NCBI GenBank assembly: GCA_902543245.1
Contig: CACBXQ010000004.1
Coordinates: 23,828 to 87,827, forward strand
Direction of reading: 5' to 3'
Source of the DNA: an uncultured Pelagibacteraceae bacterium
Lineage (GTDB): Bacteria > Pseudomonadota > Alphaproteobacteria > Pelagibacterales > Pelagibacteraceae
Length of the DNA stretch: 64,000 nt
Positions within the stretch are counted from its first letter, which is position 1. Each line of letters starts with the position of its first letter. A program made the position numbers and the translations under genes. The notes below the pieces were generated by a model. It searched no databases. It was not told the DNA's origin and was given only the letters and a program-made list of their open reading frames with translations. Of this stretch, positions 1-64,000 are shown one piece after another.

Positions 1-329
1 AAATAAAATTCTTTTTCAATGTTAGAGGATTCTTCTACATACAACCTTTTTACTACTTTTCCTTCTGAACCCGTTTGATGTGTCACTAATTTTTTTCCTA
101 GTAATTTTCTAGACTCTTTGCCCAATTCTTCAATGTTATCAAGGATTTTAACACCTCCAGCTTTACCTCTTCCACCGGCATGAATTTGTGCTTTAAGAAC
201 AAATTTATCGGTTTTTAAATCTTTGGCTTTTTCTAAAACTTCTTCTACTGATTTTCCTGATATTCCATTAGGAACTGGGGCCCCAAATTTTTTTAACAAC
301 GCTTTTGCTTGATGTTCGTGAATATTCAT
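1..329 (-). CDS. sucC: Succinyl-CoA ligase beta subunit, N-terminal part (runs off window start)
   Basis: Reverse complement from 329 reads MNIHEHQAKALLKKFGAPVPNGISG..., the typical SucC N-terminus; adjacent to mdh. Confidence 0.93.
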   Translation of the reverse strand, partial: MNIHEHQAKALLKKFGAPVPNGISGKSVEEVLEKAKDLKTDKFVLKAQIHAGGRGKAGGVKILDNIEELGKESRKLLGKKLVTHQTGSEGKVVKRLYVEESSNIEKEFY

Positions 330-332
330 TAT

Positions 333-1295
333 TTATTTTATAAGATTTGGATCAATAACTGATGCTGCCTCCCATAATTTCTTTACTGCTTCTATAGATT
401 TCATAAATTCTTTTTTTTCATTTTCATTAAGATCAATCTCTTTAATTTTTTCAATTCCATTTTTACCAATTACGACGGGCACTCCAGCAAAGACATTTTT
501 TACACCATACTCTCCATTCAAATGAACAGCACAAGGAAGTAGTTTTTTTTCATCATTTATAAAGGCTTCAGCCATTTGAACTCCTGAAGCAGCAGGAGCA
601 TAAAATGCAGACCCTTTCTCTAAAAATTTAACTATTTCTGCTCCTCCATCTCTAGTTCTTTGATTGATTTCTTCTAATCTTTCTGAAGAAATTTTACCCT
701 CTTTAACTATATCTAGTAAAGGTTTGCCTGAAACTTTTGTAAATCTCGGCAAAGGAACCATTGTGTCTCCATGGCCTCCCATTACCATAGCTTCTATTTC
801 TTTCACAGGAACATTAAGCTCTCTTGATAAAAATAATTTAAATCTTGAACTGTCTAATATACCAGCCATACCAACTACCATATTAGTAGGTAATCCAGAA
901 TATTTTTGGAATGCCATAACCATAACGTCTAACGGATTTGTTATACAAATAACAAAAGAATCTGGAGAATATTTTTGAATTCCTTCTGCTACTTGTTTAA
1001 TTATTTTTAAATTAATTCCTAGAAGATCGTCTCTACTCATTCCAGGCTTTCTTGGTACACCCGCAGTAATAATTATTACATCTGAGTCCTTAATATCCTC
1101 ATATTTATCGGTGCCAGATAATTTTACATTAAAACCATCCACAGATGAAGATTGAGATATATCAAGTGCTTTACCTTTAGCAATTCCAGGTGCTACATCA
1201 AATAATACAACTTCACCTGCTAATTCTTTTGTACCAATTAAATGAGCTAATGTTCCTCCTATTTGACCTGAACCTATTAGAGAAATTTTTTTCAT
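333..1295 (-). CDS. mdh: Malate dehydrogenase
   Basis: 320 aa; [12 protein letters not shown] Rossmann motif, ITNPLDVM and [12 protein letters not shown] motifs. Confidence 0.96.
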
Positions 1296-1298
1296 TTT

Positions 1299-2792
1299 TT
1301 ACTTCATTGTTGGCATTATAAATTCTGGATTAGATCTAACACCTGAAGGCCATCTTGATGTAATGGTTTTTAATTTTGTATAAAATCTTACTCCTTCAGG
1401 TCCATGCATATGTTGATCTCCAAACAAAGATCTTTTCCATCCTCCAAAACTATGATGTGCTACTGGCACTGGTATTGGAATATTTATTCCCACCATACCT
1501 ACTTTAATTTTACTTGCAAAAGTCCTTCCAACATCTCCATCTCTTGTGTAAATTGAAGTTCCATTTCCAAATTCATGATCATTCACTAATTTTGTTGCTT
1601 CGTTAAAATCATCAACTCTCACAACTGATAAAACTGGACCAAAAATTTCTTCTTTATAAATTCTCATATCTTTTGTAACATTGTCAAATAGACATCCTCC
1701 AATATAAAAACCATTTTCATAACCTTGAAGCTTCATTTTTCTACCATCAACTACGAGATTTGCACCCTCCTTTATGCCTAAATCAACATAACCAGTAACT
1801 TTTTCTAGATGCTCTTTTGTAACTAGTGGCCCCATTTCGGATGATTTATCCATTCCTGGACCAACCTTTAGTTTTTCAACTTTCTTTGATAGTTCGCTTA
1901 CTAATTCATCTCCAATACTTCCAACAGCTACAGCAACTGATTGTGCCATACATCTCTCGCCAGCAGAACCATAGGCTGCACCCATTAAACCATTTACTGC
2001 TTGGTCTAAATCACAATCTGGCATTACAACACAATGATTTTTTGCACCTCCCAAAGCTTGGACTCTTTTTTCATTTTTAGCTGCATTTTCATAAATATAC
2101 TTAGCTATTGGAGTAGATCCTACAAAACTAACAGCCTGAATATCTTTATTCTCAAGAATTGAATCAACAACCTCTTTGTCACCATTTACTATATTCAAAA
2201 CGCCATCTGGTAATCCTGCCTCTGAAAAAAGCTCAGCCAACTTCATTGAGCATGATGGATCTTTTTCAGAAGGTTTTAGAATAAAAGTATTTCCACAAGC
2301 TATTGCCATTGGAAACATCCACATTGGAACCATTGCTGGAAAATTAAATGGTGTTATCCCTGCGCAAACTCCTAATGGTTGTCTAAGCGACCAGCTGTCA
2401 ATATCTGTACCTACATTTTCTGTAAATTCACCTTTTAACATTTGAGGTATTCCACAGGCAAATTCTACAACTTCAAGTCCTCTAGTTAGAGATCCTTTTG
2501 CATCCTCATAAACTTTGCCATGTTCTGATACAATTAATTTTGTTAACTCATCATAATTTTTTTCAATTAATTCTTTGTATTTAAATATAATTCTGGCCCT
2601 TTGTATTGGGGGTTTAGTTGACCAGTTTTCAAATGCTTTTTTTGCGAAATCTACTGATTTATTAAGATCTTCCTTAGATCCAAGCAATACCTCTGAACTT
2701 ACCTCTCCTGTTGCAGGATTAAATACTTTACCTTTTCTTTTTGAAGATCCAGTATATTTGCTTCCATTAACATAATGTTCTATCAGGTTCAT
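1299..2792 (-). CDS. mmsA: Methylmalonate-semialdehyde dehydrogenase (CoA-acylating), aldehyde dehydrogenase family
   Basis: 497 aa; ALGGAKNHCVVMPD and AGERCMAQSVAV motifs characteristic of MmsA. Confidence 0.92.
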   Translation of the reverse strand: MNLIEHYVNGSKYTGSSKRKGKVFNPATGEVSSEVLLGSKEDLNKSVDFAKKAFENWSTKPPIQRARIIFKYKELIEKNYDELTKLIVSEHGKVYEDAKGSLTRGLEVVEFACGIPQMLKGEFTENVGTDIDSWSLRQPLGVCAGITPFNFPAMVPMWMFPMAIACGNTFILKPSEKDPSCSMKLAELFSEAGLPDGVLNIVNGDKEVVDSILENKDIQAVSFVGSTPIAKYIYENAAKNEKRVQALGGAKNHCVVMPDCDLDQAVNGLMGAAYGSAGERCMAQSVAVAVGSIGDELVSELSKKVEKLKVGPGMDKSSEMGPLVTKEHLEKVTGYVDLGIKEGANLVVDGRKMKLQGYENGFYIGGCLFDNVTKDMRIYKEEIFGPVLSVVRVDDFNEATKLVNDHEFGNGTSIYTRDGDVGRTFASKIKVGMVGINIPIPVPVAHHSFGGWKRSLFGDQHMHGPEGVRFYTKLKTITSRWPSGVRSNPEFIMPTMK

Positions 2793-2816
2793 TATTAATT
2801 TATTTAATCTAACTAA

Positions 2817-3590
2817 CTAGCTTGTTGCAAGCATTTTCTTTATTGATGCAATTGCTTTTGCAGGATTTAGTCCCTTTGGACAAGCATTTGTACAGTTCAT
2901 GATTGTATGGCATCTGTAAAGCTTTAATTCATCAGCTACTTTATTTAATCTTTCTTTTCTATCTTCATCTCTACTATCCATTATCCATCTATAAGCTTGA
3001 AGAAGCACTGCAGGCCCTAAATATTTGTCTCCATTCCACCAATAACTTGGGCAGGATGTAGAACAGCAAGCGCACATTATACATTCATATAATCCATCTA
3101 GTTTTGAACGATCTGATTTAGATTGAATATTCTCTTGTTGATCATTTTTTTTAGAAGTCTTAAGCCATGGTTCTACGGATTCATATTGTTTGTATAAAGT
3201 ATTTAAATCTCCTATTAAATCTTTTAATACTTTCAAATGTGGTAACGGATAAATATTAATATCACCCTTAATTTCTGCATGAGGTTTTGTACATGCTAAG
3301 CCATTTTTTCCATCCATGTTCATAGCGCAAGAACCACAAACTCCGTGAGCACATGAACGTCTATATGCAAGCGAAGGGTCTATTTCATTTTTAATTTTGT
3401 TAAGTAAATCTAAAACTTTTGATGGACAATTGTCCATGTCAACTTCATATGTATCAATTCTTGGATTTTCACCAGTTGAAGGGTCCCATCTATAAACATT
3501 TACTTTTCTAATGTTTTTTGAATTAGTTTTGTCCTTATAATAAATTCCTTTAATAACTTTTGAGTTTTTAGGAAGATTTATTTGAACCAT
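2817..3590 (-). CDS. sdhB: Succinate dehydrogenase iron-sulfur subunit
   Basis: [12 protein letters not shown] 2Fe-2S motif and [16 protein letters not shown] motif. Confidence 0.97.
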
Positions 3591-5362
3591 TAGTAAACTC
3601 TTTCTTGGGGAGGAAAATATTGAACATCATTAGTTAAAGTTGATCTTGTCACTGGTCTATACTTTATTTCTGTTTTATCTCCATTGCACCAAGATAACGT
3701 ATGTTGCATAAATTTATCATCGTCTCTATTTGGAAAATCTTCCCTGGCGTGAGCTCCTCTACTTTCTTTTCTGTAATAAGCAGAGTCCATAGTTGTTATT
3801 GCTTGTCTTATTAAGTTATCAAATTCTAACGTTTCTACTAAATCGGTATTGAAGATTAATGATTTATCTTTCACTTTAATTGACTCCATACCCTCAAATG
3901 GTTTTCTTATTTCATTTACTCCCTCGCTTAAGGTTTTTTCAGTTCTAAAAACCGCACACTTAGATTGCATCGTTTTTTGCATAGATATTCTTAAATCTGC
4001 TGTATTGTTTGATCCATCCGAATTTCTTAATTTATCAAATCTTTCAAGACATTTATCTGTTTCTGATTGAGAAATTTCTTCATGAGGAGTTCCTGGTTTT
4101 ATAATTTCTGCTGCTCTTTTAGCTGCAGCTCTTCCAAAAACAACCAGATCTATTAAAGAATTAGATCCTAACCTATTAGCCCCATGTACAGAAACACAAG
4201 CTGCCTCTCCAATAGCCATTAACCCAGGAACTGTATCTGCTCCGTTTGCTGATAAGACTTCAGCTTTATAGTTAGTTGGAATTCCTCCCATGTTGTAATG
4301 CACTGTTGGAACAACTGGAATTGGCTCTTTCGTAACATCAACATCTGCGAAAAGTCTTGATGACTCTGATATTCCAGGTAGCCTCTCTTCAATTACTTTT
4401 GGATCTAAGTGATCTAAATGAAGATGAACATGATCTTTTTCATTTCCAACACCTCTTCCTTCGTTTATTTCAACAGCAATAGATCTACTTACAACATCTC
4501 TTGAAGCTAAGTCTTTTGCTTTTGGCGCATATCTTTCCATAAATCTTTCACCCTTTGAATTTAATAAGTAGCCACCTTCTCCTCTAACTCCCTCAGAAAT
4601 TAAAGTTCCATGTCCATAAATACCTGTTGGATGAAATTGTACAAATTCCATGTCTTGTAATGGTAAACCTGCTCTTAAAACCATAGCATTTCCATCACCT
4701 GTGCATGTGTGTGCTGAAGTTGCTGAATAATAAACTTTTCCATATCCACCTGTAGCTATGATTGTAATATGTGATCTGAAACGGTGTATAGTTCCATCAT
4801 TTAAATTCCAGGCGATTAGTCCTTTACACTCTCCATCTTTCATTAGTAAATCAAGTGCAAAATATTCAATAAAAAATTCTGTATTATGTTTAAGGGCTTG
4901 CCCGTACAATGTATGTAATATTGCATGTCCAGTCCTATCTGCTGCAGCACATGTTCTTTGTACAGTGCCATTTCCATAATTTTTAGTCATCCCTCCAAAT
5001 GGTCTTTGATAAATTTTACCATCCTCTGTCCTACTAAATGGAACTCCATATTGTTCTAACTCTAGAACTGCTTTAGGTGCCTCTTTACATAAATATTCTA
5101 TTGAGTCTTGATCTCCAAGCCAATCAGACCCTTTAACTGTATCATACATATGCCATCTCCAATCATCCTCTCCCATGTTTCCTAATGCAGCAGAAATACC
5201 TCCTTGTGCAGCAGAAGTATGGCTTCTTGTTGGAAATACTTTTGATATGCAGGCTGTTTTTAATCCAGCTTCACTCAGTCCTACTGCAGCTCTTAGACCA
5301 GATCCTCCGGCCCCAAGGACTACAACATCATATTCGTGGTCAATTATTTTGTATGAGCTCAT
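3590..5362 (-). CDS. sdhA: Succinate dehydrogenase flavoprotein subunit
   Basis: 590 aa; [20 protein letters not shown] and [11 protein letters not shown] motifs. Confidence 0.97.
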
Positions 5363-5364
5363 TT

Positions 5365-5688
5365 TTATAAATTAAATAATATAACTAATGTTAATAAAGG
5401 AATTATAATAGCAAATAAATATAATAATTTATTTGCGACATTTTTAATTGTCTCATTTTCTACATAATCCTCAAAAATCTCACTAATGGTAAGAGCAGAA
5501 TGAAAAAAAGCTATAATTATAAAAATTGAGAAGAGAAATTTGTAAGGTTGGGAAGAAAAAAATAACAAAACCTCTTGATAATCATTATCATATATTGATA
5601 CAAAATTAAGAATGAACCAGATCGTAAGTGGAACTAAAACTATTCCACTAGATTTCATCAGAAGCCACTTTTTTGTAGAATTAATCAT
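5365..5688 (-). CDS. sdhD: Succinate dehydrogenase membrane anchor subunit
   Basis: 107 aa hydrophobic protein between sdhC and sdhA. Confidence 0.85.
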
Positions 5689-6072
5689 TTAAATAAAAAA
5701 CCTTCCTATAAAATAAATTAATAGTGTTGTTAAAAAAGATCCTACTATCACAAAAACTCCTGTTAAATTTGAGGTTTTTAATTCAAATCCATAACCTAAA
5801 TCCCAAAAAAAATGTCTCACTTCACTCAAGATCTGAAAACTGAATGACCAGGTAATAAAAATAATTACAAATTTTCCAAAAATAGAATTAAAAAAAATAT
5901 TTATCAAAGAATAATTATTTGGCCCTAACATTAAAAACATTACCAAAAAACAAATAATGGTTATTAAAGTAATATTTATTACTCCTGTTATTCTATGAAC
6001 GATTGATACTAAAGATGAAATATGCCAATTATAAATTTGTATATGTGGTGATATAGGATTTTTTTCGTTCAT
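5689..6072 (-). CDS. sdhC: Succinate dehydrogenase cytochrome b556 subunit
   Basis: 127 aa; SPHIQIY...SIVHRITGV motif of SdhC. Confidence 0.93.
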   Translation of the reverse strand: MNEKNPISPHIQIYNWHISSLVSIVHRITGVINITLITIICFLVMFLMLGPNNYSLINIFFNSIFGKFVIIFITWSFSFQILSEVRHFFWDLGYGFELKTSNLTGVFVIVGSFLTTLLIYFIGRFFI

Positions 6073-7070
6073 CTAAAATTTTTAATTAAAGTTTCTGCAA
6101 TTTCAACTGCATTAAGTGCCGCTCCTTTTAATAAATTATCTGAAACAATCCATAAATTTATTGTATTTTCTTGTGATTCATCTTTTCTAATTCGAGAAAT
6201 AAATGTTTCATACTCGTTTTCAGCTTCAACTGGAGTTACATAACCACCATCTTCCATTTTATCAACAAGTTTACACCCAGGTGAACTACCAAGAACATTT
6301 CTTATTTCATCTAATTTATATTTCCTGTTAAACTCAACATTTACACTTACAGCATGAGAAACTAAAACTGGAATTCTTACTGAGGTAGATGTTACTTTTA
6401 TTTTGGTATCTAATATTTTTTTAACCTCATCATGCATTTTTTGTTCTTCTTTGGTATAACCATTATCTAAAAACTTATCTATGTGAGGTATTGCGTTAAA
6501 TGCAATCTGTTTAGTAAAATATTTTGATTTTAGTTCTTTATTTTCATAAAATTCTTTTGTTTGTGATAATAGCTCGTCCATTGCTGACTTGCCTGCACCA
6601 GAAACAGATTGATAAGTTGAAGCTACTATTCTTTTAATATCATATAAATCATGTAATGGTTTAAGTGCAACAACTAAAGGTATTACTGAGCAATTTGCGT
6701 TTGCTATAATATTTTTATTTTTATAAAGTTTTAGGTGTTGTGAATTTACCTCTGGCACGACTAAAGGAACATCTGGATCCATCCTAAAATTTTTTGAGTT
6801 ATCAATTACTATAGAATTTTTTGCTGCAACTGGAGCCCATTTCTCTGCAATTGCTGAACCAGCAGCAAAAAAAGTGATTTCAGCTTTAGAAAAATCATAA
6901 TTTTCAATATCGTGAATCATATGATCTTGATTTTTAAAATGTATTTTTTTTCCAGCACTTTTAGGAGATGCAATTAAGTATATATTATCAAATGCAAAGT
7001 TTTTCTTTTGTAAAACTTCTAAGAGTTTTCTACCAACATTTCCTGTTGCGCCTACTATTGCTATATTCAT
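6069..7070 (-). CDS. asd: Aspartate-semialdehyde dehydrogenase
   Basis: 333 aa; GATGNVGRKLLEVL, NANCSVIPL active site, YQSVSGAGKSAMDEL. Confidence 0.95.
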   Translation of the reverse strand: MNIAIVGATGNVGRKLLEVLQKKNFAFDNIYLIASPKSAGKKIHFKNQDHMIHDIENYDFSKAEITFFAAGSAIAEKWAPVAAKNSIVIDNSKNFRMDPDVPLVVPEVNSQHLKLYKNKNIIANANCSVIPLVVALKPLHDLYDIKRIVASTYQSVSGAGKSAMDELLSQTKEFYENKELKSKYFTKQIAFNAIPHIDKFLDNGYTKEEQKMHDEVKKILDTKIKVTSTSVRIPVLVSHAVSVNVEFNRKYKLDEIRNVLGSSPGCKLVDKMEDGGYVTPVEAENEYETFISRIRKDESQENTINLWIVSDNLLKGAALNAVEIAETLIKNFR

Positions 7071-7092
7071 TATAGTTTTTTAAGATTTATAC

Positions 7093-8202
7093 CTAGATGA
7101 AAGGCAAATCACAAACTTTTCCATTAAATATCTTGTTATTTATTGATATTTTAATGTTTTGCGAAGTTTCCCAATAGGGTTTTTTAAGCATTGCAATTCC
7201 AATTACCTTTTTAAAATGAGGTGAATATCCACCTGATCTAAGTTCACCAATTTCATTATTATTTTCATCAAAAATACTTATGGATTTTGTTACACTTATT
7301 GCATTAGTATCAATTTTAACACCCATAAGTTTTTTTTTAATTCCTTCAGATTTTATTTTTTTTAAAGCTTCTTTACCTAAAAACTCAACTTCACTATCTG
7401 TATTTACCAATTTATCAAATCCACACTCTAGTGGATTATCATCTATATCAATATCATTGCCATAAGAGAGTAGGCCACTTTCTAATCTTTCAATAAGATT
7501 TGGGCATCCTGGCTTTACATCATATTTTTTTCCGACTTCAAACAATTTATCATACAAAGCTAAACCAGATTTTCTATCTTCAACATAAATTTCGTATCCA
7601 CCTTGTTTTGACCAACCAGATCTTGCTATTAAATGTTTTACACCCTCAAATTCAAAATAATCAAATCCAAAAAATTTCATATCAGAAATTTCTTTTCCAA
7701 ATATTTCTTCCATAAGTTTAAATGATTTAGGTCCTTGGATAGCTAATATATTTACATCTGGCTCAAAAATCTCAACTTGAAAATTTTTTCCAATTGCAAT
7801 CCCTTTTGCAAATAATTTTACATCTGAGTCTGCTATAGATATCCACCATCTATCCTCTGCTAACTTTAAAATTACAGGATCATTAATTAATCCTCCCTTA
7901 TCGTCAATTATTGGACAATAATAACATCTGCCAACTTTAGATTTTGATAAATCTCTACATGTGATCATCTGAACTAATTCTGCAGCGTCTTTTCCTTTAA
8001 TTTCTACTTGTCTTTCACCGGCAACATCCCAAACTTGGACGTGCTCTTTTAAATGAAAATAATTTTCCTCTACTGTGCCAAAGCTAGCTGGTAACAACAT
8101 ATGATTATATACTGTATAAGAAGTTACTCCTTGCATCTCAATTCTAGATGTATAAGGGGTACTTCTAACCCTTCTTGATTTTGCAATTACAAAATTACTC
8201 AT
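7093..8202 (-). CDS. dmdA: Dimethylsulfoniopropionate demethylase
   Basis: 369 aa GcvT-fold protein; N-terminus [28 protein letters not shown] typical of DmdA; clustered with dmdB/dmdC-like genes. Confidence 0.93.
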
Positions 8203-8974
8203 TTTTTAAAAAACTAATTACTTTTTTTCGCATATCAAAAGCTCTTTCAAAAATTATCATATGACCACAGTTTGTAATTACTTCAACTTTTGAATTTTTT
8301 ATCTGTTCAGCCATTTTTTCTCCAACTTTTAAAGGAACCATTTTATCTAATTCTCCAAAAATACATAAAGTTTGACAATTTATTTTTTTTAAAGACTCAG
8401 CGCCATCCTTATAATTATTACAAGCATTTAAGTCTACTGCTAAAATCTCCCTTATCTCTCTTGATGAATTAATTATTTTTTTTACTGGATTTCCACCAAT
8501 AAAAGCTTTGGATCCCTCGTAACCCCATTTCATCATAAGTAATATCGATTTTTCATCTCCAGCTTCTGCTAAATCAATCAAATCCTGATTAACTGGCATT
8601 TTATGTGTTCCGGAAACCAAAATTAATTTGGAAATTAAATTTTGGTATCTAGATGAAAAGTCAATACCCACTAGTGCACCTTGAGAATGGCCAATAATGA
8701 TTATTTCGTTAATTGATAATTTTTTCATTAGTGCAACTATCCAATCTGAAATTTCTTGAATTGATTTAATCGATGGTCCTTCAGAATTTCCATGACCAGG
8801 AAGATCAACAGATAATACATTATATCCATTTGTAGTGTAAAATTGCTCGTGAAGAGACCAAACTATATGGCTTAAACCACTACCGTGCAAAAGTAGTATA
8901 GAAGGTTTGTTTTGTTCAAAATCTACCCCTCCTGTAGAGACGAAAACGTCTTTGTCGTTAACCTCTAATTTCAG
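8195..8974 (-). CDS. Alpha/beta hydrolase in the DMSP gene cluster; N-terminus extended to an apparent CTG start overlapping the dmdB stop
   Basis: The ORF track starts at TTG 8890 (MHGSG..). The same frame continues upstream as [39 protein letters not shown], giving the missing first strands of the fold. An AAGGAG Shine-Dalgarno lies just upstream of CTG at 8974..8972. GHSQGALVG nucleophile elbow present. Confidence 0.85.
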
Positions 8975-10599
8975 TTTAGCTCCTTAGCCTTTTTTCTTAG
9001 TTCAAATTTTTGGATTTTTCCAGTTGATGTTTTTGGCAGTTCACAAAATTCAATTTTTTTTGGTACTTTAAAATTTGCTAGTGTTTCTTTACAGAAAGAA
9101 ATTAATTCATTCTCTGTAATTGGTTTATCTTTAACCATTTCAATAAATGCACATGGAACTTCACCCCATTTTTCATCAGGTTTTGCGACTACAGCTGCAA
9201 TAGAGACTGATGGATGTTTAGCAAGAGTATTTTCTATTTCAATTGAAGAAATATTTTCTCCTCCAGAAATAATTATATCCTTTGATCTATCTTGTATCTT
9301 TACGTATCCGTCTGGGTGCATCACAGCTAGATCACCGGTATGGAACCATCCACCATTCATAGCTTTATCAGTTGCATCCTTGTCTTTAAAATACCCTTTC
9401 ATAACAACATTTCCACGTATCATTATTTCTCCAATTGTTTTTCCATCTCTTGGAACCTCTTTCATTGTCTTAGGATCCATAATTGTTACACCTTCTGTAT
9501 TTGGGTATCTTACACCTTGTCTTGCTTTGATTTCATTTTGTTTTTCTTCCTCAAATCCATTCCATTCATCATTCCAAGCACATTGAGTTACATGACCATA
9601 AGTTTCTGTTAAACCATAAACGTGCATTACTTCAAAACCTAAACTTTTCATTTTTTTAAAAATTATACTTGGTGGAGGTGCACCTGCAGTAAGAACATAA
9701 ACTTTATTTTTTAATTTTTTTCTATCTGCTTCTGGAGCACCTGTAATCATATTTAATACTATTGGTGCACCACCAAAATGAGTTACATTATATTTGTCAA
9801 TTAATTCAAATATTTTTTTTACGTCAATATTTCTTAAACAAATGGTTCTTCCGTTTAACATCGGCACTGTCCATGGATAGCACCAGCCATTACAATGAAA
9901 CATCGGAACTATAGTTAAAAAATTTAGTCTATTTGGCATATTCCATGCCGTAGCACTTCCAGTCGACATTAAATACGAACCTCTATGATGATAGACCACT
10001 CCTTTTGGATTTCCTGTTGTGCCAGAAGTATAACTTAAAGAAATTGCTTCCCACTCATCATCTGGCATTTTCCACATGTAATCTTCATTTCCAGAGTTTA
10101 AAAATTCTTCATATTCTAGATCACCTATTTTTTCTAACTTAGACTGATCAGCAAATTTATCATTTATATCTATTACAGTAATATTTTTATTTAAAGTTTT
10201 TAATGCTTTTTTAACTTCTGTATGTAGTTGTCTATCAACTACTAATACTTTGGCATCACTGTGTTCTAATATATATGCGATTGTTTTTGCGTCTAATCTA
10301 ATATTAATTGTATTAAGAATTGCACCCGTCATAGGAACTGAGTAATGTGCTTCAAATATCTCTGGGGTATTAAAGGCTAAAAATGAAACTGTATCTCCTT
10401 TTTTAATGCCTATTTTTTCTAATGCACTCGCAAATTTAAGACATCTTTTATAAACTTCGTTCCATGTATATTTTCTATCCTCATAAACAATAGCCTCATA
10501 ATTTGGATAAATATCTTTAGCTCTCTCTAGAAATGACAAAGGTGTTAGAGGTACATAATTAGCTTTATTTTTGTCAAGATTTGTTTCGTAATGACTCAT
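8971..10599 (-). CDS. dmdB: Acyl-CoA synthetase, probable 3-methylmercaptopropionate-CoA ligase
   Basis: 542 aa; YTSGTTGNPKGVVYHHRGSY AMP-binding motif; position between dmdC-like and dmdA genes. Confidence 0.85.
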   Translation of the reverse strand: MSHYETNLDKNKANYVPLTPLSFLERAKDIYPNYEAIVYEDRKYTWNEVYKRCLKFASALEKIGIKKGDTVSFLAFNTPEIFEAHYSVPMTGAILNTINIRLDAKTIAYILEHSDAKVLVVDRQLHTEVKKALKTLNKNITVIDINDKFADQSKLEKIGDLEYEEFLNSGNEDYMWKMPDDEWEAISLSYTSGTTGNPKGVVYHHRGSYLMSTGSATAWNMPNRLNFLTIVPMFHCNGWCYPWTVPMLNGRTICLRNIDVKKIFELIDKYNVTHFGGAPIVLNMITGAPEADRKKLKNKVYVLTAGAPPPSIIFKKMKSLGFEVMHVYGLTETYGHVTQCAWNDEWNGFEEEKQNEIKARQGVRYPNTEGVTIMDPKTMKEVPRDGKTIGEIMIRGNVVMKGYFKDKDATDKAMNGGWFHTGDLAVMHPDGYVKIQDRSKDIIISGGENISSIEIENTLAKHPSVSIAAVVAKPDEKWGEVPCAFIEMVKDKPITENELISFCKETLANFKVPKKIEFCELPKTSTGKIQKFELRKKAKELN

Positions 10600-10602
10600 C
10601 TA

Positions 10603-12366
10603 TTAATTAAATTTAAAATCCATTATATATTTACTACCAGTGCTAGCAGTATCATAATAATTTTCACATTTTGAAAGTACTCTATTAAAAAAGAAATCTG
10701 CAGTTTTAATTTTTTCTCCGTAAAATTTTTTATTTTTATCGTAGTCTTTAAAGCTCACTTCTAAAACTTTTATCCATGCATGTCCTGTAGCAACTAATCC
10801 AAGAACTTTTAAATATTCATTGCAGGCTGCACTTGCATCATCTTTTTCATTTTGAATCTTATCTTTTATCCAATCAGTAAATTTCTTTAAAATATCAATA
10901 CTTTTTGAAATTTTATCAATATAAGGTTTAATTTTTTGATCACTAATATTTAGATCATCATCAATCATAGAGATATACTTTCCAATAATATCCCCATTCC
11001 TATTTACTAATTTTCTAAATACTAAATCAATTGCTTGAACAGAGTTTGTCCCTTCATATATCGGAGTAATTCGATTATCTCTGTATAGCTGTTCAATACC
11101 TAAATCTTTTGTGAAACCGTAACCTCCATGCAATTGCATTGCATCGCTTGTGATTTCCATTCCCATATCAGTAAAGAAAGACTTAACAACTGGCGTCATC
11201 AAAGAGACAAGGTCTGTTGCGTCTTGTCTAACTTGAGCATCGTCATGGTATAAACTTACCTCTATTTGTTGAGCAAGCCAGAAAGATAATGCTCTTTCAC
11301 CTTCTATAATTGACTTCATATTTAATAACGTTTTTTTAATATCTGCATGTTCAATTATAAAATCAGCCCCATTTTTGGACTGACTATTATTGCTTACACC
11401 TTGCTTTCTCTCTTTTGCATAACTTAAGGAATTTTGATAAGCAATTTCAGAAATTCCTAATCCTTGAATTCCAACAACTATTCTTTCCAAATTCATCATA
11501 GTAAACATTGAATTTAAACCCTTATTTTTTGGACCTATCATATATCCTGTTGCTTCATCAAAATTAAGTACACAAGTTGCAGAACCACCTATTCCCATCT
11601 TCTTTTCTAAAGATCCGGTTGAAACACCGTTTCTAGTTCCAACGGAACCATCGCTATTTACAATAAACTTTGGTACCAAAAATAAACTTATTCCTTTTGT
11701 TCCATGTGGAGAATCTGATGCTCTTGCTAGAACTAGATGTATAATATTTTCCGTAAGATCATGATCACCCGATGTGATAAATATTTTTTGGCCACTTATT
11801 TTAAATGTTCCATCATCTTGTTCTACAGCTTTAGTTTTTAATAAACCCAGATCTGTTCCACAAACCGGTTCAGTCAAACACATTGTACCGCTCCATTTAC
11901 CTTCAACCATTTTTGGTAAGTATTTATTTTTTATCTCATCAGTAGCATGATGGTTAATACAATTATAAGCTCCTATTGTTAATTCACTATAAAGTTTAAA
12001 TGCTAAGCTCGCTGATGATAGCATTTCGTCAAAAAAAGCACTGACTGTTTTTGGCATACCTTGCCCACCATATTTTGGATCACATGCTAATGATATCCAT
12101 CCATCTTCGATAAATTTTTTATATGCTTCTTTATATCCTGGTGGTGTTCTAACAACACCATTCTCTAGCACCGCAGGGTTTTCATCTCCAGCTTTTGCCA
12201 ATGGCAATATTAGGTTTTGATTAATTTTAGCTGCCTCTTGCAGTATGTCTTTTACAAGATCTGGTGTTACTTCCTTATATTTATCTAATTCATTATAATT
12301 TTTATTGTTCCTTAAATTTTCAAAAAGGAACATCATATCATCTAATGGAGCTGTATAAGTTGGCAT
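10603..12366 (-). CDS. dmdC: Acyl-CoA dehydrogenase, probable 3-methylmercaptopropionyl-CoA dehydrogenase
   Basis: 587 aa long-form acyl-CoA dehydrogenase; MCLTEPVCGTDLG, QLHGGYGFTKD, PIYEGTNSVQAIDLV; clustered with dmdAB. Confidence 0.85.
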   Translation of the reverse strand: MPTYTAPLDDMMFLFENLRNNKNYNELDKYKEVTPDLVKDILQEAAKINQNLILPLAKAGDENPAVLENGVVRTPPGYKEAYKKFIEDGWISLACDPKYGGQGMPKTVSAFFDEMLSSASLAFKLYSELTIGAYNCINHHATDEIKNKYLPKMVEGKWSGTMCLTEPVCGTDLGLLKTKAVEQDDGTFKISGQKIFITSGDHDLTENIIHLVLARASDSPHGTKGISLFLVPKFIVNSDGSVGTRNGVSTGSLEKKMGIGGSATCVLNFDEATGYMIGPKNKGLNSMFTMMNLERIVVGIQGLGISEIAYQNSLSYAKERKQGVSNNSQSKNGADFIIEHADIKKTLLNMKSIIEGERALSFWLAQQIEVSLYHDDAQVRQDATDLVSLMTPVVKSFFTDMGMEITSDAMQLHGGYGFTKDLGIEQLYRDNRITPIYEGTNSVQAIDLVFRKLVNRNGDIIGKYISMIDDDLNISDQKIKPYIDKISKSIDILKKFTDWIKDKIQNEKDDASAACNEYLKVLGLVATGHAWIKVLEVSFKDYDKNKKFYGEKIKTADFFFNRVLSKCENYYDTASTGSKYIMDFKFN

Positions 12367-12393
12367 AAGAAATATCTTAGAGTAATTAATAAA

Positions 12394-13500
12394 TTATTTC
12401 AATTTCGAAATTATAGCATCACCCATTTGGCTAGTAGTTACTTCTTTATTTCCCTTAGACATAATGTCTTTTGTTCTAAGACCATCATCTAAGACCGTTT
12501 GGACTGCATTTTCTAAATTTTGAGCTTCTTTATCCATATCAAGCGAATATTTCAATGCCATTCCAAAGCTTAATATTGTAGCTATTGGATTCGCTGCTCC
12601 AGTTCCTGCAATGTCAGGGGCTGATCCATGTATTGGTTCATACATTGCTCTCATTTTACCATCTTTATTTTTGGCTCCTAACGAAGCAGAAGGCAAAAGT
12701 CCTAAAGATCCTGTTAGCATCGATGCTTGATCAGATAGCATATCTCCAAATAAATTATCAGTTACAATTACATCAAATTGCTTTGGGTTTCTAAGTAATT
12801 GCATAGCACAGTTATCTGCTAACATATGATTTAATTCTATATCTTTATATTCTTTATCATGCAAAGTTTGGACCTCTTCTCTCCATAATTGACCTGCTTC
12901 CATTACGTTTGACTTTTCACATGAAGTTACTTTATTAGATCTTTTTTTTGCCAAATCAAAAGCAACCTTAGCAACTCTAATTATTTCACTTGATGTATAA
13001 GTATGTGTATTTATTCCTTTTCTTTCACCATTATCTATTGGTTTAATACCTCTAGGTTCTCCAAAATAAATACCCCCTGTTAATTCTCTTACTATCATAA
13101 TGTCAAGTCCAGACACTATTTCTGGTTTAAGTGTTGATGCATCAACCAATTGTTTAAAACATATTGCAGGTCTTAAATTTGCAAATAATTTTAATTCTTT
13201 TCTTAATTTTAATAATGCTCTTTCAGGTTTTTTTGAAAAATCTAGATTATCCCACTTTGGTCCACCAACTGCACCAAGCATTACAGCTTCACTTTCTAAT
13301 GCTTTATAAAAAACTTCATCAGTAATTGGAGTTCCATGCTTATCATAAGAACAACCTCCAGCAAGATCTTCGTCAATCTCAAAATCAAGAGACTTATTTT
13401 TATTTAACCAATTAATTATCTTCTTAACTTCTTCGATAACTTCAGGGCCAATTCCATCTCCCGGCAAAAGCAAAATTTTCCGTTTTTTTATTTTAATCAT
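12394..13500 (-). CDS. leuB: 3-isopropylmalate dehydrogenase
   Basis: 368 aa; [40 protein letters not shown]. Confidence 0.97.
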
Positions 13501-14098
13501 TAAATATCCATGGTTTAGAATTTAAAACTTTATTTTCAAAAGTTTCAATTTTATCTAATTTTTCTAATGATAATGAAATATCATCTAATCCTTCTGTTAA
13601 ACATTTTTTTCTAAATTCTTCTATTTGAAATTTAATTTCTTTATTTCCAAAAATAATTTTTTGCTCTGGTAAGTTAATTGTTATTTCTTCCTTTCTTTTA
13701 GAATATTCAGAAATCTCCTTAATTTCATCGTCTAATAATTTAATTGGTAAAATTCCATTCTTAAAACAATTATTATAGAAAATGTCTGCATAACTTGAAC
13801 TTATTACACAAGTAATACCAAAATCCAAAAGAGCCCAAGGAGCATGTTCTCTCGAAGAACCACAACCAAAATTTTTGCCTGCAATCAATATTTTTGAATT
13901 ATTGTATGGTTCTTTATTTAAAACAAAATCATTAATATCTTTTCCATTGTCGTCATATCTCATTTCAAAAAAAAGATTTTTGCCTAGGCCGGTTCTTTTT
14001 ATTGTCTTAAGAAACTGCTTTGGAATAATCATATCCGTATCAATATTTACTATTGGTAGATGTGCAGGAATGCTCGTTAAAGTATTAAATTTTTTCAT
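13493..14098 (-). CDS. leuD: 3-isopropylmalate dehydratase small subunit
   Basis: 201 aa; [31 protein letters not shown]. Confidence 0.97.
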
Positions 14099-14100
14099 TT

Positions 14101-15501
14101 TTACTGAAACTTTCTTACGTCATCAAGATTACCAGAAATTGCTGCGGCTGCAGCCATCGCAGGACTTACTAAATGTGTTCTTCCTCCACGACCCTGTCTT
14201 CCCTCAAAATTCCTATTTGAAGTTGATGCACACCTTTCTTGGGGTTTTAACTTATCAGCATTCATTGCCAAACACATTGAACAACCTGGTTCTCTCCAGT
14301 CAAAACCTGACTTTTTAAATATTTTGTCTAACCCTTCTTGCTCTGCTTGTTCTTTAACTAGCCCTGAGCCTGGTACAACCATTGCTTCCACATGATTAGC
14401 AATTTTTCTGTCCTTCAAAATTTTAGCCGCTTCTCTAAGATCTTCAATTCTACCATTTGTACAACTGCCAATAAAAACTTTGTCAATTTTAATATCCTTA
14501 ATTGATGTATTTGGTTCTAAACCCATATATTTTAGAGATCTTTCTATAGAATTCTTTTTATCTAAATCTTTCTCAGTTATTGGATTTGGAACTCTTCCAT
14601 CGATGGAAACTACATCTTGGGGAGATGTTCCCCAAGTGACCATCGGGCTTATACTTTTTGCCTCTAAACTAATCTCTTTATCAAATTTTGCATCTTTATC
14701 AGTTTTTAGATTATTCCAATATTCTAATGCCTTTTCCCAATTTTCTCCCTTTGGAGACATCGGCTTGCCCTTTAAATATTCAAAAATTTTTTGGTCTGGT
14801 TGAATTAGTCCTGCCCTTGCGCCACCCTCTATAGTCATATTACAGATAGTCATTCTCTGTTCAACACTTAAAGAGGAAATTAAGTTTCCTGAATACTCTA
14901 TTACATAGCCAGTTCCTCCAGCTGTACCTATTTTACCAATTATTTGAAGTATCACATCTTTTGATGTAACTCCAATTGGAAGGGTTCCATTTACATTAAT
15001 TCTAAAATTTTTTGATTTTTTTTGAACTAAAGTTTGTGTAGCTAATACATGTTCAACCTCTGATGTTCCTATTCCAAATGCTAATGATCCAAACGCTCCA
15101 TGTGTAGCAGTATGACTATCACCACAAACAATTATTGTTCCTGGCTGTGTAAAGCCTTGCTCTGGACCAATAATATGAACAATTCCTTGTCTTTTATCAT
15201 TCATGCCAAAGATTTTGATTCCAAATTCTTCACAATTTCTATTAAGAGTATCAACTTGAATTTTTGAATCTTCATCGGATATGCCCCTTGATCTATCTGA
15301 AGTTGGCACATTGTGATCAGCAACTGCCAGAGTTAATTTTGGATGCCTAACTTTTCTATTTGATATTCTTAAACCTTCAAATGCTTGAGGACTAGTTACT
15401 TCATGTATAAGATGTCTATCAACGAAAAGCAAAGAAGTGCCATCTTTTTGCTCATGGACTAAATGTTCATTCCAAATTTTATCGTAAATTGTTTTAGGCA
15501 T
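14101..15501 (-). CDS. leuC: 3-isopropylmalate dehydratase large subunit
   Basis: 466 aa; [55 protein letters not shown]. Confidence 0.97.
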
Positions 15502-15511
15502 TTAGAAAAAA

Positions 15512-16060
15512 TTATTTTTTCTGTTCTGAGCTTTCATTTTTTTGCTCATTTTCTATTTTTACGTCTTCTTGAGCATCTACTGCTTGTGTTGCCTCTTTTT
15601 CATTTGGCGGGTCAGCTTCAACAGCTTTAACTACATTTGTCTCTTCAACAACTTCTGGTTTAACCTCTACATCAATACCTATTTTCTTTTTAATTTTCTC
15701 AGCAATTCTTGCAGATTTACCTGTTCTATCTCTTAAATAATATAATTTTGCTCTTTTTACTTTACCTGACCTTATAACCTGAATTGATCCAATGATAGGG
15801 CTATATAGAGCAAAGGTTCTTTCTACACCCTCACCAAAAGATATTTTTCTAACTGTAAAAGATGAATTTAAATCCCTACTTTTTTTTGCAATACAAACAC
15901 CTTCAAAATATTGAATTCTGTCTCTTTTACCCTCAGTTATTCTAACTCCAACTTTTACTATATCTCCAGGAAAAAACTCGGGTATTTTTTTTTCGCTAAT
16001 AATTTTTTTTAAATTTGCTTGATTAATTTCTTCTATATTTTTCATTTCTAAGTATATCAA
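15512..16060 (-). CDS. rplS: 50S ribosomal protein L19 with acidic C-terminal extension
   Basis: 182 aa; [32 protein letters not shown]...[18 protein letters not shown]-type L19 core, then a low-complexity Glu/Val/Lys tail. Confidence 0.94.
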
Positions 16061-16061
16061 A

Positions 16062-16748
16062 TTAATTCTTTTTATATTTTTGCCACAAATCTGGTCTTCG
16101 GTCGCGTGTTATAGCCTCTGATTGAGATAAACGCCAGTCTTTAATTTTCGCATGATCTCCTGATAAAAGTACCTCTGGAACCGTCATTTCCTCCCAAATT
16201 TGAGGTTTTGTGAACTGTGGATACTCTAAAAGTCCATTTTCAAAACTTTCATCTTCTGTAGAATTTTTATTTCCTAGTATACCTGGTATATATCTTAATA
16301 TTGCATCTAGTATGGCATAAGCAGCTGTTTCCCCTCCAGACAATACAAAATCTCCTATGCTTATTTCCTGTATATTTTTTTTTATCAAAACTCTTTCGTC
16401 GATGCCTTCAAAATGTCCACATAGCAAATTAATGACTTTTTGATTTGATAGATCTTTTGCAATTTCATGATTAAATAATTTTCCTCTAGGACTTAAATAA
16501 ATTATTTTTTCTGATTTTTTAATATTATCCTCAATTGCTCTTGATATGATATCTGGTCTCATCAACATTCCTGATCCACCTCCGTATGGAGTATCGTCGA
16601 CTGTCTTATGCTTATCAGTAGCATAATCTCTTATATTTACTTTTTCTAATTCCCATATTTTTTCTTTCAATGCTTTTCCAAAAAGTCCCTCATTAAATGG
16701 TCCAGGAAAAAGTTCAGGGTACAAAGTAAAAATTCTAGCCTTAAACAT
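16062..16748 (-). CDS. trmD: tRNA (guanine-N1)-methyltransferase
   Basis: 228 aa; [40 protein letters not shown]. Confidence 0.97.
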
Positions 16749-16750
16749 TT

Positions 16751-17185
16751 TTATTTTTTTTCTTCAGCTTTTGGTGCCTCTGCTTTTTTTTCTTCAGCTT
16801 TTGGTGCCTCTGCTTTTTTTTCTTCAGCTTTTTTTTCTTCAGCTTTTGGTTCTTCAGCTTTTTTTTCTTCAGATCCCTCTTTTTTTCTTTCTTTTTTAGG
16901 AATAGCTTTTTTAGGATTGTTTCCTCTCTCTGGCATAGGCATCAACTCATTTTCACCTAAAATTCTAGCAACTCTTGTTGTGGGTTTAGCGCCTTGCCCA
17001 AGCCAATATTTTATTCTATCTGGCTCTAATCCTACTCTCTCTTTCTTCTCTTTTGGAAGTAATGGGTTAAAGAAACCTAATTTTTCAATAAATCTTCCAT
17101 CTCTTGCAAATCTACTGTCAGCAACGACAATTTTATAGACTGGCCTTTTTTTTGTTCCACCCATAGATAATCTAAGTTTTAACAT
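16751..17185 (-). CDS. rpsP: 30S ribosomal protein S16 with repetitive Lys/Glu/Ala C-terminal tail
   Basis: 144 aa; [42 protein letters not shown] core; tail [39 protein letters not shown]. Confidence 0.96.
16754..16872. repeat. Short tandem direct repeat encoding the [10 protein letters not shown] tail of RpsP
   Basis: 16771-16800 and 16801-16830 are identical 30-mers (ttggtgcctctgctttttttttcttcagctt-type unit), flanked by degenerate partial copies. Confidence 0.9.
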
Positions 17186-17200
17186 TTTATTCTCCTTTTA

Positions 17201-18559
17201 TTATTTCATTTGGTTAAAAAGTTCTGGAGGTATTCCTTTATCCGCCAAACCTTGAGTATTTCCTTTAGACATTTTTTTCATCATTTCTGACATCATTTTA
17301 AATTGTTTTAACAATTTATTGATAGTGGCAATGTCTGTGCCTGAGCCATTAGCAATTCTTTTTTTCCGAGAACCATCAATTAACTTTGGATTTTCTCTTT
17401 CCTTTTTGGTCATTGACAATATTACAGCCTCATTCTGAGTTATTATTTTTTCATCTACTCCCGCTTGATCCATTTGAGATTTTATTTTTGATACTCCTGG
17501 TAGAAAAGACATTAAGCCTTCAATGCCTCCCATTTTTTTCATCTGTTTAAGCTGAGATAAATAATCCTCGAGTGTGAATTGACCTTTCTTTAATCTTTCT
17601 TCTGTTTTTTTTAGTTTTTCTTCATCTACATTCTCTGATGCTTTTTCAACAAGAGTAACTATATCTCCCATCCCTAATATTCTATTAGCAATTCTATCTG
17701 GGTAAAAAACTTCTAAATTTTCTACTTTTTCACCTACGCCTAAAAATTTAATTGGGACATCTGCAACATATTTCATACTTAAAGCTGCACCACCCCTTCC
17801 ATCTCCATCTGATCTAGTTAAAATTATTCCAGAAAGATTTACAGTATTTTTAAATTCCTTTGCAACATTTGCAGCAACTTGACCGGTTAAAGAATCGGCA
17901 ACTAATATTGTTTCTGAAGGTTTAATTATATCTTCTATTTGTTTAATTTCATTCATCATCTGTAAATCAATTTGAGTACGTCCAGCGGTATCAAATAATA
18001 TTACTTCGGATCCATTTAAACTTGCTGCACTTAAAGCTCTTCTACAAATATCACTTGGTAGCTGGCCTTCAATTATTGGAAGAGTATTAATATTATTTTG
18101 CTCACCTAACAATTTAAGTTGCTCTTGGGCTGCGGGTCTATATACATCCAAACTTACCATCATTATTTTTTTCTTTTTATTTTTTTCTAAAAATTTTGCT
18201 AATTTTGATGTTGTCGTAGTTTTTCCAGATCCCTGTAAGCCAACTAACATTACAGATACAGGAGGGACTGCATTAAGATTAATTTCTACATTTTTATCAC
18301 CTAGCAATGATACCAGTTCATCATAAACTATTTTAACTACCATCTGTCCTGGTGATGTTGATCTTATAATTTCTTTTCCTAAAGCTTTAGGCTTAACTTT
18401 TTCTATGAAATCTTTTGCAACATCAATTGAGACATCAGCTTCTAGTAATGCTAATCTTATTTCCCTAAGACCTTCATCTACTTGCTTTTCATCTAATGAA
18501 GGAGCTTTTTTTAAAGAAGTAAAAATTCCTTCGAATTTATTTGTCAAATTATCAAACAT
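17201..18559 (-). CDS. ffh: Signal recognition particle protein Ffh (SRP54)
   Basis: GLQGSGKTTTTSKLAKFL, DTAGRTQIDLQMM, C-terminal M-domain with Met-rich segment. Start placed at ATG 18559 (MFDNLTNKFEGIF); the ORF track uses an in-frame GTG at 18568. Confidence 0.96.
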   Translation of the reverse strand: MFDNLTNKFEGIFTSLKKAPSLDEKQVDEGLREIRLALLEADVSIDVAKDFIEKVKPKALGKEIIRSTSPGQMVVKIVYDELVSLLGDKNVEINLNAVPPVSVMLVGLQGSGKTTTTSKLAKFLEKNKKKKIMMVSLDVYRPAAQEQLKLLGEQNNINTLPIIEGQLPSDICRRALSAASLNGSEVILFDTAGRTQIDLQMMNEIKQIEDIIKPSETILVADSLTGQVAANVAKEFKNTVNLSGIILTRSDGDGRGGAALSMKYVADVPIKFLGVGEKVENLEVFYPDRIANRILGMGDIVTLVEKASENVDEEKLKKTEERLKKGQFTLEDYLSQLKQMKKMGGIEGLMSFLPGVSKIKSQMDQAGVDEKIITQNEAVILSMTKKERENPKLIDGSRKKRIANGSGTDIATINKLLKQFKMMSEMMKKMSKGNTQGLADKGIPPELFNQMK

Positions 18560-18664
18560 ATTTTTCACCCAGCAGTTAACGCACCAGTGGGCGAACCCTC
18601 GCTAACTGGTGTCGATCTCTTTGTTACCAAAGACACCGCAAAATGCTGTTTTTTGCGGAAACTT
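18560..18664 (-). ncRNA. Structured 5' leader of ffh (probably the described Pelagibacter ffh cis-regulatory RNA motif)
   Basis: Minus strand reads CCGCAAAA-AACAGCA-TTTTGCGG (8-bp hairpin), then GTGTCTTTG-GTAA-CAAAGAGATCGACAC, then CACCAGT-TAGCGA-GGG-TTCG-CCC-ACTGGTG, immediately before the ffh start. Locally GC-richer than surroundings. A candidate cis-regulatory RNA preceding the SRP protein gene was reported for Cand. P. ubique; correspondence is from memory and unverified. Confidence 0.82.
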
Positions 18665-18670
18665 GAACAA

Positions 18671-18676
18671 ATTATA
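18671..18676 (-). promoter_or_regulatory. Candidate -10 element (TATAAT) for the ffh leader transcript
   Basis: Minus strand ...TTGACTTTTTGAACCTCTATTATAATTTG...; perfect TATAAT about 10 nt before the first leader hairpin. The TTGACT upstream is only 14 nt away, so the -35 is uncertain. Confidence 0.5.
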
Positions 18677-18720
18677 ATAGAGGTTCAAAAAGTCAATAAA
18701 TAAGTTACATATCTAAATAT

Positions 18721-19542
18721 ATGGAATTTAAAGCTTTTAAAATGGACGGTCTTGGAAATGACTTTATAATTATTGATGAAAGATTTGATAAAATTAATCT
18801 GAGAAATAACGACATAATAAAAATATGTAGTAGAGAATTCATTGGTTGCGATCAATTAATTATTATAAGAGAATCTGATCGAAATGATGCAGAATTAATA
18901 TTTTATAATTCAGATGGAAGTCTGGCTGGAGCTTGTGGAAATGGAACAAGATGTGTTGCTTACCTTTTGTCAAAAGAAAACAATAAAAAACTGATAACTC
19001 TAAAAACTTTAGGTGGTATCCTTGAGTCAAAAATTTATGAAAATCAAATTGTTGAAACAAAAATAGGTCCAGCGAAACTAGGATGGGCAGATATTCCTCT
19101 TAAAGAAAAAATGGATACTAGAAATTTAAACTTTAATTTTGAAGATATTCAAGTTGAAATGAAAAATGGTACTGCAATAAATGTTGGAAATCCACATGTG
19201 GTATTTTTTGTAGATGAACTTGAAAAATTTAATATTGAAAAAATAGGACCTAAAATTGAAAACCATAATTTTTTTCCAGAAAAATGTAATGTAACAATTG
19301 CAAAAAAGGTTAAAGAAAATCATATTAAATTAAAAGTTTGGGAAAGAGGGGCTGGACTTACAAAAGCTTGTGGCACAGCAGCTTGTGCAACAGCTTTGGC
19401 TGGTAAAATTAACAATTTAATAAAATCCCCAGTAAATCTTGTATTTGAATTAGGTAAACTTGAAATAAATATTGACGATAATAATTTTATCTCTATGAAA
19501 GGACCTGTTTCAAAAATACAGGAAATTAAAATTAATTTTTAA
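18721..19542 (+). CDS. dapF: Diaminopimelate epimerase
   Basis: 273 aa; KMDGLGNDFIIID, GNGTRCVAY, GAGLTKACGTAACATA. Confidence 0.97.
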   Translation: MEFKAFKMDGLGNDFIIIDERFDKINLRNNDIIKICSREFIGCDQLIIIRESDRNDAELIFYNSDGSLAGACGNGTRCVAYLLSKENNKKLITLKTLGGILESKIYENQIVETKIGPAKLGWADIPLKEKMDTRNLNFNFEDIQVEMKNGTAINVGNPHVVFFVDELEKFNIEKIGPKIENHNFFPEKCNVTIAKKVKENHIKLKVWERGAGLTKACGTAACATALAGKINNLIKSPVNLVFELGKLEINIDDNNFISMKGPVSKIQEIKINF

Positions 19543-20459
19543 TGAGTATATTTGAAAAATTTAAATTAGGTTTTAAAAAAAGTGCATCAAATATTGCATC
19601 TGGGCTAAAAGAAATAATAATAAAAAAAGAAATTGACGACAATACTCTTGACAAAATTGAGGAGTTTTTAATTAGCGCAGATGTTGGGGTCGACGCTTCC
19701 AGTGATATTAGATCAATCCTATCAAATAAAAAAATAGATTCTAATTCTGAACCAATTAATGAAGTAAAAAAAATACTTAATGAATATATAGTTGAGCTAA
19801 TGGAGCCTTTAGAAAACAAAAGCATTTTTGAAACAAAAGATTATTTAAATGTAACTTTAGTTTCTGGTGTAAATGGAGTTGGAAAAACAACAACAATAGG
19901 AAAAATAAGTAAAATTCTTAAAAATAATAACAGAAAAGTAGTATTAGGGGCTTGTGATACATTTAGAGCTGCAGCAATAGAACAATTAGAAACATGGTCT
20001 CAAAAAATAGGAGTAGAAATAATAAAGTCTGAAGCTAAAGCAGACCCTGCGTCTGTAGCTTACAAAACTTTAGAATATGCAAAAAATAACTCTTTTAATG
20101 ATGTTCTGCTTGATACAGCTGGAAGACTTCAAAATAAAAAAAATTTGATGGATGAATATAAAAAGATTGCAAATGTACTAAAAAAATTGGACTCAAAAGC
20201 TCCTCAAGAAGTTATTCTTGTACTAGACTCAACTTCTGGTCAGAACGTTATTAATCAAGTAGAAGAATTTAATAAAATTATCCCTCTTACTGGTCTTATA
20301 ATGACAAAATTAGACGGAACAGCAAAAGGTGGGGTATTAATAGCGGTAGCGAAAAAATTTAAATTACCCATAATTTGTTTAGGTCTTGGTGAAAAAGAGG
20401 ATGATTTGCAAATTTTTGATGCCAGGATATTTGCTGATGCGTTCACACAGATCAATTAA
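19542..20459 (+). CDS. ftsY: Signal recognition particle receptor FtsY
   Basis: 305 aa; SGVNGVGKTTTIGKI, GACDTFRAAAIEQLE, DTAGRLQNKKNLMDEYKKI. Confidence 0.96.
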   Translation: MSIFEKFKLGFKKSASNIASGLKEIIIKKEIDDNTLDKIEEFLISADVGVDASSDIRSILSNKKIDSNSEPINEVKKILNEYIVELMEPLENKSIFETKDYLNVTLVSGVNGVGKTTTIGKISKILKNNNRKVVLGACDTFRAAAIEQLETWSQKIGVEIIKSEAKADPASVAYKTLEYAKNNSFNDVLLDTAGRLQNKKNLMDEYKKIANVLKKLDSKAPQEVILVLDSTSGQNVINQVEEFNKIIPLTGLIMTKLDGTAKGGVLIAVAKKFKLPIICLGLGEKEDDLQIFDARIFADAFTQIN

Positions 20460-21049
20460 TTAATTACGTTATTTGCAATTAAAGGCTTATATACATTGCA
20501 TGAAAATTCTGAATTTAAACTTGCATAGCCACAGTTACGCGAATATGTGGATATAATAAAACTTAAATCACTTTTTTTTTGATAAATGTTTAATTTGTTT
20601 TTTTTAATGTCATACATAAAATTTTTATTAATATCCTTTATAGTGCTAACCATAATCAATGTATTATTATCCTTTAATAGATAGTATGCGAAATCATCAG
20701 GAAAAACAGGATAATCATAATCTAATAAAAATTTTTTTGCTGTTTTAGGAAACCAATCATATGAAACCAAAGACATCTCCTTTTTAGAAACATTATCATA
20801 AAAATAAAGATCTTGAGGATAATTGTTAATATAATTAGAATTCTTTCCCTTGGCTACAATAGCTTTATCTCTTGGTTTAAAAAACAAGGTAAAATCTTTA
20901 TTATGTGACTCCATTTTACCTATATAAAAATAATTATCTATCGACTTATTTGTTTCAGCGAGTGATTGAGAAGAATAAAATAACGCTAATAAAAATAATA
21001 CAGCTGAACTATAAAATATTAACAATATTAGATAAAGAAATCTTTTCAT
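20456..21049 (-). CDS. Hypothetical exported protein
   Basis: 197-aa ORF with N-terminal hydrophobic signal/anchor (FLYLILLIFYSSAVLFLLALFYSS). Confidence 0.7.
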   Translation of the reverse strand: MKRFLYLILLIFYSSAVLFLLALFYSSQSLAETNKSIDNYFYIGKMESHNKDFTLFFKPRDKAIVAKGKNSNYINNYPQDLYFYDNVSKKEMSLVSYDWFPKTAKKFLLDYDYPVFPDDFAYYLLKDNNTLIMVSTIKDINKNFMYDIKKNKLNIYQKKSDLSFIISTYSRNCGYASLNSEFSCNVYKPLIANNVIN

Positions 21050-21101
21050 TGTAATTTTAGGATAAAATAAAATAATGAAGATTATTTGTTTTAATTGTGT
21101 C

Positions 21102-21914
21102 TTAATTTATTCTTTTTATAAAATTATCAATAGAATTTATAAGATTATCATTAAATTCCATCATATGGTCGTCATAATCATTGAAATATTTATATTTAGG
21201 TTCTTTTGCTATTTCAAAAATTTTAACTCCCATATTATATGGTACAATTTTATCTTTTTTTCCATGCATAATTAAAATAGGAGAATTTATATCCTTCATT
21301 TTATCCAACGTATTGTATCTATCCTTAAGCAAAATACTAACTGGTAAATATGGATAATAAATTTTTGCTAGATCAACCATTGAGGTAAAAGGGGATTCTA
21401 AAATAATTCCTGCAAAATTGAAATCTTTAGCTAAATCAATGGATATTGCCGTACCTAAAGACTCTCCATATAAAATTATATTGCTATCATCGATGTCATT
21501 TGAATTAAGCCACTTTTTAGCTGCTCGGGCATCTAAATATAATCCATCTTCACTAGGACTTCCCTCATTTCCACTAAATCCTCTATATGCAATTATTAAA
21601 TAATTTATATTTAACTTAGATAAGTCGTTTAATTTATATATTCTATTTTCCAATTTACCGGCGTTTCCATGGAAAAATAGCAAAGTTTTAAATTTAGAAT
21701 TTTTTTTATAATACCAACCAGTTAATTCATGTTCTGAAGGAATAACTATTTTTTGAATATTATGTTCCAATAATTTTTCCTCCAGGTAATTATTTTCTGT
21801 GGGATGATATAATAAACTTCTTTGAAAAAGATAAATTGAGATTACAATTAAGAAATATATTCCAACTAAAAGTGATAATGTAAGATAAATAATTTTCACC
21901 TTAACTATAAACAA
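21102..21914 (-). CDS. Alpha/beta hydrolase, BEM46/YfhR-like, membrane anchored
   Basis: 270 aa; LYHPTENNYLEE, FHGNAGKLENR, YGESLGTAISIDLA. Confidence 0.85.
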   Translation of the reverse strand: MFIVKVKIIYLTLSLLVGIYFLIVISIYLFQRSLLYHPTENNYLEEKLLEHNIQKIVIPSEHELTGWYYKKNSKFKTLLFFHGNAGKLENRIYKLNDLSKLNINYLIIAYRGFSGNEGSPSEDGLYLDARAAKKWLNSNDIDDSNIILYGESLGTAISIDLAKDFNFAGIILESPFTSMVDLAKIYYPYLPVSILLKDRYNTLDKMKDINSPILIMHGKKDKIVPYNMGVKIFEIAKEPKYKYFNDYDDHMMEFNDNLINSIDNFIKRIN

Positions 21915-22097
21915 CTATTTTGAAGATTTATCAAAAAACGCTTCGTATACCATCATAAAGATTGCAACACCCATTAAAATATAAACTGGCAATACGTCAA
22001 GAAAACCTATCATCGTTGATCTAGTTAATGTGGTAGCTAAACCAAGCAAAAAAGCGATCGCAATTGCACATCCTAAAATAGTAGTAAATTTTTGCAT
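21915..22097 (-). CDS. Small membrane protein of unknown function
   Basis: 60 aa, two predicted hydrophobic segments, tightly packed between neighbouring minus-strand genes. Confidence 0.6.
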   Translation of the reverse strand: MQKFTTILGCAIAIAFLLGLATTLTRSTMIGFLDVLPVYILMGVAIFMMVYEAFFDKSSK

Positions 22098-23438
22098 TTA
22101 ATTATTACATTCCTTTTCCAACCAATTAGCAACCCCTAAAAATCTGTGATCATCATATTTATCACCTATTAACTGGACCCCTAAAGGTAAATTATTTTCA
22201 CCTTGCAACAAAGGTAGTGAAATACAAGGAGTTCCAAGATATGACCAAACTTTATTAAATTCTGCTGTTCCAGTACTTTTCAAACCTTTTGGTGCTACAC
22301 CTGGACTAGAAGGAGAAAGAACTCCGTGATAATCTTCAAAAACCTCTTTGTAAGACTCGTAACTTCGTTTTTTAAAATCTATTGCTTCAGTATACTCTTT
22401 CGCTGAATATTTATTTCCGTTGGCAATAGCTGTTTGCATATACTTAGATAATTTTGATTTATATTTTTTATAATATGTTGAAAAATTATTTGCTAAATCT
22501 GTTTCATGAATGATTTGATGATACCTGTGAATATCTTTAAAATATGATGGTGTATCGAATACTTCTATATTTTTAAATGATTTAATAAAATATTCAAACG
22601 ACTCTCTTGATTTCTTATCTATTATTTTCCAATAATCTGACTTATAAAAAATAAATTTTGGATCATACAAAGGTCCTTTTTTTGTCTCCTCTAAAATATT
22701 TTCTGCTGAATAATATATAGTTGCAGGATCATGATGATCTTTTTTAATTAAAACTTTTGCTAATAAAGCAACATCTTCAACTGTACGTCCAAACATTCCT
22801 ATATGATCTAATGCATTAGAAGTTTTCAAAACACCATTTCTAGAGATCAAACCATAGCTTGGTTTATAACCTACAACACCACAGTAAGAAGCGGGTCTAA
22901 TAACTGATCCGCCTGTTTGAGATCCTATTGAAAGAGGAGCCATAAATGATGCAACAGACGCCGCTGATCCACTTGATGACCCTCCAGGTGTTCTTGAATA
23001 ATCATGAGGATTAGTTGTTTTTGGTGGCCCAAGATATGCCAATTCCGAAGTTGCTGTTTTGCCCATCACAATTGCGCCCGCAGAATGCAAAAGTTCAACT
23101 ATTTCTGCATTTTGAGAATAGGATTTTCCTTTCCTAATTACAGTTCCACATTCAGTTGGCATATCAACTGTTCCAATTATATCTTTAATAGCAATTGGGA
23201 TACCATGTAACGAGCCAACAGGTTTCCCTGATTTTCTATACTCATCCGAGTCTTCAGCTTTTTCTAATAAGTTTTTTTTATCAAAATGAGCCCAGGCCTT
23301 AACTTCTTTTTCAAATTTGTTTATTCTCTCAATATATTTTTCACAGAGTTGAACTGATGTTAATTGACCCTCTTTAATTTTTGAAGCAAGATCTTCTACT
23401 TTCAATGAAAATAAATCTACCATTTTTTTAGTCAGCAA
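22098..23438 (-). CDS. Amidase (amidase signature family)
   Basis: 446 aa; GIPIAIKD, TPGGSSSGSAASVASFMAPLSIGSQTGGSVIRPASYCGVVGYKPS. Confidence 0.93.
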   Translation of the reverse strand: MLTKKMVDLFSLKVEDLASKIKEGQLTSVQLCEKYIERINKFEKEVKAWAHFDKKNLLEKAEDSDEYRKSGKPVGSLHGIPIAIKDIIGTVDMPTECGTVIRKGKSYSQNAEIVELLHSAGAIVMGKTATSELAYLGPPKTTNPHDYSRTPGGSSSGSAASVASFMAPLSIGSQTGGSVIRPASYCGVVGYKPSYGLISRNGVLKTSNALDHIGMFGRTVEDVALLAKVLIKKDHHDPATIYYSAENILEETKKGPLYDPKFIFYKSDYWKIIDKKSRESFEYFIKSFKNIEVFDTPSYFKDIHRYHQIIHETDLANNFSTYYKKYKSKLSKYMQTAIANGNKYSAKEYTEAIDFKKRSYESYKEVFEDYHGVLSPSSPGVAPKGLKSTGTAEFNKVWSYLGTPCISLPLLQGENNLPLGVQLIGDKYDDHRFLGVANWLEKECNN

Positions 23439-24789
23439 ATAACACTTCAGGTAACCACAAAGCTATACCAGGAAACATGTACATTAAAAACATTCCAAAA
23501 ATTACTATAGCTAAAAATGGCATAATCCCTTTAAATATTTCTAACAATTCTACATTCTTTTTTTGTACACCTTTTAAATAGTAAGCGGACATAGCCATCG
23601 GAGGAGTTAAAAAAGATGTCTGTAAATTTAAAGCAATCAACATTGCAAAAAAATATGGATTTACATTAAACACTTCTAATAATGGTAAAAAAATTGGAAC
23701 AAATATAATTAAGATTTCTGTCCATTCTAATGGCCAACCTAATAGAAAAATTATTATCTGAGTTATAATTAAAAATTGCCAAGTCGTTATATTTATTGAA
23801 GTAAAGAAATGTTCAAATACTTCATGTCCACCTAAATAAGAAAAGACTGATGAAAAAGTCCAAGATCCAATAAATAGCCACATTATCATGGCTGTTGTTT
23901 TTGCAGTAAGAAATACAGATTCTTTAAAATTTTGCCACTTAAGTGTTTTATAAAACCATGATAAAATTATTGCCCCAAATGCACCTGCCGCAGCTGCTTC
24001 AGCTGGTGTAGCGATTCCTGCTAAAATAGTACCCAAAACCAACATTATTAATCCAAACAGCGGCACAAAAGAAACCAGAACTTCTTTTAAGATCTCTGCT
24101 CTTGGTGGTATATCTTCAGCTGGAGGTCTTGGTGCTATAGACGGATTTAGCCACGCTCTTGTAACAGCATAAGCAATATAAAGTCCTGCTAACATTAATC
24201 CTGGAAAAATTGCAGCTGCAAATAATCTTAATGGAGATAGTTGTGCAATCACGGAATAAACAATTAACATTATACTCGGTGGAATTAAAATTCCTAGACA
24301 ACCCCCTGCACATATTATTCCTGAGGCAAATTTTTTGTCATAACCTGCTTTTACCATTGCTGGCCAGGCGAGTAATCCCATTAGAGTTACAACTGCTCCT
24401 ATAATTCCTGTAGCTGTTGAAAATAAAGTACACGTTATTAAAGCTGCAACAGCCATTGATGCTGGCAATCTGTGAGCAGCTAATCTTATTGCAAAGAATA
24501 ATTTAGCAACAATTCCAGCTCTCTCTACCAAATATCCCATAAATAAAAAAAGAGGCACCGCAGTAAGTACGTTATTATCCATAACGGTATAAGTATTTTT
24601 AACAAATAAAGAAAATATTCTATTATCGAAAAGGTGATCCATTAAAACTGGATCGTAATATGCATAATAGCCAAAGCCTATTCCCATCGCCATTAAAGTA
24701 AACGCTATTGGAAAACCAAGTAGGACTGCAAATAAAAATACACCCATCATTAAGATTGCTACTTCAGGATTTGTCAGACTAAATAACAT
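23428..24789 (-). CDS. dctM: TRAP transporter large permease (DctM)
   Basis: 453-aa polytopic protein; IICAGGCLGILIPPSIMLIVYSVIAQ, PLFLFMGYLVERAGI. Confidence 0.93.
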   Translation of the reverse strand: MLFSLTNPEVAILMMGVFLFAVLLGFPIAFTLMAMGIGFGYYAYYDPVLMDHLFDNRIFSLFVKNTYTVMDNNVLTAVPLFLFMGYLVERAGIVAKLFFAIRLAAHRLPASMAVAALITCTLFSTATGIIGAVVTLMGLLAWPAMVKAGYDKKFASGIICAGGCLGILIPPSIMLIVYSVIAQLSPLRLFAAAIFPGLMLAGLYIAYAVTRAWLNPSIAPRPPAEDIPPRAEILKEVLVSFVPLFGLIMLVLGTILAGIATPAEAAAAGAFGAIILSWFYKTLKWQNFKESVFLTAKTTAMIMWLFIGSWTFSSVFSYLGGHEVFEHFFTSINITTWQFLIITQIIIFLLGWPLEWTEILIIFVPIFLPLLEVFNVNPYFFAMLIALNLQTSFLTPPMAMSAYYLKGVQKKNVELLEIFKGIMPFLAIVIFGMFLMYMFPGIALWLPEVLFAD

Positions 24790-25366
24790 TTTCTTTATCT
24801 TCCTTTTGAGATGTTCTCATTAACATCTGTTCAGTTTCCTCAGCCACAACCATTCTTGACGGCCATATTCCTGTTTTAATACAAATTATAGATCTAAATA
24901 CTTCACTAATACCCTGAATAATAAGTAAAACTCCTGCTGCAGGTATCATTGACTTAACCATATAAATTTGAATTTGAGCAGGACTGCTCCAACTAGTTTC
25001 TTTTATTTTCCAAGCTTGAGCTGCATACTCATAGCCATAAAAAGCCAGAGCAATAACTCCAGGAAAAAAGAAAATAAAGTAAAGTACCAGATCTATCCAG
25101 GCCTGGGTTCTTTGACTAAACAATCTATAAATTACATCTCCCCTAACATGGGCTTCGGTGGCTAAACAGTAAGCGCCTGACATCATAAGTATTGCACCAT
25201 ACATTTGCATACTAAAATCAAAATTCCATAAAGTAGGTGCATTAAAGGCATAAGCCATTATGACCTCATAAACAGTTCCTCCCATAAGTATTACAATACA
25301 CCAAGAAAAAGCCTTACCCATAGAAGTGCTCAGCGTATCTGCAAACCTAATGAAAAGTTTCATCAT
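24779..25366 (-). CDS. dctQ: TRAP transporter small permease (DctQ)
   Basis: 195 aa; YCLATEAHVRGDVIYRLF motif, upstream of dctM. Confidence 0.9.
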   Translation of the reverse strand: MMKLFIRFADTLSTSMGKAFSWCIVILMGGTVYEVIMAYAFNAPTLWNFDFSMQMYGAILMMSGAYCLATEAHVRGDVIYRLFSQRTQAWIDLVLYFIFFFPGVIALAFYGYEYAAQAWKIKETSWSSPAQIQIYMVKSMIPAAGVLLIIQGISEVFRSIICIKTGIWPSRMVVAEETEQMLMRTSQKEDKENVI

Positions 25367-25390
25367 AAAATATTTATTTAAAATTTAATT

Positions 25391-25422
25391 AAAAAAAGAG
25401 GGGGCAAAAACCCCCTCTTTTT
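25391..25422 (-). terminator. Rho-independent terminator/attenuator between dctP and dctQM
   Basis: Minus-strand RNA AAAAAGAGGGGG-UUUUUG-CCCCCUCUUUUUUU: 12-bp stem with a 7-U tract. Confidence 0.9.
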
Positions 25423-25440
25423 AAAATTAATAAAAGTTAA

Positions 25441-26598
25441 TTAGATTTTAACTTTTCCAATTGGACCAAACTCATTTTCATAAGCTAATTTGTAGTTCGG
25501 TTGATTCATCAACAGATACTTCATTGTTCTCTTAGCATATGCTTTTTGAGATTCGATAATTTTCTTGAAGAAAGGATCTTTCCCAGAAAATTCTGCAACA
25601 ATTTTATCCCAACCTTTTAACTGTTCGGCTAAAATTTCATCAGATGTTTGGTACACATTTACCTTATGCTCATTCATTAATTTAGCTAAGTCAGCTGAAT
25701 ATCTAACTAAAGCTTTAAAGTAGTTATCTGAGTTTGCAGCATAAGCAGCATTCTTCAAGATAGCTTGATGAGCAGGTGAAAGGCTATTGTATCTTTTTTT
25801 GTTCACCGGGATCTCAAACATTTCTTGAGATTGGTGGAAACTACCTAAGTGATAGTGTTTAGATACGTCTTGCATTCCAAACTGTGAATCAGATGTTGGG
25901 TTGTTAAACTCAGCAGCATCAATCAAACCTGTTTTCATTGCTGGCTGAATTTCACCGCCTGGTAATTGTCTTACAACCATTCCCATAGCAGTTAAAACGT
26001 TAGTAGCTAGACCAACTGTTCTATACTTCATTCCTTTAACATCAGATACTTTTGTTACATTCTTTTTGAACCAACCAAAAGGCTGTGCTGGCATTGGCAT
26101 GTGAAAGAAACCAAGATAATCAAAACCTACTTTTGCAAGAGTTTCATCATACAGTTTTCTTCCTCCACCATACTCCATCCATCCCATTACTTCCTGAGAT
26201 GACATTCCGTATGAAGGACCAGTTCCAAAAAGTGAAGCTGCAGGATTTTTACCATACCAATATGCTGTCACCCAGTGACCCATATCAAGGTTTCCATCGC
26301 TAACCGCTGCTCCGATTTCAGATGTTTTTACAACTGAACCTACTGGTTGAAGATCTATTTTTAAAGATCCACCAGACATGTCGCTAACCATTTTGCAATA
26401 GTCTCCTGCCATTTCAAAAAATATGTTAGCACCACTTGGCCAAGCTGCTTGCATTTTTAAAGTAACGTGACCGTCACCTAATGCAAGATTTGGCATTGCT
26501 ACAGCTGCTGTTGCTGCTGCACCAGTTGCTGCCGCTGCCTTGAAGAACTTACGTCTTGAAGGCATGTTTTTTTTCAATGATTTTTTCTTTTCAATCAT
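25441..26598 (-). CDS. dctP: TRAP transporter solute-binding protein (DctP family), Tat-type signal peptide
   Basis: 385 aa; SRRKFFKAAAATGAAATAAVAMPNLALG signal; GMKYRTVGLATNVLTAMG, GLIDAAEFNNPTSDSQFG. Confidence 0.92.
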   Translation of the reverse strand: MIEKKKSLKKNMPSRRKFFKAAAATGAAATAAVAMPNLALGDGHVTLKMQAAWPSGANIFFEMAGDYCKMVSDMSGGSLKIDLQPVGSVVKTSEIGAAVSDGNLDMGHWVTAYWYGKNPAASLFGTGPSYGMSSQEVMGWMEYGGGRKLYDETLAKVGFDYLGFFHMPMPAQPFGWFKKNVTKVSDVKGMKYRTVGLATNVLTAMGMVVRQLPGGEIQPAMKTGLIDAAEFNNPTSDSQFGMQDVSKHYHLGSFHQSQEMFEIPVNKKRYNSLSPAHQAILKNAAYAANSDNYFKALVRYSADLAKLMNEHKVNVYQTSDEILAEQLKGWDKIVAEFSGKDPFFKKIIESQKAYAKRTMKYLLMNQPNYKLAYENEFGPIGKVKI

Positions 26599-26714
26599 TA
26601 TTTTCTCCCTCTTTAAGTTAATTAACTAAATAATTTAAACATATATCTAATAGAGAGTCTTCGCTCAAATTGGCTAAGTTAAAAAAAAATACAATCTGAA
26701 ATTGAAAATATGCT

Positions 26715-27668
26715 CTAGTTTACTTTATTTTTACAATTACCAGAGCTAAAAAATTCATCCATATTATCAATCGCTAAATTAGCCATTGCTGTTCTAGTTT
26801 CTTTAGTAGCGCTTCCTAAATGTGGAAGTATAAATGCACTTGGGTGCTTAAAATAACCAGGATTTAAATTTGGTTCATTTTTATAAACATCTAAACCAAC
26901 TGCATAAACTTTTCTTCTATTTAATGCGTCAATCATTGCTTCATCATCTACAATATCTCCTCTTGCAACATTTGTTACTACCGCTCCCTTAGGTAAATAC
27001 TCAATTGTTTCTTTGTTAATCATATCAATTGTTTCTTTTGAGGCTGGACAACAAATTGATAATACGTCAGAGACAGAGAGTAAATCTTTTAAATTCTCAT
27101 GATAAATTGCACCTTGCTCCTTATCTTCACTTAGTTTTGATCTATTATGATAATGAATTATCATTCCAAGAGACTTTGCAACTTTTGCGATTTTTTGTCC
27201 AATTCTTCCCATTCCTAATATTCCTAATCTTGTTCCAGTTAATTGTTTACCAATTAATAAATCTGCTGACCAAACCCATCCACCTTCTCTAGCTTTTTCT
27301 ATACCTTCCGATGCCCTTCGACATGCACCTAAAATTAAAAGTACACCTATTTCAGCTGTAGCATCTGTTAAAACGTCAGGAGTATTAGTTACCACTATAC
27401 CTTTTTTTTTTGCTGCTTCTAAATCTATATTTCCAAAACCAACTGCGAAATTAGATATTATTTTAATACTGTCTGGAAGTTGATTAATTGTATCTGCATC
27501 AAGTTTATCTGTTAAAGCTGACAAAATTCCATCATAACCTTTGCTCATTTCGACTAATTTTTTTTGTGAGTAAAGTTCGTCATTTAAATTAAAGGTTGCA
27601 TCAAACATTTGAGATGCTTTTTCTTCGCATGATCTTAATAATTTTCTGGTTATTAAAATTTTTTTCAT
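26715..27668 (-). CDS. D-2-hydroxyacid dehydrogenase (glyoxylate/hydroxypyruvate reductase-like)
   Basis: 317 aa; GILGMGRIGQKIAKVAKSLGM, NVARGDIVDDEAMI, LPHLGSAT. Confidence 0.92.
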   Translation of the reverse strand: MKKILITRKLLRSCEEKASQMFDATFNLNDELYSQKKLVEMSKGYDGILSALTDKLDADTINQLPDSIKIISNFAVGFGNIDLEAAKKKGIVVTNTPDVLTDATAEIGVLLILGACRRASEGIEKAREGGWVWSADLLIGKQLTGTRLGILGMGRIGQKIAKVAKSLGMIIHYHNRSKLSEDKEQGAIYHENLKDLLSVSDVLSICCPASKETIDMINKETIEYLPKGAVVTNVARGDIVDDEAMIDALNRRKVYAVGLDVYKNEPNLNPGYFKHPSAFILPHLGSATKETRTAMANLAIDNMDEFFSSGNCKNKVN

Positions 27669-29041
27669 TAGTTTAAATCAAAAATTTTTCCAGGATTCAT
27701 TATATTATTTTGATCTATAGTTCTTTTAATTGATTTCATTAATGGAATACTGTCGCCGTGCTCTTTTAATAAATAAGATTTTTTATGTAACCCAACACCA
27801 TGTTCTCCCGTTATTGTTCCATTAAGCTCTAAAGTTTTATCAATTAGCAAGTCACTAAATTTTCTTATCCTGTCGTAAGTTTCATTTTCTTTAGGATCAT
27901 AAGGCAAGACAACATGAAAATTTCCATCTCCAAGATGCCCAACCATAGGTGCTCTGAGACCAAGTTTTTTTGTTTGCTCTTCCGCAAAATTCACACATTC
28001 GGTTATGTTTGAAATAGGAAGACATACATCAGTTGAATAAACTCTACCATTATTTATTAAAGCTTTAACTGAATAATAAACATCCCATCTTGCCTGCCAA
28101 AGTTTATTCCGTTCCGTTAAATCTTTTGCCCATTTAAAAGAGCTTCCATTATTTTCTTGTGAAATTTCTTCAACAATTTTTATGTTTTCTTTATTTGATG
28201 CCTCAGTTCCATGAAATTCAAAGAATAATGTAGGTACTGCCTCAATATCTTTTAATTTAGAGTAATTAATACTTATTTCCATTTGTTCTTTGTTAAGCAT
28301 TTCAATTCTTGCAATTGGAACGCCATACTGAATTATGTGTTGTGCTGTTTGAACTGCCATTTCTAAAGAAGGGAAATGACATACAGCGCTCATTATACTT
28401 TCAGGAATTGGTGACAGTCTCAGTTGAACTTCCGTTATTATACCTAAAGTTCCCTCAGAGCCAATAAACAGATTTGTTAAATTATAGCCAGCCGAAGTTT
28501 TTTTTGTTCTACTTCCAGTATTTATAATATCTCCATTTGGTAATACTACTGTAAGACCTGATATAACTGTTTTCATAGTACCATATTTAACAGCCATAGT
28601 TCCTGAGGCTGAAGTTGACGCCATACCACCTATTGCAGCATTAGCACCTGGATCTATTGGGAAAAAAACTCCATCTTCTCTTAAATAATCGTTTAATTGC
28701 TCTCTAGTTACGCAAGCTTGAACCCTGCAATCGAAATCCTCAACATTAACACTTAAAACTTTATTCATTTTCTCAAGGCTGATTGTGATACCTTTATCAT
28801 TTCCAACAACATTTCCTTCCAAAGATGTTCCAGTTCCAAATGGAACTACTGGAATTTTGTGCTTGTTACATAAACTTAAAATTTTTGAAACTTCTTCATT
28901 AGTTTCAGGAAAAACAACTGCTTTAGATAAAACAGGGTCATAAGTGTCTTCACCTCGTGCATAATTTGCTCTAGTAGACTCAGATGTTGAAAATCTACTA
29001 TTTAAAAGATTTTTTAGCTCTAATTGAATTTGTTCATTCAT
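27668..29041 (-). CDS. FAD-linked oxidase (D-lactate/glycolate dehydrogenase GlcD-like)
   Basis: 457 aa; PVVPFGTGTSLEGNVV, SEGTLGIITEVQLRL, GHLGDGNFH, GTITGEHGVGLHK. Confidence 0.92.
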   Translation of the reverse strand: MNEQIQLELKNLLNSRFSTSESTRANYARGEDTYDPVLSKAVVFPETNEEVSKILSLCNKHKIPVVPFGTGTSLEGNVVGNDKGITISLEKMNKVLSVNVEDFDCRVQACVTREQLNDYLREDGVFFPIDPGANAAIGGMASTSASGTMAVKYGTMKTVISGLTVVLPNGDIINTGSRTKKTSAGYNLTNLFIGSEGTLGIITEVQLRLSPIPESIMSAVCHFPSLEMAVQTAQHIIQYGVPIARIEMLNKEQMEISINYSKLKDIEAVPTLFFEFHGTEASNKENIKIVEEISQENNGSSFKWAKDLTERNKLWQARWDVYYSVKALINNGRVYSTDVCLPISNITECVNFAEEQTKKLGLRAPMVGHLGDGNFHVVLPYDPKENETYDRIRKFSDLLIDKTLELNGTITGEHGVGLHKKSYLLKEHGDSIPLMKSIKRTIDQNNIMNPGKIFDLN

Positions 29042-29082
29042 ATTTTTATACTATTAAAATAATAGAAAAAAATAAACTAAAA

Positions 29083-30246
29083 TTAACCTAGCATTTTTTT
29101 TATGTTATCTAATGCTTGAGAAATATTATCTCTGGAAGCAGCAAAACTAAACCTTACGTATTCATTGCAACTCTTACCAAATGCAGTTCCCGGCACTATA
29201 GCTACTCCAGCTTCATGCATAGCTTTTTTACAAAATTCAGCACCACTCATTCCAGTTCCTGTTACCTTTGGAAAAGCGTAAAAAGCCCCTCCTGGTAAAC
29301 TACACTCTACACCAGGCAAACTATTTAGTCCTTCGTGAATCATTTGTCTTCTTGCTGTAAATTTTTCCATCATCTCATGAATAGAGTCGTCTGGACCATC
29401 TAAGGCAGCTATTCCAGCAAACTGAGCAGCAGCATTGACACATGATACACTATTTATTAATAGTTTATTTACATGTTCAACTAAATGCTCAGGCCAAAAA
29501 CTCCAACCTAATCTCCAACCAGTCATTGAGTAAGCCTTGCTCCAACCCTCTAATACGATCAATCTATCTCTTAACTCTGGATAGTTAAAAAAAGTAGGCA
29601 TTTCTTTATTATCAAAAATTTGTCTACTGTAAATTTCATCACTTAAGATTGTAACGTGTGGAAATTTTTTTAACCCCTCTGCTAACTTATCTATTTCAGG
29701 TTTTTCAACAAAACTACCAGTTGGATTATTTGGATTAATTAAAATTAATAATCTTGTTTTATCTGTAATTAGAGAAAGAATTTTGTCTGCATTGAATTTT
29801 AAATCTTTATCTTCAGTTAGATCATAAGGTACTGATGTCGAACCAGTATAATTTATCATAGATTCGTAAATAGGAAATGCTGGAGTCGGGTGTATAATCT
29901 CAGCTCCAGGTTCACCAAAACATTGAATGGCGTAAGTCATTGTAGGTTTTCCACCTGGCATAATTAATATTCTCTCAAAACTTACATCGGCATTGTAACG
30001 TTTCTTTATCCATCTTGTTACGGCTTGTCTGCATTCGGGGATACCATTTGACATTACATAGCCATGGTGCCCATCATCTAGTGCTTTTTTCGCAGCATCA
30101 ACAACGTGTTTAGGGGTTTTAAAATCTGGCTGACCAAGTCCAAGATGGATCATAGGTTTACCTTGTGCCTCTAATTTTTTAGCTTCAGCCAAAACGCTAA
30201 AAGCAGTCTCTGTACCTAATCTATTTAAACTTGCAGCTAATTTCAT
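29083..30246 (-). CDS. Pyridoxal-phosphate aminotransferase class I/II
   Basis: 387 aa; NPNNPTGSFVEK, SDEIYSRQIFD, SKAYSMTGWRLGW (PLP Lys). Confidence 0.93.
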   Translation of the reverse strand: MKLAASLNRLGTETAFSVLAEAKKLEAQGKPMIHLGLGQPDFKTPKHVVDAAKKALDDGHHGYVMSNGIPECRQAVTRWIKKRYNADVSFERILIMPGGKPTMTYAIQCFGEPGAEIIHPTPAFPIYESMINYTGSTSVPYDLTEDKDLKFNADKILSLITDKTRLLILINPNNPTGSFVEKPEIDKLAEGLKKFPHVTILSDEIYSRQIFDNKEMPTFFNYPELRDRLIVLEGWSKAYSMTGWRLGWSFWPEHLVEHVNKLLINSVSCVNAAAQFAGIAALDGPDDSIHEMMEKFTARRQMIHEGLNSLPGVECSLPGGAFYAFPKVTGTGMSGAEFCKKAMHEAGVAIVPGTAFGKSCNEYVRFSFAASRDNISQALDNIKKMLG

Positions 30247-30347
30247 AAAAATGTTACCTTTCTAGTTTGTAATTAATTCATCATGCATTTTTTAGGAAAA
30301 ATGTTCAATGTCTTTTACTACATGCGACCAAAGTGAACAATAAAATT

Positions 30348-31502
30348 TTAGCTTCGTCTAAATCTTAAATTGTTTCTATTTAATTCGCTAATCTTAGTAC
30401 ATCCCATTAATTTCATTCCTCGTACTAATTCCATTCGATATTGATTTATTGCTCTCTCAACGCCATCTTGTCCAGCCGCAGCGAGTGCATATAAATACAA
30501 TCTTCCACCCGAACATGCTTTAGCACCTAAAGATAATGCTTTAAGCATATGCGTTCCCCTGTGAATTCCTCCTTCGCAAATTACATCTAGTTTATCTCCA
30601 ACCGCATCAACTATCTCTGCCAATTGATCAAATGGAGATCTTGAACCATCTAATTGTCTACCGCCATGATTTGAGACCATTATTCCAGTGCAACCAATAT
30701 CTACTGCTCTTTTTGCATCCTCAACGCTCATAACTCCTTTTAAAGCAAAATGACCTCCCCATTGTGAACATAATTTCTCGGCATCATTCCAATTCATTGA
30801 TTGATCTAACATAGTAGAAAAATAATTTCCAATTGAGGTATTGGTACTCGTTCCTTCCTTAACATAATCTTGAAGATGTGGTAATTCAAATTTACCTTTA
30901 GTTAAATAATTAATGCCCCACATTGGTTTAGTAGCGAAACTGAATAAACTTGATAATGTCAGTTTTGGTGGTGATGTGAAACCTGTTCTTAAATCTCTCT
31001 CACGATTTCCTCCAGTTATTGTGTCTACTGTTAAGGCCATAACATCAAATTTTGCAGCTTTAGCTCTTTCCAAACAAGAGTCGTTAAGTCCTCTGTCTTT
31101 GTGAAAATAAAATTGAAACATTTTTGGAGTGCTTACTATTGATGATATTTCTTCAACGCTTACTGTTGAAAGTGCTGATACTCCAAACATGGTATTGTAT
31201 TTTTGAGCCGCTTTTCCAACAGCTCTTTCTCCATCATAATGAAATAATCTTTGTAGTGCTGTTGGTGCGCAATAAAAAGGTAAGTCTAATTTTTTTCCAA
31301 ATATTGTAGTGGATAAATCAACATCCTCGACTCCCCTTAAAACATTAGGTACCAAATCTACATCATCAAATGCACTTGTATTTCTTTGATAAGTCAGTTC
31401 ATCATCGGCAGCACCATCAATATAATGAAAAATTGGCGAGGGTAATTTTTTTTTAGCTAACTTTCTAAAATCTAGATAATTATGACAATCTTTTAGTCTC
31501 AT
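30348..31502 (-). CDS. lldD: FMN-dependent alpha-hydroxy-acid (L-lactate) dehydrogenase
   Basis: 384 aa; YIDGAADDELTYQRN, GIMVSNHGGRQLDGSRSPFDQL, GIHRGTHMLKALSLGAKA. Confidence 0.88.
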   Translation of the reverse strand: MRLKDCHNYLDFRKLAKKKLPSPIFHYIDGAADDELTYQRNTSAFDDVDLVPNVLRGVEDVDLSTTIFGKKLDLPFYCAPTALQRLFHYDGERAVGKAAQKYNTMFGVSALSTVSVEEISSIVSTPKMFQFYFHKDRGLNDSCLERAKAAKFDVMALTVDTITGGNRERDLRTGFTSPPKLTLSSLFSFATKPMWGINYLTKGKFELPHLQDYVKEGTSTNTSIGNYFSTMLDQSMNWNDAEKLCSQWGGHFALKGVMSVEDAKRAVDIGCTGIMVSNHGGRQLDGSRSPFDQLAEIVDAVGDKLDVICEGGIHRGTHMLKALSLGAKACSGGRLYLYALAAAGQDGVERAINQYRMELVRGMKLMGCTKISELNRNNLRFRRS

Positions 31503-31510
31503 ATTTTCTA

Positions 31511-32008
31511 TTAAAATTTTTTTATAAAATTAAAAAGGTAGCTATTTGCCCCAGGGTTCTTACTACCTAAACTTGCATTTGATAAATGGTTATAAGAAAA
31601 ACCAATTTTGCTTGAATCAGATAAATTAGCAGAAATTTGAATTTCGGTTTTAAATTCAATAACATGGCCAAGATCTTTACCATCTCCTTCGTCATAAAGA
31701 CCAGGTGTAAAACTCGGATTTAAATTAAGACTTCCTATTTTATAATCCGCTTGAATACCTGTATAAATATATTTTGCACTATCTGATGTTATAAATGCTC
31801 CTGTAACGGGAGAGATTTCTCCTAAGAAACTATCTCTTACGAGTGATGGATTTTGATGCTCTATTCCAAATAAGGTTGATTTTTTTCCATCATCACTGAA
31901 ATCAAAATTCCCAACATATAAATTAAATTGCTTTTCTTCGGCATTAACTAATGAAGTTATGATGCAAAAAAAATAAACAAATATAGATTTTCTTATTATG
32001 TCGTTCAT
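31511..32008 (-). CDS. Acyloxyacyl hydrolase / lipid A 3-O-deacylase, PagL-like outer-membrane protein
   Basis: 165 aa; signal peptide, beta-rich, terminal NHLSNASLGSKNPGANSYLFNF motif with C-terminal Phe. Confidence 0.8.
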   Translation of the reverse strand: MNDIIRKSIFVYFFCIITSLVNAEEKQFNLYVGNFDFSDDGKKSTLFGIEHQNPSLVRDSFLGEISPVTGAFITSDSAKYIYTGIQADYKIGSLNLNPSFTPGLYDEGDGKDLGHVIEFKTEIQISANLSDSSKIGFSYNHLSNASLGSKNPGANSYLFNFIKKF

Positions 32009-32051
32009 AATTATTCAAAAGATATACTTATTTTATTAATCAATAAAGTAT

Positions 32052-32417
32052 TTACTTAACTGCTTTGAAATTTCTAAAAATCAAGAAACCACCAACTAAA
32101 AAAAGCAATAAAGGCAAAACCCATAATAAAAAGGTGTTTTTGTTAAATTTTGGTTCAAAGATTATCCATTCTCCATATTTTTCCACCAAAAAATCATAAA
32201 TATCCTGTTCTGATTTTCCTTCCTGAATTTTATTACTAATTATAATTTTAATGCTTTCAGAAAATTCTGATTGGGAATCATAAACAGATTGACCTTGACA
32301 TGTAAGGCATCTTATATTTTTTGAAATTTTATTAACTAAATCTTGATTATTTATTTCTTGAGAATTAGCGATAAGAGTTAAACTCGAAAATAATAACAAA
32401 AAAATTATATATTTCAT
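32052..32417 (-). CDS. ccmH: Cytochrome c maturation protein CcmH
   Basis: 121 aa; RCLTCQGQSVYDSQSEF, C-terminal TM helix. Confidence 0.95.
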   Translation of the reverse strand: MKYIIFLLLFSSLTLIANSQEINNQDLVNKISKNIRCLTCQGQSVYDSQSEFSESIKIIISNKIQEGKSEQDIYDFLVEKYGEWIIFEPKFNKNTFLLWVLPLLLFLVGGFLIFRNFKAVK

Positions 32418-32932
32418 TTTGTATAAGTTATTATTTCTTTAATTGATATATTGTCAATTGGACCAATATATTTCTTTATAATTTTCTTATCTTTTATTAT
32501 GTATGTTTCAGGTAAACCATAAGCCCCAAATAATATAGCAATTGTTCCATCCTTATCTCTTAAGCTTAACGCGTATGGATTTCCTAATTCTTCTATAAAC
32601 TTTCTTGCGTTTGATAATTTGTCTTTATAATTTAAACCAATGATTTCTATGGAGTGAGTGTTTTTTAACTGCATCAAAAAATCATGCTCTTTTTGGCATG
32701 GTAAGCACCATGATGCCCAAATATTAAGTAAATAAACTTTATTTTCACTAAATATATTATCAGATTTTACTTGACCGTCTTCAAACAATTTTTCAGCAGT
32801 AAAACTTTCAATTTTTTTATTTGTAACAATATTTGGTTCATAAGTGTTTTCTTTATCTAAACCCAAATAAAATACTATGAAGAAAAAAAATATTACTGAA
32901 ATTATACCTAAAATAAAAAAATTTTTTTTCAT
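32414..32932 (-). CDS. ccmG: Thiol:disulfide interchange protein CcmG/DsbE
   Basis: 172 aa; NIWASWCLPCQKEHDFL thioredoxin motif, GLPETYIIKDK. Confidence 0.95.
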   Translation of the reverse strand: MKKNFFILGIISVIFFFFIVFYLGLDKENTYEPNIVTNKKIESFTAEKLFEDGQVKSDNIFSENKVYLLNIWASWCLPCQKEHDFLMQLKNTHSIEIIGLNYKDKLSNARKFIEELGNPYALSLRDKDGTIAILFGAYGLPETYIIKDKKIIKKYIGPIDNISIKEIITYTK

Positions 32933-32933
32933 A

Positions 32934-34811
32934 CTATATTTTTCTTTTTTCTAAAAAATTCACAAAACCTCCTAATGACAAAAGCACCGCTGAAATCCAT
33001 ATCCAAATCATAAAAGGTTTATTTTGATATTTAATATTATATATTTCTTCATCATTAATTAGATTAAAAACTAAAAATTTATCACTATAAATGTTTGTTT
33101 TAATGTCTGCCTCACTAGTTATTGTTTTAGGTTGATTATATATTCTTAATGAAGGTTCTAAATATACAATTTCATTATTATCTTGTATTTTAAATTTAGC
33201 ATTTAAGGATTTATAATTTTTCTCTTGGGTGACACTTATGCTCTGAAAATCGATTAAATTATCATTAAATTTAAATTTTTCCCCTACCTTTAAATTAGTT
33301 ATAACTTCTGTCGAAAAAGCTATATTTAAAATAATACTTAAAATAAGTAAGCTAAAAGCAAAATGTGATATTCTTTGGGAGTAATATTTATCTTTTTTTA
33401 CAAAAAAATCTCTAAATGAAGAAATAAATAAGAAAATTGATCCAACTAAAATTAATGTCAAAAACAGGTCTTTAGTAGTCATTAAATTAGCTAGCAATAT
33501 TGAAATTATTACTGATAAAATAAAATAAATAAGTAGTTTTAAATTATACTTTTTTAAATTCGTTTTCAAAAAAAACGTGTTTGGTCCAAGTGCCATTAAC
33601 ACTAAAAAAGGTAAAAAAAATGGAACTATCAATTTTATATAAAATGGTGGACCAACTGAAATTTTTTCATTTGAAATTACTTCTAAAAAAATTGGGTATG
33701 TTGTTCCAATAAATACTACTGCTAAAAAATACATCATAAACCAATTATTAATTAAAACGGAAGTTTCTTTGCTCAAAAAAGCTAAAGTGTTGTTAATTGA
33801 ATTTTGGTTTTTATATTTTAAAAATATTACTAGGCAAAATATTGTCAAAATAAATAGGAAACAAAGGATAAATAATCCTCTTTCAGGATCATTCGCAAAA
33901 GTATGTACCGAATTAAGTATTCCAGATCTTACTAAAAAAGTTCCCGATACACTTAATAAAAAGGTTGAGAAAGATAAAATTAAAATCCATGATGTAAATA
34001 AATTCTTTTTTTCAAGGATTAATAATGAATGGATTAGAGCTGTTAAACATATCCAAGGCATTAAAGATACATTTTCTACAGGGTCCCAAAACCAAAAACC
34101 TCCCCATCCTAATTCGTAATAAGCCCATATAGAACCTAAAAGTATTCCAATAGTTAAAAAGATCCAAGATATTAATGCCCACCTTTTAATATGAATTGCC
34201 CAGTTTTTATTTACATAGTTATTTACTAATGCTGATAGTGAAGATGAAAAAATTATTGAGCATCCAACATAACCTAAATACAAAATTGGTGGATGTATTG
34301 CTAACGCTGGATCTTGTAATATAGGGTTAAGGCCTAAGCCCTCATTAGGAATAGGAAAAAGATAGGTAAACGGGTTTGAAGTTAAAATTATAAATAATGT
34401 AAATCCTATAATTATAAAATGTTGAAAAACTAAAGTCTGAACTCTATATTTTTTTGGTTCCTTTTTAGAATAAATAAGAAAAAAATAGATAAATAAACTT
34501 AATACTAAAAGCCATAATAATAAACTTCCTTCATGGTTACCCCATGTTCCTGAGATTTTATAAAATAAAGGTTTTGTTGTGTGAGAATTATTAAATACTG
34601 TCTCATTGGAAAAATCTGAATTAATAAATGAAATAACTAAACTTAAAAAACTAATGACTACAAATAGTAAATGTAAAAAAGAAAAAATGAATGTTTTTGG
34701 ATTTAATTGAGACTGATGATTTTTTACTTCGATGTATGAATAATATAATATGACTAAAGAAAAAATAAGACTGAATAATAACGAATAAAAACCTATAAAA
34801 TTAAATATCAA
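32934..34811 (-). CDS. ccmF: Heme lyase CcmF
   Basis: 625 aa; [21 protein letters not shown] tryptophan-rich motif. Confidence 0.97.
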
Positions 34812-35230
34812 TTGGTTGCCTCCAATGCTTCTTTTACCTCAGGTGGCATATAATTCTCATCATGTTTTGCAAGTATTTTAGATGCTCTAAAAAAATTTTT
34901 TCCATCAAGGAAACCCTCTGCAACAACTCCTTTCTCCTCCTGAAATAAATTTGGAACAAGGCCATCATATCTAACTATAATCTCATTTTTAAAGTCAGTT
35001 ATAACAAAATTAATTATTTTATCGTTTATCTTAATTGAATTTTTTTTAACCATACCTCCAACTCTTATTTTCTCTTTTTTAATCTCATTTAATGCTTTAA
35101 CTTCTGTTGGAGATAAAAAGTAAACTACGTTTTCTTCTAAGGATTTTAAAACTAAAAATACAGTTAGAACGATTGCTGATAACAGCAAAAACAAAAATAA
35201 TACTCTTAGTTTAACTTTCTTACCATACAT
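34808..35230 (-). CDS. ccmE: Heme chaperone CcmE
   Basis: 140 aa; [25 protein letters not shown] (heme-binding HxxxY). Confidence 0.96.
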
Positions 35231-35242
35231 GAAAAAAACAAG

Positions 35243-35479
35243 TTAAATCTTAGACTTAACAGTTGTGCCTGATATTATTTCTCTGTTAGTGGCTTGACCT
35301 CTTGCAGCCTTAGATTGTTCTGGGTTCAAAGAACCATATTTTAATACAAATTTATTTTTTTCTTTTTCAAATTTAAACTTGGTCACAAAGTAAAGGAATA
35401 TAAAATTTATCATTGTGAAAGCAAAAGCTGACCAAACAAAAATTCCATATCCACTCATTAACAATTTATCGATTATCAT
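35243..35479 (-). CDS. ccmD: Heme exporter protein CcmD-like
   Basis: 78 aa; GYGIFVWSAFAFTMINF resembling the CcmD YVWxAY motif, located between ccmC and ccmE. Confidence 0.8.
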   Translation of the reverse strand: MIIDKLLMSGYGIFVWSAFAFTMINFIFLYFVTKFKFEKEKNKFVLKYGSLNPEQSKAARGQATNREIISGTTVKSKI

Positions 35480-36183
35480 AATCTTTCTAATCCTTTATTC
35501 TTAATTTTTATCAATTCTGTATTATATTTCATCAAAAAAATTAGTAATGAAAACAATACAAATGCCGCAGTCATCAAAAATAATGGCAAAATCATTGATG
35601 AATGAATTGTAGAGTCACTTAAAATTTTAACTGACGAAGGTTGGTGTAGAGTAGTCCACCATTCAACTGAAAATTTGATTATTGGTACATTAACTAATCC
35701 GATAATGGCAATTATTGAAGTAATTTTTGTAACTTGCAACTTATCCTCAAAAATCTTCCACGACAATATGTACATTCCATAAAACAAAGCCAGTATAAGC
35801 ATTGATGTAATTCTTGCATCCCACGCCCAGAAAGTTCCCCATGTAGGCTTTCCCCAAATTGCACCTGTGACTAATGCAATTATATTAAAAACTAATCCTG
35901 AGGGAGCTAAACTCTTTGCTATTAAAGAAAAATTTTTATTTTTAAAGATAAAATTTCCAATTGATAAAAATGCTATTGTTGAAAATATTCCTAATGAAAC
36001 CCAAGCAGATGGAACATGAACATACATTATCCGAACGCTATCACTCTGTAAATAATCTGGCGGAGACAATAATAAAGCCTCCACTAGTCCCACGCTCAAA
36101 AAAACTACAAATAGAAAAAATACATACTTTTGAAATCTATATGTAATTGAAAACATTTTATTTACTCCAAAAATTTTAAACAT
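35476..36183 (-). CDS. ccmC: Heme ABC transporter permease CcmC (start may be the ATG at about 36156)
   Basis: 235 aa; MYVHVPSAWVS, GKPTWGTFWAWDARITSML. Confidence 0.96.
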   Translation of the reverse strand: MFKIFGVNKMFSITYRFQKYVFFLFVVFLSVGLVEALLLSPPDYLQSDSVRIMYVHVPSAWVSLGIFSTIAFLSIGNFIFKNKNFSLIAKSLAPSGLVFNIIALVTGAIWGKPTWGTFWAWDARITSMLILALFYGMYILSWKIFEDKLQVTKITSIIAIIGLVNVPIIKFSVEWWTTLHQPSSVKILSDSTIHSSMILPLFLMTAAFVLFSLLIFLMKYNTELIKIKNKGLERL

Positions 36184-36230
36184 AAATCAAGAATGTTTTA
36201 GAGATGTTTTATTTTTTTTCAAGGATCTAC

Positions 36231-36287
36231 TTGATCAAGGATGTGGAGGGAGATAATAAAAAAGGGTTTTAATTCATCCTTGATCAA
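36231..36287. repeat. 13-bp perfect inverted repeat TTGATCAAGGATG / CATCCTTGATCAA in the largest intergenic gap
   Basis: 36231-36243 and 36275-36287 are exact reverse complements with a 31-nt spacer; each arm contains the palindrome TTGATCAA. Confidence 0.95.
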
Positions 36288-36356
36288 ATAATATCCATAA
36301 TGTCATGATCATTTGTCAATTATTTGAACTAAATGTGTTGAAAAAGTGATATTTGA

Positions 36357-36677
36357 TTAATTCGATTGTTTAAAATACCCTGAGCCTTTTTTCCCTGAAA
36401 ATATCTCATTGATCAAAGGATGTTTGATCGGTTCCTCAGAATCGTCAAAAAGTAAGTTTTGTTCAGAAACATAAGCCTCATAGGTTAAATCATCATTCTC
36501 AGCCAACAAATGATAGAATGGTTGATCTTTACGTGGTCTTACATTTTTTGGAATTGATTGGTACCACTCTTCAGAATTATTGAATTCGAAATCAACATCA
36601 TAAATAACTCCTCTAAAATCAAAGTGTTTGTGTTTAACAACGTCTCCAATGGAAAATTTAGCTTTTTTAAAACTCAT
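36357..36677 (-). CDS. hspQ: Heat shock protein HspQ / hemimethylated DNA-binding YccV-like
   Basis: 106 aa; FSIGDVVKHKHFDFRGVIYDVDFEF, QPFYHLLAEND, YVSEQNLL. Confidence 0.93.
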   Translation of the reverse strand: MSFKKAKFSIGDVVKHKHFDFRGVIYDVDFEFNNSEEWYQSIPKNVRPRKDQPFYHLLAENDDLTYEAYVSEQNLLFDDSEEPIKHPLINEIFSGKKGSGYFKQSN

Positions 36678-36756
36678 AAACTATAAGCTATTTATTTTTT
36701 TTAAATAAATCAATAAAAAAAATATGAATGTTTTTTTAATCTGTTAATATCTTAAT

Positions 36757-37308
36757 GTGAATAAATCTTTACTAAAGTTTATTACAGACTTTGGACCTCT
36801 TTTAATATTCTTTTTCTTTTATTATGATTCTAATAAAGACTTAAAAGTCGCAATTCCTCCTTTTATAATTGCGACAATTATATCATTAGTAGTGGTTTGG
36901 TTTTTAGAAAAAAAAATTCCTATGGTGCCACTATTGGGTGGAGTTTTAATTACATTTTTTGGAGGTTTAACTATTTATTTTGATAACCCGGTATTTATTT
37001 ATATCAAACCTACAATAATAAATTTACTATTTGGTTTGGCTCTTTTATTTGGCAAATACTTTACTGATGAACCTATATTAAAAAAAATGCTAGGTAAATC
37101 AATTGCTTTAACGAATGAAGGTTGGGAAATTTTAAACAAAAGATGGATGTTATTTTTCTTTGCTCTTGCAATTTTAAATGAATTAGTTTGGAGAACGCAG
37201 TCTGAAGAGTTCTGGGTAAATTTTAAAGTTTGGGGGCTATTACCGATAACTTTTATTTTTACAGCATTTCAAGTATCAATAATAACAAAACATAAAATAG
37301 ATGAATAG
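36757..37308 (+). CDS. yciB: Inner membrane septation protein A / intracellular septation protein (YciB/IspZ)
   Basis: 183 aa; LKFITDFGPLLIFFFFYY, GWEILNKRWMLFFFALAILNELVWR. Confidence 0.95.
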   Translation: MNKSLLKFITDFGPLLIFFFFYYDSNKDLKVAIPPFIIATIISLVVVWFLEKKIPMVPLLGGVLITFFGGLTIYFDNPVFIYIKPTIINLLFGLALLFGKYFTDEPILKKMLGKSIALTNEGWEILNKRWMLFFFALAILNELVWRTQSEEFWVNFKVWGLLPITFIFTAFQVSIITKHKIDE

Positions 37309-37639
37309 AAATTTAAAGCTCATTGTAGATAATTCAAATTCTAAAGAAAAAGAGAAATATTTTTTTGAAAAAAAAGAACTTAAAATTATCTTAGATCTAT
37401 ATGCAAAAATGGTATCTGAAGGATCATGGAAAGATTATGGTCTTACCATATCAAGTAAGCAAGTAAGTTTTAGTGTTTTTAAAAATGCAGCTGAAAATGC
37501 AATGTATAAAATTTGTAAAAACTTTAAACCATCGAATAAAAACCTAAGATATTTAATTACTGATACTAATGGGAAAATATTAAAGAATTCTTTTGATCTA
37601 AAAGTTCTTTTAAAAAATACTAATTGGAAAAAATTCTAA
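37301..37639 (+). CDS. DUF2794-family conserved protein
   Basis: 112 aa; FEKKELKIILDLYAKMVSEGSWKDYGLTI typical of the alphaproteobacterial family. Confidence 0.8.
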   Translation: MNRNLKLIVDNSNSKEKEKYFFEKKELKIILDLYAKMVSEGSWKDYGLTISSKQVSFSVFKNAAENAMYKICKNFKPSNKNLRYLITDTNGKILKNSFDLKVLLKNTNWKKF

Positions 37640-37649
37640 ATTGATAGAA

Positions 37650-38408
37650 TTATCGTCTTTGACCGAAAAGTCTAAGCAACATTATAAATAAATTAATGAA
37701 ATCTAAGTAAAGAGTTAGGGCACCCATTACAGCTTTCTTACCTATTAATTCACCACTATCTGATGCCGAGTACATGTTTTTAATTTTTTGAGTGTCATAA
37801 GCTGTTAAACCAACAAAAATAAGTACACCAATAATTGATATTGCAAAATACATCATAGATGATTTTAAAAATATGTTAACAATTGAGGCAATTATAATTC
37901 CAATAAGGCCCATCATCAAAAATGATCCCATCTTTGTTAGATCTCTTTTAGTTGTGTAACCATATATACTCATGGCACCAAAAGTCATTGAAGTTATGAA
38001 GAAAACTCTTGTCACACTTAAACCAGTGTAAATTAATAAAATAGATGAAAGAGAAAGTCCCATCAAAGCAGCAAAAACCCAGAAAGTAGTTTGCGCTTTT
38101 CCAGCACTCATTTTATTAATTCCAAAACTCATATAAAAAACAATTCCTAAAGGAGCTAACATTACAATCCATTTAAGACCTGACAAATAAATCGCATTTC
38201 CAAATTCTGTTAATCCAACTATTGCTCCACTAGCATCCGTTACAACTGCAAACTTAAATGATAAAAGGGCTATAATTCCTGTTAGCAGTATTCCAGTAGC
38301 CATGTAGTTATAAACTTTTAGCATGTAGGCTCTTAGACCTTCATCCATTACGGCTGTTTGTTGTCCAGCTTTTGCTCTGTTTAGAATATTTTCCTTATTA
38401 AATTCCAT
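37650..38408 (-). CDS. Bax inhibitor-1/YccA family membrane protein
   Basis: 252 aa; polytopic, GLTAYDTQKIKNMY motif. Confidence 0.94.
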   Translation of the reverse strand: MEFNKENILNRAKAGQQTAVMDEGLRAYMLKVYNYMATGILLTGIIALLSFKFAVVTDASGAIVGLTEFGNAIYLSGLKWIVMLAPLGIVFYMSFGINKMSAGKAQTTFWVFAALMGLSLSSILLIYTGLSVTRVFFITSMTFGAMSIYGYTTKRDLTKMGSFLMMGLIGIIIASIVNIFLKSSMMYFAISIIGVLIFVGLTAYDTQKIKNMYSASDSGELIGKKAVMGALTLYLDFINLFIMLLRLFGQRR

Positions 38409-38478
38409 GATTGTAATATATAAACTTTTCGTATTTATTCAAGATGTCAAAAATGGTCAAAAAAATTATTAATCTTCT

Positions 38479-39516
38479 ATGAATTTTAAGAAATTAGGCA
38501 ATACTGACTTAGATGTGAGCACAATTTGTTTAGGTACTATGACTTGGGGAGAGCAAAATACCCAAGATGAAGGTTTTAAACAAATGGACTATGCTTTAGA
38601 ACAAGGTGTTAATTTTTGGGATACTGCTGAACTTTATGCAATCCCTGCTAAAAAGAAAACATACGGTAGAACTGAAGAAATTATTGGTAACTGGTTTAAG
38701 TCAAGAAATAAAAGAGATGAAGTTATTTTAGCCACAAAGATTTCTGGACCTGGTTTAAGTTGGATTAGAGGAGGAGGAAATCAATTTGATAAAAAGAATT
38801 TAAACGAAGCAGTTAATAAAAGCTTAGAAAGATTAAAAACAGACTATATTGATTTGTATCAGTTGCATTGGCCTGAAAGAAAAAGTAATTACTTTGGAAG
38901 GTTAGGATATGACCACAAAAATGAAGATGAGTGGAATGATTTTAATGAAATCCTTGAAAACTTAAATGAAATAGTGAAATCTGGTAAAATAAGATATGTA
39001 GGACTTTCAAACGAAACTTCATGGGGTTTGTCAAAATTTTTGGAAATTTCTAAAAATAAAAATTTACCTAGAATGATGTCAGTTCAAAACCCTTACAGTC
39101 TATTAAACAGAACATACGAAATTGGCTTAGCTGAAATCTCAGTGAGAGAAAGAAGTGGACTACTTGCATACTCTCCTCTTGCAGGTGGATTTCTGTCAGG
39201 AAAATATAGACAAAATAAAATGCCCGAAAAATCAAGACAGAAACTTTTTGGGGATTACTTTACGAGATACACAAAAGCTCATGTTCCAGAAATTGTGGAA
39301 AAATATTTTAAAATATCATCAAAATACAACCTCAATTTTGCTCAAATGAGCTTAAAATTTTGTGAAATTCAAAAATTTATTACTTCAGTTATTATTGGCG
39401 CAACAACAATGGAGCAGTTGAAAACCAACGTAGAAAGTGTAAATGTAAAACTTAATACTGAGATAATAAATGAAATTAATAAAATCCATGCCCAGCACTC
39501 AAATCCTTGCCCTTAA
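38479..39516 (+). CDS. Aldo/keto reductase (Tas-like)
   Basis: 345 aa; GTMTWGEQNTQDEGFKQMDYALEQGVNFWDTAELYA. Confidence 0.94.
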   Translation: MNFKKLGNTDLDVSTICLGTMTWGEQNTQDEGFKQMDYALEQGVNFWDTAELYAIPAKKKTYGRTEEIIGNWFKSRNKRDEVILATKISGPGLSWIRGGGNQFDKKNLNEAVNKSLERLKTDYIDLYQLHWPERKSNYFGRLGYDHKNEDEWNDFNEILENLNEIVKSGKIRYVGLSNETSWGLSKFLEISKNKNLPRMMSVQNPYSLLNRTYEIGLAEISVRERSGLLAYSPLAGGFLSGKYRQNKMPEKSRQKLFGDYFTRYTKAHVPEIVEKYFKISSKYNLNFAQMSLKFCEIQKFITSVIIGATTMEQLKTNVESVNVKLNTEIINEINKIHAQHSNPCP

Positions 39517-40009
39517 AAAAATTTTTATAATCTTAGGTATACTAATAATACAAAGCAACCTAAGTGCTGAAGAAGTAAAAGAAGTTGGAAAATTTAAAGA
39601 CTGGACTACTTTAATTTCTAACACTGATGGACAAAAAATTTGTTTTGCACAATCTAAACCAGTATTACAATCTCCAAAAAGCAGTGAGAGAGAAGCAAGA
39701 CTTTTTGTAACTTTTAGACCTCAGGATAAAGTTTCAGATGAAATAAGTATAACGGCAGGTTACGAGTTTAATTCAAGTAATACAATCTCTGCAAAGACAG
39801 GGAAAAAAAAATATAAATTTGATATTCAACAAAATAGTTTTGCCTGGATAGCAGACGGAAAAATTGAAAAGAAAATGATTAAATCGATGAAAAAAGGATC
39901 TAGAATAATGGTAACAGGATATAACAAACAAAACTCACAAACAATTGATCATTACTCTTTAATGGGATTTACAAAAGCTTATAACGCAGCTAAAAAAAAT
40001 TGTACTTAA
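39488..40009 (+). CDS. Invasion-associated locus B (IalB)-like exported protein
   Basis: Signal peptide LKKIFIILGILIIQSNLSAEE; FKDWTTL...CFAQSKP, MTV-like C-terminus MGFTKAYNAAKKNC. Start chosen at ATG 39488 rather than 39470. Confidence 0.82.
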   Translation: MPSTQILALKKIFIILGILIIQSNLSAEEVKEVGKFKDWTTLISNTDGQKICFAQSKPVLQSPKSSEREARLFVTFRPQDKVSDEISITAGYEFNSSNTISAKTGKKKYKFDIQQNSFAWIADGKIEKKMIKSMKKGSRIMVTGYNKQNSQTIDHYSLMGFTKAYNAAKKNCT

Positions 40010-40012
40010 ATA

Positions 40013-41197
40013 ATGAGAGCTAAAAAGAAAATAGTCCTCGCTTATTCAGGGGGGCTAGACACCTCAATAATACTTAAATGGCTTCAGGAAAATTATGATG
40101 CTGAAGTAATTTGTTACACAGCCGATGTCGGTCAAGAATTAGATAAGAAAAAAATTAAGAGTAACGCGAAAAAATTAGGTGTAAAAAATATTATAATTAA
40201 AGATTTAAAAAATACTTTTGTTAAAGATTATGTTTACCCAATGATCAGAGGTCATGCAGTTTATGAAGGTGTTTATTTACTTGGAACGTCTATTGCAAGA
40301 CCACTTATTGCAAAAGATCAAATCAGAGTAGCTAAAAAATTTAAAGCCTTTGCAGTTTCTCATGGATCTACAGGTAAAGGTAATGACCAAGTAAGATTTG
40401 AACTTGGTTATCATTACTTTGGACCAAAAATAAAAATAATTGCTCCATGGAGAATTTGGAAACTTAAATCAAGAACCGATTTAATTAATTATGCAAAGAA
40501 AAATAAAATTTCAATTCCTCAGGATAAAAAAGGTGCTCCACCATTTTCAGTCGATGATAATCTGTTTCATACTTCAACGGAAGGGAAAGTGTTAGAGAAT
40601 CCAAAAAATTCTGCTCCAGAATTTATATTTCAAAGAACTACTTCTCCAGAAAAAGCACCAAACAAATCTTCTTTTGTTACAATAAATTTTAAAAGAGGCG
40701 ATCCAGTAGGTATAAATGGAAAAAAACTATTGCCTTATAAACTCTTAGATAAATTAAATAATCTTGCGGGTAAAAATGGAATAGGAAGAGTAGATTTAGT
40801 TGAAAATAGATTTATTGGAATTAAATCGAGAGGAGTTTATGAAACACCTGGTGGAACAATATTAATGACAGCACATAGAGCAATGGAGTCTGTAACACTT
40901 GATAAAGAAACAATGCATAAGAAAGATGAAGTGATGCCAAGATACGCAGAACTTATTTACAATGGTTATTGGTATTCAAAGGAAAGAATTAAGTTACAAA
41001 AAATAGTGGATCAAAACAGAAATAAAGTTAATGGATCTGTTAAATTAAAATTATACAAAGGTAATATTACCATCGAGTCACGAACAACTAAAAGTAATGC
41101 CTACTCAATGAAGAAAGTCTCATTTGAAGAAAATAAGAGTTTTAATAAATCTAATGTTGAACGTTTTATTAATTTCCACAAAAAAAAACTAAGATAA
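40013..41197 (+). CDS. argG: Argininosuccinate synthase
   Basis: 394 aa; LAYSGGLDTSIILKWL, GSTGKGNDQVRFEL. Confidence 0.98.
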   Translation: MRAKKKIVLAYSGGLDTSIILKWLQENYDAEVICYTADVGQELDKKKIKSNAKKLGVKNIIIKDLKNTFVKDYVYPMIRGHAVYEGVYLLGTSIARPLIAKDQIRVAKKFKAFAVSHGSTGKGNDQVRFELGYHYFGPKIKIIAPWRIWKLKSRTDLINYAKKNKISIPQDKKGAPPFSVDDNLFHTSTEGKVLENPKNSAPEFIFQRTTSPEKAPNKSSFVTINFKRGDPVGINGKKLLPYKLLDKLNNLAGKNGIGRVDLVENRFIGIKSRGVYETPGGTILMTAHRAMESVTLDKETMHKKDEVMPRYAELIYNGYWYSKERIKLQKIVDQNRNKVNGSVKLKLYKGNITIESRTTKSNAYSMKKVSFEENKSFNKSNVERFINFHKKKLR

Positions 41198-41213
41198 ATT
41201 AAGGTATTAATTT

Positions 41214-42359
41214 ATGAAACTTATACCTAATAGGAATACTGCTTTAGAAAATCTAGACAATTTTGTAGATACCAATCTTGGGGATTACTCTAAACTAAGA
41301 AATTTTGATTTTGGTCCCAACAAAAGATCAAATACATCATGTTTGTCCCCTTATATAACTCACGGTATAATTAATGAGAAAGAAGTAATAAGTAAATCAT
41401 TAGGCAAATTCTCTTTTTCAAAAAATGAAAAATTTATCCAAGAAGTTTTATGGCGGACTTATTGGAAAGGTTGGATGGAGCTTAGATCAGGAGTATGGGA
41501 CGACTATTTAATAGACTTAAAAAAAGTTAAAGAGGAATTTAAAGATGATAAAAATTATTTAAATGCGATTGAAGGAAATACAGAAATTGAATGCTTTAAT
41601 GCATGGGTTAATGAATTAAAAAATTCTAATTATTTACATAATCATGCAAGAATGTGGTTCGCAAGTATTTGGATATTTACTTTAGAGTTGCCATGGCAAC
41701 TTGGAGCGGAATTTTTCATGCAACATTTATTAGACGGAGATACAGCATCTAATACTTTGGGATGGCGTTGGGTTGCAGGTATCCAAACTAAAGGAAAACA
41801 TTATCTAGCAAGTGAATGGAATATCAAAAAATTTACAAACAATAGATTTCAAAACATTAAGCTTAATGAAAATGCGCCACCAAAGATAAATGATAAAAAC
41901 TATACCATTCTTCATAAAACTTTTGAAAATCCTGCAAATATAGAGAGTAAAAACTTACTTATATTTGAAAATAACTTAGCATTCGAAATTACTGACTTTG
42001 TGGACAAGAAATTTAAGAAAATCATTCTAATATCTAATAACAATAAAAATAAAATTATTAAACTCAGTGAAAACGTAGTGAATTTTAAAGCAGGCTTATT
42101 AGAGGACCAAAAAAAAAGACTACAAGAAAAATCAATTAATTGTGAAGTAATAAATATTGATGAAATTAAAAATTTAGAAAGTAGTTACTGTCTTTATCCT
42201 ACAGTTGGAGAGAATTTAGACTATATTAATCAAAACTCTATAAAAAATATTAATTTTCTCTACAGAAAGCTCGATCAAAATTCCTGGAAATTTTGTAATA
42301 AAGGATTTTTTAATTTTAAAAATTATATACCAAAAATAGTGGAAAATTTAATAAATTAA
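41214..42359 (+). CDS. Photolyase/cryptochrome FAD-binding-domain protein with N-terminal FAD domain and C-terminal alpha/beta-like domain
   Basis: 381 aa; CLSPYITHGII, EVLWRTYWKGWMELR, LHNHARMWFASIWIFTLELPWQLGAEFFMQHLLDGDTASNTLGWRWVAG are the photolyase FAD-domain motifs but lie in residues ~1-215. Confidence 0.88.
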   Translation: MKLIPNRNTALENLDNFVDTNLGDYSKLRNFDFGPNKRSNTSCLSPYITHGIINEKEVISKSLGKFSFSKNEKFIQEVLWRTYWKGWMELRSGVWDDYLIDLKKVKEEFKDDKNYLNAIEGNTEIECFNAWVNELKNSNYLHNHARMWFASIWIFTLELPWQLGAEFFMQHLLDGDTASNTLGWRWVAGIQTKGKHYLASEWNIKKFTNNRFQNIKLNENAPPKINDKNYTILHKTFENPANIESKNLLIFENNLAFEITDFVDKKFKKIILISNNNKNKIIKLSENVVNFKAGLLEDQKKRLQEKSINCEVINIDEIKNLESSYCLYPTVGENLDYINQNSIKNINFLYRKLDQNSWKFCNKGFFNFKNYIPKIVENLIN

Positions 42360-42362
42360 AAA

Positions 42363-42491
42363 TTAGTTTTTTTTAGAACAATTTTTTGAACAATATTTCA
42401 CCCTCTCCCAATTTAATTTCCATTTTTTTCTCCAAGTAAAAGGACGATTACAGACTGGACAAATTTTTGAGGGTAGATTTTCTTTTTTCAT
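42363..42491 (-). CDS. DUF2256-like 42-aa zinc-ribbon protein (not in supplied ORF track)
   Basis: Translated by hand: [42 protein letters not shown]; CxxC...CxxxC. ATG overlaps the TGA of the upstream DUF393 gene (ATGA). Confidence 0.88.
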
Positions 42492-42838
42492 TTAAGCTGG
42501 TGTTTATTTTTTAAAAATAAAAAATAGGCTACAATTTCGTAAATATAATGAAAAATTATAAACAATGGCTTAAAGCTAAATATTTTCGCAAGTATTTTAT
42601 ATTTTGGAATTTTAGACCAAATAATAATAAATGCTTTTGCACCTCCTATAACTTTTCCATCCTCTATAACATGCAATCTTCTTAGTAATTCAGCTTGTGT
42701 TTTAGAGGTTTTAACCAATGCATCTTCATTATTTGTGATATCAACCCACTCTAGAGTGCTATCTGCAATTTTTTTGTAATGATTAATCTCTAATCTGCAA
42801 ATATTACATGAATCGTTAAAATATACTTTAATTGACAT
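42488..42838 (-). CDS. DUF393 / thiol-disulfide oxidoreductase DCC-family protein
   Basis: 116 aa; [34 protein letters not shown]. Confidence 0.88.
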
Positions 42839-44324
42839 TAGTATTTCTTTTTATAAATTTTTCTGCTTCAGATAAAATTAATTTTTTTCTATCAGATTTC
42901 ATTTTATCAAATATCCTAACCATCATTGATAATCTTGGATTTTTGAGGAAAAAATTTCGATTTTTATTTATAAATCTCCAATATAAACCATCCATTGTAT
43001 TGCACCATTCTCCTTTTTTAAAATCCATCATTTTCATAAAATAACTTGATCCACATATATATGGTTTGGTTGCGAATATTCCACCATCGCTAAATAGTCC
43101 CATACCATAAACATTAGGAACCATTACCCAGTCTGATGAGTCCACGAACATCTCCATAAACCATTTATAAACTGACTTTGGCTCTACTTCGCACAGATTC
43201 ATAATATTAGATAGAATCATTAATCTTTCTATATGATGAGACCAACCATATTTATCAGCATTTTTTATTGCATAATCTAAAGGTGGCAAACCTGTTGTTC
43301 CATCATACCAAGAATTTTTCATTTTCCTATTTTGTTTAAAAAAGTTTTTAGTTTCCATTTCTTCACTATAACTTTGATAAATACCTCTCATAAATTCTCT
43401 CCAACCAATAATCTGTCTGATATACCCCTCAAGAGAATTTAGTCTGATTTTATTCTTTTTATTAATTTCAAGAACTTTATTCACAACAATCTCTGGAGTT
43501 ATTAATCCCATGTTCATATATGGACTTAAGGCACTGTGGAAAAGAATATTGTTATTTTGATCAACAGCATCCTCATAATCACCAAATAGATTTAATTTTT
43601 CTTTGATAAAAAAAACTAAAAGTTTATTAACTTCTTTTTGTTCTGTAACAAACCAAAAATTCTTTGTGTCGCCTGGATGATTTCTAAAAGTTTTTTCTAC
43701 AATTGGTTTTAATTTTTTTGTATGGGCGGTTTCGATTATATTAGGAAGTTTAGGAATCTCTGTACCTTTTGGTAATTTTTTTCTGTTATCTTCATCAAAA
43801 CTCCATTTTCCTCCCTCTGGATTTCCATCTTTACTCATTAGAATATTTAATTTTTTTCTAGTCTCTTTATAAAAAACTGCCATAAAAGGTTTTTTTGATT
43901 TATTTAAGTAATTTTTAAATTCTAATCTAGAATTTAAAAACATCGGAGTTTTTATTACATTCCACTTAATTTTTAATTTTGAAAAAAAATTTTTTAATTT
44001 TGTTTCAAAGAATTTATCTTCAATTTCAAAACTTGTAATTTCATTAATTTTTTTTGCAATAATAATTTTTTTTAACTTTTTAGTATAATCGTCTTTAAAA
44101 TCTTTACTTTCAATTTCAGAATAACTTAACTTAAAATTTTCCTTCTTTAAGTTTTCAGAATATGATCTCATAGATGAAAGAAAAAGTAGTATCTTGTTTT
44201 TATGGTGTTTTTCGTAAGTACATAGCTGATAGTCCTCTGCCATGTAAAATAAGTGATCATTTTTGTAGCGATTTATATATTTTGATGGAAATAATTGATT
44301 TCCGAGTATAAAAAATAGTTTCAT
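42828..44324 (-). CDS. Cryptochrome/photolyase-related protein (DPRP/PhrB-like family)
   Basis: 498 aa; LFFILGNQLFPSKY N-terminus, LNSLEGYIRQIIGWREFMRGIYQ, WSHHIERLMILSNIMNLCEVEP, VMVPNVYGMGLFSDGGIFATKPYICGSSYFMKM. Confidence 0.9.
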   Translation of the reverse strand: MKLFFILGNQLFPSKYINRYKNDHLFYMAEDYQLCTYEKHHKNKILLFLSSMRSYSENLKKENFKLSYSEIESKDFKDDYTKKLKKIIIAKKINEITSFEIEDKFFETKLKNFFSKLKIKWNVIKTPMFLNSRLEFKNYLNKSKKPFMAVFYKETRKKLNILMSKDGNPEGGKWSFDEDNRKKLPKGTEIPKLPNIIETAHTKKLKPIVEKTFRNHPGDTKNFWFVTEQKEVNKLLVFFIKEKLNLFGDYEDAVDQNNNILFHSALSPYMNMGLITPEIVVNKVLEINKKNKIRLNSLEGYIRQIIGWREFMRGIYQSYSEEMETKNFFKQNRKMKNSWYDGTTGLPPLDYAIKNADKYGWSHHIERLMILSNIMNLCEVEPKSVYKWFMEMFVDSSDWVMVPNVYGMGLFSDGGIFATKPYICGSSYFMKMMDFKKGEWCNTMDGLYWRFINKNRNFFLKNPRLSMMVRIFDKMKSDRKKLILSEAEKFIKRNTNVN

Positions 44325-44327
44325 ATT

Positions 44328-45041
44328 ATGTCAGGTAAATATTTAATCTTTGGTGCTACAGGGTCAATTGGTTCTAATCTCGCACTACAACTATCTGAGA
44401 AAAATGAAGATATACATCTTATTAGTAGAAATGAACCAGAATTAAAGGAACTATCAGAAAAAGTTAACTCTGACTTCACAGTTTTAGATGTCTTGTCTGA
44501 AAATTTTTCGGAAAAATTAGCACAATTAAAAAGTACTGACATAAAAGGTATTGCCTATTGTATAGGTTCTATTGATCTCAAGCCAATTAAAATGACAAAG
44601 AAAAGTGATTACGAAAAATGCTTTAATTTAAATTTTTATCCAATTGTTGAAGTAATAAAGCAATTTCAAGAAAATCTAAAAGAAAATAAAGGTTCTGTAG
44701 TTTTATTTTCAACAGTTGCTGTCCAAAAAGGATTTACTAACCATAGCATTATGGCATCAGTAAAAGGTGCTCTAGAAGGTTTGACAGTATCTTTAGCAGC
44801 TGAATTTGCACCTAACATCAGGATAAATTGTATTGCACCAAGTTTAACAAACTCAAAAATTGCACAACCTATATTAAAAAGTAAAGTAGTAGCTGATGGA
44901 ATTGCGAAGGCGCATCCTATGAAAAGGATTGGTGAAGGTAAAGACTCAGCTGCAATGGCTCGGTTTTTATTAACTGATGAAAGTTCTTGGATAACAGGAC
45001 AAATTTTTGGTGTAGACGGTGGTAGATCTAAAGTTTCTTAA
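44328..45041 (+). CDS. Short-chain dehydrogenase/reductase
   Basis: 237 aa; YLIFGATGSIGSNLALQLSE, NCIAPSLTNSKIA, WITGQIFGVDGGRS. Confidence 0.93.
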   Translation: MSGKYLIFGATGSIGSNLALQLSEKNEDIHLISRNEPELKELSEKVNSDFTVLDVLSENFSEKLAQLKSTDIKGIAYCIGSIDLKPIKMTKKSDYEKCFNLNFYPIVEVIKQFQENLKENKGSVVLFSTVAVQKGFTNHSIMASVKGALEGLTVSLAAEFAPNIRINCIAPSLTNSKIAQPILKSKVVADGIAKAHPMKRIGEGKDSAAMARFLLTDESSWITGQIFGVDGGRSKVS

Positions 45042-45042
45042 C

Positions 45043-45888
45043 CTATTTTTGACCCCTTTTAAAACATTCAATCGTATTTTTTAATAAGCAAGCAATTGTC
45101 ATAGGTCCAACTCCTCCTGGTACTGGAGTTAATGCTTTCGCAACTTTTGAAACTTCATCAAAGGCTACATCGCCAACGATTCCTTTGTCAGTCTTGTTTA
45201 TTCCTACATCAATTACAATTGCATCTTTTTTAATCCAATCACCTTTTACTAATTCTGGAATACCTACTGCAGCAACAACGATATCTGCTTCAAGACATTC
45301 AGCTTTTAAATCTTTAGTTTTTGAATGTGTAATTGTTACAGTGCAATTTTCTGAGAGTAGAAGTTGTGTCATTGGTTTACCATTTAAATTTGATCTACCT
45401 ACAACTACTGCTTTTTTTCCATTTAAATTTGGTTCTATTTTTTTAATAAGAAGGTAGCATCCCAATGGAGTACAAGGTATAGAGCTTTCATAACCAGATG
45501 AAAGGTTGCCAACATTCATTGGATGAAAGCCGTCAACATCTTTACTCGGTAAGATTGTTTCTATAACTTTTTGTTTATCAATATGTTTTGGCAAAGGTAA
45601 TTGAACTAAAATTCCTGACACAGTTTCATCTTTATTAAGTTCTTGTATCTTTTCCAATATAGTTTTTTCTTCTACATCATTAGGGTATCTTATTACTTCA
45701 GATTTTAAACCAACCTCATTCGCAGATTTTTCCTTGTTTTTTACATAAATTTTACTTGGTTCAAGTTCACCTATTAAAATCACTGTTAAACCAGGAACTT
45801 TATTATATTTTTCTTTAAGTTCTAAAACCTCTTGTTTTAAATTTTCTCTAAGTTCTGCTGCTGCTTTTTTTCCGTCGATTAAAATCAT
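45043..45888 (-). CDS. folD: Methylenetetrahydrofolate dehydrogenase/cyclohydrolase
   Basis: 281 aa; VSGILVQLPLPKHID, PSKDVDGFHPMNVG, VVGRSNLNGKPM, TPVPGGVGPMTIACLLKNT. Confidence 0.97.
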   Translation of the reverse strand: MILIDGKKAAAELRENLKQEVLELKEKYNKVPGLTVILIGELEPSKIYVKNKEKSANEVGLKSEVIRYPNDVEEKTILEKIQELNKDETVSGILVQLPLPKHIDKQKVIETILPSKDVDGFHPMNVGNLSSGYESSIPCTPLGCYLLIKKIEPNLNGKKAVVVGRSNLNGKPMTQLLLSENCTVTITHSKTKDLKAECLEADIVVAAVGIPELVKGDWIKKDAIVIDVGINKTDKGIVGDVAFDEVSKVAKALTPVPGGVGPMTIACLLKNTIECFKRGQK

Positions 45889-45894
45889 ATTTAA

Positions 45895-46185
45895 TTAAAA
45901 AATTTGTGGCGCTATGTAGAGCTTCATACACATTTCTATAAACCATAGCAATAATAGAAGTACTACAGGCGAAATATCTAATGAGCCTAAATTTGGTAAA
46001 AAACCCCTAATTTTATTCAATATTGGTTCGGTTAATTTATAAGTAAATTCTAAAACCATATATACAAACCTATTTGATGTATTCAACACATTAAAAGCAA
46101 CTAACCAACTTACAATCACATTAGCAATTACAATATAAGTGTAGAGTTTTAAAATTTGAAGCGCTAAAAAATATATGGCAATCAT
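45895..46185 (-). CDS. YggT family membrane protein
   Basis: 96 aa; two hydrophobic stretches, LTEPILNKIRGFLPNLGSLDISPVVLLLLLWF. Confidence 0.9.
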   Translation of the reverse strand: MIAIYFLALQILKLYTYIVIANVIVSWLVAFNVLNTSNRFVYMVLEFTYKLTEPILNKIRGFLPNLGSLDISPVVLLLLLWFIEMCMKLYIAPQIF

Positions 46186-47267
46186 TTTTTCTCCACGTAA
46201 ATTGATTGACTTGGGAATGCAAAAGATGCTTTGTTTCCTTCAACAATTTGTTTGATCTCAATTGCAAGTCTTTCTTTAACCTTTAACATTTCATTCCAGC
46301 TGTCTGTTTTTGTGAAACATCTAATGTAAAGATCAATAGAGCTATCTGAGAATTTATCTATTCTAACTGCAACTCCAACATTAATATCATAATCTTCACT
46401 TTTATTAATATGATCCTCAATTTGATCTCTGATAGTTTTTAGCTGATCTACAGTTGTGTCGTACTGTAACGTTATTATCCAGCTTATTCTCCAATTTGTG
46501 ATTTGACTTACATTTATTACTGCATTTTCTGCAAATTGAAAATTTGGAATTATTGCAAGAGATTTATCAAATTTACGAATAACTGTTGATCTGAAACCAA
46601 TTTTTTCAACTATCCCTTCGATAATTCCCTCGACTAAAATCCAATCACCCATTTTAAATCTTTTCTCAACTAAAACCAAAATTCCAGAAATTAAATTTTT
46701 AAATAGATCCTGAGCCCCTAAAGCAACTGCAACACCAAATAATCCTAGACCGGCGATGATAGGGCCAATTTTTATGCCCCAAAGTTCTAAAACTGCAGCA
46801 GCTCCTAAAATAAAAATTAAAATTTTTAAAGATTTTATTATCCAGCCAATTAATTCTCTGGTTAATAATTTATCTAATCCACTTAATATATATGAAATTG
46901 GTTCAATGATTTGATGAATTACCCAAAATAATAATATTGTAATCAAAGTTCTATTTATATTTTCGATAAAAGATCTAGTTTCATCTCCAAATGACATGTA
47001 GTAACTTGCAAAAAAGAAACCTAGGACTAGGGGTAAAAATCTTGCTGGGCCCTCCATAGCCTTTACAAAAGTATCATCTAATTTATTTGTAGTTCTTTTG
47101 GATATTATTTCTAATTTTTTTATTATTAATTTACTTATCAAACCTCTAAAGATTAAAAATATAAAAAATATGCCGAGACCAATAATAATATCTAAAAAGT
47201 TAACCCCAAAAATTCCTTTGATCCAAACTGATTGGAACAATTCATTTAAATTTGCAAAAGCTTCCAT
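46182..47267 (-). CDS. Mechanosensitive ion channel MscS family protein
   Basis: 361 aa; GVAVALGAQDLFKNLISGILVLVEKRFKMGDWI. Confidence 0.94.
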   Translation of the reverse strand: MEAFANLNELFQSVWIKGIFGVNFLDIIIGLGIFFIFLIFRGLISKLIIKKLEIISKRTTNKLDDTFVKAMEGPARFLPLVLGFFFASYYMSFGDETRSFIENINRTLITILLFWVIHQIIEPISYILSGLDKLLTRELIGWIIKSLKILIFILGAAAVLELWGIKIGPIIAGLGLFGVAVALGAQDLFKNLISGILVLVEKRFKMGDWILVEGIIEGIVEKIGFRSTVIRKFDKSLAIIPNFQFAENAVINVSQITNWRISWIITLQYDTTVDQLKTIRDQIEDHINKSEDYDINVGVAVRIDKFSDSSIDLYIRCFTKTDSWNEMLKVKERLAIEIKQIVEGNKASFAFPSQSIYVEKK

Positions 47268-47269
47268 AA

Positions 47270-47968
47270 TTAAATTTTATATAACAAAAACTCCTCTTCT
47301 CCAGAATTAAATAAAAAAATTTTCTTCCATTTAATTTCGTTTAAAACACTAGATGTTTTATCACCTAAACACATTAAATTTGTATCCATCCAAAGGTCAA
47401 TTAATCCATATTTTTTAATTATATTTAGAAAGCTTTTTGCGCTATTTTGAGAATAAATATAGACAATATCTGGTATTTCATTCTTTAATCTTTTTAGAAA
47501 TTCATCATTTAAATTTTCGTTAAACTCTGATGAATAATTAATAATTCTATCTACTTTATAACCATCAGACATGAGCTTTTTATCAAGGTCCATAGTAATT
47601 GTTTCTCCGCTCACATAAAGTAAATTTCCATTCTTTGGGCTAAAATTTCTTAAAATAATTTCTTTTAAATTATGGACATTGCCCTCAGCTGAAAAAATAT
47701 TTTGAAATCCAAAGCTACTAGCTTTTCTCTCGGTTGCCTCACCTACACAAAAACAAGTAATATTTTTATCTATATCATTAGATTTTAGGTATTTTATAGA
47801 ATTTGCACTTGTAAAAATTACAGCACTGTAACTTGAAAAATTTATTTCCTCATGTTTTTTTTCTATTATATTTAAAACTGGTAAGTGTGATACTTTATGG
47901 CCTAAGTTTTGAAATCTACTTATTATTTCTTTTGAGTCTTCTAAAGGCCTAGTAAATAAAATATGCAT
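47270..47968 (-). CDS. hemD: Uroporphyrinogen-III synthase
   Basis: 232 aa divergent protein; LFTRPLEDSKEI N-terminus, FTSANSIKYL, immediately downstream of hemC. Confidence 0.83.
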   Translation of the reverse strand: MHILFTRPLEDSKEIISRFQNLGHKVSHLPVLNIIEKKHEEINFSSYSAVIFTSANSIKYLKSNDIDKNITCFCVGEATERKASSFGFQNIFSAEGNVHNLKEIILRNFSPKNGNLLYVSGETITMDLDKKLMSDGYKVDRIINYSSEFNENLNDEFLKRLKNEIPDIVYIYSQNSAKSFLNIIKKYGLIDLWMDTNLMCLGDKTSSVLNEIKWKKIFLFNSGEEEFLLYKI

Positions 47969-47970
47969 AA

Positions 47971-48885
47971 TTATTTCTTATAAGAGTTGTTTGACTCTAT
48001 TCTTAATTTTTTTCCTATTTCAATACCAAGTTCTCTTGACTTTGATAAATCTTTACTATCTTGCTGAAAAAATCTCTTTGAACCATCTAGAGAAAAAAGT
48101 TCAGCTGACAAAGTAATTTTTTTACCTTGAATAAATGCATTTGCCCCAACAGCTGTTTCGCAGTCTCCTTCTAAAATCTTTAAAACACTTCTTTCTGCTG
48201 TAATGCAATTATGAGTTGGAAGATGATTTATTTTATTTAATAAATTTATAAGATCACTGTCTGTTTTTCTACATTGTAAAGCAACTACGCCTTGTCCTGC
48301 ACTAGGAACAACTTCGGATACTGAAAAAAATTGAGAAATATTATTTTGTAAATTCAAAGATTTTAATCCTGCATAAGATAATATAATAGCATCATAAGAT
48401 TCGGAGTTCAGTTTTTTTATTCTAGTATCAACATTTCCCCTTATTAGTTTAAAATTTAAATCTTTTCTTATTTGTTTTAATTGAAATTCTCTTCTGAATG
48501 AAGACGTACCAACCACTGCATTAGAAGGCAATTCATAAAGAGTCAAATTTTTTTTACTAATTAAGATTTCTCTTGGATCATTTCTCTCGAGAAAACAATT
48601 AGTCAATAAATCCTCAGGTTCTTCAGATGGCATATCTTTTAAAGCATGAACAGCTAAGTCAATTTTTTTTTGTTGAAGCTCTTGTTCAATCTTTTTTGAA
48701 AACAACCCTTTGCCACCAATATCAGATAGACGATCTTTAGTATTTAAATCCCCGTCTGTAGTAATTTTTTTAATCTCAATATTAAAATCCTTATAATTTT
48801 CTGAGATTATTTTTTTTGCAGTTTCTGCATAAATTAGTGCTAATTTGCTTCCTCTAGATCCAATAATTATATTTTTGCTTTTCAT
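47971..48885 (-). CDS. hemC: Hydroxymethylbilane synthase
   Basis: 304 aa; IIGSRGSKLALIYAE, AVHALKDMPSEEPEDL, GDCETAVGANA. Confidence 0.97.
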   Translation of the reverse strand: MKSKNIIIGSRGSKLALIYAETAKKIISENYKDFNIEIKKITTDGDLNTKDRLSDIGGKGLFSKKIEQELQQKKIDLAVHALKDMPSEEPEDLLTNCFLERNDPREILISKKNLTLYELPSNAVVGTSSFRREFQLKQIRKDLNFKLIRGNVDTRIKKLNSESYDAIILSYAGLKSLNLQNNISQFFSVSEVVPSAGQGVVALQCRKTDSDLINLLNKINHLPTHNCITAERSVLKILEGDCETAVGANAFIQGKKITLSAELFSLDGSKRFFQQDSKDLSKSRELGIEIGKKLRIESNNSYKK

Positions 48886-48931
48886 TTAATTTATTTATAC
48901 TCCATAAATAACTTTTTAATTTAATTTTATA

Positions 48932-50002
48932 ATGAAAAAAAACCCATTAATACTAGGTATTGAAACCAGTTGTGACGAAACAGCAGCATCAATTATTCAG
49001 CAAGAAAAGAACGGAGTTAAAATTCTTTCTAATGTAGTTTCAAGCCAAACAGATGTGCATAAAAAATTTGGTGGTGTAGTTCCAGAACTTGCAGCAAGAT
49101 CTCATTTAGAAAAAATTGATTTGATTGTAAAAAAAGCAATTAAAGACAGTGGAGTTGAAATAAAAAATATTGATGCAATTGCATCGACCGGAGGGCCAGG
49201 TTTAGTTGTCTGTTTGTCAGTAGGTCTAAACTTTGGGAAAGCTTTTGCTGCATCTTTAAATAAACCATTCATAGCAATAAATCATTTGGAAGGCCATGCA
49301 CTTAGTCCCATGTTAAACTCTAAAATAAAATTTCCATATCTTCTACTTTTAATATCTGGTGGCCATTCTCAATTTTTAAGCGTTGAGGGACTTGGCAAAT
49401 ATAAAAGATTAGGAACAACAATAGATGATGCTGTTGGAGAAGCATTTGATAAAACTGCTAAACTTTTAGGTATTGAATTTCCTGGTGGAGCGCAAATTGA
49501 AAAGTATGCTGAGAAAGGAGATCTGAACAGATTTATCCTTCCCAAACCAATTATTAATCGCGGGGGGTGTAATTTATCTTTTGCAGGACTTAAAACAGCA
49601 GTATTGAAAATATCAAAAAATTTAAAATCTAAAAAAGATAAATATGATCTAGCAGCTTCTTTTCAAAATACTATAGAAGAAATATTGTCCCATAAAAGTA
49701 AGGTTGCATTCAATGAATTCAAAAAAAGAAATAAAAATAAAAGTAATATTTTTGTAATTGCAGGTGGAGTAGCTTCTAATAAAAAAATAAGGATAAAACT
49801 AAAAGAGTTGTCTTTAAAAGAAAAATTTCAACCTATTTTTCCACCAATTGATTTATGTAGTGACAATGCAGCTATGATCGCAATGGCTGGATTAGAAAAG
49901 TATAAAAAGAAAAAATTTGATAGTTTAAATTTCGCAGTTAATCCTAGATGGCAGTTAGATGAAAAAGCAAATTTTATGAAAGGTGCAGGAGTAAAATTAT
50001 AA
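48932..50002 (+). CDS. tsaD: tRNA N6-threonylcarbamoyladenosine synthase subunit TsaD
   Basis: 356 aa; LGIETSCDETAASII, NHLEGHALSP, SGGHSQFLSV, VAGGVASN-type motif. Confidence 0.97.
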   Translation: MKKNPLILGIETSCDETAASIIQQEKNGVKILSNVVSSQTDVHKKFGGVVPELAARSHLEKIDLIVKKAIKDSGVEIKNIDAIASTGGPGLVVCLSVGLNFGKAFAASLNKPFIAINHLEGHALSPMLNSKIKFPYLLLLISGGHSQFLSVEGLGKYKRLGTTIDDAVGEAFDKTAKLLGIEFPGGAQIEKYAEKGDLNRFILPKPIINRGGCNLSFAGLKTAVLKISKNLKSKKDKYDLAASFQNTIEEILSHKSKVAFNEFKKRNKNKSNIFVIAGGVASNKKIRIKLKELSLKEKFQPIFPPIDLCSDNAAMIAMAGLEKYKKKKFDSLNFAVNPRWQLDEKANFMKGAGVKL

Positions 50003-50004
50003 GT

Positions 50005-50424
50005 ATGCCTAAATCATATTGGTTAATGAAATCAGAACCAGATGTGTGGTCAATTGATCAACAAAAAAAAGCTGGAAGCAAAGGCGCTCCATGGGATGGA
50101 GTTAGAAACTATCAGGCTGCAAAAAATTTAAAGAATATGAGGGTTGGAGATTTATGTTTTTTTTACCATTCAAATATTGGAAAAGAAATTGTTGGTATAG
50201 TTGAAGTTATTAAAGAAGCTTTTCCTGATGTTACTGATAAAAAAAATAAATTTGTGGCGGTTCAGGTTAAATTCAAAAAAAAGCTAAAAAAATCAGTAAG
50301 TTTAGAGGATATTAAAAATAATAACGATCTTAGCCATTTATCTCTTATAAAACAAAGCAGATTATCTGTTATGCCGATTGACTCTAAAAGCTGGAAAATA
50401 TTAAATAAGATGGGTAGTATTTAG
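50005..50424 (+). CDS. EVE domain-containing protein
   Basis: 139 aa; YWLMKSEPDVWSIDQ, WDGVRNYQAAKNLKNMRVGDLCFFYHSN. Confidence 0.95.
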   Translation: MPKSYWLMKSEPDVWSIDQQKKAGSKGAPWDGVRNYQAAKNLKNMRVGDLCFFYHSNIGKEIVGIVEVIKEAFPDVTDKKNKFVAVQVKFKKKLKKSVSLEDIKNNNDLSHLSLIKQSRLSVMPIDSKSWKILNKMGSI

Positions 50425-50427
50425 AAT

Positions 50428-52410
50428 ATGAGAAGAAAGAAAAAAGCAAGAAAAGCTGTAATCAAAGATAAAGATAAAGAATTAATATTAAAGACTAAAT
50501 CAGAGTGGATCAAAAATGCTTTAGTCAATAAAACAAAATATCAAAAAAAATATTCTGATTCATTAAAAAACAACAATGAATTTTGGAAAAAAGAAGGAAA
50601 AAGAATTACGTGGATAAAGCCTTATAAGAAAATTAAAAATGTTAAGTATAGTAAAAAAGAAGTAAAAATTAAATGGTATGAAGATGGTACGCTGAATGCC
50701 AGTGCTAACTGTATTGATAGACATTTAAAAGATAAAAAAGATAAAACAGCAATTATATGGGTTGGAGACAATCCAAAAGATCAAAAAAAAATATCTTACA
50801 AACAGTTACATCAAGAAGTGTCTAAGGCTGCAAACGGTTTAAAAAAATTAGGTATAAAAAAAGGCGATAGAGTTACAATTTATTTAACGATGATACCTGA
50901 GTTAGCATTCACTATGCTGGCTTGCGCAAGAATAGGAGCAATTCATTCAATAATTTTTGGTGGTTTTTCGGCCGACTCTATATCAGGAAGAGTTAATGAT
51001 TGCGAGTCTGAGTATATTATTACTGCGGATGAAGGTGTAAGGGGTGGAAAAACTATTCCTTTAAAAGATATTACTGATGAAGCATTATTAAATTGTCCTA
51101 ATGTTAAAAAATGTATCGTAGTAAAAAGGACTGGTAATCAAGTAAATTGGGTTAATGGAAGAGACGTTTGGTATAACGAAATGACAAAAGGTGTATCAAA
51201 TAAATGTGAACCTGAGGAAATGAGTGCAGAAGATCCTTTGTTTATTTTATATACATCAGGATCGACTGGTAAGCCTAAAGGGGTTTTGCATACAACAGGT
51301 GGTTATATGGTTTATGCGTCTATGACTCATCAATATATTTTTAATTATAAACCAAAAGATATTTATTGGTGTACAGCAGATATTGGTTGGGTTACTGGTC
51401 ATAGCTATATTGTTTATGGTCCTTTAGCTAACGGGGCGACAACGATAATGTTTGAAGGAATTCCAACATATCCAGATAGCTCTAGATGGTGGCAAATAGT
51501 CGATAAATACAAAGTAAATATTTTTTACACTGCGCCAACAGCTATTAGAGCTTTAATGAGAGAAGGTGATAAACCATTAAAGAAAACCTCAAGAAAATCA
51601 CTTAAATTACTCGGAACTGTTGGGGAACCAATAAATCCTGAGGCATGGATGTGGTATTACAAAACTGTAGGTAATTCGAAATGTCCTATAGTTGATACTT
51701 GGTGGCAGACAGAAACTGGAGGAATATTAATTAGTCCTCAAACTGGAGCAATAAATTTAAAACCTGGTTCAGCAACAAAACCTTTTTATGGAATTAGACC
51801 AGCAATTGTAGATAAAAATGGAAAAGAAATTAAAGGTGCTGGTGAAGGTAGATTATGTATTACACAATCTTGGCCTGGACAAATGAGAACAGTTTATGGA
51901 GATCATCAAAGATTTATTGATACTTATTTTTCACAATTCGATGGAAAATATTTTACTGGGGACGGTGCCAGAAGAGATAAAGATGGATACTACTGGATAA
52001 CAGGAAGAGTAGACGATGTAATAATAGTATCAGGACATAATTTAGGAACAGCTGAAATTGAAAGTGCATTTGTAGCTCATCCAAAAGTTGCAGAAGCTGC
52101 TGTAGTTGGATATCCACATGATATTAAGGGAAATGGATTATATTGTTATGTAACTTTAAATGTTGGGGAAGAACATAATTTAGACCTTGAAAGAGAATTA
52201 AAGCTCTGGGTTAGGAAACAAATTGGTCCACTTGCAACCCCAGATATTATTCATTTCTCACCAGGACTTCCTAAGACAAGATCTGGTAAGATTATGAGAA
52301 GAATTTTAAGAAAGATTGCTGCGAATGAACATGGTCAACTCGGCGATACAACCACTTTAGCAGATCCTAGTGTAGTTAATAGCTTAGTTGAAAATAGAAA
52401 AAATATTTAA
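50428..52410 (+). CDS. acs: Acetyl-CoA synthetase
   Basis: 660 aa; [55 protein letters not shown]. Confidence 0.96.
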
Positions 52411-53033
52411 ATACTTATTAATTTTAAAAATTCTTTTTCAATATTTTCCCATTTTAATATCATAGAGTTTAAAACAATTTTTCTGTCTAAAGTTTTTAGA
52501 TCCTCTGCAACTGGTGCCCACTTGTAAAGTGCTAAAGCACTTTCATTAAACGGCCAAGACCTATAATATGTTGACCAATCAATTTTTTTTAATCTTTCGC
52601 TAAAAGTTTCACGAGCATTTGCTACAACATCAGATGGCATTCCATTTTTAATTTCATTAGCAATAATAGCATCATATATTTCAGATGCTTTATTTGTATC
52701 TTGAAAATCAGAGAAAACTTTTAAATAGGACAAGCTATAGAAGGTTAAATCTTGAAGTGCTACTGAGTAAATATTCCACTTAGCCAAATTAATAGATGCT
52801 AAAAATTTTTCATCATCAAAATGAAGGACCCATTTAGTTCCCATTCTTGTTTTTAAATAACCAAACAGTGTAACTTGTGCAACCCATGCTGATTTTTTTT
52901 GAATGAATTCAGCAAGATCATCTATATTTTTAATCCTTTTCTTTGGAAGAATGGATTTAAACAATGCTAGCAAGTAAATTTTGAAATCCTCTAGCTTAAG
53001 ATCTTTCCAGTTAAATTTATATTTCAGTGCCAT
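52407..53033 (-). CDS. Conserved hypothetical protein
   Basis: 208-aa ORF, aromatic-rich, no signature I recognise; overlaps the acs stop by 4 nt tail-to-tail. Confidence 0.7.
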
Positions 53034-53078
53034 TTATCTACTGCTGGTTGTTTTATATTTCAAAAAACACCTTATTTC

Positions 53079-53106
53079 GAGCTTTTTTAAGGGTTTAAAA
53101 ATGCTC
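53079..53106. promoter_or_regulatory. Operator-like inverted repeat directly upstream of a -10 box in the symporter promoter region
   Basis: GAGC-T-TTTTTAA-GGGT-TTAAAAA-T-GCTC: 11 paired positions with one T-T mismatch, ending 1 nt before TATAAT. Confidence 0.65.
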
Positions 53107-53112
53107 TATAAT
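53107..53112 (+). promoter_or_regulatory. Candidate -10 (TATAAT) for the DUF4212/SSS symporter operon
   Basis: Perfect TATAAT about 40 nt upstream of ATG 53153, with a GGGAGG Shine-Dalgarno just before the start. Confidence 0.55.
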
Positions 53113-53152
53113 AAGTATGGTAACTTTTTTTAACCTATAGGGAGGAAAAAAA

Positions 53153-53419
53153 ATGTCAAAACAAGTGCAACACTGGGAAAAAACCAGAACATTGCTATTT
53201 ATAACACTGGCAATCTGGTTTGTTTTCTCAATTGGCATCTTTTTCTTCGGAGCCGAAATGGAAGCATCAAGCATAAGACCATTTGGCTATCCACTGTCAT
53301 ATTATATGACTTGTCAAGGATCTCTTGGAATTTTTGTAATACTAATTTTTTGGTTTGCTGGAAGACAAGAAAAAATTGATGAAGAATTTGGATTCTCCGA
53401 AAGAGAGGATGGCGAATGA
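53153..53419 (+). CDS. DUF4212 small subunit of sodium:solute symporter
   Basis: 88 aa; HWEKTRTLLFITLAIWFVFSIGIFFFG and FWFAGRQEKIDEEFGF motifs, upstream of SSS permease. Confidence 0.93.
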   Translation: MSKQVQHWEKTRTLLFITLAIWFVFSIGIFFFGAEMEASSIRPFGYPLSYYMTCQGSLGIFVILIFWFAGRQEKIDEEFGFSEREDGE

Positions 53420-55230
53420 TTAAAGGAAAATTTATAGATAATTTGCCTAAGGTTTACGGAATTTACACAGGAGGTTTCCTTGTATTCATAATCTTAATGG
53501 CAATAGCTGAACAAGCTGGAATGACTGCAAAAACAATAGGTATTTGTTTTGTTTCGTTCACAGTAGCTATATACGCAATAATTGGTTATCTATCACGAAC
53601 TCTACAAGTAGACGCCTACTATGTAGCTGGAAGACAAGTTCCAACAGTATTTAACGGAATGGCAACCGCAGCAGACTGGATGTCTGGTGCATCTTTTGTT
53701 GCTATGGCCGGTGGAATTTACTTTAAAGGCTATGGATATATGGCTCTACTAGTTGGATGGACTGGTGGATACGTTTTAGTTGCTTCACTACTAGCTCCGT
53801 ACTTAAGAAAATTTGGATGTTATACAGTTCCAGATTTCGTAGGAACGAGGTATGGTGGTAACGCAGCAAGACTATGTGCAGTATTAGTTTTAACAGTTGC
53901 TTCATTTACATATGTGACAGCACAGATTAATGCAACAGGAACAATTGCTTCTGTAGCATTAGACATTCCATTTGGAATTGCTGTATACGTTGGACTAGCA
54001 AGTATATTACTTTGTTCTATGCTTGGTGGAATGAGAGCAGTAACTTGGACACAGGTTGCTCAATACATTGTATTGATCATAGCTTACTTATTACCTGTAT
54101 TCTGGATCAGTAATAAAATGGGTGCTGGAATATTTCCACATCTAATGTTAGCAGATGAAGTTGCTAGAATTGCTGAACTAGAAGGTCAATTTGGTTTTGT
54201 TAAAAACTCTGCAGCTGATTTAGCAACAGTACCGAAAGGTTTAGCTGGAATTACAAAAGCTCACTCTTCGGTTAATGCAACACCTTGGGCATTTATTTCA
54301 TTAGCGGTTTGTATGATGGCTGGAACAGCTTCATTACCACACGTTATGATGAGATATTTTACAACTCCAAGTGTGAAATCAGCTAGAAGATCAGTAGGTT
54401 GGTCATTATTCTTTATCTTCCTACTTTACTCTTCTGCACCGATGTTAGCTACTTTATCAAAACTATCATTGATGGACCCAACACTTCCAACTGGAATTAT
54501 TGGTAAATCAATTGCAGATGTTCAAGCAATAGATTGGTATCAAAACTGGAACCAAGCAAACTTAATGTTCATCAGCGACTTTAACGGAAATGGAACTCTT
54601 GAATTAAACGAGTTTTTCATGGGTGGTAAAGCTGTTGTATTAGCAACGCCGGAAATTGCTGGATTACCATATGTAATTTCAGGTCTTGTTGCTGCAGGAG
54701 GTATGGCTGCTGCCATGTCAACTGCTGATGGTCTAGTTTTAGCAATCGCGAATGCTTTATCTCATGACTTGTACTACAAGATCATTGATCCTAAAGCTGA
54801 GACAGCTAAGAGATTAGTTGTTGCAAGGGTATTACTTGTAATAATTGGTTTTGCAGGAGCTACTATCGCAGCATTAGAGATACAAGGTATCTTAGGTTCG
54901 GTTATCTGGGCGTTTGACTTTGCGATGTCAGGATTGTTCTTCCCACTTGTCTTAGGAGTATGGTGGAAGAGAGCAAACGGACCAGGAGCAGTAGCAGGAA
55001 TGTTATTAGGTCTTGCATCTGGAACAGCTTACCTGATTTGGGTAAGAACTGGTGGAGCAGGATTCTGGGGTATAACTCAACTTACTTTCGGAATTGTTGG
55101 TTCGTTAGTAAGTTTAGTTGCAATGGTTGTAGTAAGTTTAATGACTGCAGCACCAGACTCAGCTACTCAAAAAATGGTTGACGAAGTTAGAGTACCAAGT
55201 GGTAAAACAGTACTTGGAAAACAACACTAA
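53416..55230 (+). CDS. Sodium:solute symporter (SSS family; ActP/VC2705-like)
   Basis: 604-aa polytopic protein; DAYYVAGRQVPTVFNGMATAADWMSGASFVAMAG, GTASLPHVMMRYFTTP, AAAMSTADGLVLAIANALSHDLYY. Confidence 0.94.
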   Translation: MIKGKFIDNLPKVYGIYTGGFLVFIILMAIAEQAGMTAKTIGICFVSFTVAIYAIIGYLSRTLQVDAYYVAGRQVPTVFNGMATAADWMSGASFVAMAGGIYFKGYGYMALLVGWTGGYVLVASLLAPYLRKFGCYTVPDFVGTRYGGNAARLCAVLVLTVASFTYVTAQINATGTIASVALDIPFGIAVYVGLASILLCSMLGGMRAVTWTQVAQYIVLIIAYLLPVFWISNKMGAGIFPHLMLADEVARIAELEGQFGFVKNSAADLATVPKGLAGITKAHSSVNATPWAFISLAVCMMAGTASLPHVMMRYFTTPSVKSARRSVGWSLFFIFLLYSSAPMLATLSKLSLMDPTLPTGIIGKSIADVQAIDWYQNWNQANLMFISDFNGNGTLELNEFFMGGKAVVLATPEIAGLPYVISGLVAAGGMAAAMSTADGLVLAIANALSHDLYYKIIDPKAETAKRLVVARVLLVIIGFAGATIAALEIQGILGSVIWAFDFAMSGLFFPLVLGVWWKRANGPGAVAGMLLGLASGTAYLIWVRTGGAGFWGITQLTFGIVGSLVSLVAMVVVSLMTAAPDSATQKMVDEVRVPSGKTVLGKQH

Positions 55231-55240
55231 GTAACTTTAT

Positions 55241-55270
55241 TTAAAGGGGCGAAAATTTTCGCCCCTTTAA
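55241..55270 (+). terminator. Probable intrinsic terminator after the symporter operon (30-nt perfect palindrome)
   Basis: TTAAAGGGGCGAAAATTTTCGCCCCTTTAA, 11 nt after the symporter stop; U-tract is weak. Confidence 0.75.
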
Positions 55271-55292
55271 AATTCTAAAATCTTTAAAACTT

Positions 55293-55643
55293 ATGTCTGC
55301 AAATTTTCATCCACTAATATACATAATCGATTATATATTAGGGATGATTATGTGGACTTTAATCGGCAGAGTTGCAATGAATATATTTCAGAAAGAGGAC
55401 TCAGGTTTTTTCTTTATGAAAATTTTTGTAAAAATAACAAATCCATTAATTAGTATTTTTAAGCCTATCACTCCACAATTTATTATCAGACCTCTAGTTC
55501 CCTTATATGTTGCATGGTTTTTTTATATGATTAGATTTTATTTGATGCCTTATCTAATGGGCTATTCTGTCATGGGAATGCTATCTTTTCCTCTAGAAAG
55601 TGAAATAGCTAGAGAAATATATCGAATTTTTAGTAAAAATTAA
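55293..55643 (+). CDS. YggT-like membrane protein
   Basis: 116 aa; LGMIMWTLIGRVAMNIF, KITNPLISIFKPITPQFI. Confidence 0.75.
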   Translation: MSANFHPLIYIIDYILGMIMWTLIGRVAMNIFQKEDSGFFFMKIFVKITNPLISIFKPITPQFIIRPLVPLYVAWFFYMIRFYLMPYLMGYSVMGMLSFPLESEIAREIYRIFSKN

Positions 55644-55685
55644 TTCAAATTAAAAAATAAAATTGATACTAGTAATAAGTAATCA

Positions 55686-56345
55686 ATGAAAAAAATTAAA
55701 ATATCACCTTCTATTCTTTCCGCAGATTTTAGCAATCTTAGAAATGAAATAAAAAGACTACAAACCGGTGGAGCAGATCTGATACACGTAGATGTAATGG
55801 ATGGGCATTTCGTGCCTAATTTAACAATTGGTCCACCAGTGATAAGTGCACTAAGAAAATACACAAAAGTCCCATTTGATGTACACTTAATGATATCTCC
55901 AGTTCACAAATATATTAAAGATTATGCTTTAGCTGGCGCTGATATAATAACAATACATCCTGAGGCAACTAAAAATTTAAGTAGTTCAATTAAATTAATT
56001 AAAAAATTAAAAAAAAAAGTTGGACTGTCACTTAATCCTAATACCAAAATAGATGTAATTAAAAAATATCTTAAATCAATAGATCTAGTTCTAATTATGA
56101 GTGTTTATCCAGGCTTTGGTGGGCAGAAATTTATAGTCAGGACCTTGGATAAAATTAAAAAATTAAACAAAATTAAAAATGAAAAGAGTCTTAAATTTGA
56201 TATTGAAGTAGATGGGGGAATTAATTTTCAAAATTCTAAAGATGTCATAAACGCAGGTGCCAATATTTTGGTTTCTGGAACAACAATTTTTAAAGATAAC
56301 AATGGTAATATTAAAAAGAATATAAAGAAACTTAAATTAGCTTAA
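55686..56345 (+). CDS. rpe: Ribulose-phosphate 3-epimerase
   Basis: 219 aa; SPSILSADFSNL, HVDVMDGHFVPNLTIGPPV, MSVYPGFGGQKFI, EVDGGIN. Confidence 0.97.
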   Translation: MKKIKISPSILSADFSNLRNEIKRLQTGGADLIHVDVMDGHFVPNLTIGPPVISALRKYTKVPFDVHLMISPVHKYIKDYALAGADIITIHPEATKNLSSSIKLIKKLKKKVGLSLNPNTKIDVIKKYLKSIDLVLIMSVYPGFGGQKFIVRTLDKIKKLNKIKNEKSLKFDIEVDGGINFQNSKDVINAGANILVSGTTIFKDNNGNIKKNIKKLKLA

Positions 56346-56353
56346 TTTAGTTA

Positions 56354-57976
56354 ATGATAAATAAAAAAACATTTAATTTCTTAAACCAATTTAACTCTTT
56401 TTTTAACAATATTTTTAGAGATTTTTACCTTAATTCAAAATTTTATAACAACAAGATTTCCAAAATAACAAATAGGACCTTAGAATATAAACCAAGTCTT
56501 AATCTCTTGGATTGTATAATTAATCAAGAAAATAAAAAAACAAAAGTTGAAGAACTTTATTTAAATTCAATTTGGGACTATAAAAATTCTAATACAAATT
56601 CTGAAAAAAAACTTCATAGTTTTTTTTGGTTATTTAGTCTTGATTTAAAGTCATCAAAAAATATTACACAGAGTGTAATTTTAAATTGGATTAAAAAGAA
56701 TGAAACTTATGAAAAAAATAAATGGGAAATTGATACACTTTCAAAAAGAGTAATATCTTGGATATCTTCTGCAAAATTAACTTACGAAGATAGTGATGAT
56801 AATTATAAGTATAGATTTAATTCAATGATCCAAAAACAAATCAATCATCTTATCTATGAAATTAATAAATCAAAGTGGGTAGATGATAAAATGATTGGAT
56901 GTGCTGCCATAATTCTTGCTGGACTTGCATACAATGAAAAAGATAAATATTTAACCTTTGGTCTAAATTTATTGAAAAAAATTATTAATATTTCATTTGA
57001 TAAAGAAGGTTTCCCAAAAACAAGAAATATACAACAACTTATATTTTATTTGAAATACTTTGTATTAATAAGAGAATGGCTAAAAGAATCACAGGTGAAT
57101 ATACCTGGGTATTTAGATGAAATAATATTTTATCAGGGAAATTCATATAATCTATTTTGTGAAGAAAATGATAACAGTTTTTTATTTAATGGGAATAATC
57201 TATTTAAATTTAAAGAGTTAAGTAAATATTTATCAAATCATGGATATAAATTTTCGAATAATACGAATGAAATAGGAGGTTATGCAATTTTAAAAAATAA
57301 AAAGAATGCAGTTATTATGGATATTGGACCTTCTCCAGATAGACAATTCTCAAAGAACTACCAGAGTGGAGCGCTATCTTTTGAAATTTTATCAAATAAT
57401 TATAAATTAATATCTAATTCAGGTTACTTCAAAAAAAAAAATCATAAATTAAATTCTATATCAAGATCATCTGCAGCTCAAAGTACTTTAATAATTGATA
57501 ATCATTCATCCTGTAAAATAGATACAGTAAGTCATGAAGTTAAACAGGGATTAAGAATAATAAATAAAAAAGTCAAACAAGAAAAAAACTATTGGAAAAT
57601 TGTTTCATCTCATGATGGTTACTTAAAAAGATATGGTGTTATCCATGAGAGAAAGATTGAATTTTTTGTAAAAGATAAAAAATTTGTTGGTCACGACACA
57701 TTATTTAAAAAAAGAAATCAAAAAAAAAATAATTTTGAAATAAGATTTCATATTTTGCCAGAAACTAAAATAATGAAAACTCAAGATGAAAAATCAATTT
57801 TAATTGATTTAAATGGAGAAGGATGGCGATTTTCTTGCCCAGGTCACTTGATTCATATTGAAACTGGACTATATTTTGGTAGGAAAAACACATTCACTGA
57901 AAACCAAAATTTTTTTATTTCTGGGATAACGTCTAATGAAGATCAAATTATAAAATGGGAATTAAATAAAATTTAA
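56354..57976 (+). CDS. Heparinase II/III family protein
   Basis: 540 aa; N-terminal helical toroid then beta-rich part with YAILKNKKNAVIMDIGPSPDRQFSKNYQSGALSFEIL and SAAQSTLIIDNHSSC motifs; typical rpe-[this]-purH neighbourhood. Confidence 0.82.
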   Translation: MINKKTFNFLNQFNSFFNNIFRDFYLNSKFYNNKISKITNRTLEYKPSLNLLDCIINQENKKTKVEELYLNSIWDYKNSNTNSEKKLHSFFWLFSLDLKSSKNITQSVILNWIKKNETYEKNKWEIDTLSKRVISWISSAKLTYEDSDDNYKYRFNSMIQKQINHLIYEINKSKWVDDKMIGCAAIILAGLAYNEKDKYLTFGLNLLKKIINISFDKEGFPKTRNIQQLIFYLKYFVLIREWLKESQVNIPGYLDEIIFYQGNSYNLFCEENDNSFLFNGNNLFKFKELSKYLSNHGYKFSNNTNEIGGYAILKNKKNAVIMDIGPSPDRQFSKNYQSGALSFEILSNNYKLISNSGYFKKKNHKLNSISRSSAAQSTLIIDNHSSCKIDTVSHEVKQGLRIINKKVKQEKNYWKIVSSHDGYLKRYGVIHERKIEFFVKDKKFVGHDTLFKKRNQKKNNFEIRFHILPETKIMKTQDEKSILIDLNGEGWRFSCPGHLIHIETGLYFGRKNTFTENQNFFISGITSNEDQIIKWELNKI

Positions 57977-59514
57977 TGAAAAAAATAAAAAGAGCTTTAA
58001 TTTCTGTTTCAAATAAACAAAATTTAAAAAAATTATTAAGTACTCTTAAAAAATATAATGTGGAAATTATTAGCTCTGGTGGAACTTTTAAAGAAATCAA
58101 AAAACTGGGTTATAAATGTATTGAAGTATCTAATTATACAAACTCACCAGAAATATTAGGTGGCAGAGTAAAGACACTTCATCCAAAAATTCACGGTGGA
58201 ATACTTAATATAAGAAGTAACAAAACTCATCAGAAAGATATTAAGGAAAATGAATTTGGAAAGATTGATTTAGTAATTGTAAATTTCTACCCTTTTGAAA
58301 AAATAATTCAGTCATCAAATAACCATGATAAGATTATAGAAAATATTGATATTGGCGGTCCAACATTAGTTAGATCAGCAGCAAAAAACTTTAAGTATGT
58401 TACTGTCATAACCAATCCTGATCAATATTCAGAACTAATCAAACAGATGAGATTTCTAAACGGAAGTACCTCTTTTGAATTTAGAAAAAAACTTTCAAGT
58501 GAAGCATTTTCAGATACAAGTTACTACGACTCACTTATATCAAATTATTTTAATAAAATTAATGGTATTGAATTTCCAAAGAAAAAGGTTATTGGCTCAA
58601 AAATAATAGATAAATTTAGATATGGAGAAAATCCACATCAACAGGGTGCCCTATATTCAAGCTCTGATAATTTTAAACTAAAACAACTAAATGGAAAAAA
58701 GTTAAGTTATAATAATTACAACGATATATTTGCTGCACTTGAAATAAGCAAATCTCTTCCAAAAAATACTGGCACTGTAATTATAAAACATACAAATCCT
58801 TGTGGTGTATCTATAATTAAAGATAAATTAAAAAGCTTTTTAGGAGCTTTTAAGTGTGATCCTAAAAGCGCATTTGGAGGCATAGTCTCATGTAACTTTA
58901 TTATGAGTAAAAAAGTTGCATTAGAAGTTCAAAAAATATTTCTAGAGGTAATTATTGCTAATGGTTATGATAAAGAAGCATTAAAAATTTTAAAAAGGAA
59001 AAAAAATTTACGAATAATAGATGCTAAAGATTATAAACCAGTTGAAACTAAAAGTTTTGTCTCAAACTTAGATTCTACATTACATCAATCAATAGATAAT
59101 ATAATATTTAATAAAAATAATTTTAAAATTGTTTCAAAGGTTAAACCAAGCTCTACACAATTTAGAGATTTAATTTTTGCTTTCAATATATGCAGATTTG
59201 TAAAATCTAATGCAATTGTATTAGCAAAAGAATTGAATACTCTTGGGATTGGTTCAGGTCAACCAAGTAGACTAGATAGTTGTAAAATTGCAGTAGATAA
59301 AATGAATAAATTTCAATCAAAAAATATCCATGATATTGTTGCTGCCTCAGATGCTTTTTTTCCTTTTGTAGATGGAATAGAAAAATTAGTTCAAGCTGGA
59401 GCTACAGCAATTGTACAACCTTATGGATCTATAAGAGACAAAGAAATAATTAAATTTGCAAATCAGACTAAGGTTGCTCTTGTTTTTTCAAAAACAAGAC
59501 ATTTTAAGCACTAA
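57976..59514 (+). CDS. purH: Bifunctional AICAR formyltransferase/IMP cyclohydrolase
   Basis: 512 aa; ALISVSNKQNL, GGRVKTLHPKIHGGIL, RYGENPHQQGALY, IKHTNPCGVS. Confidence 0.98.
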   Translation: MKKIKRALISVSNKQNLKKLLSTLKKYNVEIISSGGTFKEIKKLGYKCIEVSNYTNSPEILGGRVKTLHPKIHGGILNIRSNKTHQKDIKENEFGKIDLVIVNFYPFEKIIQSSNNHDKIIENIDIGGPTLVRSAAKNFKYVTVITNPDQYSELIKQMRFLNGSTSFEFRKKLSSEAFSDTSYYDSLISNYFNKINGIEFPKKKVIGSKIIDKFRYGENPHQQGALYSSSDNFKLKQLNGKKLSYNNYNDIFAALEISKSLPKNTGTVIIKHTNPCGVSIIKDKLKSFLGAFKCDPKSAFGGIVSCNFIMSKKVALEVQKIFLEVIIANGYDKEALKILKRKKNLRIIDAKDYKPVETKSFVSNLDSTLHQSIDNIIFNKNNFKIVSKVKPSSTQFRDLIFAFNICRFVKSNAIVLAKELNTLGIGSGQPSRLDSCKIAVDKMNKFQSKNIHDIVAASDAFFPFVDGIEKLVQAGATAIVQPYGSIRDKEIIKFANQTKVALVFSKTRHFKH

Positions 59515-59849
59515 ATAATTTTATCAATTTTTGCAGCTAAAACAAAATCACTTTCATGAAGACCCCTTATTGCATGTGTAAAAATCTTTATCTTTGCATA
59601 ACCCCATCCAAACCATATATCTGGATGATGACCTTCTTCTTCAGCTAAATTTCCAACCTTATTCACAAAATTTTGGCTATCAACGAAATTTTCAAACTTA
59701 AATTCTTTAATTAAATAGTAAATTTTATCTTCATTTGATTTTACATCCCAACCATCAACTTTTTTTAAATATTTATGTATTTCGGTAGTATCAAAACTTG
59801 GAATACCACCTTCGCAAGGAATACATTTTTTATCTGCTAAATCACTCAT
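59511..59849 (-). CDS. phhB: Pterin-4a-carbinolamine dehydratase
   Basis: Trimmed start MSDLADKKCIPCEGGIPSF; HHPDIWFGWGYAKIKIFTHAIRGL. The ORF-track start at 59924 lies inside tRNA-Gly. Confidence 0.93.
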   Translation of the reverse strand: MSDLADKKCIPCEGGIPSFDTTEIHKYLKKVDGWDVKSNEDKIYYLIKEFKFENFVDSQNFVNKVGNLAEEEGHHPDIWFGWGYAKIKIFTHAIRGLHESDFVLAAKIDKII

Positions 59850-59863
59850 AATTTTCCTATTCT

Positions 59864-59938
59864 TGGAGCGGGCAATGGGACTCGAACCCACGACCTTCTC
59901 GTTGGCAACGAGACGCTCTACCACTGAGCTATGCCCGC
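59864..59938 (-). tRNA. tRNA-Gly (anticodon GCC), CCA encoded
   Basis: GCGGGCATAGCTCAGTGGTAGAGCGTCTCGTTGCCAACGAGAAGGTCGTGGGTTCGAACCCCATTGCCCGCTCCA; intact cloverleaf, 7-bp acceptor, anticodon loop TTGCCAA. Confidence 0.97.
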
Positions 59939-59951
59939 ATTTATTTATGTA

Positions 59952-61415
59952 TTATAGATCAAGGTTTTTTAAAGGCAAAGGGGAATCTTTGAAATAATGT
60001 CTATAAGGTTCAAATCTTTTTTTATTATACTTATAAATTTGTTTTCTTATTTGAATATTACTGGCTGTTTTGGATAACAAATCTTCTCTTTTATAAAAAT
60101 CTAATACTTTTTCACTCCACACTATATTACAAAACGATAATAATTTTTTTGAAATGGTTTCTGGATCGTTTGTTAGTTCTTCAAGATCAATAGTAAGTAT
60201 TTTATCAGGAAATTTTTTTTTATAAATATCAAGAAAACTATTATGATTATGAATATATTTAATTATATCTTCTAATGAATGTGACCATGCTAATTGTGAA
60301 AAAAATTGCTGATAAATAGCTATTAAATTATCAAATTTATTCCTTTGACAATTTATTATTTTAGAGTCTGGAAAAATATTGAATATAAGATCAGCAAAAA
60401 AAATATTTTCCAAAGATTTATCGATAAATAAATTTTTACCTAAATTTAACTTTTCATATAATCTAATAACCTCCTTCTCGTAATCATCCATACTAATTTC
60501 AAAATCAGAATTTATGCTTTCGTTATTAAATAATTGGTTTCCTTTTATATTTACCAAAGCTTTGTTAATTACAGCGGTTTCACCTCCATTCATAATATTC
60601 TTGCTAGCTGAACAAACAATACTTTCCACTAAAGTAGTGCCTGACCTAGGCAAGCCTATAACAAAGATAGGAGATATATCATTTTTTATTTTGTTTGACC
60701 TTGTAAATTTTATATTCTTTAAAATAGTAGGGATAGTTTCAAGCCAATACTTTTTAATTAATTCATTATTTACATTTGATTTATAAAAATATTGATGACC
60801 TTTTGATAAAAAATCAAACTCTTTAATAATATTTTTTTTATCTCTTTCATTTTTAGCAAGTAAAAAATATCCATTAGATTTGCTTAGATCTGATAACTTT
60901 TTGTTAATTTCAAGTTGTTTCGTAATGAATTCTATATCAGAGTCTTTAATTATGTCATCTTCAATACGATTTAATTTATAATAATATTCAAACTTAAATT
61001 TATCTAGTTTTATTGACTTAATATAAAATTTTTTAGCTTCATTTAGTTTTCCTATTTGTTCAAACATAGTAGCTAAATTAAAAACTGGAGTGCTATATTT
61101 TGGATTTGTGGTAGATGATTTTTGATAATATTTTATTGCTTCTTTTATCTGATTATTTTTTGAGTAAACATTACCTAAATTATTTAAGGCAACATGATTA
61201 TTAGGATTAATTTTGATTGCTTTCTTCAAATAAATTTTTGACTTAACTAAATTATTTTTTTGTGCGTATATCTGAGCAATTGTTAATAGAATATTAGAAC
61301 TTTTCTTATCTTTTTTTGATAATTCTAGAAAAATATTAAGTGCGTCATCTAATCTATTTTTTTTAATTAATTCCTGACCTTTGTTATAAAAATCTGCAAT
61401 ATTTGGTGTTTTCAT
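59952..61415 (-). CDS. TPR-repeat sulfotransferase
   Basis: 487 aa; N-terminal TPRs (ALNNLGNVYSKNNQIKEAIKYYQKSS), C-terminal PAPS-binding-like FVIGLPRSGTTLVESIVCS. Confidence 0.9.
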   Translation of the reverse strand: MKTPNIADFYNKGQELIKKNRLDDALNIFLELSKKDKKSSNILLTIAQIYAQKNNLVKSKIYLKKAIKINPNNHVALNNLGNVYSKNNQIKEAIKYYQKSSTTNPKYSTPVFNLATMFEQIGKLNEAKKFYIKSIKLDKFKFEYYYKLNRIEDDIIKDSDIEFITKQLEINKKLSDLSKSNGYFLLAKNERDKKNIIKEFDFLSKGHQYFYKSNVNNELIKKYWLETIPTILKNIKFTRSNKIKNDISPIFVIGLPRSGTTLVESIVCSASKNIMNGGETAVINKALVNIKGNQLFNNESINSDFEISMDDYEKEVIRLYEKLNLGKNLFIDKSLENIFFADLIFNIFPDSKIINCQRNKFDNLIAIYQQFFSQLAWSHSLEDIIKYIHNHNSFLDIYKKKFPDKILTIDLEELTNDPETISKKLLSFCNIVWSEKVLDFYKREDLLSKTASNIQIRKQIYKYNKKRFEPYRHYFKDSPLPLKNLDL

Positions 61416-61442
61416 TAATTTTTTTTTAATTATAATTAGTTA

Positions 61443-62087
61443 ATGAATAATAAAACTGATTTACCAAAAATAATACCAATTTTTCCCTTAAGTAATTTTA
61501 TTTTTTTTCCTAATTCCTCAATACCACTAAACATATTTGAAAAAAGGTACATTCAAATGGTAGATGAAAGTATGAAAAAAGATCGTGTCATTGGAATGAT
61601 ACAACCAAAAAAAACTTTTATAGGTGAAATTCCAAATTTATATTCTGTTGGTTCTTTGGGTAAAATTACCAATTTTAAGGAAACTAAAGATGGGAGGTAT
61701 CTTATAACATTAGATGGAATATCTAGATTTAGAATTTCAAATGAAGTTGAAAATTCCAAACTTTACAGGGAATGTGAGGTTAAATATGACGAATTTAAAA
61801 GTGACTTATTAGTTAATAATAAAAAAGATGAAAACAATAATCTTGATAAAATTTTTAATGATTTAAAATTATTATTTCAAAAACAAGGATATATGATTGA
61901 TTGGGAAAATCTTAAAAATCAAAGTTTTGACAAAACTATTAATACAATATCTATGGCTTCGCCTTTTTCTCTTGAAGAAAAACAAGTTTTATTAGAAGCA
62001 AATGACTCCTATAATCGGAAGGAAAAATTAGAGCAAATACTTGTTACTTACCTTACAGATCATTCAAATATTACCACATTACAATAA
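61443..62087 (+). CDS. LON peptidase substrate-binding (N-terminal) domain protein
   Basis: 214 aa; IPIFPLSNFIFFPNSSIPLNIFEKRYIQMVDE. Confidence 0.9.
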   Translation: MNNKTDLPKIIPIFPLSNFIFFPNSSIPLNIFEKRYIQMVDESMKKDRVIGMIQPKKTFIGEIPNLYSVGSLGKITNFKETKDGRYLITLDGISRFRISNEVENSKLYRECEVKYDEFKSDLLVNNKKDENNNLDKIFNDLKLLFQKQGYMIDWENLKNQSFDKTINTISMASPFSLEEKQVLLEANDSYNRKEKLEQILVTYLTDHSNITTLQ

Positions 62088-62088
62088 T

Positions 62089-63186
62089 TTAAAAATTTAA
62101 ACCTCTGTCAGCTAATTTTTTTGTTACTTCATTAATAATCTTATTATTGTTAATTAAATTGAATAATTTTTTAGATACTTTTTGTTTAATAAAACTATCC
62201 TTTGAAAAAAAACTGTTTATGTAATCAATACCTGAAGCAAAAACTATATTTTTATGTTTAACTTTCTTCTCGAACTCTTTAAAGATTTCCGAATCTATTC
62301 TTAAACCTAAATTTTTTCTTCTAATAATTATATTATTAATTTCTTCAATATCCCTTATCGTCATATTAAAACCTTGTCCAGCCAGAGGGTGAATTTGGTG
62401 GATAGATTCTCCAAATAATAAAATATTATTGTGAACATATTTCTTTTGAAGATTAAATTTAAGATTAAAACTTTTAACTTCCGAAAATGATAATATATTA
62501 TAACTATTGTTATAAAAATTAATCAAGTCAATAATCTGTTTATTTGAATAGTTGCTACTTTCTATCATAGAAAAAACAATAGAAGTTGAGAAATTTGAGG
62601 TTGGTAAAAAAGCTAAGGGACCTTTTTTAGTAAATATTTGTAACGCTTTATTATTTTTAAGCTTTTTGTGTTTAATAGTTGTGACATAAGCTTTTCCTAA
62701 ATAATGTTTTTGTATATTAGATTTTGAATAGTTTCTTGAAATTTCATTATTTTTATCACAATTAAAAATTAAACTTATGTTACTTTCGTTAAGTATATTT
62801 TTATAAAAGCTTGTCTTTTTCTTTATTATTAATCGTTGAAATTTTTTATTTTTTTTAAGTTGTAAATTTAATAAATCATAAAGTTTATAATTCTTAATTA
62901 TTGAAAATATTTCTTTTTTGTTACCCTTAAAGTTCAATATCTTTATTATTTGATTTTCCTCTTTTGCAATTTCAATATTTTCAATATCCCACAAATCTTT
63001 ACTACTTATTTTAAGAATCGATTCTTGAATAAATTCTAGATTTTTTTTTGAAATAGAAATAGTTCTAGTACGGTCAATCTTAATTGACTTTTTATCCAAA
63101 TATAATTTAACATTTACGTTATTATTTATTAAACATTTGGCTAAAGCTAAACTAGTAACATTATCTCCTATTAAAATGGCATTCAT
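62089..63186 (-). CDS. FAD-dependent monooxygenase, UbiH/UbiF/VisC-like
   Basis: 365 aa; LLFGESIHQIHPLAGQGFNMTIRDIEEI motif. Confidence 0.87.
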   Translation of the reverse strand: MNAILIGDNVTSLALAKCLINNNVNVKLYLDKKSIKIDRTRTISISKKNLEFIQESILKISSKDLWDIENIEIAKEENQIIKILNFKGNKKEIFSIIKNYKLYDLLNLQLKKNKKFQRLIIKKKTSFYKNILNESNISLIFNCDKNNEISRNYSKSNIQKHYLGKAYVTTIKHKKLKNNKALQIFTKKGPLAFLPTSNFSTSIVFSMIESSNYSNKQIIDLINFYNNSYNILSFSEVKSFNLKFNLQKKYVHNNILLFGESIHQIHPLAGQGFNMTIRDIEEINNIIIRRKNLGLRIDSEIFKEFEKKVKHKNIVFASGIDYINSFFSKDSFIKQKVSKKLFNLINNNKIINEVTKKLADRGLNF

Positions 63187-63250
63187 ATATAATTTTTAAT
63201 TTTAACAATAAATATTAAATGATACAAAGCTATTAATTAGACTCAAAATA

Positions 63251-64000
63251 ATGGAAATTAAAAAAATTTTTACTAAATCAGGTCAATTTATTTATAATAG
63301 GTTTATTGAAGTTATTGGCATAACAATATCAATATTTTCAATACTTTTGTTCATTTCTTTATTAACTTATTCGCCAGAAGATCCTAATTTTATTATTTCA
63401 GAGGTTAAAGAAATAAACAATATTTTAGGAACTAAAGGAAGCTATGTATCTGATTTGTTTGTTCAAAGCATAGGTATGATATCAATCTTGGTTTCTTTTT
63501 CTTTTCTATTTACTGGAATAAATATTATGAGAAATAAGAAAGTAATGATACTTCTACAAAATACTTTCTTTGTAATAACTTACATATTATTTGGCTCTCT
63601 TTTTCTTGCTATATATTATCCTGATGCATTTAAATTTTCTATAAATGGAAATGGTGGTTTTGTTGGAAATTACTTAACCGATAGTGCCTTAATACTACTA
63701 GTTGATATTAATCAAAAAATTTCATTCTATGTTTTAATTTTTTTAACTTTATGTTTTTTTCTCATGAGCATTAACTTTAATGTTAAAATGTTTTTAAATT
63801 TTTTTAAAAAACTTAAATTTAAGAATACCAATCAAAATAAAAACGAAGTATCCGAACAAAACGAATATATTAAAGAAATAAATGATGAGGATAGTAAATT
63901 AGTTCAGGAAGATCTGCCTTTTGATAAAATTAAAACAGATAATAAAAATAAAAAAAAATATTTATTACCTCCAATTAAACTTTTGATGGTGCCAAACAAA
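63251..64000 (+). CDS. ftsK: DNA translocase FtsK, N-terminal membrane part (runs off window end)
   Basis: Open frame from ATG 63251: MEIKKIFTKSGQFIYNRFIEVIGITISIFSILLFISLLTYSPEDPNF...GTKGSYVSDLF...PPIKLLMVPNK; TM segments typical of FtsK. The frame has no stop before the window ends. Confidence 0.9.
   Translation, partial: MEIKKIFTKSGQFIYNRFIEVIGITISIFSILLFISLLTYSPEDPNFIISEVKEINNILGTKGSYVSDLFVQSIGMISILVSFSFLFTGINIMRNKKVMILLQNTFFVITYILFGSLFLAIYYPDAFKFSINGNGGFVGNYLTDSALILLVDINQKISFYVLIFLTLCFFLMSINFNVKMFLNFFKKLKFKNTNQNKNEVSEQNEYIKEINDEDSKLVQEDLPFDKIKTDNKNKKKYLLPPIKLLMVPNK

Follow-up and report, generated by a model that had tools for sequence, protein, structure and literature searches.

The leader RNA upstream of ffh has been linked by name to the signal recognition particle (SRP) since 2009, without a ligand, and the locus described here raises the question of which gene in its operon this RNA serves. 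Meyer et al. (PMC2704228) described the ffh motif as a single bulged hairpin located in the same gene interval in Cand. Pelagibacter ubique. A literature search for autoregulation of ffh or for a ligand of the ffh leader returned only that paper and lists of expressed transcripts.

Organization of the locus

The DNA analyzed, referred to as the window, is a 64,000-nucleotide stretch from a SAR11 genome of the Pelagibacteraceae (family f1). In the window, dapF and ftsY are encoded on the plus strand, and ffh, rpsP, trmD, and rplS are encoded divergently on the minus strand:

17201..18559, minus strand: ffh (SRP54 protein; Pfam PF00448, PF02978, and PF02881), with its start ATG at 18559 (MFDNL...)
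16751..17185, minus strand: rpsP (bS16; PF00886), the proposed true target and ligand gene
16062..16748, minus strand: trmD (PF01746)
15512..16045, minus strand: rplS (bL19; PF01245)
16751..16930, minus strand: low-complexity tail of bS16

The dapF and ftsY genes (18721-20459, plus strand), the latter encoding the SRP receptor, adjoin ffh, so that a single intergenic region is common to both SRP protein genes. The genome encodes its own 4.5S RNA gene, away from the leader. The tail of bS16 was long and of low complexity (Ala/Lys/Glu or Ala/Pro/Glu) in SAR11, in the PS1 clade (positions 6522-6765 of locus L230), and in genome G732 (about 640-949 of locus L301).

When the window was searched with all Rfam families (cmscan), a full-length match to RF01793 ("ffh") was found at 18573-18626 on the minus strand, scoring 48.5 bits against a gathering threshold of 35. 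This covariance-model check agreed with the preliminary description of this DNA, which had taken the leader to be the published ffh leader RNA of Cand. Pelagibacter ubique; each sequence quoted there was located on the minus strand, in or close to the position given.

A likely promoter was predicted from the sequence and from conservation ahead of the first hairpin in SAR11:

18669..18696, minus strand: likely promoter, TTGACT (18696-18691), 16 nt, TAATTT (18674-18669)

The TATAAT box proposed earlier is present (18676-18671) and overlaps the TAATTT, but the promoter with the strongest conservation in the order, as read by eye from the SAR11 sequences, was TTGAC(T/A)-16/17-TAnnTT, located a few bases 5' of the first hairpin. 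The TTGACT/TAATTT promoter was not called in a scan for consensus promoters.

Secondary structure of the leader

The structure was assessed in an alignment of 74 distinct SAR11 leaders, in which the two families of the order were represented. The elements in the window are as follows:

18636..18658, minus strand: P1 hairpin, CCGCAAAA-AACAGCA-UUUUGCGG, arms 18658-18651 with 18643-18636
18613..18638, minus strand: P2 hairpin, CGGU-G-UCUUUG [GUAA] CAAAGA-G-AUCG, 18638-18628 with 18623-18613 (RNAalifold)
18636..18638, minus strand: CGG shared by P1 and the base of P2
18612..18612, minus strand: one-base linker between P2 and P3
18582..18611, minus strand: P3, the published ffh hairpin, with a 7-bp stem, a C.C mismatch (U.C here), a variable pair, GCGA/UCGC, and a 4-nt loop
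18569..18574, minus strand: tail element UGCUGG

The window leader folded better than its dinucleotide shuffles (z = -2.41; 4/200). Together, P1, the distal part of P2, and P3 had 95.4% of cells paired across the alignment, compared with 36-46% in slid versions, and compensatory changes were found in P1, distal P2, and outer P3. The earlier view of a structured leader with three hairpins was thus upheld, and it was in the details of those hairpins that the comparison led to a different structure.

For P3, the comparison covered 76 sequences drawn from SAR11, from PS1, and from the rest of the alphaproteobacteria; 93.9% of cells were paired, and 11 of the 12 pairs showed two-sided changes. Its top, GCGA[NNNN]UCGC, was invariant in SAR11 and covaried in the wider class. 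The alternative top GGG[UUCG]CCC, which had been read from the window alone, was broken in 7-31 rows per pair and was rejected. Of the two conserved cytosines in P3, the 3' one is kept in the window and the 5' one is a U. The second position of the inner loop, adjoining the C.C mismatch, was A.C in most sequences and otherwise G.U, C-G, or U-A. A possible extension of P3, AUCG/CGAU, was 83.8% paired with one two-sided change and by eye was not kept in other alphaproteobacteria; for these reasons it was not adopted.

Across the class, P2 was commonly represented by a hairpin whose 3' end lies one base from P3. The mean energy of the best hairpin was lowest one base 5' of P3, with a modest advantage over neighboring positions, and the one-base linker was constant in SAR11, PS1, and many other alphaproteobacteria. 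Downstream of P3, a single-stranded tail was conserved whether ffh or rpsP came next, as UGYUGG in SAR11 and approximately GYUUUGG in other alphaproteobacteria. In G732 (L301, 343-400) the tail element GCGUUUUGCGUUGGGG is repeated two to three times between P3 and rpsP.

These features bear on whether the RNA has a specific ligand at all, as it might instead be a passive leader, with 5' hairpins that guard the mRNA or influence how ribosomes reach it, or else the precursor of a small RNA. P1 lies at the predicted 5' end, and transcripts of the region have been recorded, with no function given, in metatranscriptomes (PMC2704228) and in small-RNA or RNA-seq surveys, among them RNA-seq of Mesorhizobium (PMC5596092) and Bartonella (PMC7717549). 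A broken U run, slightly terminator-like, comes after P3 in some alphaproteobacteria. However, an intrinsic terminator after P3 was rejected for SAR11, where the U run is absent, and the sole terminator-like match on the leader strand in a terminator scan was P1 itself, at the 5' end. Nor would a plain stabilizer need the fixed C.C mismatch, the one-base linker, and the tail that are conserved throughout the class, or the invariance of GCGA/UCGC in SAR11, and we consider a passive role unlikely.

Overlap of P1 and P2

P1 was 95.6% paired over 7 pairs in the SAR11 leaders, with two-sided changes at 3 pairs; on the ffh tree, two independent compensatory events were found at pair 5-27. The distal pairs of P2 were likewise supported by compensatory changes among the 74 leaders. 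At the base of P2, the preliminary description had paired GUGUC with GACAC, which gave zero pairs with two-sided change and one pair broken in 32 of the 74 rows, and this base was rejected. RNAalifold instead extended P2 through CGGU/AUCG, which was 88.1% paired, compared with 30-51% in slid controls. In 32 rows, pair 32-48 of this base was CG instead of UA, a change on both sides, and this pair was never broken; pair 27-53 changed from CG to UA in 12 rows.

With the GUGUC/GACAC base lacking covariation, the competition between P2 and P3 through an overlapping CAC that had been built on it is unsupported. The broader idea that two helices of this leader compete survives in another form, as the pair concerned is P1 and the base of P2 rather than P2 and P3. 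Comparison of the leaders indicates that P1 and the P2 base both exist as helices, each supported by covariation, and because they share the three bases CGG they exclude each other there. Column 27 pairs with column 5 in P1 and with column 53 in P2, and a joint change from G-C-G to A-U-A was seen in a single 12-sequence clade; pair 5-27 changed once more, alone, outside that clade. In the window leader the two states were predicted to lie about 2 kcal/mol apart (-30.8 versus -29.1). Visual inspection of other alphaproteobacterial leaders showed a similar overlap in about twelve of them (CCGGAAG...CUUCCGGUCCC...GGGAUCG), while PS1 leaders have a separate AU-rich 5' hairpin without overlap. A switch between P1 and the P2 base may therefore be proposed, resting on one triple-covariation event and on the overlap visible in other leaders, with none in PS1.

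A loop-to-RBS pseudoknot had also been proposed, as CAGCA in the P1 loop (18648-18644) is complementary to UGCUG (18574-18570). Across the 74 SAR11 leaders this pairing was found in 51.8% of cells, compared with 29.6-48.5% in slid controls, and its covariation score was no better than that of the controls. When changes were mapped on a tree of ffh coding sequences, the loop columns changed 10-19 times and four of the five 3' columns 0-4 times. With pairing like that of the slid controls and no compensatory change, the pseudoknot was rejected as a conserved feature. In the window, CAGCA/UGCUG is possibly better viewed as a nested helix closing the state that contains P2 and P3, in which case the energy of that second, P2-whole state would be -33.9.

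Distribution of the motif

The motif was found in 348 of the 397 genomes of the order. None of twenty motif-less genomes that were checked had an assembled ffh start, and on this basis the motif appears to be universal in SAR11. With a new covariance model built from the class-wide P3 alignment (76 sequences), 246 of 387 alphaproteobacterial genomes were found to contain the motif, compared with 112 of 387 for RF01793, a gain that is partly by construction because some of the same 387 genomes had contributed to the training of the new model. Among 40 matches to the new model whose surroundings were examined, 39 were in the ffh-rpsP locus and one was truncated by a contig end. Only one genome, G402, contained two matches (L284 and L286). 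This genome shows 7% contamination, and its second match, which lies at the end of a contig, is probably a binning artefact.

Gene context of the motif

The order motif, ffh, rpsP was found in 76 loci, usually with rimM, trmD, and rplS behind. The motif is thus located before ffh in the window and in these 76 loci, but not in the PS1 clade or in G732, both of which still match the RF01793 family. In 12 genomes of the PS1 clade (family f41), dapF adjoins the motif, which is followed directly by rpsP, with no intervening ffh (PS1 loci L230, L231, and L255-L267 except L259; of 13 pattern matches, L259 was discarded, as it lay outside the locus with none of these genes near). In G732 (family f15), the motif is missing in front of ffh and lies instead between ffh and rpsP-rimM. 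By comparison across these arrangements the motif goes with rpsP, which was the only gene found behind it in every resolved context, the one remaining locus being truncated by a contig end.

PS1 is a free-living marine alphaproteobacterial clade in which the SRP (Ffh, FtsY, and 4.5S RNA) appears to have been wholly lost. In five whole PS1 genomes that were 93-97% complete (G435, G540, G620, G687, and G748), no Ffh, no SRP54-domain protein, and no 4.5S RNA were found, while all seven of the other genomes of the class searched as controls were matched. The absence of any SRP54-domain protein means that FtsY is absent as well. A literature search found no paper on SRP loss in this clade. In the PS1 leaders, 98.2% of cells in P2 and P3 were paired and four pairs had changed on both sides, which indicates that the structure is still under selection there. 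Judged by these genomes, the motif outlives the SRP.

This bears on the explanation suggested by the name of the motif (PMC2704228) and by its position ahead of ffh in the 76 loci, that the leader is a target of Ffh or 4.5S RNA, whose binding would regulate SRP protein synthesis by feedback. Such a switch, which had been the preliminary interpretation, cannot explain a motif that is kept under selection in PS1 without SRP components, or G732, where ffh is present and the motif is not attached to it. Furthermore, the leader does not resemble the Ffh site of 4.5S RNA, as its inner-loop pair varies to Watson-Crick. The SRP autoregulatory switch is therefore probably wrong, and we regard binding by Ffh or 4.5S RNA as very improbable.

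The other genes of the operon could be considered in the same way. RimM was not found in ten Pelagibacteraceae genomes that carry the motif and are 99-100% complete (G001, G003, G005, G007, G009, G011, G013, G015, G020, and G158). RimM appears to be absent from the Pelagibacteraceae (family f1), the window operon included, and is retained in the sister family f2. The trmD and rplS genes follow the motif in nearly all loci for which a long enough stretch was examined, and the ligand is often not the product of the first gene in known operons (PMC7247131). The leader could therefore regulate a ribosomal operon without bS16 as its ligand, being controlled by bL19, by TrmD, or by a general factor. 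In G732, however, trmD and rplS are on a different contig, with no motif nearby. Taken together, PS1, G732, and the genomes without RimM indicate that Ffh, RimM, and TrmD with bL19 are each dispensable for retention of the motif, the exclusion of TrmD and bL19 resting on one draft genome (G732). Control by another operon product or by a general factor, in place of bS16, is judged unlikely.

Comparison with known RNAs

The window leader resembles the published ffh motif (RF01793) in its type of locus, in its P3 hairpin with two conserved C residues, and in scoring above the gathering threshold. It differs in that the published motif is one bulged hairpin before ffh, whereas here it is joined by P2, which the RF01793 model does not contain, and in SAR11 and a few further lineages by P1. 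In addition, the inner-loop pair covaries, the range is approximately doubled at an equal cut-off, and the gene served is apparently rpsP.

A recent review (PMC10931766) lists rpsP-rimM-trmD-rplS as a rare ribosomal-protein operon whose regulation is not known. The closest parallel in gene context is the S16 leader of Flavobacteria, which precedes rpsP and rimM and for which bS16 is the proposed ligand (PMC7247131), as it is here. That leader is from another phylum, rpsP in alphaproteobacteria is usually separated from the leader by ffh, and the likeness is one of gene context. The L19 leader of Firmicutes and Flavobacteria precedes rplS, a ribosomal protein gene also found in the window operon, but it had no match in the window in the search with all Rfam families, and rplS is unlinked in G732.

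There is a short GUCAG similarity between 4.5S/SRP RNA (RF00169) and one strand of the P3 inner loop, and P2 in the window has a GNRA loop. However, imitation of SRP RNA was rejected, as there was no RF00169 match in the leader, the inner loop covaries to Watson-Crick pairs in some sequences, and the loops are not kept.

Proposed function

Because relatives without an SRP keep the motif ahead of the rpsP operon, production of ribosomal proteins is the likeliest target of control. The best reading of these comparisons, to which we give a probability of roughly 55%, is that this RF01793 member is the 5' leader of the ffh-rpsP-trmD-rplS operon, that it serves the supply of ribosomal proteins rather than the SRP, and that it is bound by bS16.

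We infer the ligand, the direction of control, the switch, and the role of P1 as follows. The RNA would alternate between two nearly equal states, one with P1 whole and the other with P2 whole beside P3. Free bS16, the product of rpsP, would bind the P2-P3 unit and favor the P2-whole state, and its binding would lower translation or stability of the operon mRNA. With the ffh ATG at 18559, the start codon is 22 nt 3' of P3. SAR11 leaders have no evident strong Shine-Dalgarno sequence, so a protein bound to P2-P3 could block initiation at ffh; expression of the whole operon might then be lowered through coupling or decay. As ffh and not rpsP is the first gene in most species, control by bS16 would need coupling, termination, or decay.

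A wider version of the bS16 reading is that the 'ffh' RNA is an autoregulatory leader found throughout the alphaproteobacteria, with a P1/P2 switch, which in most species ties the supply of Ffh and the SRP to that of ribosomes and has persisted in a marine lineage without an SRP. This may be so, and it is put forward tentatively, with the odds somewhat against it.

If the RNA goes with rpsP, Ffh is no longer the right protein to test. The corrected structure and wider range provide a testable ligand and a better search model, and the PS1 clade, having lost the SRP, offers a natural experiment that separates the SRP and rpsP hypotheses. If the leader does respond to bS16, ffh in most species would be under the control of a ribosomal protein.
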